In this document: in pieces, positions 1 to 64,000 of the stretch
Numbering within the stretch: the stretch's first letter is position 1
Layout of the letters: each line of letters starts with the position of its first letter
NCBI RefSeq assembly: GCF_003113895.1
Contig: NZ_BDUD01000001.1
Coordinates: 4,442,513 to 4,506,512, forward strand
Direction: 5' to 3'
DNA from: Nostoc commune NIES-4072
GTDB taxonomy: Bacteria; Cyanobacteriota; Cyanobacteriia; Cyanobacteriales; Nostocaceae
Length of the DNA: 64,000 bases
Notes under the pieces: generated by a model
Told to the model about the DNA's origin: nothing
What the model saw: only the letters and a program-made list of their open reading frames with translations
Database searches by the model: none
Translations under genes and position numbers: made by a program

Positions 1-2286
1 TGCCTCTGGATCATTTTGGAAGTTTTTGAAAAGGCGATCGCACGCTTTTAAATCTTGCTTTAATCGGCTCTCTTGAGGAGGATTTTTGACCACTAACTGG
101 GTTCTGGCGGCAACTATTTCTTGAAAGTCCTCATCATTGATTTCTAGTAGTTGACTGATATCGAATAACTGCATTACTTGTTTGGCGGTGCGAGTCTGTT
201 TCCACAGAGGACTGGTATCTCGCAAAACATCTTCCGACATAGTGGTGCAAATCTGGTTCAGCCCTATTTCATAGCGGCTTTTGCTACCTTGAGTGGCTGC
301 TGTTAACTGCTCAATCATGTCCTCATAAAGTAGGTTGAGTTCTTCGCGGTTATAGAGCTTAAACCCGTTAATTTTCAAAGCATCAGCGCTATCTGCTTCT
401 TTGTCAGCTTTTTGTTTAAAATTATCGCGTAGTTGCCGCAGCCTTTGATTAAACCGCGTTAATCGCTGCTCCATGCGATTCAGATGCTCTAAAATTCGCT
501 CAATCACCTGTAGAGACAAACTGCGGCTTTTGCCTTGAATGATCGCAATAAAGCTGCTTTCTAAACCTGTGAGTGCTTCCTCGCAATACTTCTCCATTTG
601 GGCTTGTTTAGTTAAGCCAAACAAATTTTTAAATTGGTTAATATCTTGGAGTGCGGCATTATACTGCTGTTGCCGATTAGTTTCGTTAGGTTGCCAAACT
701 TTTTCTAACTCCCGGCGGAACTTTTCTGAAGTATTGGCAAATAGCTGACGGACGTTAGTAATGAAAGCATCAGCAAATTTGGGGCCGCGATTGCGATCGC
801 TAATGATCTTGTAAAACTCTGCCTCAATCGCGTTTTTGCCTTTTTCGATAATCTGTTCGCGGTTATCGTACATTTTTTGGAGAAAGTCACCATGTGTTCG
901 TTCATCGGGGCTTAATTCTCGCAAATGATTGGCGCGATATTCATCAACTTTGGGGATAAGATAATCATCCAGAAATCTCAGAATTTTGCCTCGTTCTGTG
1001 CCGAGCACATTTACATTTTGATGAGTACATTGCAATTTATTGTCGCTGGTGATTTCATCACGAATACTCTTAATCCAGCCAGATATTTCTGACACATACG
1101 ATTTATCTACTGCCGAAGAGAGGTCTGCAAGCAATTCGGTTTCTGTAAGTCGCATTGGCTTGAGAATATCATTTTGTACCAAATCCAAAACATTAGGTGG
1201 CAGCGACACCGAGTCATTCAGCCACCAATTTACTAAATCCATACTTAGGCGATTGGATAGCGAATTGCGAATCTGAGCTACAGGAATTTCAATTGTGGAA
1301 AGACCAAAGCTCATGAAGTTTTTGGGATAGCCTCTACCACCTGAATCAGCCTGCGCCCAAGCTCCTTTAATGTTGTCTCGAATCGAACGTTTGTGTGGAG
1401 AAAAATCAGAGGTTAGATCCAAAAAAACATTTTGAGCAATCATTTCCCGAATTTGGTCGAGATTAAACTCACTTTCGCCATTCTTGGTGCCAACTAAATA
1501 AGTAAAGTCAAAGGGAGGTAATTTATTGCGAACCTCATCCACTAAACCAGCGCTAAATTTAGCTACATACTCAGTTCTGTAGTCAGAAAAGTAACTCAAT
1601 TCCATCAGAGCAGCGTAGCCATTAGCGAGAACGCGATCGCCCACATTAATACTGGCAAAAGCATTAGGCATTGGGACAATTGCTGTAATTAAAGGGCTTC
1701 CTTGACCTTTAAGCCAGTTACGTAAGCAGTAGCCGATGTCAATCAACATCCCACTGCCAGTACCACCAGAAATTGAGCCAACGACGAAAACATTTAACCC
1801 ACCACTATTAACTCTGATGTCGTACTTGTCTAACATCAAACTTTCGTGACCTTTGGCGCGATCGCACGCTTCAATAAACCGTTGTCTAATCTTGTGATAG
1901 TTATAAAAAAAGGCAAAGCGACCACAGGCACGAATTTGACCTGCACCAGCTTCTAATGCTCCAATATTGCGCTCTAATTCTTTCGGAAACCAAGACTCAA
2001 TCCAAGGATACTTTTCCATATTGGACATAATGTCATTGACTTCTTTACCACTGACACTTGCCCAATGTTTTTCATGATCCATTAATGGCGATCCTGCTAC
2101 CTCTGGATTACTTACTTTATAATCTTTATCTGTGTCAATACTAAAAAAACTAATAATTGGAAAATTCTTCAAACTGCCATAGACTTCTTCTACTAATCTT
2201 CTTACCCGTGACAAGACTTCTACACCTGTACCACCTACACCCACCAACACGGTGGGAACCATACTTTTTTCTTCAACTGCTGCCAT
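1..2286 (-). CDS. Tubulin/FtsZ-like GTPase (Tubulin_2-type), C-terminus cut by window edge
   Basis: Open frame of 762 codons starting at ATG 2286 and running off the window without a stop. Seen: an N-terminal glycine-rich nucleotide loop GVGGTG (residues 16-21) and the tubulin/FtsZ signature SGGTGSG ending near residue 179. The C-terminal half is long and helical with many charged residues (about 400-760), unlike plain FtsZ of about 400 residues. Family knowledge: such FtsZ-like proteins (Pfam Tubulin_2 type) occur with VWA-domain proteins and have been proposed to remodel membranes. The gene is last in a three-gene minus-strand set after a binding protein and a VWA protein, 93 bp after the VWA stop. 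AGGAGA lies about 6 bases before the ATG. GTP binding is well supported; polymerisation and cellular role are inference. Confidence 0.85.
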   Translation of the reverse strand, partial: MAAVEEKSMVPTVLVGVGGTGVEVLSRVRRLVEEVYGSLKNFPIISFFSIDTDKDYKVSNPEVAGSPLMDHEKHWASVSGKEVNDIMSNMEKYPWIESWFPKELERNIGALEAGAGQIRACGRFAFFYNYHKIRQRFIEACDRAKGHESLMLDKYDIRVNSGGLNVFVVGSISGGTGSGMLIDIGYCLRNWLKGQGSPLITAIVPMPNAFASINVGDRVLANGYAALMELSYFSDYRTEYVAKFSAGLVDEVRNKLPPFDFTYLVGTKNGESEFNLDQIREMIAQNVFLDLTSDFSPHKRSIRDNIKGAWAQADSGGRGYPKNFMSFGLSTIEIPVAQIRNSLSNRLSMDLVNWWLNDSVSLPPNVLDLVQNDILKPMRLTETELLADLSSAVDKSYVSEISGWIKSIRDEITSDNKLQCTHQNVNVLGTERGKILRFLDDYLIPKVDEYRANHLRELSPDERTHGDFLQKMYDNREQIIEKGKNAIEAEFYKIISDRNRGPKFADAFITNVRQLFANTSEKFRRELEKVWQPNETNRQQQYNAALQDINQFKNLFGLTKQAQMEKYCEEALTGLESSFIAIIQGKSRSLSLQVIERILEHLNRMEQRLTRFNQRLRQLRDNFKQKADKEADSADALKINGFKLYNREELNLLYEDMIEQLTAATQGSKSRYEIGLNQICTTMSEDVLRDTSPLWKQTRTAKQVMQLFDISQLLEINDEDFQEIVAARTQLVVKNPPQESRLKQDLKACDRLFKNFQNDPEA

Positions 2287-2379
2287 AATTTTCTCCTTTT
2301 AATTTTGAACTTTAAAATATGAAGGGTTATTTATCTTGATTATTTGTTAATCACCAACTCCAAACTCCTGTTTCCTGTC

Positions 2380-3276
2380 TCAACAAGTTGAGACAAAAGG
2401 TAAGCCAGATAATTGCCAAATAATTAGGGGAGTAACAACAGTCCAAAATAAAGCGTTGCCTAATGCCAACTGACCACTAAAGTTCATTGGTAAGTTGATT
2501 AACCCTTGAAAAACCCATTTGTCTAAAGGCAGGATAATTAACCACATCAAAGCAATCCATGTACAACCTCGCCAGAAATAAACCCATTTGTGATTGCTAT
2601 TAAAGCTAGCAAAAAATATATCTTTAAAAAATCTTTGAACATTATTCGATTCGCCAGATAGATAAATCCCCTTTGTGGTGTCGGTGGCTGACTTTATTTC
2701 GGGAGCATATGCTCCTATCACCACAGCATTTATTTTAACTTTCTGAGCTACTGCCTGAGTCAAAACTGATGGTATCACCTCAGCCACTCCATCAGTGACG
2801 AGCAATAATTCACGGCAACGATCTTGAATATTGCTGAGAGCTTTCGTACCTTGGTCAATGGCTTGATTAAGATTTGTTCCAGTACCAATCTGAGATGACA
2901 GATTAGAGTTTGCTAAGTCTGAGTTCAACTCAGCTTCTAACTTTTGTCTATCTGATGTGAAGGAATTAGTTAAGGGGATAACTCGATCGCCAAACCCAAA
3001 AATCTGGATCTTGTTAGGAGATTTTAATTGCTGGGAGTTTTGCTCAATATACGATCGCACCGCCGCCACTTCTTGAGCCATGACAGTATTAGGTGCGTTG
3101 AATGGCTGACCTTCGTAGGTGCTGCTGCTCATATCCAGAGCGATCGCTACTGCTACACTAGGTCTACCCAACGCTAAAATTGAACACAAAACAGTCGCAA
3201 CTAAACAAACTCCGAACACGATTAACGGAATCTGAAACAAAGGATATAGCCACAAACTGCGACGAAATCTGCTCAT
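2380..3276 (-). CDS. Membrane-anchored VWA-domain protein
   Basis: 298 residues. One hydrophobic segment at about residues 13-36, then a von Willebrand A domain with an intact MIDAS: DMSSS at 48-52 (DxSxS), a GTGT element in the middle, and a VTDG strand-end motif. A C-terminal hydrophobic region (about 230-290) suggests two or three further membrane segments. The VWA domain probably binds a partner through a divalent metal. The gene starts 13 bp after the upstream binding-protein stop and is followed by the tubulin-like gene, so the three are probably co-transcribed. The length and the membrane-VWA-membrane layout resemble BatA/BatB-type proteins, but no MoxR ATPase is present in the window. 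Partner and function are not known. Confidence 0.85.
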   Translation of the reverse strand: MSRFRRSLWLYPLFQIPLIVFGVCLVATVLCSILALGRPSVAVAIALDMSSSTYEGQPFNAPNTVMAQEVAAVRSYIEQNSQQLKSPNKIQIFGFGDRVIPLTNSFTSDRQKLEAELNSDLANSNLSSQIGTGTNLNQAIDQGTKALSNIQDRCRELLLVTDGVAEVIPSVLTQAVAQKVKINAVVIGAYAPEIKSATDTTKGIYLSGESNNVQRFFKDIFFASFNSNHKWVYFWRGCTWIALMWLIILPLDKWVFQGLINLPMNFSGQLALGNALFWTVVTPLIIWQLSGLPFVSTC

Positions 3277-3289
3277 TGGATGTGGGATT

Positions 3290-4531
3290 TTAAGGAGTTG
3301 AGTTGCGAATCGGTACTAGACCAGCTTGGTCTACTAGTTTTTGACCTTCATCACTTAAGAGTAAGTTTACATAAGCTACACCAGCCTGTTCATCCAGGTT
3401 GCGATCGCGTTTTATCACAACAAACAGTCGTCTAGTCAGAGGGTAGATGTCTTTAGCAAAATCAGTTTTATTCACTAGTTTTTCGATACAAGGAGACACA
3501 AAACTCTGATTAGCCTCTTTTCCTATTGGCAAAGGCTTAATCAAACTTTGATTGCAGACTTCAGAAGCAGTTGCATAACCAATCCCGCCAGGAGTTTGAG
3601 CTACCTTTCGGATAGCAGTTGTAGTGTCTATCGCATAAGGTTTTACAGATGGGGCAAATGCTTCCTTCTCCAACACTTTTTCTTGAAAGTATTCAGGAGT
3701 ACCACCATCATCAGGGTCACGGCTCGAAGGCGTAATTTGAATATCGGGGCCACCCACTTGCTTCCAGTTCGTGATTTGGCCAGTGTATATATCCTTAATC
3801 TGAGATATCGTTAAACCAGGGATAGTCAAATCACGATGGACGTAAAAAGCAATTCCATCAATGGCAACAGGTTGCTGTTCCAGAGTGAAATTGCGTGTTT
3901 TCGCTTCGTTATGCTCGTCCGGTTTTACTTCTCTAGAAGTTTGGGAAAAACTCAGTTGACCCTCTAGAAGCATTCTGATCCCGCTACCAGACCCAGCCTT
4001 GATTCCTGACGATGGCCCGGTGTAGACCAACTCAAATCCCGGATGAGCTTTCAAAATCAGCGCTACTATTTCCCGACTCCTCAGCGGTGCAAAGCTTGTA
4101 GAACCACCGTATCTAATGATTCCCTGAGGAACGTTAGGCACATCGCGTAAGGTAGGGTAAAGATTAACGATAGCAGCAGGAGAGACTGAAGTGGTAGGAG
4201 TAGGAGTAATGGGAGGGGTAGGAGTAGGAGTAGTTGGATTTGGATCAGGAGTAAGTGCCAAACAGACACCGTTGATTTTTTGCTGACCTGTTGGACAAGG
4301 TTTACGTATAAATATGAAAGCAGCAACAAGGGCAGTTAAAACAGCACCAATGATAGCAGCAGGTTTGACCCATGTTGGCAATTGACGGCTATTGTCCATT
4401 GCCTCCTTTGGTAAACCACAAATCACACAAGATGGGCCGTAATTTTCATAGGGTTGATGCTTGCCATTAGGATTTTGCTTTGGGTAGGTTTTGCCATTTT
4501 TTGGCTCACCATCACATTTCCAGTTTGCCAT
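3290..4531 (-). CDS. PstS-like substrate-binding domain protein with N-terminal Cys motif and one membrane segment
   Basis: 413 residues. Residues 1-50 hold Cys/His positions (C6, a CVIC pair near 35-38) that look like a small zinc-ribbon-like module. A single membrane segment follows (about 55-75), then a Pro/Thr-rich linker (about 92-116), then a phosphate-type periplasmic binding domain (about 135-410) with the ST-rich pocket typical of PstS-like folds (GGSTSFAPL, GPSSGIKAGSGSG). There is no cleavable signal peptide, so the binding domain is probably tethered outside with the Cys module inside. AGGAGAA lies 10 bases before the ATG. First gene of the set with the VWA and tubulin-like genes; no pst permease is adjacent. 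The ligand is unknown, and a sensor role is inference. Confidence 0.82.
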   Translation of the reverse strand: MANWKCDGEPKNGKTYPKQNPNGKHQPYENYGPSCVICGLPKEAMDNSRQLPTWVKPAAIIGAVLTALVAAFIFIRKPCPTGQQKINGVCLALTPDPNPTTPTPTPPITPTPTTSVSPAAIVNLYPTLRDVPNVPQGIIRYGGSTSFAPLRSREIVALILKAHPGFELVYTGPSSGIKAGSGSGIRMLLEGQLSFSQTSREVKPDEHNEAKTRNFTLEQQPVAIDGIAFYVHRDLTIPGLTISQIKDIYTGQITNWKQVGGPDIQITPSSRDPDDGGTPEYFQEKVLEKEAFAPSVKPYAIDTTTAIRKVAQTPGGIGYATASEVCNQSLIKPLPIGKEANQSFVSPCIEKLVNKTDFAKDIYPLTRRLFVVIKRDRNLDEQAGVAYVNLLLSDEGQKLVDQAGLVPIRNSTP

Positions 4532-4923
4532 GCTTGTCGGTTCTCCTAATCGACTGTTTGCTACTTTGGCTATTTATTTTTCTAGATCCTGACTGAAAGA
4601 ATAAACACCAGCCGCCAGGTAGGTGTAATTAAATAAATTACGCTTTTATAATACGTATATACTAGAAGGATTAAATCTTGACTATACTTAGCAAGCATAA
4701 ACTCATGCTAAAATTTTTCAGTAAAAATGCTGTTGATTACTGAAAATAATATTTTTTTTGTTAAAATTTTGCAATAGTGAGGAAAACTCACGGTAAATAC
4801 CCTGTAAACATCAGTGTATCTACTATAAATGTATTTAGTGTTATTTAATTACACTTTTTGCGTTGACATGAGAATGGTTGATGTGTACTTAACTTGCACT
4901 GTTAAATTCCACTGTTAGTTTTG
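4532..4923. other. AT-rich intergenic region, likely promoter of the binding protein/VWA/tubulin genes
   Basis: About 390 bases without a gene. It lies upstream of the minus-strand three-gene set and downstream of phnE. It is very AT-rich with several A/T runs near 4740-4770. I see no convincing operator or RNA gene. Confidence 0.4.
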
Positions 4924-5718
4924 TTACATAGAATCGAGCCGATGACGTAATTGGCTACTAAAAGCATCAATGACTGTAACGACTACCAAAAGCACTAACA
5001 TCATGGTTGTTGCTTTCGTATACTCGAACCCGTCGATGTAACTTTTCAACTGAAAGCCAATACCACCTGCACCAACTACACCCAAGACAGAAGCAGCACG
5101 GATGTTGTACTCAAACATCCAAAAGGTGTAACCCAATCCTAGAGGTAGCACTTGCGGGAGAATGCCGTATTGAGCAATCTGTAACTTGGAAGCTCCGATA
5201 ACTTGTAAGGATTCAAGAGAACGCGGATCAACGGCTTCAATTGCCTGTTGATAAAATTTGGCAAGGTAGCCGATGGTGTAGATTCCCAAAGCTAAAGTTC
5301 CTGCTGGTGCGCCTAAGCCAGTGGCAGCTACAAAAATTAGCCCTAGAATAATTGAGGGGACGGAACGCACAGTATTTTGCAGTAAATTAGCTAGCGATCG
5401 CAACCACCCAGGCGCAATATTGCTGGCGCTAGCTATAGCAATCGGTACAGAAAGAATGGCTCCAATGGTAGTTCCCCATAAAGACATTTGTACAGTTTCA
5501 ATTAGTGCTTTAACTGCAATATCTAAAACTTTCCAATCGGGAGGAAATAACCGGGTAATAAAATCGGTGATGTATGGCCAGCTAGAACGCAGTAGTTCAA
5601 AATCGAGTTTGAGTCCTCGCAAAGCCCAACCATAAACTACTACGACAATTAATAAGATGAGTAGAGAACTCAGCCAAGGGTAGAAGCGTAAGCGTTTTAA
5701 ATTAAAAAAGGAACTCAT
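4924..5718 (-). CDS. phnE: Phosphonate/phosphite-type ABC transporter permease
   Basis: 264 residues, normal for PhnE. Membrane segments include about 16-36 and several between 80 and 250. The EAA-type loop that docks on the ATPase is at about 160-190 (starting EAVDPRSLESLQ with the conserved Gly at 175). Last gene of the phnD-phnC-phnE group, 22 bp after phnC, all on the minus strand. It forms the inner-membrane channel for phosphonate, phosphite or a similar phosphorus oxyanion. No C-P lyase genes and no phosphite dehydrogenase gene are in the window, so the substrate cannot be fixed. Confidence 0.9.
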   Translation of the reverse strand: MSSFFNLKRLRFYPWLSSLLILLIVVVVYGWALRGLKLDFELLRSSWPYITDFITRLFPPDWKVLDIAVKALIETVQMSLWGTTIGAILSVPIAIASASNIAPGWLRSLANLLQNTVRSVPSIILGLIFVAATGLGAPAGTLALGIYTIGYLAKFYQQAIEAVDPRSLESLQVIGASKLQIAQYGILPQVLPLGLGYTFWMFEYNIRAASVLGVVGAGGIGFQLKSYIDGFEYTKATTMMLVLLVVVTVIDAFSSQLRHRLDSM

Positions 5719-5740
5719 ATTGTATTAAATCAAATCCCAC

Positions 5741-6475
5741 TCAACCGGAAACTTTCGCAAATTTAGCTTGTAAGTTGTCACAAAGTCCTTGGTAAACGAC
5801 GCGTCCAGCATCTAAGACGATCGCTTTTTGGGCATATTTTTCTGCGATTCCCAAATCGTGCAAAACTGCGACAATAGTCATACCTTGCTGAGTGTGCAAT
5901 TGGGATAGAGTTTCCATGACTTGTTGGGATGCCACAACATCTAAGCCTGTGATGGGTTCATCGACTAAGAGAATTTGCGGTGATTGAATTAAAGTCCGGG
6001 CGATCGCTACTCGTTGTTGCTGTCCGCCACTTAATTGACTGGTTTTTTGAAAAGCTAACTCTAAGAGTCCTAACTGTTCTAATAAATTTAGTGCCAACAT
6101 GCGATCGCGTTTGGAAAATCCAAAGAGTGTTTGCCAAGTTGTTCTTTTACCAAGGCATCCGCACAAGACATTTTCCAATGCTGATAACTGCCGAATCAAT
6201 CCGCCACCTTGAAATAACATCCCAACATCGCGCCGAATTTTTGGCAGTGTTCGGGAATTCATCTCAACATTATTGACGATGATTTCTCCTCTGACTGATG
6301 GCACTAATCCAACTAGCGATCGTAGTAATGTAGACTTACCAGCACCGTTTAGCCCCAGTAAAACGACAAATTCACCGCGTTTAATCTGGCAATTAATCCC
6401 GTTGATAATAGGACGATTCAGAGATGCAGCATAAGCTGTTTCTAGGTTATGACACTCAATAACATAATCATTCAT
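5741..6475 (-). CDS. phnC: Phosphonate/phosphite-type ABC transporter ATP-binding protein
   Basis: 244 residues with all ABC ATPase elements: Walker A GLNGAGKST at 41-49, signature LSGGQ at 148-152, Walker B ILLVDEP at 168-174, and a switch His near HDLG after residue 205. Its place between a PhnD-type binding protein (152 bp upstream) and a PhnE-type permease (22 bp downstream) fixes the family. It hydrolyses ATP to drive uptake through PhnE. The start at ATG 6475 gives the normal N-terminus. Confidence 0.92.
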   Translation of the reverse strand: MNDYVIECHNLETAYAASLNRPIINGINCQIKRGEFVVLLGLNGAGKSTLLRSLVGLVPSVRGEIIVNNVEMNSRTLPKIRRDVGMLFQGGGLIRQLSALENVLCGCLGKRTTWQTLFGFSKRDRMLALNLLEQLGLLELAFQKTSQLSGGQQQRVAIARTLIQSPQILLVDEPITGLDVVASQQVMETLSQLHTQQGMTIVAVLHDLGIAEKYAQKAIVLDAGRVVYQGLCDNLQAKFAKVSG

Positions 6476-6627
6476 ATAGCAATCCTATTTGTGTTGTAAA
6501 ATTTATCGAACCGCCAAGCCGCCAAGAAAAGAAGGAAAGAGGTTTACGAATCATTTAGGACTGCTATAGAAATTTCTTTATCCGCTAACAGTTATTCAAA
6601 ATGTTCACTGAATAACTGTTAACTGAA

Positions 6628-7602
6628 TTATGGTTCAATGCCAGCAACTTGCAGAGCGTCACGCATAATTGCTAAGTGACGATCGTGATTAATTCGCACT
6701 AATTCTGTGGAATTATACAAGTCGCTTAACAGTTTATTATTTTCCGACTTATTTAATTTCAGTAAGGCGTTGATGATTTTTTCCCGTGTTGGTGTTGGAA
6801 CATCATCATCAATAGCAATACCGTGGGCAGGTACACCAGTAATTTTGTGCAGAACCCGTAACTTACTCTTCTCTTCGGCGGTAATATAAGGTGGATTCAG
6901 AGCATATTCTGACACAACAGCCACATCAGCTTGACCGCGCACAACTGCTTGCAAGGCTTTGCTGTAATTACCGCCGTAAGAAACTTGACCAAAGAAACCA
7001 TCTAAGCGATCGCGGTTAGGTACAAATTTTTGTTTGACCAACTCAGCGACAGGGATAATAAACCCAGAGCCAGAAGTAGGGGAAGTAAAAGCAATTTTTT
7101 TGCCCCGCAGTTGTTCTAAAGTGGCTTTAGCTGAATTTTGAGTTTTTAGGGGACTATTTTTAGGGACAACAAATATTGAGCTATAGGTGTATTTTCCAGA
7201 ATAAGTAGGACGAACTTCGGCTAGATACAAGCTGGCGTTTGCTAATTGTTTCGCTTTCAAAGCCGGACGGCTACTTAAAAAAGCGACATCAGCCCGATTT
7301 GCTCTCAAAGCTTCCACAGCAGCTGTATCATCAGCAACTTGGGCGACGACTGGAATTCCTAACTCTTTCGATAGAAAAGCTCCTACCGCATTTGCCTTAT
7401 TTTGCAAGTCTGTAGAATCAGCACGACTGGGAAAAACTATTGTTAAAGTCTTCTGCCGTTGGGCAAGTAAGCGTGGTGTCTGTTGATTAGTGGTGGGGTT
7501 GGCGATCGTTGCCTGCATAGCCCCTACTGTGCTGACTACTAAACCTGTAAGTACTGCAAATGCCGCGCCAGCACCCAATAAGCTCTTTTTCCTCACACTC
7601 AT
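6628..7602 (-). CDS. phnD: Phosphonate/phosphite-type ABC transporter periplasmic binding protein
   Basis: 324 residues from ATG 7602, which has GGAGAG six bases upstream; a TTG two codons earlier is less likely. An N-terminal hydrophobic segment (about 8-32) acts as export signal. The mature part has the PhnD layout: an early beta strand followed by an SRADSTDLQ-type loop, TSPTSGSGF in the middle, and a conserved region ending in VVSEYA. It binds the substrate outside the inner membrane and delivers it to PhnE. First gene of the phn group. I did not see a convincing PHO box in the roughly 150 bases upstream. Confidence 0.9.
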   Translation of the reverse strand: MSVRKKSLLGAGAAFAVLTGLVVSTVGAMQATIANPTTNQQTPRLLAQRQKTLTIVFPSRADSTDLQNKANAVGAFLSKELGIPVVAQVADDTAAVEALRANRADVAFLSSRPALKAKQLANASLYLAEVRPTYSGKYTYSSIFVVPKNSPLKTQNSAKATLEQLRGKKIAFTSPTSGSGFIIPVAELVKQKFVPNRDRLDGFFGQVSYGGNYSKALQAVVRGQADVAVVSEYALNPPYITAEEKSKLRVLHKITGVPAHGIAIDDDVPTPTREKIINALLKLNKSENNKLLSDLYNSTELVRINHDRHLAIMRDALQVAGIEP

Positions 7603-7754
7603 TTGCAACTCTCCATTAGGAAGTTTTATCAGTTCTTTTGCTAATTAATTTCAATTAATCCTTAAAAAATATTTATAGCTTTTAAGAACAAAAGTCAATA
7701 ATAAAGCCTAGTTTGTTTGGAGAGTTGTAGGCTTCTTTTGTAAGTGTATTGGCA

Positions 7755-8150
7755 CTAACCGCTAACTACAGCGATCGCATCAATTTCTACCAACACATCT
7801 TTAGGTAAGCGCGATACCTGCACACAAGCCCGCGCTGGGGCTGTATTTTCCGGGAAATATTTAGCATATACGGCATTCACCGCCGCAAAATCATTCATAT
7901 CAGCCAGAAATACAGTGGTTTTCACCACATCTTCAAAAGTCGCACCAGATGCTGTGAGGATGGCTTCAAGGTTAGCTAATACTTGCTCGGTTTGTTTTTT
8001 AACATCATCAGTGTAGACGACATCACCAAGGCGGGGATCGATGGCAATTTGTCCAGCGACGAATACAAATTGACCTGAAGCTGCGATCGCTTGATTATAA
8101 GGGCCGACTGGTGCGGGTGCGTTATCAGTATTAATTACTTTACGGATCAT
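7755..8150 (-). CDS. ridA: RidA-family enamine/imine deaminase
   Basis: 131 residues from ATG 8150; a longer reading frame reaches 8234 but the family starts at this internal Met. RidA hydrolyses reactive 2-aminoacrylate-type enamines made by PLP enzymes. Conserved features: N-terminal [16 protein letters not shown], the carboxylate-binding Arg at 107 within PARACVQV, and Glu122 in the C-terminal VEIDAIAV strand. It is a single gene with no clear operon partner. The protein is cytosolic and expected to be a trimer. Confidence 0.93.
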
Positions 8151-8418
8151 AAATATTACTTTCTCTAACGATGTTTCTTGTTTACCAATTTCTAGCTGAG
8201 AAGCGATCGGTTTGTAAACTTCTCCATCTGGCATTATCGCACCAGTCAGGTCAGCATCTTATAATCACAAAAACTTTGTGTCACAGGTATTGCTCTCTTT
8301 TCTTCCTTTGCGGTTCGTCCCTTTTATCCCAACCTTGGACGTATTCCATAATGCCGCTAGGTCAGCATCTTGATCGCACTCGTATAATACTGGTACAACA
8401 AACTGCAAAACATCATTG

Positions 8419-8727
8419 ATGAATATAAAAGAAATACTGCTCCAAGAAATTGAATCATCCTCAGATGTTCTACTAGCCCAAACGCTAGATTTTTTGCGTT
8501 CTCTCAAAACAAAACCAACAACCGAGGAAATATCTCTTGACCTGTCAACGGAAAAAAATGATGATACTTCCAATCATCAAACAGAACCGCAAATACATGA
8601 AGCAACACCAATTCTTAGAGGCTCTAAAGCAGAAGACTTGCTAAAATTTGCCGGAACTTGGCAAGGAGATGATTTTGAAGAGTGCTTACAGCTTGTTTAC
8701 GAAACTCGTTCCTCGGCTGAATTTTAG
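8419..8727 (+). CDS. Putative antitoxin paired with PIN toxin
   Basis: 102 residues from ATG 8419 (a TTG lies just before it). The N-terminus (MNIKEILLQEIESSSDVLL) is amphipathic, followed by an acidic, probably disordered middle. It has no clear catalytic motif. Its stop codon at 8725-8727 nearly touches the start of the PIN gene at 8730, the standard antitoxin-toxin layout. Similar short proteins with a leading helical segment are common antitoxins of cyanobacterial PIN toxins. Function is inferred from context. Confidence 0.7.
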   Translation: MNIKEILLQEIESSSDVLLAQTLDFLRSLKTKPTTEEISLDLSTEKNDDTSNHQTEPQIHEATPILRGSKAEDLLKFAGTWQGDDFEECLQLVYETRSSAEF

Positions 8728-8729
8728 TG

Positions 8730-9173
8730 ATGTACCTTTTAGATACTAACCATTGTAGCCGAATCATTTTTGGAGAAAGCAACGTCATTCGTCGATTACA
8801 AGAACACATCGGCTTAGGAGTTGCAACTAGCGTTATTGTGCAAGGTGAACTCCTTTACATGGTGCAAAAGTCTTCTCAACAAGAAGCAGATCTTCGCTTT
8901 GTTAGAACTTTTTTGCAAACCATTGACCTTTATCCCATTAGTGGAGGGGTTGCCGATGTTTACGGTAGCCTCAAAGGAGAAATTGTCGAAAATTTTGGCC
9001 CCAAAGACAAAGCAAAGCGTAGAAAATTTACAGTTCAAAATTTGGGTTTTAGTGATAACGACTTGTGGATAGCATCAACTGCTCTGCACTATAACCTCAC
9101 CATTGTCTCAAGGGACAGCGATTTTCAAAGGATACAACAGGTGCAAGCCTTAGCGTTAGAATCTTGGCTTTGA
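8730..9173 (+). CDS. PIN-domain toxin, VapC-like ribonuclease
   Basis: 147 residues. The PIN acidic residues are visible: D5 in LLDTNH, the Glu of VQGELLY near 37, and the C-terminal Asp residues around DNDLWIAS and SRDSDF. ATG 8730 is chosen; a GTG at 8727 overlaps the antitoxin stop. PIN toxins cut RNA with Mg2+ and are neutralised by the adjacent antitoxin. All catalytic positions look intact, so the module may be active. Its RNA target is unknown. Confidence 0.88.
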   Translation: MYLLDTNHCSRIIFGESNVIRRLQEHIGLGVATSVIVQGELLYMVQKSSQQEADLRFVRTFLQTIDLYPISGGVADVYGSLKGEIVENFGPKDKAKRRKFTVQNLGFSDNDLWIASTALHYNLTIVSRDSDFQRIQQVQALALESWL

Positions 9174-9182
9174 CATCTTCTC

Positions 9183-9614
9183 CTACCCCAACCTTGGACG
9201 TATCCCATAATGCCGATATCGCCAATAATCCCGCAGAATGCGATCGTGGTCAAAACATAAATTACCAGGCACACACCAATACTCAAAAACTCCTATACCC
9301 TTAGCATCATCCCCAGCCTTTGGTTCACCCTTCGCTGTCGCTAAAAACACAATGCTAATGGTATGCTGACGCGGATCGCGATTAGGGTCAGAATATACTA
9401 GTAATTGTTCAACTAACTCCACCTGCAAACCCGTTTCTTCCTCAGCTTCTCGCCGCGCCGCCACTTCCACCGCTTCTCCATAATCCACAAAACCACCAGG
9501 AATAGCCCAACCTAAGGGTAGATTATGTCTTTCAATTAACACTATTGGCCGATGAGGTCGATCTACTAGTTCAATGATGATATCAACTGTTGGTGCAGGA
9601 TTTCGGTAAGTCAT
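9183..9614 (-). CDS. Nudix hydrolase
   Basis: 143 residues. A complete Nudix box GX5EX7REUXEEXGU spans residues 41-63 (G41, E47, R55, E56, E59, E60, G62). It hydrolyses a nucleoside diphosphate linked to another group; the substrate is not predictable here. ATG 9614 sits just before the heptamer-repeat tract. It converges with the PIN toxin gene, with only 9 bases between their ends. Confidence 0.9.
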
Positions 9615-9621
9615 ATTTATG

Positions 9622-9661
9622 AGTCATTGGTCATTAGTCATTAGTCATTAGTCATTAGTCA
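9622..9661. repeat. Tandem heptamer repeat, TTAGTCA family
   Basis: Six near-perfect copies of a seven-base unit (TCATTAG). The same unit recurs near 28691, 35060 and 60713. It is a short tandemly repeated sequence of the type known from heterocystous cyanobacteria. Confidence 0.9.
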
Positions 9662-9813
9662 AGGACAAATGACAATCAAGATGAGTTTACTTGATTTACC
9701 GTGCAAATACTGTTCCGTGATAAATTCGATGCGATTGGCTTTGCCACTGCCCCTTGGGCGATCGCATAGCGTGTCCATCAGATAATTGCTCCCTCTCATA
9801 ATTCAGGTTACTT

Positions 9814-11322
9814 ATGCCTTTTCCTAGATCCAGTGGTATTTTGCTGCATCCTACCTCCTTTCCTAGCCGATTTGGCATTGGAGATTTAGGCTTAGAAGCC
9901 TATCGCTTCATCGATTTTCTTAAAGATACCCATCAACAATATTGGCAAGTTTTACCTTTAGGCCCCACTGGATACGGCAATTCCCCTTATATGTGCTACT
10001 CAGCAATGGCGGGAAATCCCCTGCTGGTTAGCCCAGAAAAACTCCGAGATGAGGGTTTGCTCACTGAAGAAGACTTTGCTAATTTACCAGGATTCCCGGT
10101 AGAAAAGGTAGACTTCGACCAGGTTGTGCCAATTAAGATTGGGCTACTCAAAAAAGCCTGTGAAAACTTTAAAGTGAATGCTACGGACATCCAAAAAAAC
10201 GAGTTTGCAGGTTTTTGCGACAGTAAAGCCTATTGGCTAGATAATTACGCCTTATTTATGGCGCTGAAAGATGCCCACGAAAATGCAAGCTGGCATACAT
10301 GGGAGCGAGAATTTGTCAAGCGCCAACCCGAAGCATTAGCTCATGTACAGGATCGGCTTAACGGAGAGATTTTTTATTACAAGTTCGTCCAATTTGAGTT
10401 TTTCCGGCAATGGTCAGAGCTGAAAAGCTACGCTAATATGCGCGGTATTGACATAATAGGCGATATTCCCATCTACGTATCTCATGATAGTGCCGACGTG
10501 TGGGCGCATCCCGACATCTTTTGCTTAGACGAAGAGACAGGAGTTGCCGCCCAAATGGCAGGAGTTCCACCAGATTACTTTAGCGCCACCGGTCAATTGT
10601 GGGGCAACCCGGTTTATAACTGGGAAGAATTACAAAAACAAGACTTTAAATGGTGGGTACAGCGCTTTGAGGCAATGCTAGATTATGTAGATATTATTCG
10701 CATTGACCACTTCCGGGGCTTCGAGGCTTATTGGTCAGTAGCCCAAGGCGAAGAAACTGCCATGAATGGTAAATGGGTGGAAGCGCCTGGAGACGCTTTT
10801 TTTGAAGCGATTAGAGAGAAGTTGGGCAAGCTACCCGTCTTGGCGGAAGATTTGGGAGTAATTACACCAGAGGTAGAAGCACTGCGAGATAAGTATGAAT
10901 TTCCTGGAATGAAGGTTTTACAGTTTGCCTTTGGTTCTGATCCTGGTAATCCATTTTTACCATTCAATTACCCGCGAAATGCTGTAGTTTATACGGGCAC
11001 TCACGATAACGACACAACTGTAGGCTGGTTTAATTCAGCCAGTGACTACGAAAAGCAAAACCTGTTGCTTTATTTAGGTTGTGTTAGTCCTGAAGGCATT
11101 CACTGGGATTTAATTCGCCTAGCTTTGAGTTCCATAGCTAACCAAGCGATTATTCCCTTGCAAGATATTTTGGGTTTAGGAAACGAAGCGCGGATGAATT
11201 TTCCCAGTGTTGCTGAGGGTAACTGGGAATGGCGCTATCAAGCAGGAGCTTTGACACAAGAATTAGGCGATCGCTTGAAAGTTCTTACCAGACTTAATGG
11301 ACGCGCCCCGGAAAGGCAATAA
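9814..11322 (+). CDS. malQ: 4-alpha-glucanotransferase (amylomaltase)
   Basis: 502 residues, a typical GH77 enzyme. Catalytic residues are visible: nucleophile D298 in IRIDHFRGF, acid/base E345 in LAEDLG, and D398 in GTHDNDT. It moves alpha-1,4-glucan segments between chains in glycogen and maltodextrin metabolism in the cytosol. ATG 9814 gives the family N-terminus (PRSSGILLHPTSFP). Its strand is opposite to the flanking genes, so it is probably a single transcription unit. Downstream is a G-rich repeat tract. Confidence 0.96.
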   Translation: MPFPRSSGILLHPTSFPSRFGIGDLGLEAYRFIDFLKDTHQQYWQVLPLGPTGYGNSPYMCYSAMAGNPLLVSPEKLRDEGLLTEEDFANLPGFPVEKVDFDQVVPIKIGLLKKACENFKVNATDIQKNEFAGFCDSKAYWLDNYALFMALKDAHENASWHTWEREFVKRQPEALAHVQDRLNGEIFYYKFVQFEFFRQWSELKSYANMRGIDIIGDIPIYVSHDSADVWAHPDIFCLDEETGVAAQMAGVPPDYFSATGQLWGNPVYNWEELQKQDFKWWVQRFEAMLDYVDIIRIDHFRGFEAYWSVAQGEETAMNGKWVEAPGDAFFEAIREKLGKLPVLAEDLGVITPEVEALRDKYEFPGMKVLQFAFGSDPGNPFLPFNYPRNAVVYTGTHDNDTTVGWFNSASDYEKQNLLLYLGCVSPEGIHWDLIRLALSSIANQAIIPLQDILGLGNEARMNFPSVAEGNWEWRYQAGALTQELGDRLKVLTRLNGRAPERQ

Positions 11323-11324
11323 GG

Positions 11325-11465
11325 CAGGGGGGCAGGGGGAGATGAGGGAGCAGGGGGAGATGAGGGGGACAAGGGAGAACTATTGAACAAGTTTCTTTCT
11401 TGTCTCTTTCCCATGCCCAATGCCCAATGCCCAATGCCCCATACCCAATGCCCAATGCCCCATAT
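11325..11465. repeat. G-rich and C-rich tandem repeat pair
   Basis: 11325-11375 holds tandem GGGGGAGATGAG-type units. 11410-11463 holds tandem CCCAATG heptamers of opposite strand bias. The C-rich heptamer is the complement of the array near 15350. Confidence 0.85.
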
Positions 11466-11466
11466 T

Positions 11467-12285
11467 TCAAAACTTAGGTTTTGCAGCAATTCTAACTTCT
11501 TCCTCTTTCCCCGGTTCTCCCATTTCTTTGGCTTTCTCTTGATTGATGCTCATTAACACGCCACCAGCATTATCAGTTTTCACTGTGAGTTGCTGTTGGG
11601 CTTTCCAAATCCGGTGAGTTCCCTCTGGGAGAGTACCCTCAAACTCGGTTTTACCATCAGCTACTACGCGAATCCAAGATGACGCTTTTAAGGTGACACC
11701 AATCTGTACAGCCTTTCCCTGTTGGACGGCGCTAAGGGTATCGTTAACTGATTGAACCTCCACTGACTCTTTTACTTGGGCTATTTCTGGTTTAACAATG
11801 GACTTTTGTTTTGGGGATGGCTGATTTTGATTATTACTTGTACTTGCTTGTAGTACTGCGTTATTTAATAACTGAGATAAGCCATTTACAGAGCATACAA
11901 TTAGCAATATGTAAAGAAAGTAAAGATGAATCGGACGTAGTTGATTAAGGGGTGAATTATTCTCTATACCTTGAGGATTCACTTGTGCAGAACTAATCGG
12001 AAAAGTGCCAGAAAACTCTACTCCATTCAAGCCTAGTGCATCGGCAAATTGCCTGATTAAACCCTGTATATAGACTGGTTCTGGCAGATCGTTTAAATTA
12101 CCTTCTTCGATCGCCTGCAATAATCGCTGGGGAATCCTAGTTAATGCAACCATTTGCTCTAGAGATAATCCCTGTTCTTGACGCAATGCCCAAAGTTGAG
12201 CGCCCATTTCTGCCAATTTTTCGGCTCGTTGTTGCTCTAATGAAATTGATGGCTGGTTATTATTCTTCTTTCTTAGCCATTTCAT
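11467..12285 (-). CDS. RodZ-like helix-turn-helix membrane protein
   Basis: 272 residues from ATG 12285, with AAGGAG eleven bases upstream. An N-terminal HTH_25-type domain (about 25-85, with EQGLSLEQMVALTRIP) resembles the RodZ cytoplasmic domain. A single membrane segment follows at about 115-135, then a Gln/Lys-rich linker, then a C-terminal DUF4115-like beta domain (about 180-255, with SWIRVVADG). RodZ links MreB to the cell-wall elongation machinery; cyanobacterial proteins of this layout are often annotated only as RodZ-domain proteins. It is 29 bp downstream of the pseudouridine synthase gene on the same strand. Confidence 0.85.
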   Translation of the reverse strand: MKWLRKKNNNQPSISLEQQRAEKLAEMGAQLWALRQEQGLSLEQMVALTRIPQRLLQAIEEGNLNDLPEPVYIQGLIRQFADALGLNGVEFSGTFPISSAQVNPQGIENNSPLNQLRPIHLYFLYILLIVCSVNGLSQLLNNAVLQASTSNNQNQPSPKQKSIVKPEIAQVKESVEVQSVNDTLSAVQQGKAVQIGVTLKASSWIRVVADGKTEFEGTLPEGTHRIWKAQQQLTVKTDNAGGVLMSINQEKAKEMGEPGKEEEVRIAAKPKF

Positions 12286-12314
12286 GCCTACTGACACTCC
12301 TTAACTCCACAGAA

Positions 12315-13073
12315 TCAATAATTAGGTTGTGTTATCTGATCTTGCAAAAAGTGAATTTCATGATTTTTGAGGGAACGATATTTACCTTCTGACAAAAAAG
12401 GTTCTTTTGGAGTTTGTAATTGAATTGCGCCGATAGCAGTCCGATGCAGCTTGATTACTGGGTATCCTAACTGTTGAGCTATCCGGCGAATTTGGCGATT
12501 TCTTCCCTCCTGCAACACTATTTCTAAAAAGCTTTGCTCGCCACAATGTTCTATTAGCTGTACCTTAGCGGGTCTGGTTTTTCTACCCTCCAACATCACA
12601 CCCTGACGCCACATTTTCAGAACTGTTTCTGGAGGGTGTCCTTCTACCAAAACACGATATTTTTTGGAAATGCTGTGGCGAGGATGGGTTAGTCCAAATG
12701 TTAGATTTCCGTCATTGGTCAGGATTAATGCTCCTGTAGAATCTGCATCTAAGCGTCCAACTGGATGAATACCTGTACCCTCCCGTAATTCTTTCGGTAG
12801 TAGATCCAGGACTGTTGGTCTACGGTGAGGGTCGTAGCAAGTCGAAACCACACCTGCTGGTTTGTGTAGCAATAAATATATTAAAGCCGGACGCTGCTTT
12901 TTAGATACAGGCTTACCATCAATAGCGATCGCATCTTTTTCGGGATCAATTTTTTGACCTAAATGTGCTAACGCCCCATTTATCCGCACCCGCGAGTGCC
13001 TAATCATTTCTTCGGCTTCACGACGTGAGGCGATACCCCATTGAGCGAGAATTTTTTGTAACCGTGCCTCCAT
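12315..13073 (-). CDS. rRNA pseudouridine synthase, RsuA/RluB family
   Basis: 252 residues from ATG 13073; an upstream TTG-initiated version is unlikely. An N-terminal S4 RNA-binding domain (about 2-48, with GIASRREAEEMI) precedes the catalytic domain. The catalytic Asp is D109 in GRLDADSTG, and QEGRNRQIRR is the conserved C-terminal motif. It isomerises a uridine in rRNA. RluB, RluE and RsuA cannot be separated by eye. It is followed at 29 bp by the RodZ-like gene. Confidence 0.92.
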   Translation of the reverse strand: MEARLQKILAQWGIASRREAEEMIRHSRVRINGALAHLGQKIDPEKDAIAIDGKPVSKKQRPALIYLLLHKPAGVVSTCYDPHRRPTVLDLLPKELREGTGIHPVGRLDADSTGALILTNDGNLTFGLTHPRHSISKKYRVLVEGHPPETVLKMWRQGVMLEGRKTRPAKVQLIEHCGEQSFLEIVLQEGRNRQIRRIAQQLGYPVIKLHRTAIGAIQLQTPKEPFLSEGKYRSLKNHEIHFLQDQITQPNY

Positions 13074-13206
13074 GTGGAATTGCTTATTTACTGTTAACAA
13101 TTAAATGATATTTGCATTTTGTAGCCAGTAGACATAAATGTTACATTTAAGACTTATTTAATTTCTGTTCGGTTGTTAAGTAAATATTCATAAACAGATT
13201 CCTTAG

Positions 13207-13920
13207 ATGCCAGAGCAAAATTTTCAGACAACACATACTAATAAAATACGCATAATTACGCAGGTACTCACAACAGCCCTAAAGCTCTGGTTGAGAGCGC
13301 AAGTGAGCCAAATATCGGACTTAGAAGTAGAAATTAAAGCGAGCGATCGCCAAATTCTCTCTGGGCGTATCCCGTCGGTATCTATTTTTGCTACTGATGC
13401 AGTTTATCAAGGTCTCCTAATTACAAAAATTCAATTAATAGCGGAAAATATTCGCATAAATATTGGCTCGGTACTCAAAGGAAAACCGCTACGACTGTTA
13501 GAAACAGTACCAGTAGTTGGCGATTTGATCGTAGACGAGAAGGATCTTAATGCTTCTCTCTCATCTAACTTATTATCGACTGCTTTGAGTGATTTACTGG
13601 TTAAAGTTTTACCAAGAGATTGCCCAAAGTCACAACCAATAAATTGGCAAGAAATTATTCTTGATAACAACCAAATTATACTGCGAGGTATGAGAGTAAC
13701 CAATAGTGAAACAACTCCTCTAGAGATTTGTCTAAGCTTACAATTACTTAGTGGGCATGAGTTGCAACTGGCACATATAAAAATCAAGTCCGACCAAGGG
13801 GATATATTAGAGGACAATGATGAACACAATCTGGATCTTGGTTCAGATGTCGATATCCAAGAATTAACCCTGATCCCAGGCAAGCTAGTGTGTCGTGGGC
13901 GAATTAACGTTAACCCTTGA
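13207..13920 (+). CDS. DUF2993 (LmeA-like) protein
   Basis: 237 residues with no signal peptide or membrane segment. The sequence has the DUF2993 layout seen in many cyanobacterial proteins: an early ALKLWLRAQV helix, then SGRIPSVSIFATDAVYQGL and a C-terminal HELQLAHIKI region. The only functionally described relatives are actinobacterial LmeA-type phospholipid-binding proteins, so a lipid-related role is possible but not shown. It diverges from the pseudouridine synthase gene. Confidence 0.75.
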   Translation: MPEQNFQTTHTNKIRIITQVLTTALKLWLRAQVSQISDLEVEIKASDRQILSGRIPSVSIFATDAVYQGLLITKIQLIAENIRINIGSVLKGKPLRLLETVPVVGDLIVDEKDLNASLSSNLLSTALSDLLVKVLPRDCPKSQPINWQEIILDNNQIILRGMRVTNSETTPLEICLSLQLLSGHELQLAHIKIKSDQGDILEDNDEHNLDLGSDVDIQELTLIPGKLVCRGRINVNP

Positions 13921-14091
13921 TGATGACGAATTAAACAATGCTAATAAGTAGGTAGGCGTGAAAATTCATAACTACCTCATTACGAGTGAAACGTTCGCGG
14001 AGCGTCTCGTAGAGAAGCAATCGCAAAGGTTTTGAGCATTTTATATTTCGTTACATAGTTAGGTTTGTTTATGCCCACCTATTTACATTAT
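13921..14091. other. Intergenic stretch with a dispersed Nostoc-type repeat
   Basis: No gene. 13990-14016 contains a GCGGAGCGTCTCGTAGAGAA word that occurs in inverted and slightly changed form near 35118. It probably belongs to a highly iterated extragenic repeat. Confidence 0.6.
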
Positions 14092-14092
14092 T

Positions 14093-14230
14093 TTAACGAA
14101 CTTTGGGGGTTTAAGTCCCCAGCAAGATAGGCAGCACGTTTTGTGTCGGGGTCTAAATCCCCGTCACAAAACGTAATTGCGAATTGCGTTAGCGAGGAAC
14201 GAGCGTCATTGCGAATTGCGAATTGGTTTA
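14093..14230. repeat. Structured dispersed repeat, copy A
   Basis: Nearly identical for its first 100 bases to 19160-19301. It contains a G5/C4 hairpin (14105-14120) and a 39-base near-perfect hairpin (14136-14174, one mismatch per arm), then several GCGAATT units. It starts at TTAA and ends at TTTAA. Probably a non-autonomous mobile mini-element. Confidence 0.85.
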
Positions 14231-14291
14231 AATGATCTAGCGCCTTTGAGGGGATGAGGACGACAAGGGGACAATCCCCCCCTTCGTTACT

Positions 14292-14414
14292 ATCCCGCCT
14301 CGGAATAAATTCCAAGGCTAATAGCTTAAGTCCTCTCAAGAGGACTAAATAAGAATTTCAGTCCACTTAAGTGGACTTTAGCTATTAGCCCGGAACTTAA
14401 GTTCCGGGCGGGAT
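14292..14414. repeat. Nested palindrome element with terminal inverted repeats
   Basis: Ends ATCCCGCC (14292-14299) and GGCGGGAT (14407-14414) are inverted repeats. Inside lie GCTAATAGCT/AGCTATTAGC (14317-14326 and 14380-14389), which enclose two perfect palindromes (14329-14346 and 14360-14377), plus a 20-base palindrome at 14389-14408 and an imperfect one at 14297-14318. A cloverleaf-like fold is possible. Confidence 0.85.
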
Positions 14415-14452
14415 ATGGGTCAGTGCAATAGTTTAACTGTTACAAAAAACCA

Positions 14453-15334
14453 CTACAGTAGCGGCAACAATAGTGTCATAAAATAATATACCAACGGAGC
14501 AGTGAAAATATAACTATCAGTACGGTCTAAAATACCACCGTGTCCAGGGATTAACTGCCCAGAATCTTTGACTCCAGCATCTCGCTTCAGCATAGATTCG
14601 GTAAGATCCCCCAAAAGACTAGCAATGCCAATCAGCAAACCCAATGCTAAACCAGTGAAGGGGGATCTGGGCAAGTGTAAATAATAGGCTCCTGCTATGG
14701 CTACAGCAATACTTGAAGTAATGCCAAAGACAGCACCTTCTACAGTTTTTTTCGGGCTAATATCAGACAGACGGGTTTTCCCAAAAAATTTGCCAATAGT
14801 GTAAGCGCCGATATCGGCTGCCCAAATACACAAAAAAGTTAGCAGTGTTGCTGTAAAACCTTGTGGTAAAGAAGCAGAATTTGCCTTTTCCCAAAAATCT
14901 GTCCACGTTGTAGGCCAATAACCTCCGAAAGGAAGATTGCTAAAAGCAGCAGTATCAATTGCTCGTAATCGCACCCAGTAACTTGGCAAATAACCTACGT
15001 AAAATAGCCCCATAATAGAAGCGGAAACATCAGCGATCGTGGCAAATTTTGGCTGAAACAGCAGGTAAAAACAAATAAGTGTGCCAGCTATTGGCATCAC
15101 AGCCTCAGCTAAACTGCCATCAAGGGTACAAATTACCAGCAGAATTTGGCTGACAGCCATAGTAGTTTTAGCGGCGGGAGCGATGCCTCTGGCTCGTACT
15201 AAATTAAAATATTCCTGTTGACCCAAAAAGATGATAACCGCAAAGATGATGGTAAAATACCAACCCCCCAAAAGGGTTGCAGAAAGAGCAAGAGCGATCG
15301 CAACAATTCCACTAATAATCCGAGACCAAGGCAT
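14453..15334 (-). CDS. cdsA: Phosphatidate cytidylyltransferase
   Basis: 293 residues from ATG 15334. The frame stays open into the upstream heptamer array, but that part only translates the repeat, so the internal Met is taken. Several membrane segments are visible from residue 5 on. The CDP-alcohol signature S-x-L-K-R-x4-K-D is at 247-257, followed by PGHGGILDR. It makes CDP-diacylglycerol from phosphatidate and CTP in the inner membrane, the branch point of phospholipid synthesis. It runs on the same strand as cbiT upstream, with a repeat array between. Confidence 0.94.
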   Translation of the reverse strand: MPWSRIISGIVAIALALSATLLGGWYFTIIFAVIIFLGQQEYFNLVRARGIAPAAKTTMAVSQILLVICTLDGSLAEAVMPIAGTLICFYLLFQPKFATIADVSASIMGLFYVGYLPSYWVRLRAIDTAAFSNLPFGGYWPTTWTDFWEKANSASLPQGFTATLLTFLCIWAADIGAYTIGKFFGKTRLSDISPKKTVEGAVFGITSSIAVAIAGAYYLHLPRSPFTGLALGLLIGIASLLGDLTESMLKRDAGVKDSGQLIPGHGGILDRTDSYIFTAPLVYYFMTLLLPLL

Positions 15335-15347
15335 AGAAGTATTAAAT

Positions 15348-15445
15348 ATTGGGCATGGGGCATGGGGCATGGGGCATTGGGCATTGGGCATTGGGTGTTG
15401 GGCATTGGGTGTTGGGCATTGGGCATTGGGCATTGGTTATTCTTT
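15348..15445. repeat. Tandem heptamer array, GGCATTG family
   Basis: About 13 copies of a seven- to eight-base unit (GGGCATT / GGGCATG), some with TGTT variants, lie directly upstream of cdsA. Complementary units (CCATGCCC) occur at 15517-15540, so the array and its partner could pair. Confidence 0.92.
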
Positions 15446-15541
15446 CTTCCCCTGCAACGCCAGCTCCCCCTACTTCCTCATCTCTGTTTTCTCCCTTCCT
15501 TTACCGCTTCTTTCAATGCTCCATGCCCCATGCCCCATTCC

Positions 15542-16144
15542 CTAATCCAGTTTCTCACCACTGAGGATAAAAATGGGATCAACGGCGGTAAAGGTTTGAG
15601 AAAAGCCACGCGTCTCTAAGCGGTTAACGGCAGACTGAACGACTTCGATATTTCTAGCCCTTAACAGAGAAAAGCTCTGAGAAATAGCATACAGACTTTC
15701 TAGATTAGCAGCTGTGGCTACAACCCGACCGGATGGGGGCAAATAATTCCATGCTGCTTGCAGAATCTCTTGAATGGGTCGTCCTCCCTCGATACAAACG
15801 CGGTGAGGTGTAACTTTAAGATCGTGTAAACACTCTGGGGCACTACCTTCAATTACTTCGACGTTTTTCACATCAAAGCGATCGCAGTTACGCTTGATTA
15901 GATTAGCTACTTCTTCATCCCTTTCTATAGCGATAATCTTTCCACCTGGACACAATAGCCCCACCTCTACCGGAATTGTACCCGTCCCTGCGCCAATGTC
16001 CCATAACACAGAATCTGACTTTAGTCGCAGTTGGGCAATTAACATTAGTCGGACTTCTCGTTGACTCAGGGGAATTCCTGGCAAATTTTCAAACAATTCA
16101 TCGGGAATACCAGGGGTAATATAAGGCCAAAGTTGGGAGGGCAT
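15542..16144 (-). CDS. cbiT: Cobalt-precorrin C15-methyltransferase (decarboxylating), CbiT
   Basis: 200 residues from ATG 16144. SAM-binding motif DIGAGTGT at 49-56, followed by an acidic residue in AIERDEE. It has the CbiT N-terminus (PGIPDELFENLPG, then PLSQREVR) and CIEGGRP in the C-terminal half. It methylates C15 and decarboxylates in the corrin pathway to cobalamin. CbiE is not adjacent, so this is the separate CbiT form. Confidence 0.9.
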   Translation of the reverse strand: MPSQLWPYITPGIPDELFENLPGIPLSQREVRLMLIAQLRLKSDSVLWDIGAGTGTIPVEVGLLCPGGKIIAIERDEEVANLIKRNCDRFDVKNVEVIEGSAPECLHDLKVTPHRVCIEGGRPIQEILQAAWNYLPPSGRVVATAANLESLYAISQSFSLLRARNIEVVQSAVNRLETRGFSQTFTAVDPIFILSGEKLD

Positions 16145-16238
16145 AGAATTACGCAATTATACTAAAGATATGGATTTGCCAACTTGAAAAGCTATAACCT
16201 TTAAAAACTTTTCAACCGTAGCATTAGAAGAAACCATA

Positions 16239-17660
16239 ATGATCGGCGAAATATTAGGCGAACGCTACGAAGTTCAGCAGCTACTAGGAAAAAAAGCAGG
16301 GCGGCGGACTTTGCTAGCTCGTGATTTGCAAACTCAAGAATTAGTTGTCATTAAGTTACTCTCTTTTGGTGATGACTTTGAATGGGATTCACTCAAGCTT
16401 TTTGAACGGGAAGCTGAAACTTTAAAATCTTTGTCACATCCCTTAATTCCTCAGTATTTAAACTATTTTGAGGTAAATTTACCAACCATTAAAGGATTTG
16501 CGCTTGTACAAACTTATATAAGAGCAAAAACTTTAGAACAATATTTACAAAGTGGGCGAACATTTACTGAAGCTGAAGTCAAACAGATAGCCAAAGCGCT
16601 TTTAGAGATTCTTATTTACCTACATGGGCTGTATCCGCCTGTAATTCATCGTGATATTAAGCCTAGCAATATTTTATTAGGGGAGCGTTCTGGTAATAGT
16701 GTTGGACAAGTTTATTTGGTAGATTTTGGCTCAGTGCAGACTATCCTCGCCACAGAAACCGGGACAAGAACTGTGGTAGGAACTTATGGCTATATGCCAC
16801 CAGAGCAATTTGGCGGACGCACTGTTGCAGCATCAGACCTTTATAGTTTAGGCGCAACTTTAATTTATTTAATGACGGGGAATCACCCAGCTGATTTACC
16901 GCAAAAGGATTTTCGCATTCAGTTTGAGGTAGCCGCTAATCTGAGTCCCAGCTTTAGCAAGTGGCTAAAGTGGATGATTGAACCCAGTTTAGAAGGGCGT
17001 TTTAGTTCTGCTGCTGATGCGATCGCAGCTTTAGAGAAGCCACAAGTGACTAACTTACCTGCTTTAGTTGCCAGCAAACCAGATGGGAGTAAGATTCAAC
17101 TAACCAAAAACTGGGATTCTCTAGAAATTATCATTCCACCAGATGGTTTCCATCCATCAATAGTATTGACAGGTGTATTTGTGATCGCCTGGAATTCATT
17201 TGTCCTACTTTGGACAATTTACGCTCTTTGGGCCCCTTTTCCTGTCAACATCCCCTTTGCGTTGTTCTCACTTGCTTTTTGGGTTGCTGGCTGTTCTATG
17301 GTGTATAAATTTTTCTTTAATTTGTTTGGACGCATCTGCTTACGCCTGAATGCAGAACAAATTTCCCTAAGCTGGGAGTTGTTTAGTTGGAAGTTTGAGC
17401 GTCCCCGACCATCCCCAAGGCAAAGTGTTAATAAGTTGGTTTACATTCCAAAACATTTTATTAAAGGCTCTCAAGACACTAGAGTTGCCGTTCCAGCGCA
17501 ATTATATATTTACTCAGGATTACAAAAATACCAAATTAGTGGAAACGATGTCGGTATTAAATCTGAAGTAGAACTTGAATGGTTAGCTCATGAATTAAGT
17601 GAGTGGTTAGGTTTGCCAATTACCAATCCAATGGGAAGTAATACCAATTTGAAAAAATAA
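16239..17660 (+). CDS. Serine/threonine protein kinase with C-terminal membrane domain
   Basis: 473 residues. Kinase domain about 10-265: Lys K39 in VIKLL, catalytic loop HRDIKPSN at 137-144, DFG at 162-164, and PPEQFGG as the activation-segment end. The glycine loop (LLGKKAGRR) is degenerate. A membrane region with two segments (about 305-360) follows, then a C-terminal cytosolic part of about 110 residues. The last codons (NTNLKK and stop) lie inside a 103-bp mini-element repeated at 33421, so the original C-terminus may have differed. The target is unknown. It faces the adh gene across a shared terminator. Confidence 0.9.
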   Translation: MIGEILGERYEVQQLLGKKAGRRTLLARDLQTQELVVIKLLSFGDDFEWDSLKLFEREAETLKSLSHPLIPQYLNYFEVNLPTIKGFALVQTYIRAKTLEQYLQSGRTFTEAEVKQIAKALLEILIYLHGLYPPVIHRDIKPSNILLGERSGNSVGQVYLVDFGSVQTILATETGTRTVVGTYGYMPPEQFGGRTVAASDLYSLGATLIYLMTGNHPADLPQKDFRIQFEVAANLSPSFSKWLKWMIEPSLEGRFSSAADAIAALEKPQVTNLPALVASKPDGSKIQLTKNWDSLEIIIPPDGFHPSIVLTGVFVIAWNSFVLLWTIYALWAPFPVNIPFALFSLAFWVAGCSMVYKFFFNLFGRICLRLNAEQISLSWELFSWKFERPRPSPRQSVNKLVYIPKHFIKGSQDTRVAVPAQLYIYSGLQKYQISGNDVGIKSEVELEWLAHELSEWLGLPITNPMGSNTNLKK

Positions 17661-17743
17661 TCCGACAAATAGACCATTTGTAGAGACGCGATTCATCGCG
17701 TCTTTACCCAAGGATGTGTTGCAATCATTAATTAAATTAGTAT
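17641..17743. mobile_element. MITE-like element, 103 bp, copy 1
   Basis: Starts ATACCAATTT and ends with an AATTAGTAT-type inverted repeat. It carries a perfect hairpin (AGACGCGAT / ATCGCGTCT, two-base loop). The same length and nearly the same sequence occur at 33421-33523. It overlaps the last six codons and the stop of the kinase gene. Confidence 0.9.
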
Positions 17744-17776
17744 AAGTTAAGGTAATCATTTAATTTAATTTTTAAT

Positions 17777-17818
17777 AAAAAAGTCTGAGCGCCGAAAACC
17801 AACGCTCAAACTTTTTTT
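17777..17818. terminator. Bidirectional Rho-independent terminator
   Basis: A-rich arm plus TGAGCG pairs with CGCTCA plus T-rich arm (loop about 11 bases). It sits between the converging kinase and adh genes and ends in a T run on both strands. Confidence 0.85.
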
Positions 17819-17894
17819 ATTGGTTTTTCTTACACCCTAAAAAGCAAAGGATTCAGGACTGTTCATCAAAAGCGACAATAGCATTTTTTTACTG

Positions 17895-18950
17895 TCATTC
17901 TTCCTTCAGCGATGCCATGTCAATCACAAAGCGGTATTTCACATCGCTTTTTAGCATCCGCTTGTATGCTTGGTTGATCTTCTGAATCGGGATAAGTTCG
18001 ATGTCACTGACGATATTGTGTTCAGCGCAAAAGTCGAGCATTTCTTGTGTCTCCTGAATCCCGCCAATCATCGAACCGGCAATTACTCGGCGCTTAAAAA
18101 TCAAGTTACCGATGTTAGGTGATGGGTGCGGATTTTCCGGTACACCAAGCAAGCACAGCGTACCACCACGCTTAAGCAACTGAGTGTACGCGTCCAGGTC
18201 GTGCGATACCGAAACCGTGTTGAGAATGAAGTCGAAGCTGTTGATATGCTTGTTCATCTCATCGCTGTTTTTTGAAATGACAACCTCATCGGCTCCAAGG
18301 CGCTTGGCATCTTCGGTCTTACTTGACGACGTTGTGAACAGCACAGTGTAAGCACCAAAAGCGTGAGCTAATTTTAGCCCCATGTGTCCCAACCCACCAA
18401 GCCCGACGATACCCACCTTATCGCCTTTGCCAACTTTCCAGTAGCGTAAAGGCGAGTACGTCGTGATCCCCGCACACAATAAGGGTGCGACGCCAGCGAG
18501 ATCCAGTTTTTCCGAAACGCGTAGCACGTAATTTTCATCCACGACAATCTGGTTTGAATAACCCCCATAAGTCGTTTTCCCTGTCTGCTTCTCTGGGCTG
18601 TTGTAGGTGAAGATAATTTCATTATCACAGTACTGCTCAAAACTCTCACGGCAGTTTGGACAGGTGCGACAAGAATCGACCATACAACCAACGCCCGCAG
18701 TCTCGCCTACCTTGAACTTGGAAACCTGCTCACCAATCTTCACTACACGACCAACGATCTCATGTCCAGGTACGACAGGGTAAACCGTATTTTTCCACTC
18801 ATTAGCGACTGTATGCAGATCCGAGTGACACACGCCACAGTAAAGGATCTCGATTTGTACGTCGTGCGGCCCTAACTCTCGCCGTTCAAAAGTGAACAAT
18901 CCTAGTGGTGTACTTGCACTTTGGGCTGCGTATCCAACACTCTTAATCAC
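17895..18950 (-). CDS. Zinc-dependent alcohol dehydrogenase (YahK/CAD family)
   Basis: 351 residues with a GTG start at 18950, supported by AAGGAG eight bases upstream. Catalytic zinc ligands: C41 in YCGVCHSD, H63 and E64 in GHE, and a Cys near 158. Structural zinc: C94, C97, C100 and C108. NAD(P) motif GLGGLGH at about 184. It belongs to the medium-chain dehydrogenases that reduce a broad range of aldehydes, usually with NADPH. Single gene; the physiological substrate is not predictable. Confidence 0.93.
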   Translation of the reverse strand: MIKSVGYAAQSASTPLGLFTFERRELGPHDVQIEILYCGVCHSDLHTVANEWKNTVYPVVPGHEIVGRVVKIGEQVSKFKVGETAGVGCMVDSCRTCPNCRESFEQYCDNEIIFTYNSPEKQTGKTTYGGYSNQIVVDENYVLRVSEKLDLAGVAPLLCAGITTYSPLRYWKVGKGDKVGIVGLGGLGHMGLKLAHAFGAYTVLFTTSSSKTEDAKRLGADEVVISKNSDEMNKHINSFDFILNTVSVSHDLDAYTQLLKRGGTLCLLGVPENPHPSPNIGNLIFKRRVIAGSMIGGIQETQEMLDFCAEHNIVSDIELIPIQKINQAYKRMLKSDVKYRFVIDMASLKEE

Positions 18951-19159
18951 AGATAATCTCCTTTTTGCTAAATTGTTTCATAGGTATTGTGAACCTTATT
19001 CAAAGTTTTCTGACTCAGTTCCTCGAAACTGCTCATATACTGCAATTAACAGACCAAAATTGTTCCTACTCAGTATTAAATGCTAGGACAGGGGAGTGCC
19101 TCTCCTCTACCCAGATTCGTTTCGATATTTCCCGAACAATGTCCCTGATGATTCCGGCT
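18951..19159. other. Intergenic region upstream of adh
   Basis: No gene recognised. It probably holds the adh promoter on the minus strand. Beyond it lie the structured repeat (19160-19301) and about 270 further bases to tatA in which I see no gene. Confidence 0.4.
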
Positions 19160-19301
19160 TTAACGAACTTTGGGGGTTTAAGTCCCCAGCAAGATAGGCA
19201 GCACGTTTTGTGTCGGGGTCTAAATCCCCGTCACAAAACGTAATTGCGAATTGCGTTAGCGGAGCGGGGCGTTAGCCCATTGCGAATTGCGAATTGGTTT
19301 A
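19160..19301. repeat. Structured dispersed repeat, copy B
   Basis: Matches 14093-14230. The first 100 bases are almost identical, including the 39-base hairpin (19203-19241). The two copies diverge only between the TTGCGTTAGCG word and the final GCGAATTGCGAATTGG part. Confidence 0.85.
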
Positions 19302-19572
19302 ATAGCTCCATGAAAATGAGTATAAAGGAAGTCAGACTGGTCTGAGTCACCATCATAAGTATGAGACAGTAGACGAAGTAGGTGGAGGAGGGGGAGCAGG
19401 AAAAAAATTCTACTAATCGTGTTGGATGGAACAATTGAGTAATTTAATTTTTTGAATTCCCTAAAGTGCTTATAGTATGTTGTTTAGCAAAATTTTTTGA
19501 AGATAGCAGAACTTATGGAATTTGCGCCATCAATGTCTATATTTAATTACAGAAGCCTTAGAGGAAATTTAT

Positions 19573-19746
19573 ATGTTTGGACTGGGATGGCCAGAAATAG
19601 CTGTAATTACCATAGTCGCTGTTTTAATTTTTGGCCCAAAAAAAATTCCCGAACTGGGAACTGCACTGGGCAAAACCCTACGAGGGTTTAAGGAGGAGAT
19701 GAAAACTCCCAGTGACGAAATCAATCAGGAAGAAGAAAAACAATAG
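19573..19746 (+). CDS. tatA: Sec-independent protein translocase TatA/TatE-type subunit
   Basis: 57 residues from ATG 19573, with GAGGAAA five bases upstream. N-terminal membrane helix (about 5-21), then FGPKKIPELG and an amphipathic helix, with an acidic tail. It forms the pore-like component that moves folded proteins with twin-arginine signals across the membrane. The right end of the tnpB insertion abuts its stop codon (19744-19746). Confidence 0.93.
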   Translation: MFGLGWPEIAVITIVAVLIFGPKKIPELGTALGKTLRGFKEEMKTPSDEINQEEEKQ

Positions 19747-20950
19747 TCAACCGCCCCACCCACAAGGGGATGGGGCTTGTAACTAACCGACAGAATCGGC
19801 TGAAACATACGGCATATTGACTGATGCCTGCTCCTGTGTCCCTAACTGGGTAGAGGAGAGAATATAGTCGTCCCGAACATTCTTGGCAGCATTGAGATCC
19901 GCGTGTGTCCGATGTCCACAATTTTTGCAATGAAATCTGGACTTGTGCCGATTTGTTCTTCGGATGTGCTTACAAATATTGCATTTTTGGGAGGTATAAC
20001 GAGGATCTTGGTGTACTACTCGTTTTCCCAACGCTTCTGCCTTGTAAGCCAAGAACTGCTCTTGCTGATAGAACGCCCAACTACCCAACCATTTATTCAT
20101 TTTCTTGCCGCGTCGCTGAGTGCGAATACTGGACAAGTCCTCTAGTACAAAAACCGCAATTAAGGGTTGGTTGACTAACTTTTTACTTACACAATGGTTC
20201 GTATCCCGCATGAACCGCTTCTCGCGTCCAGACATCGCCTTTAAACGACGTTTGGCACTGCGAGTGCCTTTTTGCTGGAGTTTACGACGATTATGTAAAT
20301 AACGTCTTTGTACTTCCCTGATTTTAGAAGAACTGAAAAATTGACCATCATTGGTAACAGCTTGATGATACAAGCCTCGGTCAATTCCTTGAATTTGTCC
20401 TTCTATCTGTTGCGGGTCTTCTGTCTCAAAAACCAATCTCACCCAGAATTGCTTGGTGTTGTTAGTACAGGTAACAGTTGCACCGCAAAATTCCCAAGTT
20501 TCAAACACTTCTTGAAAATATTCAGGAACATCAAGAATTAAAGTGACTCGTTTCCCAATGCACGAGAGGGTTAATTGCTTTCCTCTTAGCGTCATTGTGC
20601 GTTTATCGTACCTTAATCCCGATGTTGGTTTTTTCTTGGGAATGCTCTTGAATTTTGTAGCTTTGATAGCTTCAAGTGCGTTATCTCTGATTGTTTGCAA
20701 TAGCGCAGAAGGCACACACGGATACTGAACTCTTAACAAGTGATACAGTTCCTTGTGTGCCTTATTTTTGTTGTAACTACTCTTAGCAATAGCCCAGTCA
20801 ACGTGTGCGTTAAATATCTCTGCACACTGGTTCATCAAAGGTAAAAATTTATCCGATGGTAAATCAACTGGGATACTAACAGTACGTTTCATGTAGATTC
20901 TACTGGCTTGTAGTAAGCAATAATCACAGCTTCATAAAAGTAATCAGAAT
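19747..20950 (-). mobile_element. IS200/IS605-type element carrying only tnpB
   Basis: Right end on the minus strand: a hairpin GCCCCA...TGGGGC at 19753-19776 followed by GGTTGA, directly at the tatA stop. The left boundary is uncertain; it lies upstream of the tnpB start at 20892, before the cphA terminator. No tnpA is present, so movement would need TnpA from elsewhere. Confidence 0.75.
19783..20892 (-). CDS. tnpB: TnpB, RNA-guided endonuclease of IS605-type element
   Basis: 369 residues, full length. RuvC acidic residues are all present: D171 in GIDRG, E251 in VLEDLSS, and D332 in HADLNAAKN. Zinc ribbon cysteines C304, C307, C322, C325. TnpB proteins cut DNA next to a short target-adjacent motif using an RNA made from the element's right end. 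Here that RNA would run off 19747 into the antisense of the tatA 3' end. The gene appears intact, so nuclease activity is plausible. It is inserted between tatA and cphA. Confidence 0.93.
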   Translation of the reverse strand: MKRTVSIPVDLPSDKFLPLMNQCAEIFNAHVDWAIAKSSYNKNKAHKELYHLLRVQYPCVPSALLQTIRDNALEAIKATKFKSIPKKKPTSGLRYDKRTMTLRGKQLTLSCIGKRVTLILDVPEYFQEVFETWEFCGATVTCTNNTKQFWVRLVFETEDPQQIEGQIQGIDRGLYHQAVTNDGQFFSSSKIREVQRRYLHNRRKLQQKGTRSAKRRLKAMSGREKRFMRDTNHCVSKKLVNQPLIAVFVLEDLSSIRTQRRGKKMNKWLGSWAFYQQEQFLAYKAEALGKRVVHQDPRYTSQKCNICKHIRRTNRHKSRFHCKNCGHRTHADLNAAKNVRDDYILSSTQLGTQEQASVNMPYVSADSVG

Positions 20951-20952
20951 AC

Positions 20953-20974
20953 AGGAGTCAGCGCCCTGACTCCT
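20953..20974. terminator. Hairpin after cphA
   Basis: Perfect 9-bp stem (AGGAGTCAG / CTGACTCCT) with a 4-base loop, starting 6 bases beyond the cphA stop on the minus strand. There is no long T run. It could instead be part of the IS left end. Confidence 0.55.
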
Positions 20975-20979
20975 CCTGA

Positions 20980-23685
20980 CTACAGTAATGTATTAACAAC
21001 AGAAGAAGGTGCTATTCCATTTTGAGAATCGATGACAGTTGTGCCAGTATTTTGTTGGTGTGTCTCTTCTTTGGCTAAACCACGCAGCTTAATTAACTTA
21101 ATAGCTCGTGTAACGCTTTCTGGTAAAATTACCACCAGACTGTTATCAGGAGCCATGTCTAAGCCTTTATTTATCGCTTGGGTTTCATCCAAAATTGATT
21201 CGTAGCGGCTATCAGGTTTAACTTCGGTGATGCCTTGAATAATCAACTGGGCGGCTGAACCCCGTAAGCGTCCCCGTGTGTCATCGTCTTCTTTGACGAT
21301 GATGTAGTCAAAAATTTGTGCTGCTAATTTGCCTAATGTAACAAAGTCTTCGTCGCGGCGATCGCCTGGCCCACCAATTACGCCAATCCGTTGTCCTGTA
21401 GTCCAGTTCCGTACAAAGGAACCTACAGCTTCGTAACTGGCTGCGTTGTGGGCATAATCTACTAAAGCGTGGTAGTTGCCTAAATTAAATAAGTTCATCC
21501 GTCCTGGTGTTTGACTAACTGAAGCCCGGAAGGTCTTCAAACCAGCACGAATCTGCTCAATAGTGACGTTTTGCACGAATGCTGCCAAACTTGCTGCTAA
21601 AGCATTGGCAATCATAAACGGCGCTCGACCGCCCATTGTTAAAGGTATATTTTCTGCTCTTTCTATCCTGTGTGTCCAATCACCTTTAACAATTGACAAA
21701 TAGCCATTTTCATATACTGCTGCTACTCCGCCCTTTTGGATGTGCTTTCGCACTAATTCCGAGTCGGGGTTCATTGTAAAGTAAGCAATATTAGCCTTAG
21801 TTTTTTCTGACATGGCGGCGACTCTGCGATCGTCGGCATTAAGTACCGCATAGCCATCAGGGAATACGGCTTCTGCTACTACACTCTTGAGGTTAGCTAA
21901 CTGCTCAATTGTATCTATATCGCCGATTCCTAAGTGGTCGGCAGCTACATTCAACACCACTCCCACATTTGCGGCTTCAAAGCCCAATCCAGAGCGGAGA
22001 ATGCCACCGCGAGCCGTTTCCAGTACCGCTACTTCTACTGTGGGATCTTGAAGGATGACGTGGGCACTTTGGGGGCCTGTGTTATCGCCAGCTTCTACTA
22101 AGTAATCACCGATATATGTTCCATCGGTAGTAGTATAACCAACTACTTTACCAGTCTGTTTATAAATATGTGCTAGTAGTCGGGTTGTAGTAGTTTTACC
22201 GTTAGTACCCGTGATGCTAAGGATGGGGATTTGTCCAGATTGCTCGTTGGGAAACAGCATATCCATTACTGCGCCAGCGACGTTACGGGGAATACCCACG
22301 CTTGGGGCAACGTGCATTCGGAAGCCGGGAGCGGCGTTAACTTCGACAATCACGCCATCAACTTCCCGCAGGGGACGGCTAATATCCGTGGTGACGATAT
22401 CGAGTCCGGCGATATCTAAACCGATAATCTTAACTACCCGTTGTGCCAACCAAAGATTTTCTGGGTGAATTTCATCGGTACGGTCTACGGCACTACCACC
22501 TGTACTTAAGTTTGCCGTTGCTCTGAGATAACAAATAGTCCCCTTGGGTGGCACGCTGTTTATGGTATAGCCTTGCCTTTCTAAGAGTTGGTAGCTGGTG
22601 CGGTCTAGTTCAATCTTGGTTAGGACGTTATCATGTCCTTCACCGCGATTTGGGTCTAGGTTTGTTTCCTCAATGAGTTCGGCGATGGTTGATCTGCCAT
22701 TGCCAATCACATGAGCCGGGACGCGTTCGGCTACTGCTACTACTTTGCCATTTACTACTAGTACCCTATGGTCGCGTCCAACATAATATCTTTCGACAAT
22801 AATTGACCGGGAAACCTGTCTAGCGGCTTCGTATCCTGCTTCAGCTTCTTCCCAAGTTCTAATATCAATGGTGATCCCCCGTCCATGATTGCCATCCAGG
22901 GGCTTGATGACGATAGGATAGCCGCCAACGAATTCAATGGCTTGTTCCAAATCGTCTAAGAAGTTGATCACTGTACCTCTGGGTACTGGCGCACCAGCAG
23001 CAGCAAGGATGCGTTTAGTGGCTTCTTTATCGCAAGCTAGTTCTACGCCCAGAATGCTGGTGTTGTCCGTCATTGTGGCCTGCATCCGCTTCTGATTCAC
23101 GCCGTAGCCCAGCTGAATCAAAAAGCGGGCTTCCAGAGACATCCAGGGAATACCTCTTTTTTCTGCTTCTTTGATGATCGCTTCAGTGGACGGGCCTAAG
23201 GAAGCATCACGGGTGAAGTCTTTCAGGTCTTGGATATCTTGCTCTAGTTCTGCTTTGGGATAACGCCCTCGATCAACGATACTCTGACACAGCCGTACTG
23301 CGGCTCGTCCAGCGTAGCGTCCCGCTTCCTCGTTCTGATACTCAATTACTACTTGATAAATTCCGGGTGTGGCAGTTTCGCGGGTGCGACCAAAGCCAAC
23401 ATGCATACCAGCTAATTCCTGGAGTTCTAGGGCTACGTGTTCTACGATATGACCAATCATAGTGCCTTCTTTGACTCGCATCAGAAAACCACCACGACAG
23501 CCAGGAGAACAATAATGACCCTCCAGACTCGGCAGCGCCTCAACTAGTCCTTCATAAAAGCCAGGGATTTCATTCGAGGGCGTCTCGGCAAGGTTTTCTA
23601 AATCGAGGCGCATGACGATCAGCTTGTGGCGTCGAATGCTCCAATAGTTTGGGCCGCGTAAGGTCTGGATCTTGAGGATTCTCAT
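20980..23685 (-). CDS. cphA: Cyanophycin synthetase
   Basis: 901 residues from ATG 23685 (MRILKIQTLRG), the usual size. Domains in order: N-terminal domain (about 1-160), ATP-grasp domain (about 220-480, with KPLDGNHGRG), then a Mur-ligase-like domain with P-loop GTNGKT at 493-498. It joins Asp backbone and Arg side chains using ATP to build the nitrogen/carbon reserve polymer. It lies 467 bp after cphB on the same strand and is probably co-transcribed in part. The tnpB element follows its 3' end. Confidence 0.97.
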   Translation of the reverse strand: MRILKIQTLRGPNYWSIRRHKLIVMRLDLENLAETPSNEIPGFYEGLVEALPSLEGHYCSPGCRGGFLMRVKEGTMIGHIVEHVALELQELAGMHVGFGRTRETATPGIYQVVIEYQNEEAGRYAGRAAVRLCQSIVDRGRYPKAELEQDIQDLKDFTRDASLGPSTEAIIKEAEKRGIPWMSLEARFLIQLGYGVNQKRMQATMTDNTSILGVELACDKEATKRILAAAGAPVPRGTVINFLDDLEQAIEFVGGYPIVIKPLDGNHGRGITIDIRTWEEAEAGYEAARQVSRSIIVERYYVGRDHRVLVVNGKVVAVAERVPAHVIGNGRSTIAELIEETNLDPNRGEGHDNVLTKIELDRTSYQLLERQGYTINSVPPKGTICYLRATANLSTGGSAVDRTDEIHPENLWLAQRVVKIIGLDIAGLDIVTTDISRPLREVDGVIVEVNAAPGFRMHVAPSVGIPRNVAGAVMDMLFPNEQSGQIPILSITGTNGKTTTTRLLAHIYKQTGKVVGYTTTDGTYIGDYLVEAGDNTGPQSAHVILQDPTVEVAVLETARGGILRSGLGFEAANVGVVLNVAADHLGIGDIDTIEQLANLKSVVAEAVFPDGYAVLNADDRRVAAMSEKTKANIAYFTMNPDSELVRKHIQKGGVAAVYENGYLSIVKGDWTHRIERAENIPLTMGGRAPFMIANALAASLAAFVQNVTIEQIRAGLKTFRASVSQTPGRMNLFNLGNYHALVDYAHNAASYEAVGSFVRNWTTGQRIGVIGGPGDRRDEDFVTLGKLAAQIFDYIIVKEDDDTRGRLRGSAAQLIIQGITEVKPDSRYESILDETQAINKGLDMAPDNSLVVILPESVTRAIKLIKLRGLAKEETHQQNTGTTVIDSQNGIAPSSVVNTLL

Positions 23686-24152
23686 GGGAATAGGTAGATG
23701 GAGATTCGGAACCAAAATTCTAGTTTCTTACTGGAATTGACCGCTAAACTGTTCGTTGCAAACAGTTTTTTCTTTTTACATACTATTCTCATCATTTTTC
23801 TACAACAAGAAATAAATGTGCGGTCAACCTCTAACAGGATTTTAGATTTATGATTTTGGATTAAAAGAGACAATTAGGGTACTTAGCTCTCTTAATTTTA
23901 GATTTACGATCGCAAAGGCTTAACGAGTCGTTGATGGTTTTTTAGATTTCTTTCGCCCACTTGGCGGCATCTGCCAAAAAGCTCTTTTAATCTAAAATCC
24001 GTCTTGAAAAGCTTGTTAGGTCGGTAAACCAACGCCACTTGCTACAACGCGGGGAACCCGCGCAACGCAGTGGCTCTTCCTTACAACTTTTTGCAAAATC
24101 CAAAATCTAAAATTTGTGGCCAACTCAGTGTAACCTCAGATACTTTATCCCG
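23686..24152. other. cphB-cphA intergenic region with palindromic repeat
   Basis: 467 bases without a gene. 24034-24074 is an inverted repeat (GCCACT...AGTGGC) around a CGCGGG/CCCGCG hairpin at 24049-24062, an iterated extragenic repeat type. A separate cphA promoter could lie here, but none is clear. Confidence 0.5.
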
Positions 24153-25016
24153 TCAGCTGGAGATCCGGTGTACAGCAGGCAATACAGTGCGCTGGTACAA
24201 GTGGAAGCGATCGCCGTAGCTGAGGATATGGAGACGTAAATTATGTACTGTTAATGGTTCATTAGCACCAACATGGGGTTCGTTGGTGTGGGTGGCTTCA
24301 GTGGGATCAACAATGGTGACACTGCCTTTACCCATAACTTGTAACCAACCATCACGTTCAAATACTGCACAAGTATCTTCGTCAATGCCAATACCTAAGC
24401 GATCAGGGTGAGCTGCGATCGCACTTATCAGCCGCCCCATCCGATTACGGTTGTGAAAGTGTTGGTCAACGATGACTTCAGGAATAAACCCTAAACCCGT
24501 TGCCATATCAACTAGGGAACGATTTGGCGATTCTCCACTACCGCCACCTGCAATCATGTGATGCCCCATCACTGCTGCTCCTGCACTCGTGCCTGCTAAG
24601 GTTAGTTGCCCCGCCCTCACACGCTGGCGAATAATTTCCATTGCTGGTGTATCTGCCAATACACCACAGAGACGCAGCTGGTCGCCTCCTGTCAAAAATA
24701 CCCCACTACAGGCTTCTAAGGATGCTTTGATCTGGGAGGATTCACACTGTTCTCGTTCGCGGATATCTAAAATCTCTACCTTCTGAGCACCCATTTCTTC
24801 AAAAATGCGAATATACCTACCACCGATGATGGCCGGTTCGCGAGAGGCAGATGGAATAATTGTAATATAAGCCTTACTAGCACCGGCGCGTCCAAAAAAA
24901 GTTCGGAGGATTTCGCGTCCATGAACTTTATCTTCTGCACCTCCGATAACCAGAACGGCGGTTTTAGTTGCTTGGGGTGTCCTCATTTCTAGCGATTTAG
25001 CTTGTAATTGCGGCAT
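24153..25016 (-). CDS. cphB: Cyanophycinase
   Basis: 287 residues from ATG 25016, preceded by AGGAGA. The frame is open farther upstream, but the family begins here. Serine-protease-like nucleophile S144 in GTSAGA, plus GGAEDK near the N-terminus, TGGDQ, and DQHFHNRNR. It is an exo-enzyme that releases beta-Asp-Arg dipeptides from cyanophycin. It stands upstream of cphA in the usual cphB-cphA order. A GTA-N8-TAC box lies about 475 bases upstream. Confidence 0.96.
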   Translation of the reverse strand: MPQLQAKSLEMRTPQATKTAVLVIGGAEDKVHGREILRTFFGRAGASKAYITIIPSASREPAIIGGRYIRIFEEMGAQKVEILDIREREQCESSQIKASLEACSGVFLTGGDQLRLCGVLADTPAMEIIRQRVRAGQLTLAGTSAGAAVMGHHMIAGGGSGESPNRSLVDMATGLGFIPEVIVDQHFHNRNRMGRLISAIAAHPDRLGIGIDEDTCAVFERDGWLQVMGKGSVTIVDPTEATHTNEPHVGANEPLTVHNLRLHILSYGDRFHLYQRTVLPAVHRISS

Positions 25017-25489
25017 TGTGTTTCTCCTGTCAACAACTTCAGGAGCCATCGCCTTGGACGGGTTCCCCGGCTTGTGGCGAATGGCGTGTGAATTTAACAA
25101 GGTTCAGTTGCAGCCATGATTTTTGCGCTTTGCAACTTTTGAGAGGACACTTTTTGGAAGTTTGGAACTGGGTAAGCTACTCTCTAAATTTTCGCTTAAC
25201 GCTCGCGTTGCCTCAGTCTAAACGTGTTCGTTCCCATTCCTCAAAGCCAGTGCCTTGTTTTTCACCTGTCCATTTGCAGCAGGGCAAAATAGTCTTTATG
25301 GGGCTAAATTCCCGCTTTGGCATTGAGGACGAGCAGTTAAGACTACGCTTTTTTCTGAGACTGGCTCGATGCATCCTGGAAGTTGTTAACTTGATAAGAT
25401 TATTAATTTAAATGTACTTGTGACAACATTTAAACATAAATTAAGTAATTAGAAAAACTTTTAATCCCATCTAAAATCCAAGAGGTCTG
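25017..25489. other. cphB upstream region
   Basis: About 470 bases with no convincing gene. It probably contains the cphB 5' region. Open frames here lack family features. Confidence 0.4.
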
Positions 25490-25503
25490 GTAGTTTTAGA
25501 TAC
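25490..25503. promoter_or_regulatory. Candidate NtcA-binding box GTA-N8-TAC
   Basis: Perfect palindromic consensus GTA (25490-25492), eight bases, TAC (25501-25503). It lies between divergent cphB and trmD. I do not see a well-placed TAN3T -10 element on either side, so the regulated gene is uncertain; cphB is the better biological candidate. Confidence 0.45.
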
Positions 25504-25601
25504 TATTGATAAAGTTTAACTGGAGTTTGACCCGAATGGCGGCTTGTTGATGTTTGCTAGACATTCACTCTTTAGATTAGTGTCCTTGAATACGAATAAC
25601 T

Positions 25602-26351
25602 GTGCGCTTTGATATAGTTACGCTTTTTCCTGACTGTTTTAACTCTGTTCTCAACTCTGGTTTGCTAGGTAAAGCCTTAGCCAAACAGATTGCCGAAGTG
25701 CATCTGGTTAACCCACGGGACTTTACCACTGATAAGCACCGGAAGGTGGATGATGAACCCTACGGCGGCGGCGTTGGGATGCTAATGAAGCCAGAACCTA
25801 TTTTTAACGCTGTGGAGTCGCTGCCAACTTTACCCCGAAGAGAAATAATTTTGATGAGTCCACAGGGTCAAACAATTAATCAACCTCTTTTAAAAGAATT
25901 GGTGACAAATTACGACCAGTTAGTAGTTATTTGCGGGCATTACGAAGGAGTGGATGAGAGGGTGCTACATTTGGTAACTCGTGAAGTATCTTTAGGAGAT
26001 TTTATTCTGACTGGCGGAGAAATTCCAGCAATGGCTTTGATTAATGGCGTAGTGCGGCTGATCCCAGGAACCGTAGCTAAAACGGAGTCCCTCACAGCAG
26101 AAAGTTTTGAGGAAGGGTTATTGGACTATCCCCAATATACTCGTCCTGCCAATTTTCGCGGTTTAAAAGTGCCTGATGTCTTGCTCAGTGGGAATCATGC
26201 CGCGATCGCCCGGTGGCGTTACGAGCAACAAATTCAAAGAACCCGCGATCGCCGTCCTGATCTCCTGGATAAATGGAAGCAGGGGGCAGGGGGCAAGGGG
26301 GCAGAGGGAGCAGGGGGAGCAGGGGAGGCACGGGAGAATAATAATTCCTAA
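25602..26351 (+). CDS. trmD: tRNA (guanine37-N1)-methyltransferase
   Basis: 249 residues with a GTG start at 25602 giving the standard N-terminus (MRFDIVTLFP). SPOUT-fold SAM knot motifs: GHYEGVDER at 112-120 and LGDFILTGGE at 131-140. It makes m1G37 in tRNAs and so prevents frameshifting. The last about 23 residues are Gly/Ala/Glu-rich and come from an in-frame G-rich repeat (26277-26333), not from the family. ispF follows 59 bp downstream. Confidence 0.96.
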   Translation: MRFDIVTLFPDCFNSVLNSGLLGKALAKQIAEVHLVNPRDFTTDKHRKVDDEPYGGGVGMLMKPEPIFNAVESLPTLPRREIILMSPQGQTINQPLLKELVTNYDQLVVICGHYEGVDERVLHLVTREVSLGDFILTGGEIPAMALINGVVRLIPGTVAKTESLTAESFEEGLLDYPQYTRPANFRGLKVPDVLLSGNHAAIARWRYEQQIQRTRDRRPDLLDKWKQGAGGKGAEGAGGAGEARENNNS

Positions 26352-26417
26352 CTCCTAACTCCTAACTCTTAACTCCTAACTAATGACTAATGACAAATGA
26401 CTAATGACAAATGACTA
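26277..26417. repeat. G-rich repeat plus AACTCCT / AATGACT heptamer arrays
   Basis: 26277-26333: GGGGGCA/GGGGGAG units within trmD. 26342-26380: AACTCCT units. 26380-26417: AATGACT/AATGACA units. The ATG of ispF (26411) is part of the last array. Confidence 0.88.
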
Positions 26418-26893
26418 AAATTCGTATTGGTAACGGCTACGATATTCATCAACTGGTGAGCGATCGCGCTTTGATTTTAGGTGGAATTGAAATTCCTCAT
26501 GAACTGGGTTTATTGGGTCACAGTGACGCTGATGTGCTTACCCACGCGATTATGGATGCCATGCTTGGGGCATTATCTTTGGGGGATATTGGTCACTATT
26601 TTCCACCTAGCGATCCTCAATGGGCGGGAGCAGATAGTTTAGTACTATTAAATCAAGTACATCAACTGATTCGGGATCAAGGTTGGCAGGTGGGAAATAT
26701 TGACTCGGTGGTAGTAGCAGAACGTCCAAAATTAAAACCGCATATTCACAATATGCGCGATAAATTAGCAGCAGTTTTAGAATTAGAAGCAAATCAAATT
26801 GGCATTAAAGCTACCACCAACGAAAAATTAGGCCCAGTTGGACGTGAAGAAGGTATATGTGCTTATGCTGTTGTCTTGCTTTTGAAAGAATAA
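26411..26893 (+). CDS. ispF: 2-C-methyl-D-erythritol 2,4-cyclodiphosphate synthase
   Basis: 160 residues. Metal ligands D11 and H13 in GYDIH and H45 in [11 protein letters not shown]-terminal [15 protein letters not shown] motif. It carries out the fifth step of the MEP isoprenoid pathway. The start codon lies inside an AATGACT heptamer array, and no good ribosome-binding sequence is visible upstream. It is in line with trmD and followed by a solute-binding protein gene only 5 bp away. Confidence 0.96.
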
Positions 26894-26898
26894 AAATT

Positions 26899-28701
26899 AT
26901 GAAATATTTTCCAATTTTTTACATAATTAAGCGTTTTTTCTTACCAATAATTCTGGTTTTGACAACAGCAATTACAATTACCGCGTGCAATCCATCTAAC
27001 TTTAAAACCGCAGCTGCACAAGTTCCTCAGTTGGTTCTTTCTACTACCACTGATCCTAAAACCTTTAACTTAGCCCTCATCCAAGAATCTCCCAATATTT
27101 CTGGTTTCACTTATGAAGCATTAGCCACTCAAAACGGAATAACTAAGGAAATTCAGCCAGCTTTAGCTGAATCTTGGGAACTTTCCCCCGATAAACTGCG
27201 GTTTGTCTTTACTTTGCGAGAAGGATTGAAGTGGTCGGATGGTCAGCCATTAACAGCCGATGATGTCGTTTTCTCTTTCAATGACATCTACATGAACAAG
27301 CGCATTCCCACTTATACCCAAGATGCTCTTCGCATTGGTATCAGTAAGGCTTTTCTCAAAGTCCGCAAAATCGATGAACGCCGGGTAGAATTTATTCTGC
27401 CAGAACCGTTTTCTCCTTTTTTGCGATCAATTGCAGCAGGAGTAGGAATATTACCAGAACACGCCTTGCGTGCAGCTGTGGAAGCTAAAAACTCTAACGG
27501 TAAGCCAGTGTTTATGTCCACTTGGGGAACCGACACAGACCCCAAAAAAATTATTGTTAATGGCCCTTACACAATCGAGAGTTATTCAGCCAATCAACGC
27601 GTAACATTTCGGCGCAACCCTTACTACTGGCGTCAAAAAGATGCACAAGGAAAACAACTGCCATATATTGAGCGTATAATTTGGCAAATTGTGGAATCGC
27701 CTGATACAGCTTTGCTGCAATTTCGTTCTGGAGGGTTAGATTTACTAGAAATTGGCCCTGGAAGTTTTCAATTGCTCAAGCGTCAAGAAAAGCAGGGTAA
27801 CTTTACTATTAAAAATGCTGGGCCTGACACTGGGACAAGTTTTATAACTTTCAATCTCAACAAAGGTAGTCGCAATGGCAAGCCTGTTGTAGATCCTATT
27901 AAGTCCCGCATTTTTAACAACGTTGCTTTTAGACAGGCTGTCGCCTACGCGATTGATCGCCAAACGATGATCAACAACACTTTGCGGGGATTGGGTGAAC
28001 CGCAAAACTCTCCGATTTCTGTTCCTAGTCCTTATTATTTGTCTCCAAAAGAAGGTTTAAAAACTTATGATTACAATCCAGAAAAAGCTAAACAACTTTT
28101 ACTAGGAGCAGGATTTAAATACGATGATAAAGGTCAACTGTTGGACGCGGATGGGAATCGAGTCCGCTTCACAATGATGGCTGTTGCTGGTAATAGACCG
28201 ACAATCACACCTAAAATTCAACAGGATCTCGGCAAGATAGGTATTAAAGTTGATTTACAATTTCTTGACTTCAGTATTATTGGAGAAAAAATCTCTAACA
28301 CCCTAGATTGGGAATGTTGGTATGGAGCTATTACTGGTGGTATTGAGCCGCAAGATGGTTTCAATGTCTGGTCTGTAGATGGTAACTTTCATGTATTTAA
28401 TCAGAAAGCTCAAGCCGGACAATCCCCAACCGTCGGTTGGAAAGCTACAGATTGGGAGCAGAAAATTGAAGACCTATACATTAAAGGTGCAAGAGAGTTC
28501 GATGAAACAAAACGCAAAGCTATCTATGCAGAAACACAACAACTCTCACAAGAGTATCTGCCTTTTATTCACCTATTCAATTCTCTAGCTTTAGTAGCGG
28601 TGCGTAATACCATTGAGAACATAAAATACTCGGCGATAGGAAGTTACAATTGGAATCTTTATGAACTCAAAGTAGCAGAAGATAAAAAAGTTAGTCATTA
28701 G
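26899..28701 (+). CDS. Family 5 ABC solute-binding lipoprotein (DppA/OppA-like), first copy
   Basis: 600 residues from ATG 26899. Lipoprotein signal peptide with lipobox ITAC and Cys30. The family 5 signature region LREGLKWSDGQPLTADDVVFS lies near residue 100-120. Such proteins bind peptides, nickel complexes, opines or other solutes for an ABC importer. It is a close paralogue of the next gene (same blocks such as VTFRRNPYYWR, GEPQNSPI and ALAESW). No permease or ATPase is near. The last codons and stop (28691-28701) lie in a TTAGTCA heptamer array. Confidence 0.9.
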   Translation: MKYFPIFYIIKRFFLPIILVLTTAITITACNPSNFKTAAAQVPQLVLSTTTDPKTFNLALIQESPNISGFTYEALATQNGITKEIQPALAESWELSPDKLRFVFTLREGLKWSDGQPLTADDVVFSFNDIYMNKRIPTYTQDALRIGISKAFLKVRKIDERRVEFILPEPFSPFLRSIAAGVGILPEHALRAAVEAKNSNGKPVFMSTWGTDTDPKKIIVNGPYTIESYSANQRVTFRRNPYYWRQKDAQGKQLPYIERIIWQIVESPDTALLQFRSGGLDLLEIGPGSFQLLKRQEKQGNFTIKNAGPDTGTSFITFNLNKGSRNGKPVVDPIKSRIFNNVAFRQAVAYAIDRQTMINNTLRGLGEPQNSPISVPSPYYLSPKEGLKTYDYNPEKAKQLLLGAGFKYDDKGQLLDADGNRVRFTMMAVAGNRPTITPKIQQDLGKIGIKVDLQFLDFSIIGEKISNTLDWECWYGAITGGIEPQDGFNVWSVDGNFHVFNQKAQAGQSPTVGWKATDWEQKIEDLYIKGAREFDETKRKAIYAETQQLSQEYLPFIHLFNSLALVAVRNTIENIKYSAIGSYNWNLYELKVAEDKKVSH

Positions 28702-28744
28702 TCATTAGTCATTAGTCATTTGTCATTTGTCATTGGTCATTTGG
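28691..28744. repeat. Tandem heptamer array, TTAGTCA family
   Basis: About seven copies of TTAGTCA/TTTGTCA. The first copies encode the last residues and stop of the upstream gene. Confidence 0.9.
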
Positions 28745-28879
28745 CTTAGTTAGTCTCTTTGTCTCTCTTTATCTCTCCCTACCTCCCCTGCTTCTCCCAT
28801 TCCTCACTTGCTACTTCCCTTTATGCAATCAAGGCAGAACATGAAGTGTATTATGCAAACAGTTTAGTCTTTCAGTTCT

Positions 28880-30697
28880 ATGATTTTTGCCCTCTTGCCT
28901 AACCGCCACCGTGGGTTTGTGGTTTTAGCAATATTCAGTCTATTTTTGATTTTTCAGATAGCTCTTATTAGTTGCAACCCAACTAATTTTAAGAGTAAAG
29001 CGGCGCAAGTATCGCAATGGGTTACAAGCACTATTGGCGACCCGAAAACTTTTAACTACGCCTTCAATCAGGAATATCCTCATGTTTTTCTGTTCACGAC
29101 TGAAGGACTAACTACCCTCAATGGTATTACAGGCAAAATTGAGCCAGCTTTAGCGGTATCGTGGGATATTTCTGACGATAAAAAGCGAGTCGCTTTTACT
29201 TTGCGAGAAAACCTGAAATGGTCAGATGGCGAACCGCTTACCGTAGATGATGTTATTTTTACCTATGAGGATGTGATTTTCAATCCACAGATTCCTACTG
29301 ATTGGAAAGATGGTCTGAAAATTGGTTCTAGTGGTAGTTTTCCTAAAATCAGAAAAATAAGCGATCGCCAAATTGAATTTATTCTACCTGAGCCTTTTGC
29401 TCCTTTCCTTTATACCACAGCCGGAGCATCAACAAATTCAGTTGGTATTTTGCCAAAACATGCTTTAGCTGAATCATTGAAATCTAAAGATACTAAAGGT
29501 AATTCCAAGTTTCTATCTACTTGGGGAACAGATACAGAACCCAGTAAAATTATTGTTAACGGTGCTTATAAAATAGAAAGTTATACTCCCAGTCAACGTG
29601 TGGTATTTCGGCGCAATCCTTATTACTGGCGCAAAGATAGCCAAGGAAATCAGTTACCATATATTGAACGTATTGTTTGGCAAATTATTGAATCTACAGA
29701 TACAATAATTCTTCAGTTTCGCTCTGGAGGATTAGATACAGTTACTATTTCTCCTGAAAACTTTTCACTACTTAAGCGCGAAGAAAAGCGGGGAAAGTTT
29801 ACTATCTACAATGGAGGCCCGGAATTCACCAATACTTATATTTCATTTAATCTCAACAAAGGTCGGCGGCAAAACGGACAGCCTGTAGTTGACTCAATTA
29901 AATCCCGTTGGTTTAATACCGTTGCTTTTAGACAAGCAGTTGCTTATGCACTCGACCGTCAAACAATGCTAAATAACGTTTTTCGGGGGATTGGTGTGTT
30001 ACAAAATTCGCCGATAGAAATTCAAAGTCCTTACTATTTTCCTCCAGAAAAAGGTCTTAAAGTTTATGAATATAATCAAGAAAAAGCGAAAAAATTACTA
30101 TTAAGCGCAGGTTTTAAATATAATGAGAATAAACAGTTACTAGACGCTGATGGTAATCGGGTGCGCTTCAGTTTATTAACGAATGCTGAAAATAAAACTC
30201 GTGTTTTAATGGGAGCGCAAATTAAGCAAGATTTGAGTAAAATTGGCATTCAAGTTGATTTTAATCCAATTGCTTTCAATACCCTTACAGACAAACTTTC
30301 TAATTCTCTCGATTGGGAATGTTATCTGCTAGGCTTTGTTGGAGGGATTGAACCAAATGACGGGGCTAATGTTTGGTTACCGGAAGGTGGATTACACACT
30401 TTCAATCAGAAACTTCAAGCAGGACAAGAATCACTTATTGGTTGGCAAGTTGCAGATTGGGAAGCGGAAATCGGTCGTCTTTACATTAAAGCAGCACGAG
30501 AGTTAGACGAAGTAAAGCGCAAAGAGATTTACGCCGAAACGCAACGCCTCTCTCAAGAATATTTACCTTACATTTATTTAGTGAATCCTTTATCTTTGAT
30601 AGCAGTGCGCGATCGCATCCAAAACGTCAAATTCTCTGCACTTGGTTCCCAAAAAGGAACGTTATGGAACAAATATGAACTGAAAATCACAGAATAG
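28880..30697 (+). CDS. Family 5 ABC solute-binding lipoprotein, second copy
   Basis: 605 residues. Lipobox LISC with Cys32. Same architecture as the gene before it: LRENLKWSDGEPLTVDDVIF near 110-130, FRRNPYYWR, FRSGGLD, and a C-terminal RLSQEYLPYI. The two proteins align over their full length and clearly arose by tandem duplication. No transporter membrane genes are adjacent, so both would have to use a permease encoded elsewhere. The ligand is unknown. Confidence 0.9.
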   Translation: MIFALLPNRHRGFVVLAIFSLFLIFQIALISCNPTNFKSKAAQVSQWVTSTIGDPKTFNYAFNQEYPHVFLFTTEGLTTLNGITGKIEPALAVSWDISDDKKRVAFTLRENLKWSDGEPLTVDDVIFTYEDVIFNPQIPTDWKDGLKIGSSGSFPKIRKISDRQIEFILPEPFAPFLYTTAGASTNSVGILPKHALAESLKSKDTKGNSKFLSTWGTDTEPSKIIVNGAYKIESYTPSQRVVFRRNPYYWRKDSQGNQLPYIERIVWQIIESTDTIILQFRSGGLDTVTISPENFSLLKREEKRGKFTIYNGGPEFTNTYISFNLNKGRRQNGQPVVDSIKSRWFNTVAFRQAVAYALDRQTMLNNVFRGIGVLQNSPIEIQSPYYFPPEKGLKVYEYNQEKAKKLLLSAGFKYNENKQLLDADGNRVRFSLLTNAENKTRVLMGAQIKQDLSKIGIQVDFNPIAFNTLTDKLSNSLDWECYLLGFVGGIEPNDGANVWLPEGGLHTFNQKLQAGQESLIGWQVADWEAEIGRLYIKAARELDEVKRKEIYAETQRLSQEYLPYIYLVNPLSLIAVRDRIQNVKFSALGSQKGTLWNKYELKITE

Positions 30698-30769
30698 AGT
30701 TTAAAGTATTAAAATCTCCGCCCTTGGTGGCACGTTTGGGAACATTTATAAAATTCAAACAACAGACCA

Positions 30770-31558
30770 GTGTCTCAAAATGAAACTTTGCGATCGCTCC
30801 TCGAAGCGGTTGCCAATGGTAAAGTTACCCCAGATACGGCATTCGACTCACTCAAAGATTTAACTTATGAATCTGTGGGTGAGTTTGCCAAAATCGACCA
30901 TCATCGCCAGCTAAGAACTGGTTTCCCAGAGGTTATTTGGGGCCCCGGTAAGACTCCTGACCAAATTGCTCAAATTATCGAGGTGATGCGCCTCCGTAAT
31001 CCGGTGGTGATGGCAACTCGCATTGAACCAGCAGTTTATACAGCACTGGAATCAAAAGTTAACGGTTTACGATATTACGAATCGGCACGAATTTGTGCGA
31101 TCGCTCCTTCTACCATCGAACCACAATTTGGGGGTGAAATCGGCATTCTTTCTGCTGGTACTGCCGATTTACCCGTTGCTGAAGAAGCTGCTGTCACTGC
31201 TGAACTTTCCGGTTTTCGCGTCCAGCGCCTCTGGGATGTTGGCGTTGCGGGGATTCACCGTTTATTAAGTAACCGCCACCTGATTGAGTCCGCATCGGTG
31301 TTGATTGTCGTAGCGGGGATGGAAGGCGCTTTACCCAGCGTTGTTGCGGGTTTAGCGAGTTGTCCTGTAATTGCCGTACCCACCAGTATCGGTTATGGTG
31401 CGAGTTTTGGTGGATTAGCACCTTTATTGACAATGCTTAACTCTTGTGCTGCGGGAGTAGGCGTAGTAAATATCGATAATGGTTTTGGTGCAGCAGTTTT
31501 AGCGGGGCAAATTTTGCGGACTGCCGAGAAATTGCGGTTGGCATCGGCTGCATCTTGA
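30770..31558 (+). CDS. larB: LarB-type nicotinic acid adenine dinucleotide carboxylase/hydrolase
   Basis: 262 residues with a GTG start at 30770. The C-terminal half is PurE-like (about 125-262), with GILSAGTADLPVAEEA, VVAGMEGALPSVVAG and PTSIGYGASFGG, all typical of LarB. In Lactobacillus, LarB carboxylates NaAD in the synthesis of the nickel-pincer cofactor of lactate racemase. The partners LarC and LarE are not in the window, so the cofactor pathway here is only inferred. Confidence 0.88.
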   Translation: MSQNETLRSLLEAVANGKVTPDTAFDSLKDLTYESVGEFAKIDHHRQLRTGFPEVIWGPGKTPDQIAQIIEVMRLRNPVVMATRIEPAVYTALESKVNGLRYYESARICAIAPSTIEPQFGGEIGILSAGTADLPVAEEAAVTAELSGFRVQRLWDVGVAGIHRLLSNRHLIESASVLIVVAGMEGALPSVVAGLASCPVIAVPTSIGYGASFGGLAPLLTMLNSCAAGVGVVNIDNGFGAAVLAGQILRTAEKLRLASAAS

Positions 31559-31664
31559 GTTAAGACATTGAGGTTATATGCAATATTTCAGTAAATCTCA
31601 GGAATTTATCTAAAAAATAAACTGATACTGAATTTTGCCACCTCCAACCTCTTAATCATCAAAT

Positions 31665-31874
31665 ATGAGTCATTACAGTGATTTGATATCTCGGTTATAT
31701 TGGCATTTGCCTGTAAATTTGACAGCACTACTAGCACAAACAATTACCGATCCAGACTTGATGGGTCAGGTTGAAAAATCTTGGCGTCACTTTATACAAA
31801 CAGGTCAAGTATGGGCATTGTTGATTGGTTTAGTCATTGGCTATATGATTCGGAATCTAACTAGCTATGGTTAA
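31665..31874 (+). CDS. Small cyanobacterial membrane protein of unknown function
   Basis: 69 residues from ATG 31665. N-terminal soluble part, then one membrane segment at about 48-64 (VWALLIGLVIGYMI). I do not recognise the family. Its codon use and its position between larB and argH on the same strand suggest a real gene. Confidence 0.6.
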   Translation: MSHYSDLISRLYWHLPVNLTALLAQTITDPDLMGQVEKSWRHFIQTGQVWALLIGLVIGYMIRNLTSYG

Positions 31875-31880
31875 ATCTAG

Positions 31881-31978
31881 AGGGAATAGGGAGTAGGGAG
31901 TAGGGAGTAGGAAATTAGGAAAATTGTCTTCCTCTCTTCCCAAATCATTACTCCCCATTCCCCACTCCCCACTCCCCT
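31881..31978. repeat. GGGAGTA and CCCCACT heptamer arrays in opposite orientation
   Basis: GGGAGTA units at 31881-31911 face CCCCACT units at 31952-31977. The arms are partly complementary. Confidence 0.85.
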
Positions 31979-31997
31979 CATAATCCTCATAATATTT

Positions 31998-33383
31998 ATG
32001 ACCAAAGAAGAAACTTGGAGCCAGAGGTTTGAATCAGCATTGCATCCAGCGATCGCTCGTTTTAATGCCAGTATAGATTTTGATATTGAATTAATCGAAT
32101 ATGACTTGACTGGTTCTCAAGCCCATGCTAAAATGCTTGCTCACACGGGCATCATCTCCACAGAAGAAGGAGAGCAACTGGTTGCAGGTTTAGAACAAAT
32201 TCGCCAAGAGTACCGCCAGGGTAAATTTCAGCCTGGTGTTGATGCTGAGGATGTACATTTTGCAGTTGAACGACGATTGACAGAAATTGTCGGCGATGTG
32301 GGTAAAAAGGTGCATACGGCGCGATCGCGTAATGACCAAGTTGGTACAGATACCAGACTCTACCTCCGTGACCAAATCCAACAAATTAAAAGGGAATTGC
32401 GAGAATTTCAAGGGGTTTTACTGGATATAGCTGAAAAAAACGTTGAAACCCTAATTCCTGGCTATACGCACCTACAACGCGCCCAACCCCTGAGTTTAGC
32501 TCACCACCTCTTGGCATACTTTCAAATGGCGCAACGCGACTGGGAACGCTTAGGAGACGTTTCTCGCCGCGTGAATATCTCACCTTTGGGGTGTGGTGCT
32601 TTAGCTGGAACTACTTTCCCCATCGACCGCCATTACACAGCTAAACTCCTGAATTTTGACGATATTTATGCTAACAGCCTCGATGGAGTGAGCGATCGCG
32701 ATTTTGCGATCGAATTCTTGTGTGCTGCTAGCTTGATTATGGTTCACCTCAGCCGCCTTGCGGAAGAAGTCATTCTTTGGTCATCAGAAGAATTCCGCTT
32801 TGTTACCCTCAAAGATAGCTGTGCCACAGGTTCCAGTATCATGCCCCAAAAGAAAAACCCCGATGTACCAGAACTCGTGCGGGGGAAAACGGGGCGTGTA
32901 TTCGGTCATCTCCAAGCAATGTTAGTGATTATGAAGGGGTTACCCCTGGCGTATAATAAAGACCTGCAAGAAGATAAAGAAGGTTTATTTGATAGCGTCA
33001 ACACAATCAAAGGCTCTCTCGAAGCCATGACGATTTTGCTCAAGGAAGGTTTGGAATTTCGTACCCAACGGTTAGCAGAAGCTGTGGCGGAAGATTTTTC
33101 TAACGCTACCGATGTAGCAGATTATCTGGCAGCACGGGGCGTTCCTTTCCGGGAAGCTTATAATCTTGTGGGTAAGGTGGTAAAAACTAGTATTGCCGCA
33201 GGCAAACTCCTAAAAGATTTGAAATTGGAAGAGTGGCAACAACTACATCCGGCATTTGCAGCAGATATTTATGAGGCGATATCCCCTCGTCAAGTTGTAG
33301 CAGCCCGCAACAGTTACGGTGGTACTGGCTTTGTACAGGTTCGCAAAGCACTCATCGCTGCCCGCGCTCAATTAGTTCAATAG
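31998..33383 (+). CDS. argH: Argininosuccinate lyase
   Basis: 461 residues. Fumarase/ASL superfamily signature [12 protein letters not shown] at 278-289, with HTARSRNDQ near 110. It cleaves argininosuccinate into arginine and fumarate, the last step of arginine synthesis. Arginine is also a cyanophycin precursor, which makes the nearby cphBA a fitting but not linked neighbour. Full length with a normal start at ATG 31998. Confidence 0.97.
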
Positions 33384-33420
33384 AAGGAGTGAGGAGTAAG
33401 AATTTTAGATTTTGGATTTT

Positions 33421-33523
33421 ATACCAATTTGAAAAAAGAATGCGACAAATAGACCATTTGTAGAGACGCGATTCATCGCGTCTTTACCCAAGGATGTGTT
33501 GGAATTATTAATTGAATTGGTAT
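33421..33523. mobile_element. MITE-like element, 103 bp, copy 2
   Basis: Perfect short terminal inverted repeats ATACCAATT / AATTGGTAT. Same central hairpin and same length as 17641-17743. Located downstream of argH. Confidence 0.92.
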
Positions 33524-33580
33524 TAGATTGAAATTTAATCCAAAATCCAAAATTGAATTGCCCAATACCCAAAAATAAAT

Positions 33581-33604
33581 AAGGGCGTACAAATGTGCGC
33601 CCTT
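33581..33604 (-). terminator. Terminator of the small basic protein gene
   Basis: A 10-bp stem (AAGGGCG.AC / GT.CGCCCTT, one wobble) with a 4-base loop and a T-rich tail on the minus strand. It lies 42 bases past the stop of the gene at 33646. Confidence 0.7.
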
Positions 33605-33645
33605 AAATATAAATAATCTAAATAACAAGGATTTAAGCAAACAAC

Positions 33646-33810
33646 TTATTCAGTGTCAGCTGCTGCTGCTCCTTCTTCTTCTTCACTCTTTGGTGGTCTT
33701 TGTTGGAACCTTCTCTGCATTCTTCCTGTAGTAGTTCGTTTACGAAACTTTCTGGCATACGCCTGGTTCCGTAGCGCCTTTTCTTTTTTCGGGTTACGGC
33801 GCTTGGCCAT
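33646..33810 (-). CDS. Small basic protein of unknown function
   Basis: 54 residues from ATG 33810, preceded by a strong GAGGTGA. The first 40 residues are rich in Lys and Arg (MAKRRNPKKEKALRNQAYA, then a KFRKRTTTGR-type run), and the tail is acidic and Ala-rich. The composition is like a ribosomal or RNA-binding protein. I do not recognise the family. Strong ribosome-binding site and terminator support expression. Confidence 0.75.
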   Translation of the reverse strand: MAKRRNPKKEKALRNQAYARKFRKRTTTGRMQRRFQQRPPKSEEEEGAAAADTE

Positions 33811-34557
33811 GTTCACCTCATTAATAAACAACAAAAAAGTAGCAACTAGGCATCACGTAGGCAATATCAGTTACCAATGTTATTGATATACTTGTAGCCT
33901 AGTGCAGCAATAAATACGCTTTAAACAGTGTACTAGTCTATCGCATTCAACCTAGCTCTGTCAATAATAATTTATAATTATCCCCACCAGCTAGACGAAA
34001 AGCCCGGAATATAATTATGCGTGACTTTTGAGAGCCAGTTGGTTCTCCCTACAGCCCTTCTCCTAAAAGAGACGCTACGCGTAGCTTGCTTCTTTGGAGG
34101 GGTACAACGCTCTTAACCCGCTCAACGCACTGGCTCCTTTTGACTTCTGCCTTGCGGTACTAGTTGTTGTTCTTAGAACAAACTAATCAATATTATTAAG
34201 AATTAGGTAACAGTTTCAAACCTCGTTTAATTATCTCTTCTAAATTTTGCATTCAAACTTATCATTGAGATGATTTTTTTTAATGTGTGCTGAAAAATAT
34301 TAGTGATAGCTGGTTGGGCAAGGCTAATGTTAGTTTTAAACTGAAAAACTTTCTGATTAAACAAACTTTATGTATATATGAATACAGTGCTTCTCTTGAA
34401 ACTTGATGTTAGAATCAATAATATTCTACGTAAATCGTGAGAATAAAATCTCAAACCGCAAACATTTTTGTATAAAACAAAACTCGATAAAAATTTAATT
34501 AGTTGAGTTTATGTAAGTGGTAGAGAGCTATAGAATACAACACAAAAATTTTGAAGA
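33811..34557. other. Long intergenic region with iterated repeats
   Basis: About 750 bases without a gene. 34040-34150 carries Nostoc-type extragenic words (GACGCTACGCGTAGCTTGCTT, and TGACTTCTGCCTTGCGGTAC also near 41790). The rest is AT-rich. I see no RNA gene. Confidence 0.5.
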
Positions 34558-35052
34558 TTGAACGTTATTGCTTTTTTTCCGGCAGCTGTGCAGTCCACAC
34601 GTAGCTTATGGCGTATTGGACAAACAGTATTGGGTATTATATTTCGTCATCCCATTACTGGCACTAGTATCATCCCAATTTTACCTGATGGTCGGATTGT
34701 ACTGATCCGGCGGCGTGATGATGGTCTTTGGTCATTGCCTGGAGGGATGGTGGATTGGGGAGAAGATATTCCCAATACAGTCCGCCGGGAATTGATTGAG
34801 GAAACCGGGCTAGAATTGGTGAAAATTAATCGTTTAGTAGGAGTTTACTCCGCACCAGACCGCGATCCCAGAATCCATTCAATTTGTGTTGTGGTTGAAG
34901 CTGAAGTACATGGGACAATGAAAATTCAGGATACTTTGGAAGTTATGGAAATCCAAGCTTTCTCTCCCAATTTGCTACCTTCAGGACAGATGTCTCATGA
35001 CCATACTCGGCAGTTGCAAGACTACTTGAATGGCTTGACAACACTGGCATAA
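34558..35052 (+). CDS. Nudix hydrolase
   Basis: 164 residues. Nudix box at 63-85 (G63, E69, R77, E78, E81, E82, G84) is complete. The start is a TTG at 34558, the first possible start after an in-frame stop at 34552; a GTG at codon 11 is the alternative. The substrate is unknown. The SAPDRDPRIH part resembles ADP-ribose and NADH-type Nudix proteins, but this is weak. Confidence 0.88.
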   Translation: MNVIAFFPAAVQSTRSLWRIGQTVLGIIFRHPITGTSIIPILPDGRIVLIRRRDDGLWSLPGGMVDWGEDIPNTVRRELIEETGLELVKINRLVGVYSAPDRDPRIHSICVVVEAEVHGTMKIQDTLEVMEIQAFSPNLLPSGQMSHDHTRQLQDYLNGLTTLA

Positions 35053-35059
35053 CAATATT

Positions 35060-35092
35060 TAGTCATTTGTCATTTGTCACTTGTCATTTGCC
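35060..35092. repeat. Tandem heptamer array, TTTGTCA
   Basis: Four to five TTTGTCA/CTTGTCA units after the Nudix gene. A second array of AATGACT units lies at 35185-35212 in the opposite sense. Confidence 0.85.
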
Positions 35093-35251
35093 GCCAAAGT
35101 ATATGATCTAAGGAAGCTTTTCTACGAGACGCTGGTCGCGTTCGGCTCACGCTTCTGTGTTTGTAATTTGTCCAAAACTAATTACTAATGACTAATGACC
35201 AATGACTAATGACTATTTATTATGGTGCTAAAAGTTAACTACTAAATTAAA

Positions 35252-36094
35252 ATGAATACACTATTCCGTAACTCGCGGATAAAGCTCTCTCAAGGGCTGA
35301 TATTCTGGCGTGAAGTCGGTGAAAAAACTCCTATAATTTTTTTACATGGTGCTTGGAATGAGAGCAGTCAATGGTTATCTGTGATGGAGTCCCTTTCACA
35401 AGATTTCCATTGTTTTGCACTTGATTTGTTAGGGTTTGGTGAATCAGAAAATCCGAATATTCATCATTCGATAGATTTACAAGTAGAGTGTTTGGCTGAG
35501 TTTTTGCAAGCAGTCAAGCTAGAAAAAGTTTATTTAGTAGGGCATTCTCTTGGGGGCTGGATTGCTGCTAGCTATGCTTTAAAGTATCCAGAGAAACTTG
35601 ATGGTGTAATATTGCTAGCACCAGAGGGTGTAGAGATAGCGGGACAAGAAGAGTATTGTCGAAAGATGCGGCAATTATTGAATTATCCGTCACTAATAGT
35701 TAAATTGTTGCGATCGCTAACTCCTTTCACTAAAATTGTGGGTTGGTATGAAAAAATTGCCCAGGATTTGCAATTACATCAGGAATTATTGCGTTACCCC
35801 ATAGCTTGCCAGTTACTCTTCAAACGGCAACAATCAGAAATTGAAGCGGAATTAGTGCAAAAGCGGCTTTATATGATAGATGTGCCGGTTTTTATTTTGC
35901 AAGGTGGCCAAGATACACCAGATGCTTTAGCTAAGAGTCGGGTTTATGCTCAACTGATGCCGAAAGTCGAGTTGAAAATGATTGCCCATGCCGGAAATGA
36001 CTTACCAGAATCTTATGCTGGAGTTGTGGCAGTTGAGATTCGGGAGTTTATTCAAGGTATTTTAAAAAACCATAATTTCAACAAATTAAACTAG
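35252..36094 (+). CDS. Alpha/beta-hydrolase fold protein
   Basis: 280 residues. Oxyanion HG at 32-33, nucleophile elbow GHSLGG with S99, acid D221 in GGQDTPD, and base H246 in IAHAGND. Cap region about 125-200. Intact triad, no signal peptide, probably cytosolic. The substrate cannot be predicted. It ends 9 bases into the converging PIN pseudogene. Confidence 0.9.
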   Translation: MNTLFRNSRIKLSQGLIFWREVGEKTPIIFLHGAWNESSQWLSVMESLSQDFHCFALDLLGFGESENPNIHHSIDLQVECLAEFLQAVKLEKVYLVGHSLGGWIAASYALKYPEKLDGVILLAPEGVEIAGQEEYCRKMRQLLNYPSLIVKLLRSLTPFTKIVGWYEKIAQDLQLHQELLRYPIACQLLFKRQQSEIEAELVQKRLYMIDVPVFILQGGQDTPDALAKSRVYAQLMPKVELKMIAHAGNDLPESYAGVVAVEIREFIQGILKNHNFNKLN

Positions 36095-36550
36095 CTCATT
36101 CAGGGTTTGTTGCCAATCCACTACGCATATTCCTTCGCTCTCAAAGCGTGATATGTGTTTCAAGTTTGTTGTCACAACTATGACCTGATTAAAACTCTTT
36201 AATTGGAGAATTGCTTGATCAGCAAGAATTACATCACCATCCAAACTTTCATTGCTTGCTGTAGGCTGACCCTGGTTTCGTACCCATGCCCATAATTCGG
36301 CTGCTTTTCGCATCGTTTCGGGAGTCAGTGGTATGAGACAAATTTGGCTAAGTTTGTTGAGGCGGTCTATACTCTTTTGTTTTCCTTGTCTTAATAGTTC
36401 ACGCCGAAGCTCATAATCGGCTATTTCTGGCACACGTATAACAGTTTCAATTTTCCCCAATTATCGCAACCACTGTTGGACTTTTGGGTTTATTTTTGGA
36501 TGCGTTACTTGACTCAAAGGATGAGTGTCTAGCAATACGGCTCTACTCAT
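36086..36550 (-). pseudogene. PIN-domain toxin gene interrupted by in-frame stop
   Basis: From ATG 36550 the frame reads MSRAVLLDTHPLSQV, with the first PIN Asp (D8), and then meets TAA at 36461-36463 (codon 30). The same frame continues after it for 124 codons with the rest of a PIN domain (EIADYELRREL, ESLDGDVILADQ, VVTTN). A single base change such as CAA to TAA would explain it. Without readthrough the toxin lacks its first catalytic Asp. Its antitoxin-like partner lies 8 bases upstream and is intact. Confidence 0.82.
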
Positions 36551-36558
36551 CTATGTTT

Positions 36559-37026
36559 TTAGACTGAGATCCGATTTTGATTCTGTGGATATATTTGTTC
36601 ATCATATTCCGATTCATCAGTTATCCATTCGTCAACTAATCCTATTACTTTTTCTAAGGTATCATCCACTTTTGCTTCCGATTCAGAAAATTGGGCAAGT
36701 TGATTTTGCCTCAATTCTCGTAACCAGATTGGCAAGGGATTTGTTGCATTTGTTCTTGGTGTGTTTATGGTTGCAAGTGCCGCAAGGATGTCTACGTTGT
36801 TATTCTGATTACCAATGAATGTAAATCTACTAAAACTCCCATAATATGTAGTACTCTCAGGGATCTGAACCTTACGCCAACGAAACAAAGGTGGTTGACC
36901 TTTGCTCAATGGCAACCATTGTCCCTCAATCAAGGCATCGACTCTTGCCCTAACTGCTAGTAATTCTGCGGAAGAAAGGGTATCCAATTGCTGCATAATT
37001 ACATCTAGCTGTAAAGTTTTGGGCAT
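36559..37026 (-). CDS. Putative antitoxin partner of the broken PIN gene
   Basis: 155 residues. An N-terminal helical region (QLDVIMQQLDTLSSAELLAV) resembles leading segments of cyanobacterial antitoxins. The middle is low in motifs and the C-terminus is acidic. It ends 8 bases before the PIN start on the same strand, the usual antitoxin-first order. Function is by context only. Confidence 0.6.
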   Translation of the reverse strand: MPKTLQLDVIMQQLDTLSSAELLAVRARVDALIEGQWLPLSKGQPPLFRWRKVQIPESTTYYGSFSRFTFIGNQNNNVDILAALATINTPRTNATNPLPIWLRELRQNQLAQFSESEAKVDDTLEKVIGLVDEWITDESEYDEQIYPQNQNRISV

Positions 37027-37108
37027 AGTTTATTTAGGGGTAAACTTCTCTTTTAATTCTATGCTATCTGGGTTTTGGATTGTCTATTTGCCGTGAAAAT
37101 TCGGATTC

Positions 37109-37933
37109 CTATTCCTTATGCTCCATTACTATTTCTCGCATTCCCCAAAAAATCAAATTTTGTTCTACAATTAAGCGTGCTGCAATTTCAGGATATAAGG
37201 TTTGCAGATAGTTTAGTAATAAAGTGCGATCGCCCCCCTTAATTGCAATCCTCCCATTAGGAAATAATTGCCACCACGCCTCAATAAAATCTTTAATCCC
37301 AGCTAATATTGTATAAACCACTCCACTTTGAATAGCTTCTGTAGTATTGAGAGCAAAACGCGATGGTAGAGACGGAAAGTTTTGCATTTCTACTAATGGT
37401 AACTGCCCTGTTTGTTGACCGAGAGTTGCAAATTGCAAACCTAATCCCGGCAAAATTGCGCCTCCAACTAGACACTGATTAGCATCCGCAGCAGTAAAAG
37501 TTAGCGCTGTCCCAGCATCAATTACCAACATTGGAAAACCCCACGTTTTCCCCGCACCCCACAAAGCTAAAGCGCGGTCAATTCCTAATGTAGGATAAAC
37601 ACCTTTGAGGGATACTTGATCTAAGGTAATAACACGAGTATTTGGATAAGTTTGCCAAATAGCAGTTTGGCTGGGAACTACAGAGGCGACGAGAAGGGGA
37701 GGGGGAGATAAGGGAGATGGGGGGGATGAGGAAGTATTTTCTCTGCTAATTTTCTGATGGGGTGGAGAAATTGCCAGTAGTAAATGATCCAGGGTTTGAC
37801 ATTTAGCTAACTGTTGTATGACAGACTCAGCTAAATAGTGCGTATTCCAAGCTGAGTAAAGCTTTTTGCCAATAAATAACGCCCAATGTAGCCGAGAGTT
37901 CCCAATTTCCAAAGCTAGCCAAATTTTCCCCAT
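37109..37933 (-). CDS. coaX: Type III pantothenate kinase
   Basis: 274 residues from ATG 37933; in-frame ATG and GTG codons upstream lie in a G-rich repeat and are less likely. Motifs of the ASKHA fold: EIGNSRLHW at about 8-16, [10 protein letters not shown] in the middle and [11 protein letters not shown]. It phosphorylates pantothenate, the first step of CoA synthesis, with the K+-dependent type III mechanism. An unusual Ser/Pro-rich segment ([12 protein letters not shown]) is encoded by an in-frame G/A-rich repeat at 37690-37731. Confidence 0.92.
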
Positions 37934-38088
37934 CTCCCTCATCTTCCTTATCCCCCTCATCCCCGTCGGGGGTTTCACACTTTTAACTTTTTTAAGTCAG
38001 TTATATGTTTTTTAATAAAAATTAACATTCATCCCGTGTCACAATAAAACAAGAGGAACAAATACTCATTGTGTCAAGGAGGGGAGTT

Positions 38089-39813
38089 ATGGTAGCACTC
38101 ACCGAAAAAACAGAAAAACGGCTCACCATACAGACAGTGGAAATCGCTCAAGAGACGACGGCTATTCGCTCTCTGGATTGGGATCGCGATCGCTTCGATA
38201 TTGAGTTTGGTCTGCAAAATGGTACCACCTACAACTCGTTTCTCATCCGTGGGGAGCAGACTGCCTTAGTTGATACCTCCCACGAAAAGTTTCGTCAACT
38301 ATACTTCAATACGCTCACCGGACTAATCAAGCCAACAGAGATTGATTATTTGATTATCAGCCACACCGAGCCAGACCATAGCGGTTTAGTTAAAGATTTG
38401 CTGCTTATGGCTCCGGAAATAACCGTTGTCGGTTCTAAAGTCGCGATTCAGTTTCTTGAAGATTTCGTACATCAGCCATTCAAACGGCGGATTGTGAAAA
38501 ATGGCGATCGCTTAGATTTGGGCAATGGTCATGAATTTGAATTCGTGATTGCTCCAAATTTACACTGGCCCGATACCATTTTCAGCTTCGACCACAAAAC
38601 CAAAATTCTCTATACCTGCGATGCCTTTGGGTTGCACTATTGCTCAGATAGCACCTTTGATGAAGACTTGGCAGCTATCGAAGAAGACTTTCATTACTAC
38701 TACGATTGCTTAATGGGGCCGAATGCCCGCTCAGTTTTATCTGCCCTGAAACGAATGGGTGAACTGAAAACCATTGACATGATTGCCACAGGACACGGGC
38801 CATTATTATCTCACAATGTTGAGGAACTAGTGGGACGTTACCGCACTTGGAGCCAAACGCAAGCCAAGCCAGAAACGGTAGTTGGAATATTTTACGTTTC
38901 CGAATACGGATATAGCGATCGCCTCGCGCAAGCAATTGCCAACGGTATCGGCAAAACTGGTGTTGCCGTGGAAATTGTCGATTTGGGATCTGAAGTCGAT
39001 TTACAAGAACTGCGGGAGCTAGTTAGCCGATGTGCTGGGCTAATCGTTGGTTTACCTCCAGCTTCTGGCGCTGCGAGCATTCAAGCTGCACTCAGCACAG
39101 TTTTAGGATCTGCCAAAGAAAAACAAGCTATCGGCGTATTTGAAACCGGTGGTGGCGATGATGAGCCAATAGATCCTTTGCTGAGTAAATTCCGCAATTT
39201 GGGTTTGACAACAGTTTTTCCAGCAATTCGGATTAAACAAACGCCTACAGAAAATACCTACAAGCTGTGTGAAGAAGCGGGTACTGACTTAGCTCAATGG
39301 GTAACACGCGATCGCAGCATCAAAGCTATGAAATCCCTTGGTGCTGACTTAGATAAAGCATTAGGTAGAATTAGCGGCGGATTATATATTATTACTGCCA
39401 AAAAAGGCGATGTATCCAGTGCCATGTTAGCCTCCTGGGTTGCTCAAGCCAGCTTCAAACCATTGGGATTCTCCATTGCAGTAGCCAAAGATCGGGCGAT
39501 TGAATCACTCATGCAAGTAGGCGATCGCTTTGTTCTCAATGTCTTAGAAGAAGGCAATTTCCAACCACTAATGAAGCACTTTTTGAAACGGTTTGCCCCT
39601 GGCGCCGATCGCTTTCAAGGAGTGAGAACTCAGCCAGCCGAAAATGGTGCGCCTATTCTTAATGACGCCCTTGCCTACATGGAGTGCGAAGTTATCAGTA
39701 GAATGGATTGTGGCGACCATTGGGCAGTATACAGCACCGTCTATGCCGGACGAGTTTCTAAGCCAGATGCTTTAACTGCTGTGCATCACCGCAAAGTTGG
39801 AAACCACTATTAG
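38089..39813 (+). CDS. flv3: Flavodiiron protein with complete diiron ligands (Flv3 type)
   Basis: 574 residues from ATG 38089, with AAGGAGGGG eight bases upstream. Metallo-beta-lactamase-like domain with the ligand motif HxExDH at 92-97 intact, flavodoxin domain (about 250-400, starting near VGIFYVSEYGYSDR), and a C-terminal flavin-reductase domain (about 425-574, SSAMLASWVAQASF), the cyanobacterial class C layout. It reduces O2 to water with NAD(P)H-derived electrons. Directly followed by the Flv1-type gene. The adjacent order is also that of the heterocyst flv3B-flv1B pair, so which paralogue this is remains open. Confidence 0.9.
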   Translation: MVALTEKTEKRLTIQTVEIAQETTAIRSLDWDRDRFDIEFGLQNGTTYNSFLIRGEQTALVDTSHEKFRQLYFNTLTGLIKPTEIDYLIISHTEPDHSGLVKDLLLMAPEITVVGSKVAIQFLEDFVHQPFKRRIVKNGDRLDLGNGHEFEFVIAPNLHWPDTIFSFDHKTKILYTCDAFGLHYCSDSTFDEDLAAIEEDFHYYYDCLMGPNARSVLSALKRMGELKTIDMIATGHGPLLSHNVEELVGRYRTWSQTQAKPETVVGIFYVSEYGYSDRLAQAIANGIGKTGVAVEIVDLGSEVDLQELRELVSRCAGLIVGLPPASGAASIQAALSTVLGSAKEKQAIGVFETGGGDDEPIDPLLSKFRNLGLTTVFPAIRIKQTPTENTYKLCEEAGTDLAQWVTRDRSIKAMKSLGADLDKALGRISGGLYIITAKKGDVSSAMLASWVAQASFKPLGFSIAVAKDRAIESLMQVGDRFVLNVLEEGNFQPLMKHFLKRFAPGADRFQGVRTQPAENGAPILNDALAYMECEVISRMDCGDHWAVYSTVYAGRVSKPDALTAVHHRKVGNHY

Positions 39814-39814
39814 G

Positions 39815-39960
39815 GACTAGGGATTGGGGAATAGGGACTAGGGACTGGGAAAAAGTTTTCAAATACCCAATCTCAATAATCCCTATTGCCCCTTATACCG
39901 TTTAGTGGTAACTAGTTCTACAGCACCCGATCACCAGTACCCAATCCCCAATCCCCAATA
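39815..39960. repeat. GGGACTA and CCCAATC repeats between flv genes
   Basis: G-rich units (39815-39850) face C-rich CCCAATC units (39935-39958). They are partly complementary and could form a hairpin in the flv3-flv1 transcript. Confidence 0.8.
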
Positions 39961-39965
39961 AAGCC

Positions 39966-41678
39966 ATGTCAAAAAATAAACCCCGTGATGTTCAAGTTTA
40001 TCCAATAGCTACAGATACAAGAATACTGCGATCGCGCAGTTGGTCGAGGCTCAGGTTTGAAATTGAATATGCTCTTGCTAAGGGTACAACTGCTAATTCT
40101 TATTTAATCGAAAGCGAAAAAACTGCCATTATTGATCCTCCAGGGGAAACGTTTACAGAAATTTATTTAAAAGCGTTGCAGCAGCGTTTCCATCTCGAAG
40201 ACTTAGATTATGTAATTTTGGGACATGTCAACCCTAACCGCGCTGCAACTTTAAAAGCTTTGTTGAAAATTGCCCCGCAAATCACTTTTGTTTGTTCTAA
40301 TCCCGGAGCGATTAATTTACGTGCGGCGCTGGAAAATCCAGATTTGCAAATTCTGGTGATGCGGGGCGAAGAAACCTTAGATTTAGGCAACGGACATAAT
40401 TTACAATTTATTCCCACCCCCAATCCTCGCTATGCAGATCAACTTTGCACCTACGATCCACAAACAGAAATTTTGTACTCAGATAAGTTATTTGGGGCGC
40501 ATGTTTGTGGTGATCAGGTATTTGATGAAGGCTGGGAAGTATATAACGAAGATCGGCGCTATTATTTTGATTGCCTCATGGCTCCCCACGCTCGTCAAGT
40601 TGAGACAGCGCTGGAGAAATTAGCTGATTTCCCCGTGCGAATGTATGCCACAGGACACGGCCCTTTGGTACGCTATGGCTTAATTGACCTGACCAAAGCT
40701 TATCGAGAATGGAGTCAACAGCAAACATCTGCTGACTTGACAGTAGCGTTGATTTATGCTTCAGCTTATGGGAATACGGCAACGTTAGCTCAAGCGATCG
40801 CTCGTGGAGTTACAAAAGCTGGTGTCGCTGTAGAATCGATTAACTGCGAATTTACTGAACCAGAAGAAATCCGGGCGGCTGTGGAAAAAGCCGGTGGTTT
40901 TATCATCGGTTCTCCTACCCTCGGTGGTCATGCACCCACACCCGTGCAAACAGCTTTAGGAATTGTCCTATCCACCGCTACTAACAATAAACTCGCTGGT
41001 GTTTTTGGTTCCTTTGGCTGGAGTGGGGAAGCGGTTGATTTAATTGAAGGTAAATTGAAAGATGCTGGCTATCGGTTTGGTTTTGATACCATCCGCGTAA
41101 AATTCAAACCCGACGATGCCACTTTACAATTATGTGAAGAAGCTGGAACCGATTTTGCCCAAGCCCTGAAGAAAGCTAGAAAAGTGCGATCGCAGAGTAT
41201 TCCTGCAACAACTGTAGAACAAGCAGTTGGTCGGATTGTCGGTTCTCTTTGTGTTCTCACAGCAAAAGAAGGCGATCGCTCTAGTGCCATGTTAGCCTCT
41301 TGGGTGTCTCAAGCTAGCTTTAGTCCGCCTGGTTTGACCATAGCTGTAGCTAAAGACCGCGCAGTAGAAACACTGACGCATACAGGAAACAAATTTGTCC
41401 TCAACATTCTTAAAGAAGGCAATCATTTGGGATTGATGAGGCACTTTCTCAAACCATTCGGCCCAGGACAAGACCGATTTGCTGATGTTGCCACTGAAGA
41501 AGCTGAAAATGGTTCTCCGATACTTACAAATGCCTTAGCATATCTTGAATGTTCTGTAAAAAACCGGATGGAATCTGGCGACCATTGGTTAGTTTATGCC
41601 ACTGTCGAAAATGGCAAATTGTTAGATAGTGATGGGGTGACAGCTGTGCATCATCGCAAGTCGGCAACTCATTATTAA
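39966..41678 (+). CDS. flv1: Flavodiiron protein lacking canonical diiron ligands (Flv1 type)
   Basis: 570 residues, same three domains as Flv3. The ligand motif HxExDH is replaced by HVNPNR at 87-92, so Glu, Asp and the second His are missing, as known for Flv1/Flv2-type proteins. It is expected to act together with Flv3 as a heteromer in O2 photoreduction. It starts 152 bp after flv3 on the same strand, so co-transcription is likely. Confidence 0.9.
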   Translation: MSKNKPRDVQVYPIATDTRILRSRSWSRLRFEIEYALAKGTTANSYLIESEKTAIIDPPGETFTEIYLKALQQRFHLEDLDYVILGHVNPNRAATLKALLKIAPQITFVCSNPGAINLRAALENPDLQILVMRGEETLDLGNGHNLQFIPTPNPRYADQLCTYDPQTEILYSDKLFGAHVCGDQVFDEGWEVYNEDRRYYFDCLMAPHARQVETALEKLADFPVRMYATGHGPLVRYGLIDLTKAYREWSQQQTSADLTVALIYASAYGNTATLAQAIARGVTKAGVAVESINCEFTEPEEIRAAVEKAGGFIIGSPTLGGHAPTPVQTALGIVLSTATNNKLAGVFGSFGWSGEAVDLIEGKLKDAGYRFGFDTIRVKFKPDDATLQLCEEAGTDFAQALKKARKVRSQSIPATTVEQAVGRIVGSLCVLTAKEGDRSSAMLASWVSQASFSPPGLTIAVAKDRAVETLTHTGNKFVLNILKEGNHLGLMRHFLKPFGPGQDRFADVATEEAENGSPILTNALAYLECSVKNRMESGDHWLVYATVENGKLLDSDGVTAVHHRKSATHY

Positions 41679-41993
41679 TTAGGTATTGGGGACTGGCTAT
41701 TAGGAAATTCTTACCTAGTACAGGTCGGCGGAAATAAACCGTCCATTCCAGATGAACGAAACGCTTATGTTGTATTCATTTTGGCTTTTGACTTCCGCCT
41801 TGCGGTACTAGTCTTTAGGATTTTCTACAATCCCCCCACCTGATTCTAATAATTTAAGAGCTTCAGCCTTTGACATAACAGCCGTAGCAATGAGATCAGA
41901 TCCTCCGCCCAAACGTGCAAGGATTCTGATAACTTCACCTTAGAGATGAGCAGTTTTATCAACTCTGCATAGCTAATCGGATATGATCTGGTC
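41679..41993. other. Intergenic region with repeat and a small ORF remnant
   Basis: About 315 bases. It contains the TTTTGACTTCCGCCTTGCGGTACTAG word shared with 34140. On the minus strand about 45 codons (41812-41943) read as a Gly/Leu-rich peptide ending at TAG without a convincing start; this may be a gene remnant. Confidence 0.4.
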
Positions 41994-42272
41994 ATGGAGT
42001 TCGAGTGGGATAAATCAAAAGCAGCCGCAAATTTGAAGAAGCACGGTGTCAGCTTTGAAGAAGCCAAAACTGTCTTCAGCAATTCTCTGGCAGTTATCTT
42101 TGATGATGAAGCGCACTCTATAGATGAGCAGCGAGAAATCATTATTGGTCACTCTCAACAAAATCTTTTGCTATTGATTTTTTTCACTGAGCGTTCCAAT
42201 GCTATCCGTATCATCAGCGCCCGTCTCGCTACTCGAAGGGAACGTGAAGATTATGAACGAAACGCCTTTTGA
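41994..42272 (+). CDS. brnT: BrnT-family toxin
   Basis: 92 residues. DUF497/BrnT pattern: FEWDKSKAAANLKKHGVSFEEA at the N-terminus, a central DDEAHS, and a C-terminal IRIISARLATRRERE. BrnT is a RelE-like ribonuclease toxin. The downstream BrnA overlaps by 20 bases, giving the known toxin-first order. Complete and probably functional. Confidence 0.92.
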   Translation: MEFEWDKSKAAANLKKHGVSFEEAKTVFSNSLAVIFDDEAHSIDEQREIIIGHSQQNLLLLIFFTERSNAIRIISARLATRREREDYERNAF

Positions 42273-42495
42273 AAAATCCCAAAATTCTGATGATGAGCTT
42301 CAGGCTGAGTATAGCTTTGATTATCAAAAGGCAAAGCCTAATCGCTTTGCTGCCCGTAGTGGAACGCAACAATTAACAGTTGTGGTATTAGATGAAGATG
42401 TAGCTCAGGTTTTCACCACACCAGAATCGGTCAACAAAGTGTTAAGGGCGTTGATTGAGTCAATGCCACAAGCAGCAAACGGCGAAACAGCCTAA
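42253..42495 (+). CDS. brnA: BrnA-type antitoxin
   Basis: 80 residues from ATG 42253. The middle has DYQKAKPNRFAAR and a beta strand followed by a ribbon-helix-helix-like C-terminal helix (VNKVLRALIESM). It is expected to bind BrnT and repress the promoter. Overlaps the end of brnT by 20 bases. Confidence 0.82.
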   Translation: MNETPFEKSQNSDDELQAEYSFDYQKAKPNRFAARSGTQQLTVVVLDEDVAQVFTTPESVNKVLRALIESMPQAANGETA

Positions 42496-42560
42496 AAATC
42501 CTGTTGCATCGGGCGGTTGTAAGCCATCTTATCGAAAGCATAATCAACTCCAGCAAGTAG

Positions 42561-42944
42561 ATGAAAGCAAACTATTTAGAGGAATCGCTTTTCCGTGAGT
42601 TAGAAGAGCGTTTGCTTCAACCGGATGTACGAAAGTCAGCTAAAGATGTCATGGACTTACTTGCTGACGAGTTCATTGAATTCGGAAGCTCAGGGCGTGT
42701 TTTCGATAAACAGCAAATTATCAACAGCTTGCAGAATGAACGCATCGAACCCCTGACGCAAAGATCGATAACAGAATTTAAAACCTTAGTTTTGGCAACA
42801 GGGGTTGTTTTAGTAACTTACCGTGTAGTCAAATATATATCTGACGAACAGCCTGTTCATTCGCTCCGAAGTTCCATCTGGAAATTGACCAATGCTCGAT
42901 GGAAAATGGTTTTTCATCAGGGCACTCTGCTTAGAGAATCATAG
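42561..42944 (+). CDS. NTF2-like DUF4440 protein
   Basis: 127 residues. Single NTF2/SnoaL-like domain: a long first helix (ESLFRELEERLLQPDVRKS) then DLLADEFIEFGSSGRVFDKQ and a C-terminal WKLTNARWKMVFHQGT strand pair, the DUF4440 pattern. Such proteins bind small ligands or act as enzymes; no specific role is predictable. Confidence 0.85.
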   Translation: MKANYLEESLFRELEERLLQPDVRKSAKDVMDLLADEFIEFGSSGRVFDKQQIINSLQNERIEPLTQRSITEFKTLVLATGVVLVTYRVVKYISDEQPVHSLRSSIWKLTNARWKMVFHQGTLLRES

Positions 42945-42977
42945 GCGCGGCATAACAAGCAACTGTCAGTTTTGCAT

Positions 42978-43012
42978 AAAAAAGGCTCAAGCATTTCTGC
43001 CTGAGCCTTTTC
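42978..43012. terminator. Bidirectional Rho-independent terminator
   Basis: AAAAGGCTCA pairs with TGAGCCTTTT around a 12-base loop. It separates the converging DUF4440 and RRM genes and has A/T runs on both sides. Confidence 0.88.
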
Positions 43013-43045
43013 TAAATTCAACTAAATGACTTTCGCCTATCTAGT

Positions 43046-43369
43046 TTAGTAGCGACCACCACCACCACCACGGTTATAGCCGCCGCCACCACCACGATTA
43101 CCACCACCGAAGGAACCACCTCGGTCTTCTCTGGGCTTCGCCTTATTCACTTTAAGGTCACGACCCAGCCATTCAGCACCATCGAGCGCTTCAATAGCTT
43201 TGGTTTCTTCATCTTCTGAACTCATTTCTACGAAAGCAAAGCCGCGTAAACGACCTGTTTCACGGTCAGTAGGTAGCTGAACACGCTTTACAGCACCATA
43301 TTCTGCAAATACAGCACTCAGCGCATCTTGTGTAACTTCATAGGAGAGGTTACCAACGTAAATTGACAT
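43046..43369 (-). CDS. Glycine-rich RRM RNA-binding protein
   Basis: 107 residues. One RRM with RNP2 IYVGNL at 3-8 and RNP1 RGFAFVEM at 42-49, then a Gly/Arg-rich tail (about 82-107). Typical of the cyanobacterial Rbp family, many of which are cold-induced and some of which help to localise mRNAs at thylakoids. GGAG precedes ATG 43369 by about six bases. Single gene, ending at a strong terminator. Confidence 0.93.
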   Translation of the reverse strand: MSIYVGNLSYEVTQDALSAVFAEYGAVKRVQLPTDRETGRLRGFAFVEMSSEDEETKAIEALDGAEWLGRDLKVNKAKPREDRGGSFGGGNRGGGGGYNRGGGGGRY

Positions 43370-43554
43370 TAAATGTCTCCAAAATCATAAGTTTGTAGAG
43401 ATTTAGATTTCGGAGAGAAGTCTGTAATACCAAAAGGGAAAAGCCTGTCAATACTAAAAACAAACACTGTCGCCGAATTAATTCTCATTTCACTTCCCAT
43501 GATGACATAGCAATTAACTTTCTGGGGGAAATTTTCAAAACTGTTATAAAAAGT

Positions 43555-43864
43555 TATATAGGAATCCGGTTTGATTTATGAAAATATCCGTAGGATGTGT
43601 TAGCGACAGCGTAACGCATCAAACCCTTGATAATAGTGCGTTACGAACTCCGTTCTAACACACTCTACAACACCTAATTTCGTTCAAAAATCAAATAGTA
43701 ATCCTATATATAGGAATCCGGTTTGATTTCTGAAAATATACGTAGGATGTGTTAGCACGGAGAGTACGGCATCAAACTCGTGTTCATAGTGCGTTACGAA
43801 CTCCGTTCTAACACACTCTACAATACTTAATTTCGTTCAAAAATCAAATAGTAATCCTATATAG
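43555..43864. mobile_element. Two MITE-like elements in tandem
   Basis: Two copies of a unit of about 155 bp, 43555-43712 and 43705-43864, share the central boundary. Ends are TATATAGGAATCCGGTTTGATTT-like and its near inverted form. Internal blocks GTAGGATGTGTTAGC and GTGCGTTACGAACTCC are conserved between copies. Confidence 0.88.
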
Positions 43865-43924
43865 CAGTTCGTTTTGATTTTTGAAAGTATTTGCGTAGAT
43901 AGGGAGTGGGGAGTAGGGAAGAAA

Positions 43925-44464
43925 CTAATCTATTCTATTTTCTAAATATTGCCCAATCATCAACTGCTCACCAGCACGAGAGATGATCGTCTGTCTGGTG
44001 CGGTATTTGCTGCCAATTAGCTTTAACTCTTCTTCAAACACTGAGCCGTTGTATTCAGTTCGCAAACACAGTGTTTTTGGGTTGGAGAAATAATACTGGG
44101 CGGTGACTGGTTTGGATATGGCAAAACCGCGATCGCGATACAAAATGTTTCCCATTACCCCGAATATTGTTGAACCTTGCGATTCTTTCTTTGTCTTTAG
44201 CACATCTGTACTTTCCCATACAACTGCTGCACCACAGATTAAACTACCTGCATCAGACAACTCGTGCATCTGAGCTAGCTTTTGCAATTCATCACAGCCC
44301 TGCTCTAAAAAATTGATCGTAACGATACTTTCAATCTCCTTAGTTTCTCCCGCCGGTAGGGTGTAGTAGCGTCGTTGCGATCGCCATTTCCCTGCTGATT
44401 CCTGGAAAAATTCGGAAATCTGGGATTCATCGGTGGTTTGTACAATTCTCAGCAATGATGTCAC
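43925..44464 (-). CDS. CpcS/CpeS-family phycobiliprotein bilin lyase
   Basis: 179 residues with a GTG start at 44464, supported by GAGGAAGG upstream. Lipocalin-like family pattern: FFQESAGKWRSQRRYYTL near residue 19-36, WESTD in the middle, and a C-terminal RTRQTIISRAGEQLMIGQYLE. These lyases attach phycocyanobilin or phycoerythrobilin to Cys of phycobiliprotein subunits. CpcS1, CpcU and CpeS cannot be told apart here. No phycobiliprotein gene is adjacent. Confidence 0.88.
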   Translation of the reverse strand: MTSLLRIVQTTDESQISEFFQESAGKWRSQRRYYTLPAGETKEIESIVTINFLEQGCDELQKLAQMHELSDAGSLICGAAVVWESTDVLKTKKESQGSTIFGVMGNILYRDRGFAISKPVTAQYYFSNPKTLCLRTEYNGSVFEEELKLIGSKYRTRQTIISRAGEQLMIGQYLENRID

Positions 44465-45042
44465 GCCTTACCTTCCTCACCTAATGCAAATATATTTCTG
44501 GCAAAAAAGTTCATTCTTGCTGTTGTTGCTATGGTACTTATCGCCCTGTTCTTGCCATATTACGCAAGGGGGGTAAGAAAAATAGTCTCTTCCAATACAT
44601 TATAAACTTAAAAAAGCAATAAATATTTATTATTCTTAATAAAATAAATTATAATATAAGTACAATTACTTATGCCAAATAAAAATGAATATGTAAAAAC
44701 AAGGGTAATTATTGTAATACTGCCTATGTTAGGATGTGCGGCAAAAAGTTTCATATCTTTAGAAAAAGCCCAGGTTTCTCCTATAGGTAGATTTCAGAAA
44801 ACTAACAAATATTTATACTTTGTTTATAATTTATTATCTGCAAGAAGATTTTCTACCTCTGCGTAAGAAGTAGAGCGGTGAGAAGTGTTGGATTTTTATG
44901 GGAAAACAGTAACTTCTGCTACAGAAAATTACTGTTAGACAGCTTATGAATTCTCACCGTTTTTCGTTAATGATATCTCTGACAATTACTTAGTAAAACA
45001 CGGCCGTTTAACCCCAAAAGCTCCCCAATAAGAGAAAAATAA
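44465..45042. other. Intergenic region upstream of the RND efflux genes
   Basis: About 580 AT-rich bases. A 64-codon frame at 44672-44866 has no family features. It probably holds promoters for both flanking genes. Confidence 0.4.
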
Positions 45043-46617
45043 ATGATTTTGGATATGAATAAGCCGCACAAGCAGGTGAAAATAACAGATCCGGTAGCCG
45101 CCAACCAGCTCATTAATATCCAGTTAAATTCAGTTGTGGATACTGAGGTAGCTATGTCTGGGGCGGACTGGGCCTACGCAGATTTAAAGAGTAGACTTCT
45201 TGCAAACAGCAGTAGTGCAACAGGTGAAAAAGGTAAAAAAGAAAATTACTTACTTTCCTCTACCTCTGTAAGAAGTTTATTTATTTCTTGTTTGCTAGGT
45301 ATAGGGTTGCTGACAGCAAGTTGTGGCTCGTCGCCCAAAGAATCAGCAGATGCACAATCTCAGAGTCCTGCTAGTAGGGAACGCGGTGGTGCAACACCTG
45401 TAGATGTGGCGATCGCTCGAACTGACTTACTGGAAAAACAACCAGAATATACAGGTAATACAATACCCTTTCGGATTGTATCAGTGCGATCGCAAGTGGA
45501 AGCTCGGTTGTTGGCTTTAAACCTTGATGTGGGCGATACGGTAAAGCTTGGGCAAAACGTTGGGAAGTTAGATGATGCCATACTTTCGACCGAATTAAAG
45601 CAAGCAGAAGCAGAATTAACAGCCCTCAAATCAGAAGTAGCTAGAGCAACCAATCAAGTAAGGAATGCCCGTGCAGACGTTGAACGGGCGCGGTTAGAAG
45701 TAGTACAAGCCCAGGCAGACTCAGAACGGCAGCAGAGGTTGTTCAAAGCTGGAGCGATCGCTGAACAAACTGCACAGCAAGCACGTACCCAGGCAAAAAC
45801 AGCAGCACAGGCATTACGGGCAGCCCAAGAGCAGGTTCGTACAGAACAGCAAGCCGTCGCAGCTGCCCAAGGTAGAGTATTGGCCCAGCAAGCATTGGTT
45901 GCTCAAACCAAAGAGCGCAGGTCTTACGCTCAACTGACATCCCCCATCAATGGCGTAGTCACAGAAAAGGTGACAGAACCCGGCAACCTTCTGCAAGCAG
46001 GTAGCGAAGTCTTAAAAATTGGCGACTTTAACCGTGTGAAAGTCGTCGTGCAAGTTTCCGAATTAGAACTGGCACAAATTCAGGTTGGGCAATCTGTACA
46101 AGTCCGCTTAGATGCCTTCCCCGATCAAGCATTAATTGGCAGAGTTACGCGCATTTCCCCAGCTGCCGATGCCACAGCTCGTTTGATACCTGTAGAAGTA
46201 GTGATTCCCAATACTCAAGGGAAAATTGGTAGTGGACTGCTGGCGCGAGTTAATTTTGAAAACCAGACACAACAGCGCGTAGTCGTGCCGCAAACAGCTA
46301 TTCAAAAACAAGCAGGCACTAAAAACTCCAAGGGTACAGGGGAGACGCAAACAAATGTACAGCAGTCTTCCCCAGCTAACACATCTGGGATAGCAAAGGC
46401 AAATTCACAAGACCGAAGTGGGGAAATATTTGTAGTTATTGACACAGAAGGCAAAACTAAGGTAACAGCACGAGCCGTAATGTTGGGAAAAAGGGCTGAT
46501 GGGAAAGTGGAAATTTTATCCGGTTTGCAAACGGGAGAGCGCTATGTTGTTCGTAGTGGTAAGCCGTTAAAAGAAGGTGACACTGTAAGTCTTTCAATTC
46601 TTTCAGAAAAGCAATAG
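45043..46617 (+). CDS. RND efflux periplasmic adaptor (HlyD/AcrA family)
   Basis: 524 residues from ATG 45043. A lipobox LTASC with Cys94 is unusually far from this start; ATG 45154 (with GAGG close upstream) leaves 56 residues before it and may be the real start. Layout: lipoyl halves around VRSQVEARLL and a long coiled coil (about 180-300) rich in Gln and Ala, then LTSPINGVVTEKVTEPG and beta-barrel parts. It links the pump to an outer-membrane channel. The RND gene follows 68 bp downstream. No regulator or TolC gene is in the window. Confidence 0.9.
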   Translation: MILDMNKPHKQVKITDPVAANQLINIQLNSVVDTEVAMSGADWAYADLKSRLLANSSSATGEKGKKENYLLSSTSVRSLFISCLLGIGLLTASCGSSPKESADAQSQSPASRERGGATPVDVAIARTDLLEKQPEYTGNTIPFRIVSVRSQVEARLLALNLDVGDTVKLGQNVGKLDDAILSTELKQAEAELTALKSEVARATNQVRNARADVERARLEVVQAQADSERQQRLFKAGAIAEQTAQQARTQAKTAAQALRAAQEQVRTEQQAVAAAQGRVLAQQALVAQTKERRSYAQLTSPINGVVTEKVTEPGNLLQAGSEVLKIGDFNRVKVVVQVSELELAQIQVGQSVQVRLDAFPDQALIGRVTRISPAADATARLIPVEVVIPNTQGKIGSGLLARVNFENQTQQRVVVPQTAIQKQAGTKNSKGTGETQTNVQQSSPANTSGIAKANSQDRSGEIFVVIDTEGKTKVTARAVMLGKRADGKVEILSGLQTGERYVVRSGKPLKEGDTVSLSILSEKQ

Positions 46618-46685
46618 TAGGGTGAGTAATAACCACCATACCAAGGAAAAAAGTACTTAGTAGTCAGCACTTATCACTTAGTATC

Positions 46686-49600
46686 ATGCAACAGGCGAAC
46701 AATAATAATGGCAATGGCGGATTTAGTCTTAGTGCGATCGCTATCCGCCAACATATTGGCACACTCATGCTCACCGTGGCAGTAATTGTCATTGGGGTAT
46801 TTTTTCTCACCACGATCCAAGTCGATCTCCTACCGTCAATTACTTATCCACGAGTTAGTGTCCGACTAGAAGCCCCTGGTATTTCGCCAGAGGTAGCAGT
46901 AGATGAAATCACCCGACCCTTAGAAGAAGCTTTATCGGCAACCGAGAATGTAGTGCAAGTTTTTTCCCGCACCCGTGAAGGACAGGTAAGCCTCGATTTA
47001 TACTTCCAACCAGGGGGCGATATTGACCAAGCTCTAAACGATGCTACTGCTGCTTTTAACCGAGGGCGAGGACAACTGCCAGATACGATAGAGGAGCCGC
47101 GATTATTTAAACTCGATCCCTCCCAATTGCCAGTTTATGAATTGGCGCTAACATCTGATTCGTTGCCAGGCAAAGATTTACGTGTATTTGCTGATGAAGA
47201 GTTAACCCGTGAACTCAGTGTCGTGCCGGGAGTTGCTTCAGTCGATGTATCTGGTGGTGCTGAGGAAGAAGTACGAGTGCTTGTTGACTTAAACCGATTG
47301 CAAGCTTTGGGTGTCGGGTTAAATGATGTCTTAGATGAATTAACAGCCCGTAACCAAGATACTTCTGGTGGTCGGATTCTAGGGCAAACTTCCGAGCCAT
47401 TAACTCGGACTGTAGGACGTTTCCAAAATGCCAAAGAAATTGAAAACCTCTCCTTAGAAGTTTCCTCCCCTGCTTCCCCTGTCTCCCCTGCCTCCCCTAC
47501 CTCTTCTACCTCCCCTGCACCTTCTCGCCGCGTTTATTTGCGAGACTTTGCTGAGGTAATTGATGATACAGAAGACCAGCGAGTATTTGTCTACCTAAAT
47601 CGTCAGCCTGCGGTGAAATTTTCAATCCAAAAGCAGCCTGAGGCCAATACAATTACCGTTGTAGATGCTGTGAAGCGGCGAATTGAACAATTACGACAAT
47701 CGGGTTTAATTCCAGCAGATATGACTTTGAGTCCCACCACAGATGAATCTGTTTTTATCCGCAATTCTTTAAATGATGTCATCTTTTCAGGGATTTCTGG
47801 AGCATTGTTAGCAGCAGCAGCAGTGTTGTTATTTTTGGGATCATTCAGGCAAACATTGATTATCAGTTTGACGATTCCGTTGTGTACTCTAGCAGCGATC
47901 GCTCTGATGAAAATATTTGGCTTAACTTTGAATGTATTTAGTTTAGCAGGTCTGACATTAGGAGTCGGTCAAGCAATTGATACATCCGTTGTGATTTTGG
48001 AGAACATTTCTGAAAAAGCAGGGATGACTCCCAATCAGAAAGAGATGGAGCCAGAGGGGCAGAGGAAAAATTCAAAATTCTTTATTGACAGTGCCATTAA
48101 TGCTTCCCAAGAAGTGGAATCTGCTTTAGTTGCTGCTACAGGTGCTAACTTAGTTTCTGTAGTACCATTCCTCTTAATTGGCGGCTTTATTGCACTGCTA
48201 TTTAATGAACTGATTCTGACAATTAGCTTCGCAGTCGCAGCATCCCTTGTCGTAGCGATTACAGTAGTGCCGATGCTATCTTCTCGACTCTTGGGAATTA
48301 GCTGGTCTAGTCGAATCAGTGAATTTTGGTTGCTTAGACAGTTTAATCACCGATTTGAAGATGCTACACGGGGATACAGTAATTTCTTAACCAAGGTTTT
48401 ACGCTATCGGCTCCTCGTCGTTATCGCTGCTTTGGTAATTTTAGGCGGCAGCAGCTTCTTTATGTTTGGTCAAATTCCCCAAGAAATTTTACCCCGCATC
48501 AGTACTGGGCAAGCTAACTTGAGAGCGCAGTTTCCTCCCGGTACACCTTTAGGAACTTCTGAGAAAGTTATGCAAATTGTCGATGACATTTTGCTCAAAC
48601 AACCAGAAACAGAGTCTGCTTTCACAACTGTGGGTGGTTCTTTGTTTGGTAGCAATACTACAGAAAATCCTTTACGTGCCAGCAGCACTATCAATCTAAA
48701 ACCAGGCACAGATGTAGAAGCTTTCGTCAAAAAAGTAACTCAGGAATTTAACAAACTCAATTTAGCAGGAATTCTGCTACGCCTCAACCCTGGTCAGGTG
48801 CGGGGTTTAGTTTTGAGTAATTCTCCAGTGCAAGGGTCAGACGTTGACGTGATTCTGCAAGGTGAAAATGAAGAAAACTTAACGCAAGCAGGCGCACAAG
48901 TGTTGCAAGCATTGCAAGAAAGGGCAAAATTAGCGACATTCCGACCAGATGCCGACCCCCGGCAACCGGAAATCCAAATTCGCCCTGACTGGGAAAGAGT
49001 TTCGGCTTTAGGGTTGAGCGCCGGGCAAATTGGTGCAACAGTTCAAACAGCAATTGAAGGTTCAGTTCCTACGCAAATTCAACGCGGTAATCGTTTAGTT
49101 GATGTGCGGGTGCAGCTAAATAAGGAAGCAATTGCGCGTCCTTCCCAGCTAGAGCAATTACCGCTATTTACAGAAAATAATCAACTAATCCGCCTTTCAG
49201 ACGTTGCGAACATTCAAGAAGGTCAAGCGCCTGGTGAGGTGCAACGAATTAATCAGCGCCAAGCTTTTATTGTGGCAGGTAATCTGAGCGAGGGGGCTAG
49301 TCTTGGTGAAGCGATCGCAGAAATCAACCAGGTACTCAAAGATGTAGACTTACCTGATGGCGTTTCAATTGTGCCTAGTTCTGCCCAAGAAACTAATCAG
49401 CAACTTCAGGATGCTTTAAAAACTTTGGGGGCGTTGGCAACGTTCTTGATCTTTGTAGTCATGGCGGTACAATACAATTCGCTGATTGACCCATTGGTAA
49501 TTATGTTCACCGTACCACTGGCATTAGCTGGAGGACTTTTTGGACTTTACATTACCCAAACTGCAATTGGCGCAACTGTAATTGTTGGTGTCGTCTTGCT

Positions 49601-49961
49601 GGTGGGAATTGTGGTAAACGCAGGGATTTTAATGGTAGAACTGGCGAACCAAATTCGGGATGAAATTGGTTGTAGTCGCCAAATTGCGATCATGAAAGCT
49701 GCCCCTCAACGCTTGCGCCCAATTATCATGACTACAGTCACCACTATTTTGGGACTGTTTCCTTTGGCATTGGGCATTGGCGAAGGTTCTGAATTTTTGC
49801 AGCCTTTAGGGATTGTAGTTTTCTTTGGGATGGCGATCGCTACAATGCTGACATTGTTTATCATCCCCTGTTTTTATATTCTGCTACACGATTTGCTCGG
49901 TGGTAATTGGGCGAAGCCAGTATTAATTTGGTTGCGTGGATTTACGAAAAAATTGATTTGA
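46686..49961 (+). CDS. RND efflux pump, AcrB/MexB-like
   Basis: 1091 residues with the usual 12-segment RND layout and duplicated large periplasmic loops. TM4 region GVGQAIDTSVVILEN keeps one of the two Asp residues of AcrB-type proton relay. A Ser/Pro-rich insert (about residues 260-280) comes from an in-frame CCTCCCCTGC-type repeat at 47464-47524 and is foreign to the family. It is expected to export drugs, metals or lipids; the substrate is not predictable. Partner adaptor directly upstream. Confidence 0.92.
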   Translation: MQQANNNNGNGGFSLSAIAIRQHIGTLMLTVAVIVIGVFFLTTIQVDLLPSITYPRVSVRLEAPGISPEVAVDEITRPLEEALSATENVVQVFSRTREGQVSLDLYFQPGGDIDQALNDATAAFNRGRGQLPDTIEEPRLFKLDPSQLPVYELALTSDSLPGKDLRVFADEELTRELSVVPGVASVDVSGGAEEEVRVLVDLNRLQALGVGLNDVLDELTARNQDTSGGRILGQTSEPLTRTVGRFQNAKEIENLSLEVSSPASPVSPASPTSSTSPAPSRRVYLRDFAEVIDDTEDQRVFVYLNRQPAVKFSIQKQPEANTITVVDAVKRRIEQLRQSGLIPADMTLSPTTDESVFIRNSLNDVIFSGISGALLAAAAVLLFLGSFRQTLIISLTIPLCTLAAIALMKIFGLTLNVFSLAGLTLGVGQAIDTSVVILENISEKAGMTPNQKEMEPEGQRKNSKFFIDSAINASQEVESALVAATGANLVSVVPFLLIGGFIALLFNELILTISFAVAASLVVAITVVPMLSSRLLGISWSSRISEFWLLRQFNHRFEDATRGYSNFLTKVLRYRLLVVIAALVILGGSSFFMFGQIPQEILPRISTGQANLRAQFPPGTPLGTSEKVMQIVDDILLKQPETESAFTTVGGSLFGSNTTENPLRASSTINLKPGTDVEAFVKKVTQEFNKLNLAGILLRLNPGQVRGLVLSNSPVQGSDVDVILQGENEENLTQAGAQVLQALQERAKLATFRPDADPRQPEIQIRPDWERVSALGLSAGQIGATVQTAIEGSVPTQIQRGNRLVDVRVQLNKEAIARPSQLEQLPLFTENNQLIRLSDVANIQEGQAPGEVQRINQRQAFIVAGNLSEGASLGEAIAEINQVLKDVDLPDGVSIVPSSAQETNQQLQDALKTLGALATFLIFVVMAVQYNSLIDPLVIMFTVPLALAGGLFGLYITQTAIGATVIVGVVLLVGIVVNAGILMVELANQIRDEIGCSRQIAIMKAAPQRLRPIIMTTVTTILGLFPLALGIGEGSEFLQPLGIVVFFGMAIATMLTLFIIPCFYILLHDLLGGNWAKPVLIWLRGFTKKLI

Positions 49962-49980
49962 ATCCCTGATAGGGATTCAA
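49958..49980. terminator. Hairpin at the end of the RND gene
   Basis: Perfect 10-bp stem TTGAATCCCT / AGGGATTCAA with a 3-base loop. It includes the RND stop codon. No T run follows, so terminator function is uncertain. Confidence 0.5.
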
Positions 49981-50180
49981 TACTTGTCGGGTTTTGGGGA
50001 AAAGGCGAAGGGGAAAGGGGAAAGAAAAAACCTTTAACCTTTACCCGAAACCTAATTCCGAGTTAAAAATCCTTTACCCGAGCAGTATTGGATAGGGATT
50101 AAATTTTTCAACACGTTCTACGCTGGAATTTAAATTAACCTGAGTTCGACAAACCTCTCCCTGACTTAAACTGTCGAATT

Positions 50181-50243
50181 CACGTTAAATTAACGTGATT
50201 TGCCAACAAAAAAAACTTCAAAACTTGTTGGTAGATCACGTTA
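50181..50243. repeat. Large inverted repeat with palindromic end
   Basis: 50191-50209 and 50225-50243 are 19-base arms with two mismatches and a 15-base A-rich loop. The left arm overlaps a 17-base palindrome CACGTTAA-A-TTAACGTG (50181-50197). It lies about 280 bases upstream of the PEP-CTERM gene. No gene is seen in the rest of 49981-50524. Confidence 0.7.
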
Positions 50244-50524
50244 AACTCAACTTTTTTCAAATTCACATATTGTCTAATCTGTCAACGCATAAGTTCTAAT
50301 TTAGATTTTTTATAAAGATTGGGTAAAATTACTAGTTATTTTGATAAGGCATTACAAGAATTGTTTTATAAATCAACCTATGAGTAAATATAAACTCACT
50401 AGGCAGGCACATATTAACCGCTATTTATCTAGCAGTTAGATAGCGGTTTAAAAATGAGTTTTTGCTGTTTGATTTAACCCACACAGTATAGTATTCTCTC
50501 AATCAATATAAAGAGGACAGAAAT

Positions 50525-51187
50525 ATGACTACAATAACAACCAAAATAGCCTTATCTGTTCTAGGAGCAGCAGGAATTAGTTTATTGTCTTTGACACCAG
50601 CGAGAGCCTTCATCTCAGTAGAACCCATCGTGACAACTCAAAATGAAGACATACTCGAAACGAAAAAGCCAAGAACTCTTGGGCCAGAGTATCAACCAGG
50701 GCAAGTAATAGAATTTGGTGTCTCAGATGTAGCTAATAACTTTCTAAACGATACTGGGTACGATATAGAAAGCTTGGTCTTTGATTTAAAAACGCTTGCC
50801 TATAGTAATCCAAATTCTACTCCTGTATTTAATAATGAACCTGTGCAGTGGGGAGATGTTAATGGAGATGGGAAGATTGGTTACTCTAATAACCCTGATC
50901 TAAAGGATATTTTTTCAGACATTACCGTAAAAGATAACATCATCACTTTTAGTGGTGGCGTAATCCCAAAGGGAACTCTGTTTTACAATCCATTCGCTAC
51001 CAACCCCAATGTATCACCAGGTGGTGGAATCATCCCACCAGTGCCAGCAGAGCAAGTGGATAAAGATGGGCCAATTAGAGTGGGTAGTTATTACACTGCT
51101 GTTCCTGAATCAACTAATGTTTTGGGTGTACTAGTTTTTGGCGCTTTAGGTGTAGCTTTAAAAGTAAAGCGATCGCTACACTGTTAA
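50525..51187 (+). CDS. Secreted protein with PEP-CTERM-like sorting signal
   Basis: 220 residues. Sec signal peptide (about 1-28, ending PARA), an exported middle region, and a C-terminus VPESTN followed by one hydrophobic helix and a KVKRS basic end. The P-E-P motif reads P-E-S, a common cyanobacterial variant. Such proteins are processed by exosortase and tied to exopolysaccharide; no exosortase gene is in the window. Middle-domain function is unknown. Confidence 0.82.
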   Translation: MTTITTKIALSVLGAAGISLLSLTPARAFISVEPIVTTQNEDILETKKPRTLGPEYQPGQVIEFGVSDVANNFLNDTGYDIESLVFDLKTLAYSNPNSTPVFNNEPVQWGDVNGDGKIGYSNNPDLKDIFSDITVKDNIITFSGGVIPKGTLFYNPFATNPNVSPGGGIIPPVPAEQVDKDGPIRVGSYYTAVPESTNVLGVLVFGALGVALKVKRSLHC

Positions 51188-51192
51188 CGCTC

Positions 51193-52251
51193 TCATTCTG
51201 TAATTAATTCACGATACACCGCCAGTGTTTCCTGATGGACGCGGGCAACACTCAGCCACTCTAGGTTGTGATTTGCCCGTTGTTTCCATTCGTGCAGCAT
51301 ATCGGCATTACTCAGTAATTGCCCTAAAACTCCAGCCAAAGCATTACTATCTTTTGCTGGCACTAAAATTCCTGCTTCCCCATTATCCAAAGCTTCAGGA
51401 ATCCCGTCTACTTGAGTGCCAACGATCGCAATTCCAGCAACTCTTGCTTCCGAAAGTACCAAGGGGCAAGGATCGCGGTGAGAAGCTAGCACAAATATGT
51501 CACAAGATATCAGATAACGTTGAGGTGACGGTTGGAAGCCTTCAAAATGGATGCGTTCTTTTACAGAAGTTGCTTGTGCCTGGGCCTCAAATAGCTGTTT
51601 ATCAGGGCCATTTCCTACCAAATAAAGATGCGCTTGGGGAAAATCTGAGGCAATTTGTTCAAAAGCAGCGATTAACTCAGCAATTCCCTTACGTTGATAC
51701 ATCCCGGCTACAGTTGCGATCGCTGGACGTTGTAATGGTAAAGGTTGATAATCTTGTATTTGTCGCGTGCGGGGGCTGCCCAAAGTTCCGTTACATATTA
51801 CCCGCAGCTTGTTTTCGGAAATACCGCGCCGTGCCATAGAATCTCGTACAGCCTTACTGACAGCAATTACCCTGTCAGCTAAACCCATCAGCAGACTAGA
51901 ACGCTGAAATTCATTGTGGACTGTGGAAACTAAAGCATATTTATGCCCTTTAAAAATGCGAGCTAGGATGACTCCCGTCATCATGTGGGCGTGAACAATA
52001 TCCGGCTGAAATTCTGCGGCGATCGCCAGGTAACGCACAGCTGCTTTAATAATACTTATCGGTTTCCTGGTTTGGTCTAGTTGGTAGTGTTTGACACCAG
52101 ATATATTTAGTAATTTCTCATATTCACCACCAGCCGAAATAACCGCTACCTCATGACCAGATTTTGCTTGTAAACAAGCCAGATCCACAGCCACATTTAC
52201 AATACCGTTACCTATTTCTTGAACGTGGTTCAAAATATGGATGATTCGCAT
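51193..52251 (-). CDS. Family 4 glycosyltransferase
   Basis: 352 residues, GT-B fold. N-terminal donor-free domain begins MRIIHILNHVQEIGNG. The C-terminal domain has the family 4 pattern LVLSEARVAGIAIVGTQVDG, with the usual Glu at the E-x7-E site, and VAGMYQRKG near 180. It transfers a sugar to an acceptor, probably in surface polysaccharide or glycolipid synthesis. It lies between two surface-protein genes. Confidence 0.9.
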   Translation of the reverse strand: MRIIHILNHVQEIGNGIVNVAVDLACLQAKSGHEVAVISAGGEYEKLLNISGVKHYQLDQTRKPISIIKAAVRYLAIAAEFQPDIVHAHMMTGVILARIFKGHKYALVSTVHNEFQRSSLLMGLADRVIAVSKAVRDSMARRGISENKLRVICNGTLGSPRTRQIQDYQPLPLQRPAIATVAGMYQRKGIAELIAAFEQIASDFPQAHLYLVGNGPDKQLFEAQAQATSVKERIHFEGFQPSPQRYLISCDIFVLASHRDPCPLVLSEARVAGIAIVGTQVDGIPEALDNGEAGILVPAKDSNALAGVLGQLLSNADMLHEWKQRANHNLEWLSVARVHQETLAVYRELITE

Positions 52252-52862
52252 AATCTTTGAGATATGTATAGAAAATAAAGTTGAAGAAGGCAGAAGGCAG
52301 AGGGCAGAAGGTTCAATATATTCGGGGATTCAACACCGTACTTAATTGGGGACACCTGTGGCAGAGATTGTGGTGGGGGTCTTAAACCCTTACTCCCTTT
52401 GGTCGTGGGCAGAGTCTTGAGTCAGAATTTCCTTCTGCCTTCAGCAAGACCTGCCCTCTGCCTTTCTTGATAAATAGCTGAGTGGAAATCAACCTAATTC
52501 TTGAGGTGTTCAATGACAACTCAAAAAGAGTCAGTAGTGCGTAAAATTAACACTTACTACTGACCAACAGTACTTATAACTAATTACTTAGCTTAAAGAC
52601 TTATTCATTAATAGCTAGATAAATCGGGGTAAAAATCCAAAATTATCAAGATTAAATCTGGTATTTCAATCGCTACAGCCTTCTTTGCTCTCCTGAAATA
52701 ATCTTCTGGCTTTACAAAAGTAGCAATCAGACTGATAATAAACAAAGAAATTAATAGTAATCACTAATTCAGTATTACTACTTACAAGTGTGTGAAAACC
52801 CAGGAATAGCAAAGCTTCAGTCAGTTTTAATTGAACTCAAAATCTTAACTTGAAGTAACAAA
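52252..52862. other. Intergenic region upstream of the RTX gene
   Basis: About 610 bases. GGCAGA-type repeats at 52280-52312, complementary TGCCTTC units near 52436-52462, and a hairpin with 9-bp arms GTCAGTAGT / ACTACTGAC at 52530-52564. No gene seen. Confidence 0.5.
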
Positions 52863-55800
52863 ATGGCAACCTTACATACTCCACACTTCCAATTAAATTC
52901 TGTAATTCCCGCTTCATATATCCATAGCCTGGTCTTCATTGACACGGCAGTTGCAGATTATCAGAGTTTAATTAATGGTGTTATCTCCCACACAGAAGTA
53001 TTTGTTATTGACTCAACAAAGAACGGTGTTGACCAAATTACGGAAATTTTAGCAACTCGTGCTGACCAAAATATTAACAGCATTCATATTGTTTGCCACG
53101 GTACCCCTGGTAACTTACAACTGGGCAATGCTCACTTGGGACTCGATACCCTTGAATATCATAGCCAGCAACTCCAACAATGGCAGAAGATATTTTCCGC
53201 CTCTACTAAAAGTCATAACCCCTGGAATTTACTAATCTATAGTTGCAATGTAGCTTTTGGTGATGTGGGGGCAGAATTTATTGCCAAATTGCACCAACTT
53301 ACAGGAGCGAATATTGCCGCTTCTCGTCAGCTGATAGGCAATGCAGCATTAGGCGGAAACTGGGAACTGGAAGTACGCACTGCCCAAATGGAAGTAACTC
53401 TAGCGTTTGCAGAAACCACGCGTCAAGCTTACGCAGGAGTACTAGCAACGTTCACAGTGAATGATACTGGAGATACAGATGATGGCGATCGCAATAACGG
53501 CATCACAACACTCCGGGAGGCAATTAACTTAGCCAATGCTACTGCTGGGGATGATACGATCGCCTTTGGAGGAATATTCACAGATACCACCCCAGATACC
53601 ATTACCCTCACATCTGGACAACTGACAATTACCGATGATGTCACTATTTTGGGGACTGGAACATCTAATCTGACTGTGAGTGGTGGAAATAATGCCTCTA
53701 CAGTATTCGAGATATCGGGACTAGCGACAGGTGTCAGTATAAATGGATTGGCGATCGCTAGTGGCGGTATAAAGGTTAATAGAAACTCCATTCTCAGTCT
53801 AGCAAACACCAGTGTGTCTGGTAATAAAGCAGGAAGTGGCATCTCTAATAGCGGCATCCTCAGTCTTGCTAACACCAGCGTCTTTGGCAATACGCAAGGC
53901 GGTATCTATAATCTTGGTAGTCTCAGCCTAACGGGAAGCAGTGTTTATGGAAATACCTGGGAAAGTAGCAGTGTTTCTGCCAATAACAATAATCTGGGAG
54001 GCGGCATTTATAATGACGCTTCTAATGGTAATATTGGTACTGTCAGCCTAATTAACAGCAGTGTCTCTGGCAATACGGCAAACTTCGGCGGTGGTATCTA
54101 TAGTGGTGGTACTCTCAGGCTGACCAATAGCACTGTCTCTGGCAATACAGCGTTAAGTGATGGCGGTGGCATTTATAATGCAGGTGTAGATTATGATCCC
54201 GGATCAGCTATTCTAATTAACACCACCATCTCTGGCAATACAGCGTTAAATGATGGCGGTGGCATATACAATGGCTTTGCTTACGTCAGTGACAACAGGC
54301 TGACCCTAATCAACAACACAATTAATAACAACACAGCTGACTCAGATGGTGATGGTACTGGTGATGGCGGCGGTGTTTTTAGTTACTTTAATTCTTCTTA
54401 TCACGTCAAAGTTAATAACACCATCATTGCAGGCAACTTAGACAACTCCACCTCCGGTAATATAGACCCCGATGTGCGTGGTGGACTAATTGACTCCGGC
54501 AATAACCTGATTGGCAATAATACTGGTAGCACTGCCTTTACCACCAGCACCCTCGTCGGCACAAGTGCTAACCCCATTGACCCCAAACTCGGACTGCTGG
54601 AAAATAACGGTGGTGCAACCCTTACCCAGGCGTTACTTGCGGGTAGCCCCGCTATTGATGCTGGCAAGAATTCTCTAACACCTGCTCGTATCACCACTGA
54701 CCAACGCGGCGCTGGATTTCGCCGGATATTTAATGGTGTTGTTGATATTGGTGCTTATGAAGTCCAGACCCCCACAACTAATCCACCTGTTGTTAATACT
54801 GACACAGTGGTGACTAATACCAACGATTCTGGGGCAGGGTCATTGCGGCAGGCTATCCTTAATGCCAATGCGACTCTTGGGGCGGATACGATTACCTTTG
54901 CGGGCGTATTCACCGATGCCACCCCGGATATCATCACCCTCACCTCTGGAAAATTAACGATTACTGATGATATTACGATTTTGGGGACTGGGGCATCTAA
55001 CCTCACCATTAGCGGCAATAATCTCTCAGGGGTATTCGAGATATCCGGCACAGGCACAGATGCCAGCATTGATGGTTTGAAAATTGCTAATGCTAATGAC
55101 CCCTTGGGCAGTATTTTGCTCAATACCAATACCAGCCTTAGCCTGACGGGAAGCACTGTCTCTGACAATACGGGGTTAGTAGGCGGCATCTTTAACAAAG
55201 GTACTCTTACCCTAACTAGCAGCACCGTCTCTGGTAATAGTGGGTCATCATTAGGCGGAGGCATCTTTAACAAAGGCACTCTTAGCCTAACTAACAGCAC
55301 TGTCTCTGGTAATGGTACATACGTCTATTCCGACACTGCCTACGGGGGCGGCATATTCAATACAGGCAACCTTAGTATAACTGACAGCACTATCTCTAAT
55401 AATAATGCGTACGCCAATGGAAATGAACACGGCATCGGCCCTAACCCTTACCCATCCTATGGTGGTGGCATTTATAACTCAGGCAGCGTTGATATTACTC
55501 GCAGCACTGTTTCTGGTAATGGTGCGGCAGACGGCGGTGGTATCTCAAACTCAGGTACTTTTAGCCTGACTAACAGCACTGTCTCTGATAATAGTGTATA
55601 TTATACCGGCGGCGGCATCCTTAACAGTGGCACTCTCACCCTCACCAATGACACCATTACCAGTAACACAGCAGAGGGCTATGTTGGTGAGATTGGGAAC
55701 GGTGGGGGCGTTGTCAGTAATGGCGGCACTGTTATCGTTGGCAATACCATCATTGCAGGCAACTTCTTCGTCGAGCCTGATTATCCCTATGACCTTTCCG

Positions 55801-57146
55801 GTTATTCCCGTGACGTTTCCGGCAAGTTCACCGACGCTGGAAATAACCTAATTGGCGATAACACTGCTAGCACTGGCTTTACTACCAGCACCCTCGTCGG
55901 CACCAGCGCCAACCCCATTGACCCAAAACTCAGCGCCCTGCAAAATAACGGTGGTACAACGTTGACTAATGCCTTAATTGGGAATAGTCTTGCCATTAAC
56001 GCAGGCAATAATGCCCTGATTCCACCAGGTATTACCACTGACCAGCGCGGCCCTGGATTTGACAGAATATCTGAGAATACGGTTGATATTGGTGCATTAG
56101 AGTTCAATGGACTGAATGGAACCAATGGCCCTGATAATCTAGTAGGCAAGAACTACGGTGACATAATTAACGGTCAAGCCGGGAACGATACCATCACAGG
56201 TAATCAAGGCAACGACATCCTAACTGGTGGCGGCGGCAATGATAAATTTGTTTACAACTTAGGTGACGGTGTTGATACCATTACCGATTTTGGTGGTTTA
56301 GGTAAAGGCTCAAATCCCTCGGCAGCAGTTATTAGCGAATTGGATACCCTAAAATTTCAAGGTGCTGGATTGACTGCTCGAAATATGCTACTCACTCAGA
56401 ATGCTAGTAATCTGGAAGTCACCTTTGAAGGGGTAGCTGATGACAAAATTATCCTGCAAAACTTTCCCCTGGAAAACCTAGATAACCTATGGACACTGGG
56501 CAATATCTTGTTTGATGGGCAAACCAGCATTAGTGACAGCTTTGATGTCTTTGATGCCAACTCCACCCAAACCAGCATCTTCAACAAGAACACAGTCACC
56601 TTTCTTAATGACCTAAACAATAATGTCAATGGCTTTGAAAACTCAGGTGATGTTATTAATGGTGAAGGGGGCGATGACCGCATCGACGGCTTGAGTGGTA
56701 ACGACCTATTGCGGGGCGGTGAAGGTAACGACACCCTACTTGGTGGTGAAGGTAATGACACCCTGGTTGGTAATCTAGGTAATGATAACCTCATTGGCGG
56801 TGCTGGTGATGACATTTTGCTTGGTGGTGGAGGTTCCGATACCTTGACTGGCGGTAGCGGTAATGACCAGTTCATCTACCAAACCTTAAGCGATTACAAT
56901 AGTACAATCACTGACTTTGATCAGAGCCAGGATAAGTTAGTCTTCACTGACCTGTTTAAGAGTCAGGGCTACAGTAGCAGCAATCCCATCGGTGATGGCC
57001 ACTTAAAATTTGTGCAATCGGGTACTTCTACACTAGTTGAAGTTCTTATTTCTTATTCTCCTAGTTACTCTTCTTTTAACACCTTCGCAACTTTGGATAA
57101 TTTCACCGCGACAAATCTGGTAGTTGGCAGTAACGTCATCGTCTAG
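52863..57146 (+). CDS. DUF4347 / parallel beta-helix / RTX surface or secreted protein
   Basis: 1427 residues. DUF4347 domain (about 22-185), with H79 in CHG and C128 in YSCN as a possible caspase-like dyad. Then two long beta-helix halves (about 195-640 and 655-1080), rich in Asn/Gly/Thr turns such as SGNTA, related to each other by internal duplication. Two Ca-binding RTX blocks (about 1095-1130 and 1260-1330, GGxGxDxL-type) end the protein. No N-terminal signal peptide, so type I secretion is likely. Possible roles include adhesion or biofilm; no secretion genes are adjacent. Confidence 0.88.
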   Translation: MATLHTPHFQLNSVIPASYIHSLVFIDTAVADYQSLINGVISHTEVFVIDSTKNGVDQITEILATRADQNINSIHIVCHGTPGNLQLGNAHLGLDTLEYHSQQLQQWQKIFSASTKSHNPWNLLIYSCNVAFGDVGAEFIAKLHQLTGANIAASRQLIGNAALGGNWELEVRTAQMEVTLAFAETTRQAYAGVLATFTVNDTGDTDDGDRNNGITTLREAINLANATAGDDTIAFGGIFTDTTPDTITLTSGQLTITDDVTILGTGTSNLTVSGGNNASTVFEISGLATGVSINGLAIASGGIKVNRNSILSLANTSVSGNKAGSGISNSGILSLANTSVFGNTQGGIYNLGSLSLTGSSVYGNTWESSSVSANNNNLGGGIYNDASNGNIGTVSLINSSVSGNTANFGGGIYSGGTLRLTNSTVSGNTALSDGGGIYNAGVDYDPGSAILINTTISGNTALNDGGGIYNGFAYVSDNRLTLINNTINNNTADSDGDGTGDGGGVFSYFNSSYHVKVNNTIIAGNLDNSTSGNIDPDVRGGLIDSGNNLIGNNTGSTAFTTSTLVGTSANPIDPKLGLLENNGGATLTQALLAGSPAIDAGKNSLTPARITTDQRGAGFRRIFNGVVDIGAYEVQTPTTNPPVVNTDTVVTNTNDSGAGSLRQAILNANATLGADTITFAGVFTDATPDIITLTSGKLTITDDITILGTGASNLTISGNNLSGVFEISGTGTDASIDGLKIANANDPLGSILLNTNTSLSLTGSTVSDNTGLVGGIFNKGTLTLTSSTVSGNSGSSLGGGIFNKGTLSLTNSTVSGNGTYVYSDTAYGGGIFNTGNLSITDSTISNNNAYANGNEHGIGPNPYPSYGGGIYNSGSVDITRSTVSGNGAADGGGISNSGTFSLTNSTVSDNSVYYTGGGILNSGTLTLTNDTITSNTAEGYVGEIGNGGGVVSNGGTVIVGNTIIAGNFFVEPDYPYDLSGYSRDVSGKFTDAGNNLIGDNTASTGFTTSTLVGTSANPIDPKLSALQNNGGTTLTNALIGNSLAINAGNNALIPPGITTDQRGPGFDRISENTVDIGALEFNGLNGTNGPDNLVGKNYGDIINGQAGNDTITGNQGNDILTGGGGNDKFVYNLGDGVDTITDFGGLGKGSNPSAAVISELDTLKFQGAGLTARNMLLTQNASNLEVTFEGVADDKIILQNFPLENLDNLWTLGNILFDGQTSISDSFDVFDANSTQTSIFNKNTVTFLNDLNNNVNGFENSGDVINGEGGDDRIDGLSGNDLLRGGEGNDTLLGGEGNDTLVGNLGNDNLIGGAGDDILLGGGGSDTLTGGSGNDQFIYQTLSDYNSTITDFDQSQDKLVFTDLFKSQGYSSSNPIGDGHLKFVQSGTSTLVEVLISYSPSYSSFNTFATLDNFTATNLVVGSNVIV

Positions 57147-57380
57147 CGCTCAGATTTAGCATAGTATGGCGAGATTATACATGCCAGTACTAAATTGCAT
57201 ATAGTTCATAGCGAATTGACGAAAACAGACTCTGCGCCCTCACTGAAATCTGAGCAGTAAAAGCTGCTGCTCAGATTTCTCGGTTCATTTCAATTTTAAT
57301 TCTTAATTCGTCACAAATTTACGAATTTTTTGTAAATGCTAAGTTTTGAACAGCAAAAACCATCGTTAAAGCTTAATAAG

Positions 57381-58325
57381 TTACGGCTCAATCAACACAA
57401 GTTTACGAATCTGAGAATTGTTTCCCTGAGAGCGGCGTGATGAGGCAGCAGTTAGCAAAAACTTCCAAGACTGAGGATAAATTATAGAAGGATCTATCAT
57501 TGAAAGAAAACTCTTAATATTTTTTTGCTTCAGTGCTACTAAAATCCAATGGAGTTTCAGGTAATTTTTTATATCCTGAAAATGAGGAATTTTTGAGCGA
57601 TGTTGCTCATCCACCAGGGCGTAAATTTTTTCCTTCATCAAAATATTCGTAGCTAACCGTTGAGACAAAGAAAACTTTTGATTATAAGCACCTGGCCAGA
57701 TAGTGCGGTAAGCAAGACACTGATTAAGGAAAATAGCATCACCAAACTGGGCAATCCGAATCCAGGAATCGATATCATCACAGTTAGCATCAAGTGTAGA
57801 GTCCCAACCGCCGGTTTGCAGAAAAGCATCACGTCGGCAAGCAACTTGTACAGGTGTGCCAAATGGTACAAGCTCTAAGAGCATACCGTAGTGAATATCG
57901 GCTTGTGGAATATAAAAAGCTAAACCGGGGCCAACTTGGGGAGTGCGACTGAGTTCAACTTCATTACTATCAACCTGAGCCGCCACACAAGAGCAGATTA
58001 CAGCATCGGGACGAAGTGCGATCGCCTTCATCATCTCTTCTATGCAGTTAGGTGCTAAATAGTCATCATCATCTAAAAACTTAATCCAGTCGCCGCTAGC
58101 TTTGGCAACTCCAGCATTTACCGTTGCTGCATGGCCCTGGTTCACTTCGTTACGATGGTAAACAACCTTGTCCCCTAAACTTTTGATATAGGTTTGGGTA
58201 TCGTCAGAAGAACAGTCATCGGCAACAACCACCTCACACTCGATTGTTTGGTTACGAGCCGAATCAATTGCTCTTTGCAGCAAATTTAAGCGATTATAGG
58301 TACTGATGACGACGCTAAATTTCAT
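57381..58325 (-). CDS. Family 2 glycosyltransferase
   Basis: 314 residues from ATG 58325, which has GGGGTGA upstream; an open frame runs farther up without family sequence. GT-A fold: VVISTYNRLNLLQRAI at the N-terminus, VVADDCSSDDT, and the metal-binding DDDD at about 93-96. It transfers a sugar from a nucleotide donor, probably for cell-surface glycans. It faces the RTX gene and diverges from rplS. Confidence 0.92.
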   Translation of the reverse strand: MKFSVVISTYNRLNLLQRAIDSARNQTIECEVVVADDCSSDDTQTYIKSLGDKVVYHRNEVNQGHAATVNAGVAKASGDWIKFLDDDDYLAPNCIEEMMKAIALRPDAVICSCVAAQVDSNEVELSRTPQVGPGLAFYIPQADIHYGMLLELVPFGTPVQVACRRDAFLQTGGWDSTLDANCDDIDSWIRIAQFGDAIFLNQCLAYRTIWPGAYNQKFSLSQRLATNILMKEKIYALVDEQHRSKIPHFQDIKNYLKLHWILVALKQKNIKSFLSMIDPSIIYPQSWKFLLTAASSRRSQGNNSQIRKLVLIEP

Positions 58326-58479
58326 AAAGTTCACCCCAGTGTTACAGCATTCTGTAATATAGCTTTGAACTTTAGGCTGTTGTATCAGTAAAATTATTAA
58401 TCCTAACAAGTAGACTGAAATAGGATTATCGATTTATCATTGATGATCGTGAGATTTTTTTAAGCAGACAGCAAAGACT

Positions 58480-58842
58480 ATGAGCGCTCAAGAGATTATC
58501 CGCTCGATTGAAGCGGAACAGCTAAAATCGAATCTACCCGACATTTATGTGGGCGACACCGTAAAAGTCGGAGTGAAAATCAAAGAAGGCGAAAAATACC
58601 GCGTACAACCCTACGAGGGAGTAGTAATTGCCAAGCGCAACGGTGGCATTAACGAAACTATTACAGTCCGTAAGGTATTTCAAGGTGTGGGCGTTGAGCG
58701 GGTGTTTCTGTTGCATTCTCCCCGAATTGACAGCATCAAAGTATTACGTCGTGGTAAGGTACGCCGTGCTAAACTGTATTATCTCCGCGATCGCGTAGGT
58801 AAGGCAACCCGGATCAAGCAACGGTTTGACCGCCCTTTGTGA
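58480..58842 (+). CDS. rplS: Ribosomal protein L19
   Basis: 120 residues. Family pattern [34 protein letters not shown] and a basic C-terminus [19 protein letters not shown]. Component of the 50S subunit at the subunit interface. It precedes the tRNA-Trp, secE and nusG genes, the usual cyanobacterial order. Confidence 0.98.
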
Positions 58843-58989
58843 TTCGTCCTTCAATAGTATGAGAGAAATCTTAAGCGGCATCTGCCGCTAACTTGTTTTC
58901 TCGAGGAAATTGAGGTATGATAAAAATCGCGTGTTGCGTTAAACTGAAAAATTAGTTCAGCGCAATATACTGAATCAAAAACAGCTTGT

Positions 58990-59062
58990 GCGCTCTTAGT
59001 TCAGTTGGTAGAACGCAGGTCTCCAAAACCTGATGTCGGGGGTTCAAGTCCTCCAGGGCGCG
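58990..59062 (+). tRNA. trnW: tRNA-Trp (anticodon CCA)
   Basis: 73 bases. Acceptor stem GCGCTCT / AGGGCGC (one G-T pair), D arm with TTAGTTCAGTTGGTAGA, anticodon arm CAGGT-CTCCAAA-ACCTG giving CCA, and T arm GGGGGTTCAAGTCCTCC, discriminator G. CCA is not encoded. Located between rplS and secE. Confidence 0.97.
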
Positions 59063-59365
59063 CTCAAGAGCAAAAAACAAAGCCCGAAATAATTACGCAG
59101 CTGCTATATTAGCAGTTAGCGATAATAATTTCGGGTAAACTTATTGTATTTGTAGTTGTTTTGCTTTCAGTAAGTGAAATAGAGTCGAAACTGCAAACCT
59201 GGATGAACAAATTTTAGATTTTAAATTTTAAATTTTGGTGAAGCAGCACGGTCTTGGGGGTTTCCCCCATGAGTAACTGCTGAACCCAAAGGGATTGACA
59301 AAAAATCAAATGGACAACCCAAAATCTGAAATTGAGTGTTTTTGCCTTAAAGCATGGGGTAAATC

Positions 59366-59398
59366 TAAAATCCAAAATCCAAAATCCAAAATTGAGTG
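59366..59398. repeat. AAAATCC heptamer repeat
   Basis: Four units of AAAATCC between the tRNA and secE. The region 59210-59240 holds related AAATTTT units. Confidence 0.85.
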
Positions 59399-59420
59399 AC
59401 AAACGGGAGATTTAAGGGTC

Positions 59421-59642
59421 GTGGCCAAAAAAAGTGAAGCAGAATTGCCAGAAACCACAAATGGGTTTAGCTTTAACAACTTCATACAGGGAACCAAAGA
59501 AGAACTTGAAAAAGTCGTTTGGCCCAGTCGGAAACAGATAGTGAGCGAATCCGCAGCTGTGTTGTTAATGGTTACACTCTCGGCATCTTTGATATACTTG
59601 ATCGATGGATTGTTTGGTTGGGCAGCAAAACAGGTGTTCTGA
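59421..59642 (+). CDS. secE: Preprotein translocase subunit SecE
   Basis: 73 residues, GTG start at 59421. Amphipathic part (TKEELEKVVWPSRKQ), then one membrane segment (about 44-64). The WPS motif is conserved. It clamps SecY in the translocon. Its stop overlaps the nusG start by one base (TGATG), so translation is coupled. Confidence 0.97.
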   Translation: MAKKSEAELPETTNGFSFNNFIQGTKEELEKVVWPSRKQIVSESAAVLLMVTLSASLIYLIDGLFGWAAKQVF

Positions 59643-60283
59643 TGACTTTTGCAACAGACGAACCTCGCAACTCCACGTTCCAGTCGGAGGAAACAGCAGA
59701 AACAGCAGAAACAGCGTCAAAAGAAGCACGCTGGTATGCAGTGCAAGTAGCCTCAGGCTGTGAAAAACGTGTAAAGACTAACTTAGAGCAACGCATTCAA
59801 ACTTTTGATGTAGCCGACAAAATTGTTCAGGTAGAAATTCCGCAAACGCCGGCGGTGAAAATCCGTAAAGATGGCAGTCGCCAGCATACAGAAGAAAAAG
59901 TTTTCCCTGGCTATGTGCTGGTGCGGATGATGATGGATGATGATACCTGGCAGGTGGTAAGAAACACCTCCCATGTAATTAATTTTGTTGGTGCAGAACA
60001 AAAGCGTGGTAGCAGTAAGGGTCGCGGTCATGTGAACCCCATACCATTGAGTTCTTCAGAAGTCGAACGTATATTCAAACAAACCAGCGAACAAGAGCCG
60101 GTTCTCAAAATTGACATGGCTACTGGTGATAAGATAATGGTGCTTTCTGGCCCATTTAAAGATTTTGAAGGCGAGGTAATTGAAGTTTCTCCAGAACGGA
60201 GTAAACTTAAAGCCTTGCTATCAATTTTCGGCAGGGATACACCAGTAGAACTGGAATTTAATCAGGTAGAAAAACAGAGTTAA
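59642..60283 (+). CDS. nusG: Transcription elongation/antitermination factor NusG
   Basis: 213 residues from ATG 59642. NGN domain (about 33-150; WYAVQVASGCEKRVK and FPGYVLVRM) and C-terminal KOW domain (about 160-210; GDKIMVLSGPFKDFEGEV). A cyanobacterial acidic N-terminal extension of about 30 residues contains ETAETAET repeats. It binds RNA polymerase and links transcription with translation. In operon with secE and rplK. Confidence 0.97.
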   Translation: MTFATDEPRNSTFQSEETAETAETASKEARWYAVQVASGCEKRVKTNLEQRIQTFDVADKIVQVEIPQTPAVKIRKDGSRQHTEEKVFPGYVLVRMMMDDDTWQVVRNTSHVINFVGAEQKRGSSKGRGHVNPIPLSSSEVERIFKQTSEQEPVLKIDMATGDKIMVLSGPFKDFEGEVIEVSPERSKLKALLSIFGRDTPVELEFNQVEKQS

Positions 60284-60289
60284 ATACAA

Positions 60290-60715
60290 ATGGCGAAGAA
60301 AGTAGTGGCGGTCATTAAACTGGCCCTGAATGCTGGAAAAGCCAACCCAGCACCGCCAGTTGGTCCCGCCTTGGGTCAACATGGCGTTAACATCATGATG
60401 TTCTGCAAAGAGTACAACGCCAAAACAGCAGACCAAGCTGGAATGGTGATACCTGTAGAAATATCGGTTTTTGAAGACCGGAGTTTCACATTTGTACTCA
60501 AAACGCCACCAGCATCAGTGCTGATTCGGAAGGCGGCGAAAGTTGAAAAAGGCTCTAATGAACCCAACAAAAAGAAGGTTGGGTCAATTAGCAAAGCCCA
60601 ATTGCAAGAAATAGCCCAAACGAAACTCCCCGACCTTAATGCCAACGACATAGACGCGGCAATGAAGATTGTGGCAGGAACGGCTAAAAATATGGGTGTA
60701 ACAATCACGGATTAG
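60290..60715 (+). CDS. rplK: Ribosomal protein L11
   Basis: 141 residues, starting 6 bases after nus[17 protein letters not shown] at the N-terminus and KMVIPVEI-type strands are typical. Part of the GTPase-associated centre. Its TAG stop codon (60713-60715) is the first part of a TTAGTCA heptamer array. Confidence 0.98.
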
Positions 60716-60745
60716 TCATTGGTCATTGGTCATTAGTCATTGGTT
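60712..60745. repeat. TTAGTCA/TTGGTCA heptamer array in ribosomal operon
   Basis: Four to five units starting in the rplK stop codon. They are followed by AAATGACA and CGGCTTCCCGCAGGGTA words before rplA. Confidence 0.88.
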
Positions 60746-60877
60746 AGGAGAAAATAAACGACTGACAAAGGACGAAGGACAAATGACATAGACTCCTTAG
60801 CGGCTTCCCGCAGGGTAGGACAAATAACAAATTATCGGGGGAGAGGCGAAGCTTCGGAATTACCCCAGGAGAGAAAA

Positions 60878-61591
60878 ATGGCAAAAATATCGCGTCGTTT
60901 GCAAGGATTGCAAGCAAAAGTAGAAGATAAGGACTATCATCCTTTGGAGGCTTTAGCCCTTCTCAAAGAGACAGCAACAGCTAAATTTACCGAAGCTGCG
61001 GAAGCGCATGTCCGGTTGGGAATTGACCCTAAGTATACAGACCAACAGTTGCGGACAACGGTAGCACTGCCCAAAGGTACAGGACAAATCGTCCGGGTGG
61101 CGGTGATAGCCAGAGGCGAAAAGGTCAACGAAGCAAGCAACGCTGGTGCTGATATAGTCGGTTCAGAAGAACTGATTGACGAAATCCAAAAAGGTAGAAT
61201 GGATTTTGACAAGCTGATTGCCACACCCGATGTGATGCCACAGGTGGCAAAACTAGGTAAGTTGCTTGGGCCGCGTGGTTTGATGCCATCTCCCAAAGGC
61301 GGAACCGTAACATTTGATTTAGGAAGTGCGATCGCAGAATTCAAAGCTGGTAAATTAGAATTCCGAGCTGACCGAACTGGCATTGTGCATGTTATGTTTG
61401 GTAAGACAACATTCTCGCCTGAAGATTTGTTAGTCAACCTGAAGGCATTGCAGGAGACGATTGATCGTAACCGTCCTTCAGGGGCTAAAGGTCGTTATTG
61501 GCGCACATTTTATGTGTCAGCCACAATGGGGCCATCGATTAAAATTGATGTCACCGCCCTACGAGATTTGAAACTGAGCGAAGCAGGTTAA
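60878..61591 (+). CDS. rplA: Ribosomal protein L1
   Basis: 237 residues. Signature [20 protein letters not shown] motif around 127-143 and [17 protein letters not shown] C-terminus. It binds 23S rRNA at the stalk next to the E site. Repeat-rich gap of 162 bases separates it from rplK, wider than usual. Confidence 0.98.
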
Positions 61592-61600
61592 TAAAAGTTA

Positions 61601-61663
61601 TGAGTTATAAGTTAAGAGTTAAGAATAAAACTTCTAACTCCTAACTACTCACTTCTAACTTTA
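61601..61663. repeat. GTTATAA / AACTCCT heptamer arrays after rplA
   Basis: GAGTTATAAGTTAAGAGTTAAG units at 61601-61625 face AACTCCTAACTACTCACTTCTAAC-type units at 61632-61660. Confidence 0.82.
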
Positions 61664-61675
61664 AATTAAATAGGC

Positions 61676-61830
61676 AAAGCCGGAGACAGCAGGTGCTAAT
61701 AGCTTAAATATCCTGCCGAGGTTAAAACTCTAATAGTCAGAAATTACCACCCTTAAAGGTGTGATAACTATGGCGTCAAGAGTCTTAATACTCAACCCCG
61801 GCTAAGTTAGCTGGGGTTTGTTGTTTGGGT
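61676..61830 (+). promoter_or_regulatory. Ribosomal protein L10 leader
   Basis: About 150 bases upstream of rplJ match the L10-leader layout: AGACAGCAGGTGC, CCTGCCGAGGTTAAAA, a conserved kink-turn-like core, and a late hairpin AACCCCGGCT / AGCTGGGGTT at 61794-61818 with a T-rich tail. In bacteria the L10-L12 complex binds this leader to repress its own operon. The end hairpin may act as attenuator. Confidence 0.8.
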
Positions 61831-61894
61831 TCAGGTTGAGAAAAAACGTACAAGTAGGGCACTTCCCCGATTATTTTAAGGAGGTGAGATTGGA

Positions 61895-62479
61895 ATGGGT
61901 AGAACACTAGAAAATAAAAAAGAGATAGTAGCTGACCTCAAAGAAACTTTGAGTGAGTCAACTCTGGCACTGGTAATAGAGTATCAGGGACTGACAGTTG
62001 CTGAAATTAGCGATTTACGGCGGCGGCTACGTCCGAGTGGCGCTGTCTGCAAAGTCACTAAAAATACTTTGATGGGCATTGCTATTAAAGATGAAGAAAA
62101 ATGGCAGCCATTGTCAGAACTACTCAAAGGTTCTTCAGCCTTTTTGTTAGTAAAAGAAGATTTTTCATCTGCAATTAAGGCTTACCAAGACTTCCAAAAA
62201 GCCACCAAGAAGACAGAACTTCGTGGCGGTGTCATGGAAGGTCGTCTACTCAAAGAACCGGATGTCAAAGCTCTAGGAGACTTGCCATCTAAAGAACAAC
62301 TCATTGCACAAATCGCTGGAGCTATCAACGCCTTGGCTACGAAGATTGCTGTGGGTATCAACGAAGTTCCCAGCTCACTGGCTCGTGCTTTGCAAGCTGT
62401 GGCCGACCAAGAGCAAAGTGGTGGTAGTGTTGAAACCGCTACTGAAGCTGATAGCAGTACTGAAACTGCTGCTGAATAG
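61895..62479 (+). CDS. rplJ: Ribosomal protein L10
   Basis: 194 residues from ATG 61895 with a strong AAGGAGGTGA. N-terminal rRNA-binding part ([11 protein letters not shown], then YQGLTVAEI and LRRRLRPSG) and C-terminal stalk helix. It anchors L7/L12 dimers. An acidic Ser/Thr/Glu-rich tail (about 175-194) is a cyanobacterial extension. Confidence 0.98.
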
Positions 62480-62568
62480 ACGGCTTTGTAGTTCATCAGT
62501 CAAAAGTCAAAAGTCTATAGTTAAAGACTAATGACTAATAAATAATCAAAATTACAGGAGTTATATCA

Positions 62569-62964
62569 ATGTCTGCTGCAACCGATCAAATTTTAGAACA
62601 ACTAAAAACCCTTTCTTTGTTTGAAGCTTCTGAGTTAGTCAAGCAAATTGAAGAAGCTTTTGGGGTAAGTGCTGCTGCACCCGTCGGTGGCATGATGATG
62701 ATGCCTGGCGGTGGTGGTGGTGCTGCTCCTGCTGAGGAAGCTGTTGAGCAAACCGAGTTTGAAGTGATTCTTGAATCAGTCCCAGCTGATAAGAAGATTG
62801 CCGTGCTGAAGATTGTCCGGGAATTGACCGGTTTGGGTCTGAAAGAAGCGAAAGACTTGGTAGAAGCTGCGCCCAAGGCAGTTAAAGAAGGTCTTGCTAA
62901 GGATGCTGCTGAAGATGCTAAGAAGCGCATCGAAGAAGCTGGCGGTAAGGTGACTGTTAAGTAG
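62569..62964 (+). CDS. rplL: Ribosomal protein L7/L12
   Basis: 131 residues. N-terminal dimerisation domain, a Gly/Met/Ala hinge (about 38-58), and the C-terminal factor-binding domain with [20 protein letters not shown]. It recruits translation GTPases. Preceded by ACAGGAG, ended by a strong terminator; last gene of the cluster. Confidence 0.98.
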
Positions 62965-62990
62965 TCACAATCCTATTACAGTTTTTTATT

Positions 62991-63018
62991 AAGGAGCCTA
63001 AGTTAGGCTCCTTTTTTT
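62991..63018 (+). terminator. Rho-independent terminator of the rpl operon
   Basis: Perfect 10-bp stem AAGGAGCCTA / TAGGCTCCTT with a 3-base loop and a run of T. 27 bases after the rplL stop. Confidence 0.95.
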
Positions 63019-63113
63019 AGCTTTTTCTTCAATGTCAACTGCATAGCATTCGCTCAATCCTCGCCAAAATCTTCGTACCTTTGCATCTAGTATGGCGATC
63101 GCATACTATATTT

Positions 63114-63353
63114 CTATACCTGTTCATAAGCAGCAATAAAATCATCCCGTGATATACCCGATTGAGTGCAGATACTTCTGAGGGTAGAACCTTTGATAAG
63201 TTTATGATTTGGCAAAGTTAAAGGAGTAGTTGTGCCATCAGGATTTTGTCTAATCATAGAAATATGCTCTTTTTCTCTAACTATTGAAAATCCAAAACCC
63301 TCAAGCACTTTAATTACTTTTGATTTAGGAGCATCAACAGGAAACTTTGCCAT
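63114..63353 (-). CDS. hicA: HicA-type toxin
   Basis: 79 residues. dsRNA-binding-like fold with GFSIVREKEHISM, PNHKLIKGSTLRSI (the His of the active site) and a C-terminal ISRDDFIAAY. mRNA interferase type. Its ATG overlaps the hicB stop by one base (TAATG). Confidence 0.9.
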   Translation of the reverse strand: MAKFPVDAPKSKVIKVLEGFGFSIVREKEHISMIRQNPDGTTTPLTLPNHKLIKGSTLRSICTQSGISRDDFIAAYEQV

Positions 63354-63571
63354 TAGATGCTTGCCTCTGCAACAAAAGCTTCGAGTATTAAAGATTCAGA
63401 TTCTAGTACCGATTCTCCAAAAGTTTCGACATGAAACAAAATGGCCGAGCGCACATCATTTAGAGCTTCTTCATAAGTGTCACCTTCACCAACTACAATC
63501 CCTTGAATACCTAAAGGATAAGCAACATATCCATCAGCGTGCTTTTCCACAATGATTTTGATATTTTTCAC
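63353..63571 (-). CDS. hicB: HicB-type antitoxin
   Basis: 72 residues, GTG start at 63571. RNase H-like HicB fold: KIIVEKHADGYVAYPLGIQ, GEGDTYEEALNDV. No C-terminal DNA-binding extension is visible, so this is the short form. Upstream of and overlapping hicA. Confidence 0.88.
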   Translation of the reverse strand: MKNIKIIVEKHADGYVAYPLGIQGIVVGEGDTYEEALNDVRSAILFHVETFGESVLESESLILEAFVAEASI

Positions 63572-63573
63572 AG

Positions 63574-63747
63574 TTACTTCTTTTCAATTAATTTGACATC
63601 CAAAAGACAGCTAAAGCATTCTGTTCTACCCATTAAATAATTATTGTCCATTTGCTCAATAGTCGGTAATAAGCCAAAAGGCTTACTAAAAAAGTGTTTG
63701 AGCATTTCTGCTTTGATTATTTTCTCGCCACTTTTAAAGTAAATCAT
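63574..63747 (-). CDS. Small ORF upstream of hicBA, unknown
   Basis: 57 codons from ATG 63747 (MIYFKSGEKIIKAEMLKHF at the start), stop 2 bases before hicB. Contains a CFSC pair near the end. The frame stays open about 40 codons farther upstream without a good start. Tight spacing suggests co-transcription with hicBA. No family recognised. Confidence 0.45.
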   Translation of the reverse strand: MIYFKSGEKIIKAEMLKHFFSKPFGLLPTIEQMDNNYLMGRTECFSCLLDVKLIEKK

Positions 63748-64000
63748 GTCTACTGCGATCGCACGTAAAACGCAGCTATATACTAGTGGAGCCTCTGCTT
63801 GGGTGAAAACAGCAAAACAAGAGGTAGTATATTTTTGTAATTAGACTGCAAATAAAGGGCTTTAAAGCTACTCTTGTAATTAAAGAGCCTTGAGTCGGCT
63901 GTAATAAATTAAATTAGAAAACATATATTAGCCGAGTTTTACAGGCTGATTTTGGACAATAATTCTTTAAAACTGATTTAATTGCTGAAAGCCCCGAAAC
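63748..64000. other. Window end, no gene recognised
   Basis: AT-rich, probably promoter region of the hicBA group on the minus strand. No RNA gene seen. Confidence 0.35.

Follow-up and report, generated by a model that had tools for sequence, protein, structure and literature searches.

At one end of the analysed stretch of Nostoc commune NIES-4072 DNA (64,000 nucleotides, here called the window) lie three adjacent minus-strand genes, encoding a receptor-like protein, a VWA membrane protein and a tubulin-like GTPase. We propose that the three proteins form a transmembrane signalling device, in which a ligand sensor with an exchangeable ectodomain would control a membrane-bound tubulin-like assembly, and we give this reading a probability of approx. 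0.48. The proposal starts from the gene set, its co-occurrence in other genomes, an exchange of ectodomains and a number of invariant motifs, all observed as described below. The receptor would cross the membrane with a single helix, presenting a domain that binds small ligands on the outer side and a short Cys/His module, which probably binds zinc, on the cytoplasmic side. The binding domain would be swapped between lineages (mostly an amino-acid-type LivJ fold, here a phosphate-type PstS fold) while the inner module is kept constant. The receptor would be joined by the VWA membrane protein, whose metal-dependent domain probably lies outside. The ligand state would then be passed across the membrane, via the Cys/His module and the membrane part of the VWA protein, to the tubulin-like GTPase in the cytosol and would control how this protein assembles or attaches to the membrane. 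The topology, zinc, ligand, protein contacts, polymerisation and output are predicted features of this scheme.

The receptor gene occupies 3290..4531 (minus strand, 413 aa). It is followed after 13 bp by the VWA gene at 2380..3276 (minus strand, 298 aa) and, after a further 93 bp, by the FtsZ-like 1/Tubulin_2 GTPase gene, the first 762 codons of which are found at 1..2286 (minus strand). The GTPase gene is cut at the window edge and runs on to G000:C1:4441496, giving a full product of 1100 aa. The adjacency of three minus-strand genes, as stated in the original prediction, was thus borne out. By eye, toxin/antitoxin-like genes were seen near some copies of the set: in the window at 8416-9173 and, elsewhere, L156_02 between the VWA and the GTPase gene.

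At its N-terminus (residues 1-44, at 4400..4531, minus strand) the receptor carries the Cys/His (CHCC) module. W4, C6, G8, H25, C35 and C38 were invariant among 20 aligned modules and include four candidate metal ligands (CHCC), a conservation from which zinc binding by the module appears probable. A predicted membrane helix follows at residues 57-75 (4307..4363, minus strand). This topology is predicted from hydropathy and from a charge bias that is weak; K+R residues are equally numerous before and after the helix of the window receptor (3 and 3), which counts against the proposed device. The ectodomain, residues 136-395 (3347..4126, minus strand), was recognised by Pfam as PBP_like_2 (1.6e-30), and its nearest solved sequences in the PDB were the phosphate-binding proteins 4q8r and 4gd5; the NCBI PstS model TIGR02136 scored 146.2 bits, below its cut-off of 206.6. 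The PstS-type motifs GGSTS, SR, IDGIA and SR..DGGT were found in the window receptor and were kept in 14 aligned proteins. We take these motifs to be the ones that form the binding pocket in this family; the PstS-like pocket claimed earlier was recovered at the level of its motifs. The window receptor shares the PBP_like_2 domain with the PstS phosphate-binding proteins, but unlike that family it is tethered through a membrane helix to a Cys/His module. An AlphaFold2 model of the window receptor had a mean pLDDT of 55.6 from a thin alignment and was discarded for fold search.

Most relatives have, on this same Cys/His module, a LivJ-type binding domain that is non-homologous to the PstS type. 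Receptors of the PstS type were found in the window, in other Nostocales and in Microseira; among the 34 orthologue loci of the order sample (see below) only two, G000 and G091, had this type, LivJ being the usual partner. In the GTPase tree the PstS type stood at two separate places, so that at least two changes were forced. In the module tree the Microseira module was placed apart from the Nostocales ones, beside long-branched rows and with weak forks; with only 47 columns this tree cannot distinguish movement of the ectodomain from movement of the whole gene. L141, L149, L152, L155, L161 and L167 were omitted from the GTPase and module trees, being from the same genomes, and at L168 and L180 the pattern used for module genes gave none. 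That the module stays constant while its binding domain is exchanged strengthens the earlier idea of a sensor. The module was also found, rarely, on PsbP-like, WD40 or short domains; its presence on WD40 and PsbP-like parts that lack an established GTPase context counts against the proposed device.

The ectodomains are similar to solute-binding proteins of the LivJ and PstS types, and a phosphonate-type ABC cassette starts 392 bp upstream of the three-gene set in the window. Both observations would suit tethered binding proteins that feed a transporter, with the GTPase only organising transporters in the membrane. We regard such an uptake accessory as very unlikely, as the upstream cassette has its own binding protein, and at the listed loci, where a minority of neighbours was scanned, we noticed no similar cassette next to a receptor. 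The PsbP-like, WD40 and short ectodomains, moreover, are not solute-capture folds. A PstS tree was built from the best matches to the window protein and does not sample transporter PstS as such. In it, the 13 PstS domains tested that are linked to a module formed one clade (100/98) and together with eight receptor-like PstS domains one group (100/99), whereas 23 mostly short-tailed anchored PstS-like proteins fell outside. P0007 and P0010 were omitted from this tree as near-copies, and P0032 and P0041 were in no tree.

The VWA protein consists of an N-terminal membrane helix, a VWA domain with MIDAS residues (Pfam VWA_2, 7.1e-9) and a hydrophobic C-terminal region. The DxSxS motif, described earlier as intact, corresponds to D48, S50 and S52, which were invariant in 19 aligned homologues together with the later MIDAS residue D162; C154 and C298 were invariant in the same alignment. 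The middle T of the MIDAS is present in the window protein and, by eye, not in all aligned rows. In G080 (two loci) and G097 the VWA domain was lost and the membrane part of the protein retained, which speaks for the proposed device. As the VWA domain probably lies on the outer side of the membrane, a direct contact between it and the GTPase is unlikely. Of the sensor predicted to signal to the VWA/GTPase pair, the sensor part was thus strengthened, while a direct touch between VWA domain and GTPase lost ground.

Pfam matched Tubulin_2 to the GTPase with 3.7e-113 and, in a further scan, to its residues 13-352 with 1e-112. Both expected motifs, GVGGTG and GGTGSG, were intact, and residues 18-21 and 174-179 were invariant in 33 aligned homologues. 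A T7-like catalytic motif was not recognised in the GTPase, and Pfam gave nothing in residues 770-960; both count against the proposed device. Searching solved structures with the GTPase profile resulted in weak matches only (best 0.038, a nucleoprotein; tubulin 0.42), and Foldseek alone, run with the AlphaFold2 model of the GTPase, gave TM-scores of at most 0.46 among the 50 matches listed. With VIA-align the model was aligned to CetZ over 308 of 342 CetZ residues, the last aligned model residue being 884. Long helices were modelled at 467-496, 501-553 and 560-636; in FtsZ-like 1 proteins an extended coiled coil is expected to follow the GTPase domain. The model suggests a nearly whole tubulin fold that is interrupted by a long helical insertion, and the undetected second half of the fold may follow after this insertion of approx. 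400 residues. Such an insertion between two fold halves, as modelled, would distinguish the window GTPase from CetZ and tubulin. A further difference to both is a zinc-ribbon-like C-terminal end, found in 21 of 33 aligned rows and missing in 12 among the matches listed; in the window protein it scored 17.2 bits with Zn_Ribbon_1, under the Pfam cut-off of 25.

The earlier idea of a three-part system depended on the genes being neighbours elsewhere. At 23 of the 34 orthologue loci of the order sample the receptor, VWA and GTPase genes were found adjacent in that order on one strand. Orthologues were defined by at least 55% identity, with G117 (47-52%) and G120 (41%) added in the order sample; the 34 loci include second copies in G060 and G080 (37-40%). 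Every pairing was seen as neighbours, i.e. module-VWA, VWA-GTPase and GTPase-module (L171). The system idea held in gene order and in co-occurrence of unlinked parts, but its exact PstS form was found only at the two loci mentioned above. In the order sample (148 genomes) the module was present in 31/32 genomes with a GTPase orthologue and in 4/116 without, and the VWA protein in 29/32 and 0/116, respectively. In the class sample (291 genomes), where orthologues include fragments in G407 and G338, the module was present in 22/23 genomes with an orthologue and 6/268 without, and the VWA protein in 20/23 (partial matches only in G373 and G389) and 1/268. The genomes that hold a module without an orthologue, four (order) and six (class), count against the device. 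Absences are uncertain, because not all first-look candidates are scored in the genome searches. G095, G112 and G295 had GTPase and module with no VWA match; G070, a genome 77% complete, had the GTPase alone.

Kinship between genomes inflates these counts and is ignored by the Fisher p values, and in G060 and G080 the entire set occurs a second time in diverged form. Co-occurrence through shared ancestry or one mobile cluster, with no joint function, would account for both; we consider it highly improbable, since family f58 retains the three genes together despite the large distances between them. All 11 orthologue genomes of this family hold the other two genes unlinked, and in the eight with all three on one contig the spacing was 159 kb to 1.9 Mb along the contig. 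Also, among the matches listed, ten of the 15 families in the order sample mix positive and negative genomes, and no VWA protein was found in these negative genomes, while the module turned up in only two of them, in G013 and, weakly, in G141.

The same patchy spread would fit a membrane-associated conflict (defence) system, in which the exchanged ectodomains would recognise invaders or competitors or respond to them, as would the toxin/antitoxin-like genes near some copies. In the sections of Kaur et al. 2020 (PMC7159879) that treat such systems, tubulin and coiled-coil proteins are combined with membrane proteins bearing an outside VWA domain, a part list similar to ours. For another system the same sections describe a constant part with some 50 alternative domains, including a periplasmic-binding-protein domain preceded by a membrane helix, a similar constant-plus-variable design. 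Nevertheless, we judge a conflict role unlikely here. As described there, TRAFAC GTPases and GAP1 stand at the centre of the tubulin theme, which is limited to firmicutes and actinobacteria, and the binding-protein variant, unlike the receptor, has a caspase or cyclase as its constant part and no tubulin. No DO-GTPase/GAP1 pair or caspase was noticed in the loci listed, a minority of neighbours being scanned, and the PADLOC defence library gave no match for the three proteins or the two downstream genes. The commonest ectodomain is a small-nutrient-binding fold, and presence throughout families f9 (8/8) and f12 (6/6), among the matches listed, fits a house function.

The association of FtsZ-like proteins with VWA proteins had, as originally stated, been reported before. 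Makarova and Koonin 2010 (PMC2875224) predicted FtsZl1/VWA systems and a membrane-shaping role for them; the text of that article names VWA proteins, a P-loop GTPase, kinases and OmpA-like proteins as components. It agrees with the present set in an operon that pairs a Tubulin_2 GTPase with a VWA membrane protein and in kinase genes near some loci. In the published referee exchange, a branched-chain-amino-acid periplasmic neighbour is mentioned once, in Arthrospira, and the question is raised how a cytoplasmic GTPase works with periplasmic proteins. Parts 1-4 of 5 of the article's text mention neither the Cys/His module nor an exchange of ectodomains nor co-occurrence of unlinked genes; its Additional files 5 and 6, which list associated families that are uncharacterised, may include the receptor gene. 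In the literature searched, which was thin on subscription papers, bioRxiv and supplements, module and exchange were nowhere described. The claim of an undescribed combination seems to hold for the third gene, that of the receptor, and does not hold for the GTPase/VWA pair, in print since 2010. A vesicle or membrane-shaping system, with the GTPase as scaffold and the binding-protein domains merely anchoring to outside material, was proposed by the same authors as far as membrane shaping is concerned, and agrees with membrane proteins adjoining a tubulin-like fold. However, it leaves unexplained why in most cases a ligand-binding fold is placed outside, with PstS-type motifs conserved in 14 aligned proteins, and why one binding fold should be substituted by another, unrelated one. 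We find it quite unlikely.

We therefore return to the signalling device. More tentatively, and with rather more doubt than belief, we propose that a cyanobacterial receptor family with a constant inner module and interchangeable outer domains gates assembly of a membrane-bound tubulin-fold GTPase via the VWA protein. The GTPase model suggests an answer to the point left open by Makarova and Koonin, the second half of the tubulin fold. The module with its exchangeable ectodomains offers a concrete bridge across the membrane for FtsZ-like 1 systems, with amino-acid-like or phosphate-like ligands as the predicted input, and the operons are small. The three-gene set offers a testable route by which an outside signal could control a bacterial cytoskeleton and, if the proposal is true, would be a bacterial counterpart of the receptor-controlled cytoskeleton.

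Gene calling and Pfam matches bore out the original prediction of three adjacent minus-strand genes in the window, encoding a PstS-like protein of 413 aa (3290-4531), a VWA protein of 298 aa (2380-3276) and a Tubulin_2 GTPase (1-2286) that is partial there, as the window edge cuts its gene. Consecutive genes are separated by gaps of 13 and 93 bp. In the genome holding the window (8.2 Mb) the GTPase gene extends past this edge to a full length of 1100 residues, with a zinc-ribbon-like tail at the C-end scoring under the Pfam cut-off; by eye, in the stretch shown, the two CxxC pairs of this tail were present or nearly so in 21 of 33 aligned rows and absent in 12. Downstream of the GTPase (locus L003:13143-16853) lie genes for an ATPase-TPR protein of 856 aa and for a protein of 157 aa with no Pfam match; no relatives of either were found directly downstream of other GTPase orthologues. 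A toxin/antitoxin-like pair, its second gene PIN-like, was noted by eye at window positions 8416-9173. The same genome carries a second, divergent Tubulin_2 cluster (L005:5140-12358). It encodes a VWA protein of 561 aa, a Tubulin_2 protein of 809 aa that aligns to the later portion of the profile, and a 1024-aa protein for which Pfam gave no match; no receptor gene lies beside this cluster.

Forty stretches around GTPase homologues were fetched from 38 genomes of the order sample and their genes called; 34 loci in 32 genomes, the window's own genome included, held an orthologue. The order third gene, VWA, GTPase on one strand was found in 23 of the 34, so the predicted neighbourhood held in its gene order, but a third gene of the window's PstS type occurred in only two of them (the window and G091). 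In three of the 23 the VWA protein was reduced to its membrane part, and in some (L066, L067, L073, L076, L088) extra open frames lay between the genes of the set. VWA and GTPase were adjacent as a pair only in L075, L087 and L095, and the GTPase had neither partner beside it in L077-L080, L089, L091, L092 and L093. For these 11 loci outside the ordered set, the module was found elsewhere in the genome except in G070, and a VWA protein was found in the genome except in G070, G095 and G112. By eye, a nucleotidyltransferase-like gene was seen between VWA and GTPase in Crocosphaera (L156:2776-3072), and VWA-like, MotA/TolQ-like and OmpA-like genes in several loci of a distant GTPase subfamily (L099-L105, 22-25% identical), in which the L099 gene copies gave no match in Pfam.

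Across loci the third gene is kept; the outer domain of its product is not. In 21 of the 23 ordered loci the product has 526-614 residues and falls in one BLAST cluster, three of whose four scanned members matched Peripla_BP_6, the LivJ-type model (L094 did not). LivJ-type and PstS-type receptors have in common mainly the N-terminal ~46 residues and the single membrane helix; W4, C6, G8, H25, C35 and C38 were invariant in 20 aligned modules. Scanning 84,980 species genomes with two exact module patterns returned 42 loci, 41 of them titled cyanobacteria. The remaining one, L163, carries the title Candidatus Gracilibacteria; because its module is almost identical to that of Hydrococcus L165, this contig is probably misplaced. 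The module gene was identified by script in 40 of the 42 loci, and among these the ectodomain was of LivJ type in 35 (incomplete in L143, L157 and L163), of PstS type in four (Microseira wollei L161, Cyanomargarita L166, Aff. Roholtiella L169, Desmonostoc L176) and PsbP-like in one (L158). Protein searches added a WD40 propeller on the module (P0016) and short module proteins (P0018-P0022), of which four were read and appeared helical by eye; proteins carried by loci L095 and L087 likewise looked helical. Two module-LivJ proteins, P0027 and P0031 (413 and 469 aa), both list contigs of length 10078 and are perhaps tandem receptor copies.

In a maximum-likelihood GTPase tree of 39 rows, the four PstS-type rows stood in two places. 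One was a Nostocales group, which the LivJ-type row G011 joins (100/100); the other was G091, which formed a pair with G039, also of LivJ type (100/100). This forces at least two ectodomain changes. In a PstS-domain tree of 44 rows, the 13 module-attached domains formed one clade (100/98), nested in a larger group (100/99) that takes in eight further rows. Seven of these have the domain on a cytosolic part of ~300 residues, and L023 has it on a different zinc-ribbon-like stretch; the branching nearest the module-linked clade had support of 81/2. The other 23 rows were mostly short-tailed anchored PstS-like proteins and included the kinase-linked L022. Two places in one tree and a single clade in the other indicate either transfer of the domain or gene between lineages or two replacements from a single source.

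Co-occurrence was counted in two genome samples, with part of the first-look candidates scored in each search and with p values uncorrected for relatedness. Orthologues were present in 32 of the 148 order-sample genomes. The module was found in 31 of these 32 versus 4 of the remaining 116, where the matches in G023 and G141 were weak, and VWA (E of at most 1e-10) in 29 of 32 versus 0 of 116, three VWA loci in G080 and G097 being counted on the membrane part only. The lone positive genome without the module, G070, is 77% complete, and positive and negative genomes stood side by side in 10 of the 15 families involved. In the class sample (291 genomes; G000, G095 and G112 shared with the order sample) 23 genomes had an orthologue; the module occurred in 22 of these versus 6 of 268 others and VWA in 20 (partial matches in G373 and G389) versus 1 of 268. 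The positive genome without the module, G407, is 72% complete. In family f58 the three genes were unlinked in 10 compared genomes, lying 159 kb to 1.9 Mb apart along the contig in the eight with all three on a single one; such co-occurrence of unlinked genes speaks for a joint function that goes beyond linkage.

The MIDAS residues D48, S50, S52 and D162 and two further cysteines, C154 and C298, were invariant in 19 of 19 aligned full-length VWA homologues. A hydropathy rule placed a helix at the N-terminus of every one of the 19 proteins; it found a second helix in 17 and a third in five, and the C-terminal region looked hydrophobic in all. One to four arginines/lysines precede the first helix, suggesting that the N-terminus is inside and that the VWA domain would lie outside the cell. 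Because G080 and G097 have lost the VWA domain and kept the flanking membrane part, the latter may be what the GTPase needs. In Aff. Roholtiella an internal deletion breaks the VWA gene (L169:6712-7098); its receptor gene and the start of its GTPase gene appear undamaged up to the end of the contig.

As to ligands, the PstS-type domain kept its family motifs in 14 aligned module-linked proteins, and the solved sequences nearest to this type are phosphate-binding proteins; the LivJ-type domain of L097 is similar to binders of branched-chain amino acids. A phosphonate-type ABC cassette (permease, ATPase, binding protein; window 4924-7608, same strand) starts 392 bp upstream of the receptor; the adjacency is perhaps chance, since nothing similar was noticed next to receptor genes in relatives. 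A wider receptor-like PstS set was seen by eye in cyanobacteria, with the domain preceded by a kinase-like part in L022, by a different zinc-ribbon-like stretch in L023 and by an uncharacterised cytosolic part of ~300 aa in L012 and L016.

Makarova and Koonin (2010; PMC2875224) reported the FtsZ-like 1 family with its VWA partner and proposed membrane remodelling; a referee there pointed out that in Arthrospira platensis the gene adjoins one for the periplasmic part of a transporter of branched-chain amino acids, and raised transport or signalling as a role. Genes of a Ser/Thr kinase-led cluster lay at most five genes from the GTPase in L067, L068, L069, L070, L082, L083, L085, L086 and L094, in agreement with that account, the cluster being loose (it includes two module proteins) and named by eye from its first member. 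Kaur et al. (2020; PMC7159879) placed tubulin and an extracellular VWA protein in conflict systems found in firmicutes and actinobacteria; in a different system there, a membrane helix with a periplasmic-binding-protein domain is one of ~50 alternative domains. The GTPase/VWA pair was thus already known (PMC2875224). What is apparently new is the conserved third part and its ectodomain exchange, of which literature searches found no published description. On the best reading, the three genes encode a sensor whose outer parts can be exchanged and which is linked through the membrane to a tubulin-like GTPase. Mechanism and output are inferred, the state of the outer sensor being one that would be passed to the GTPase.
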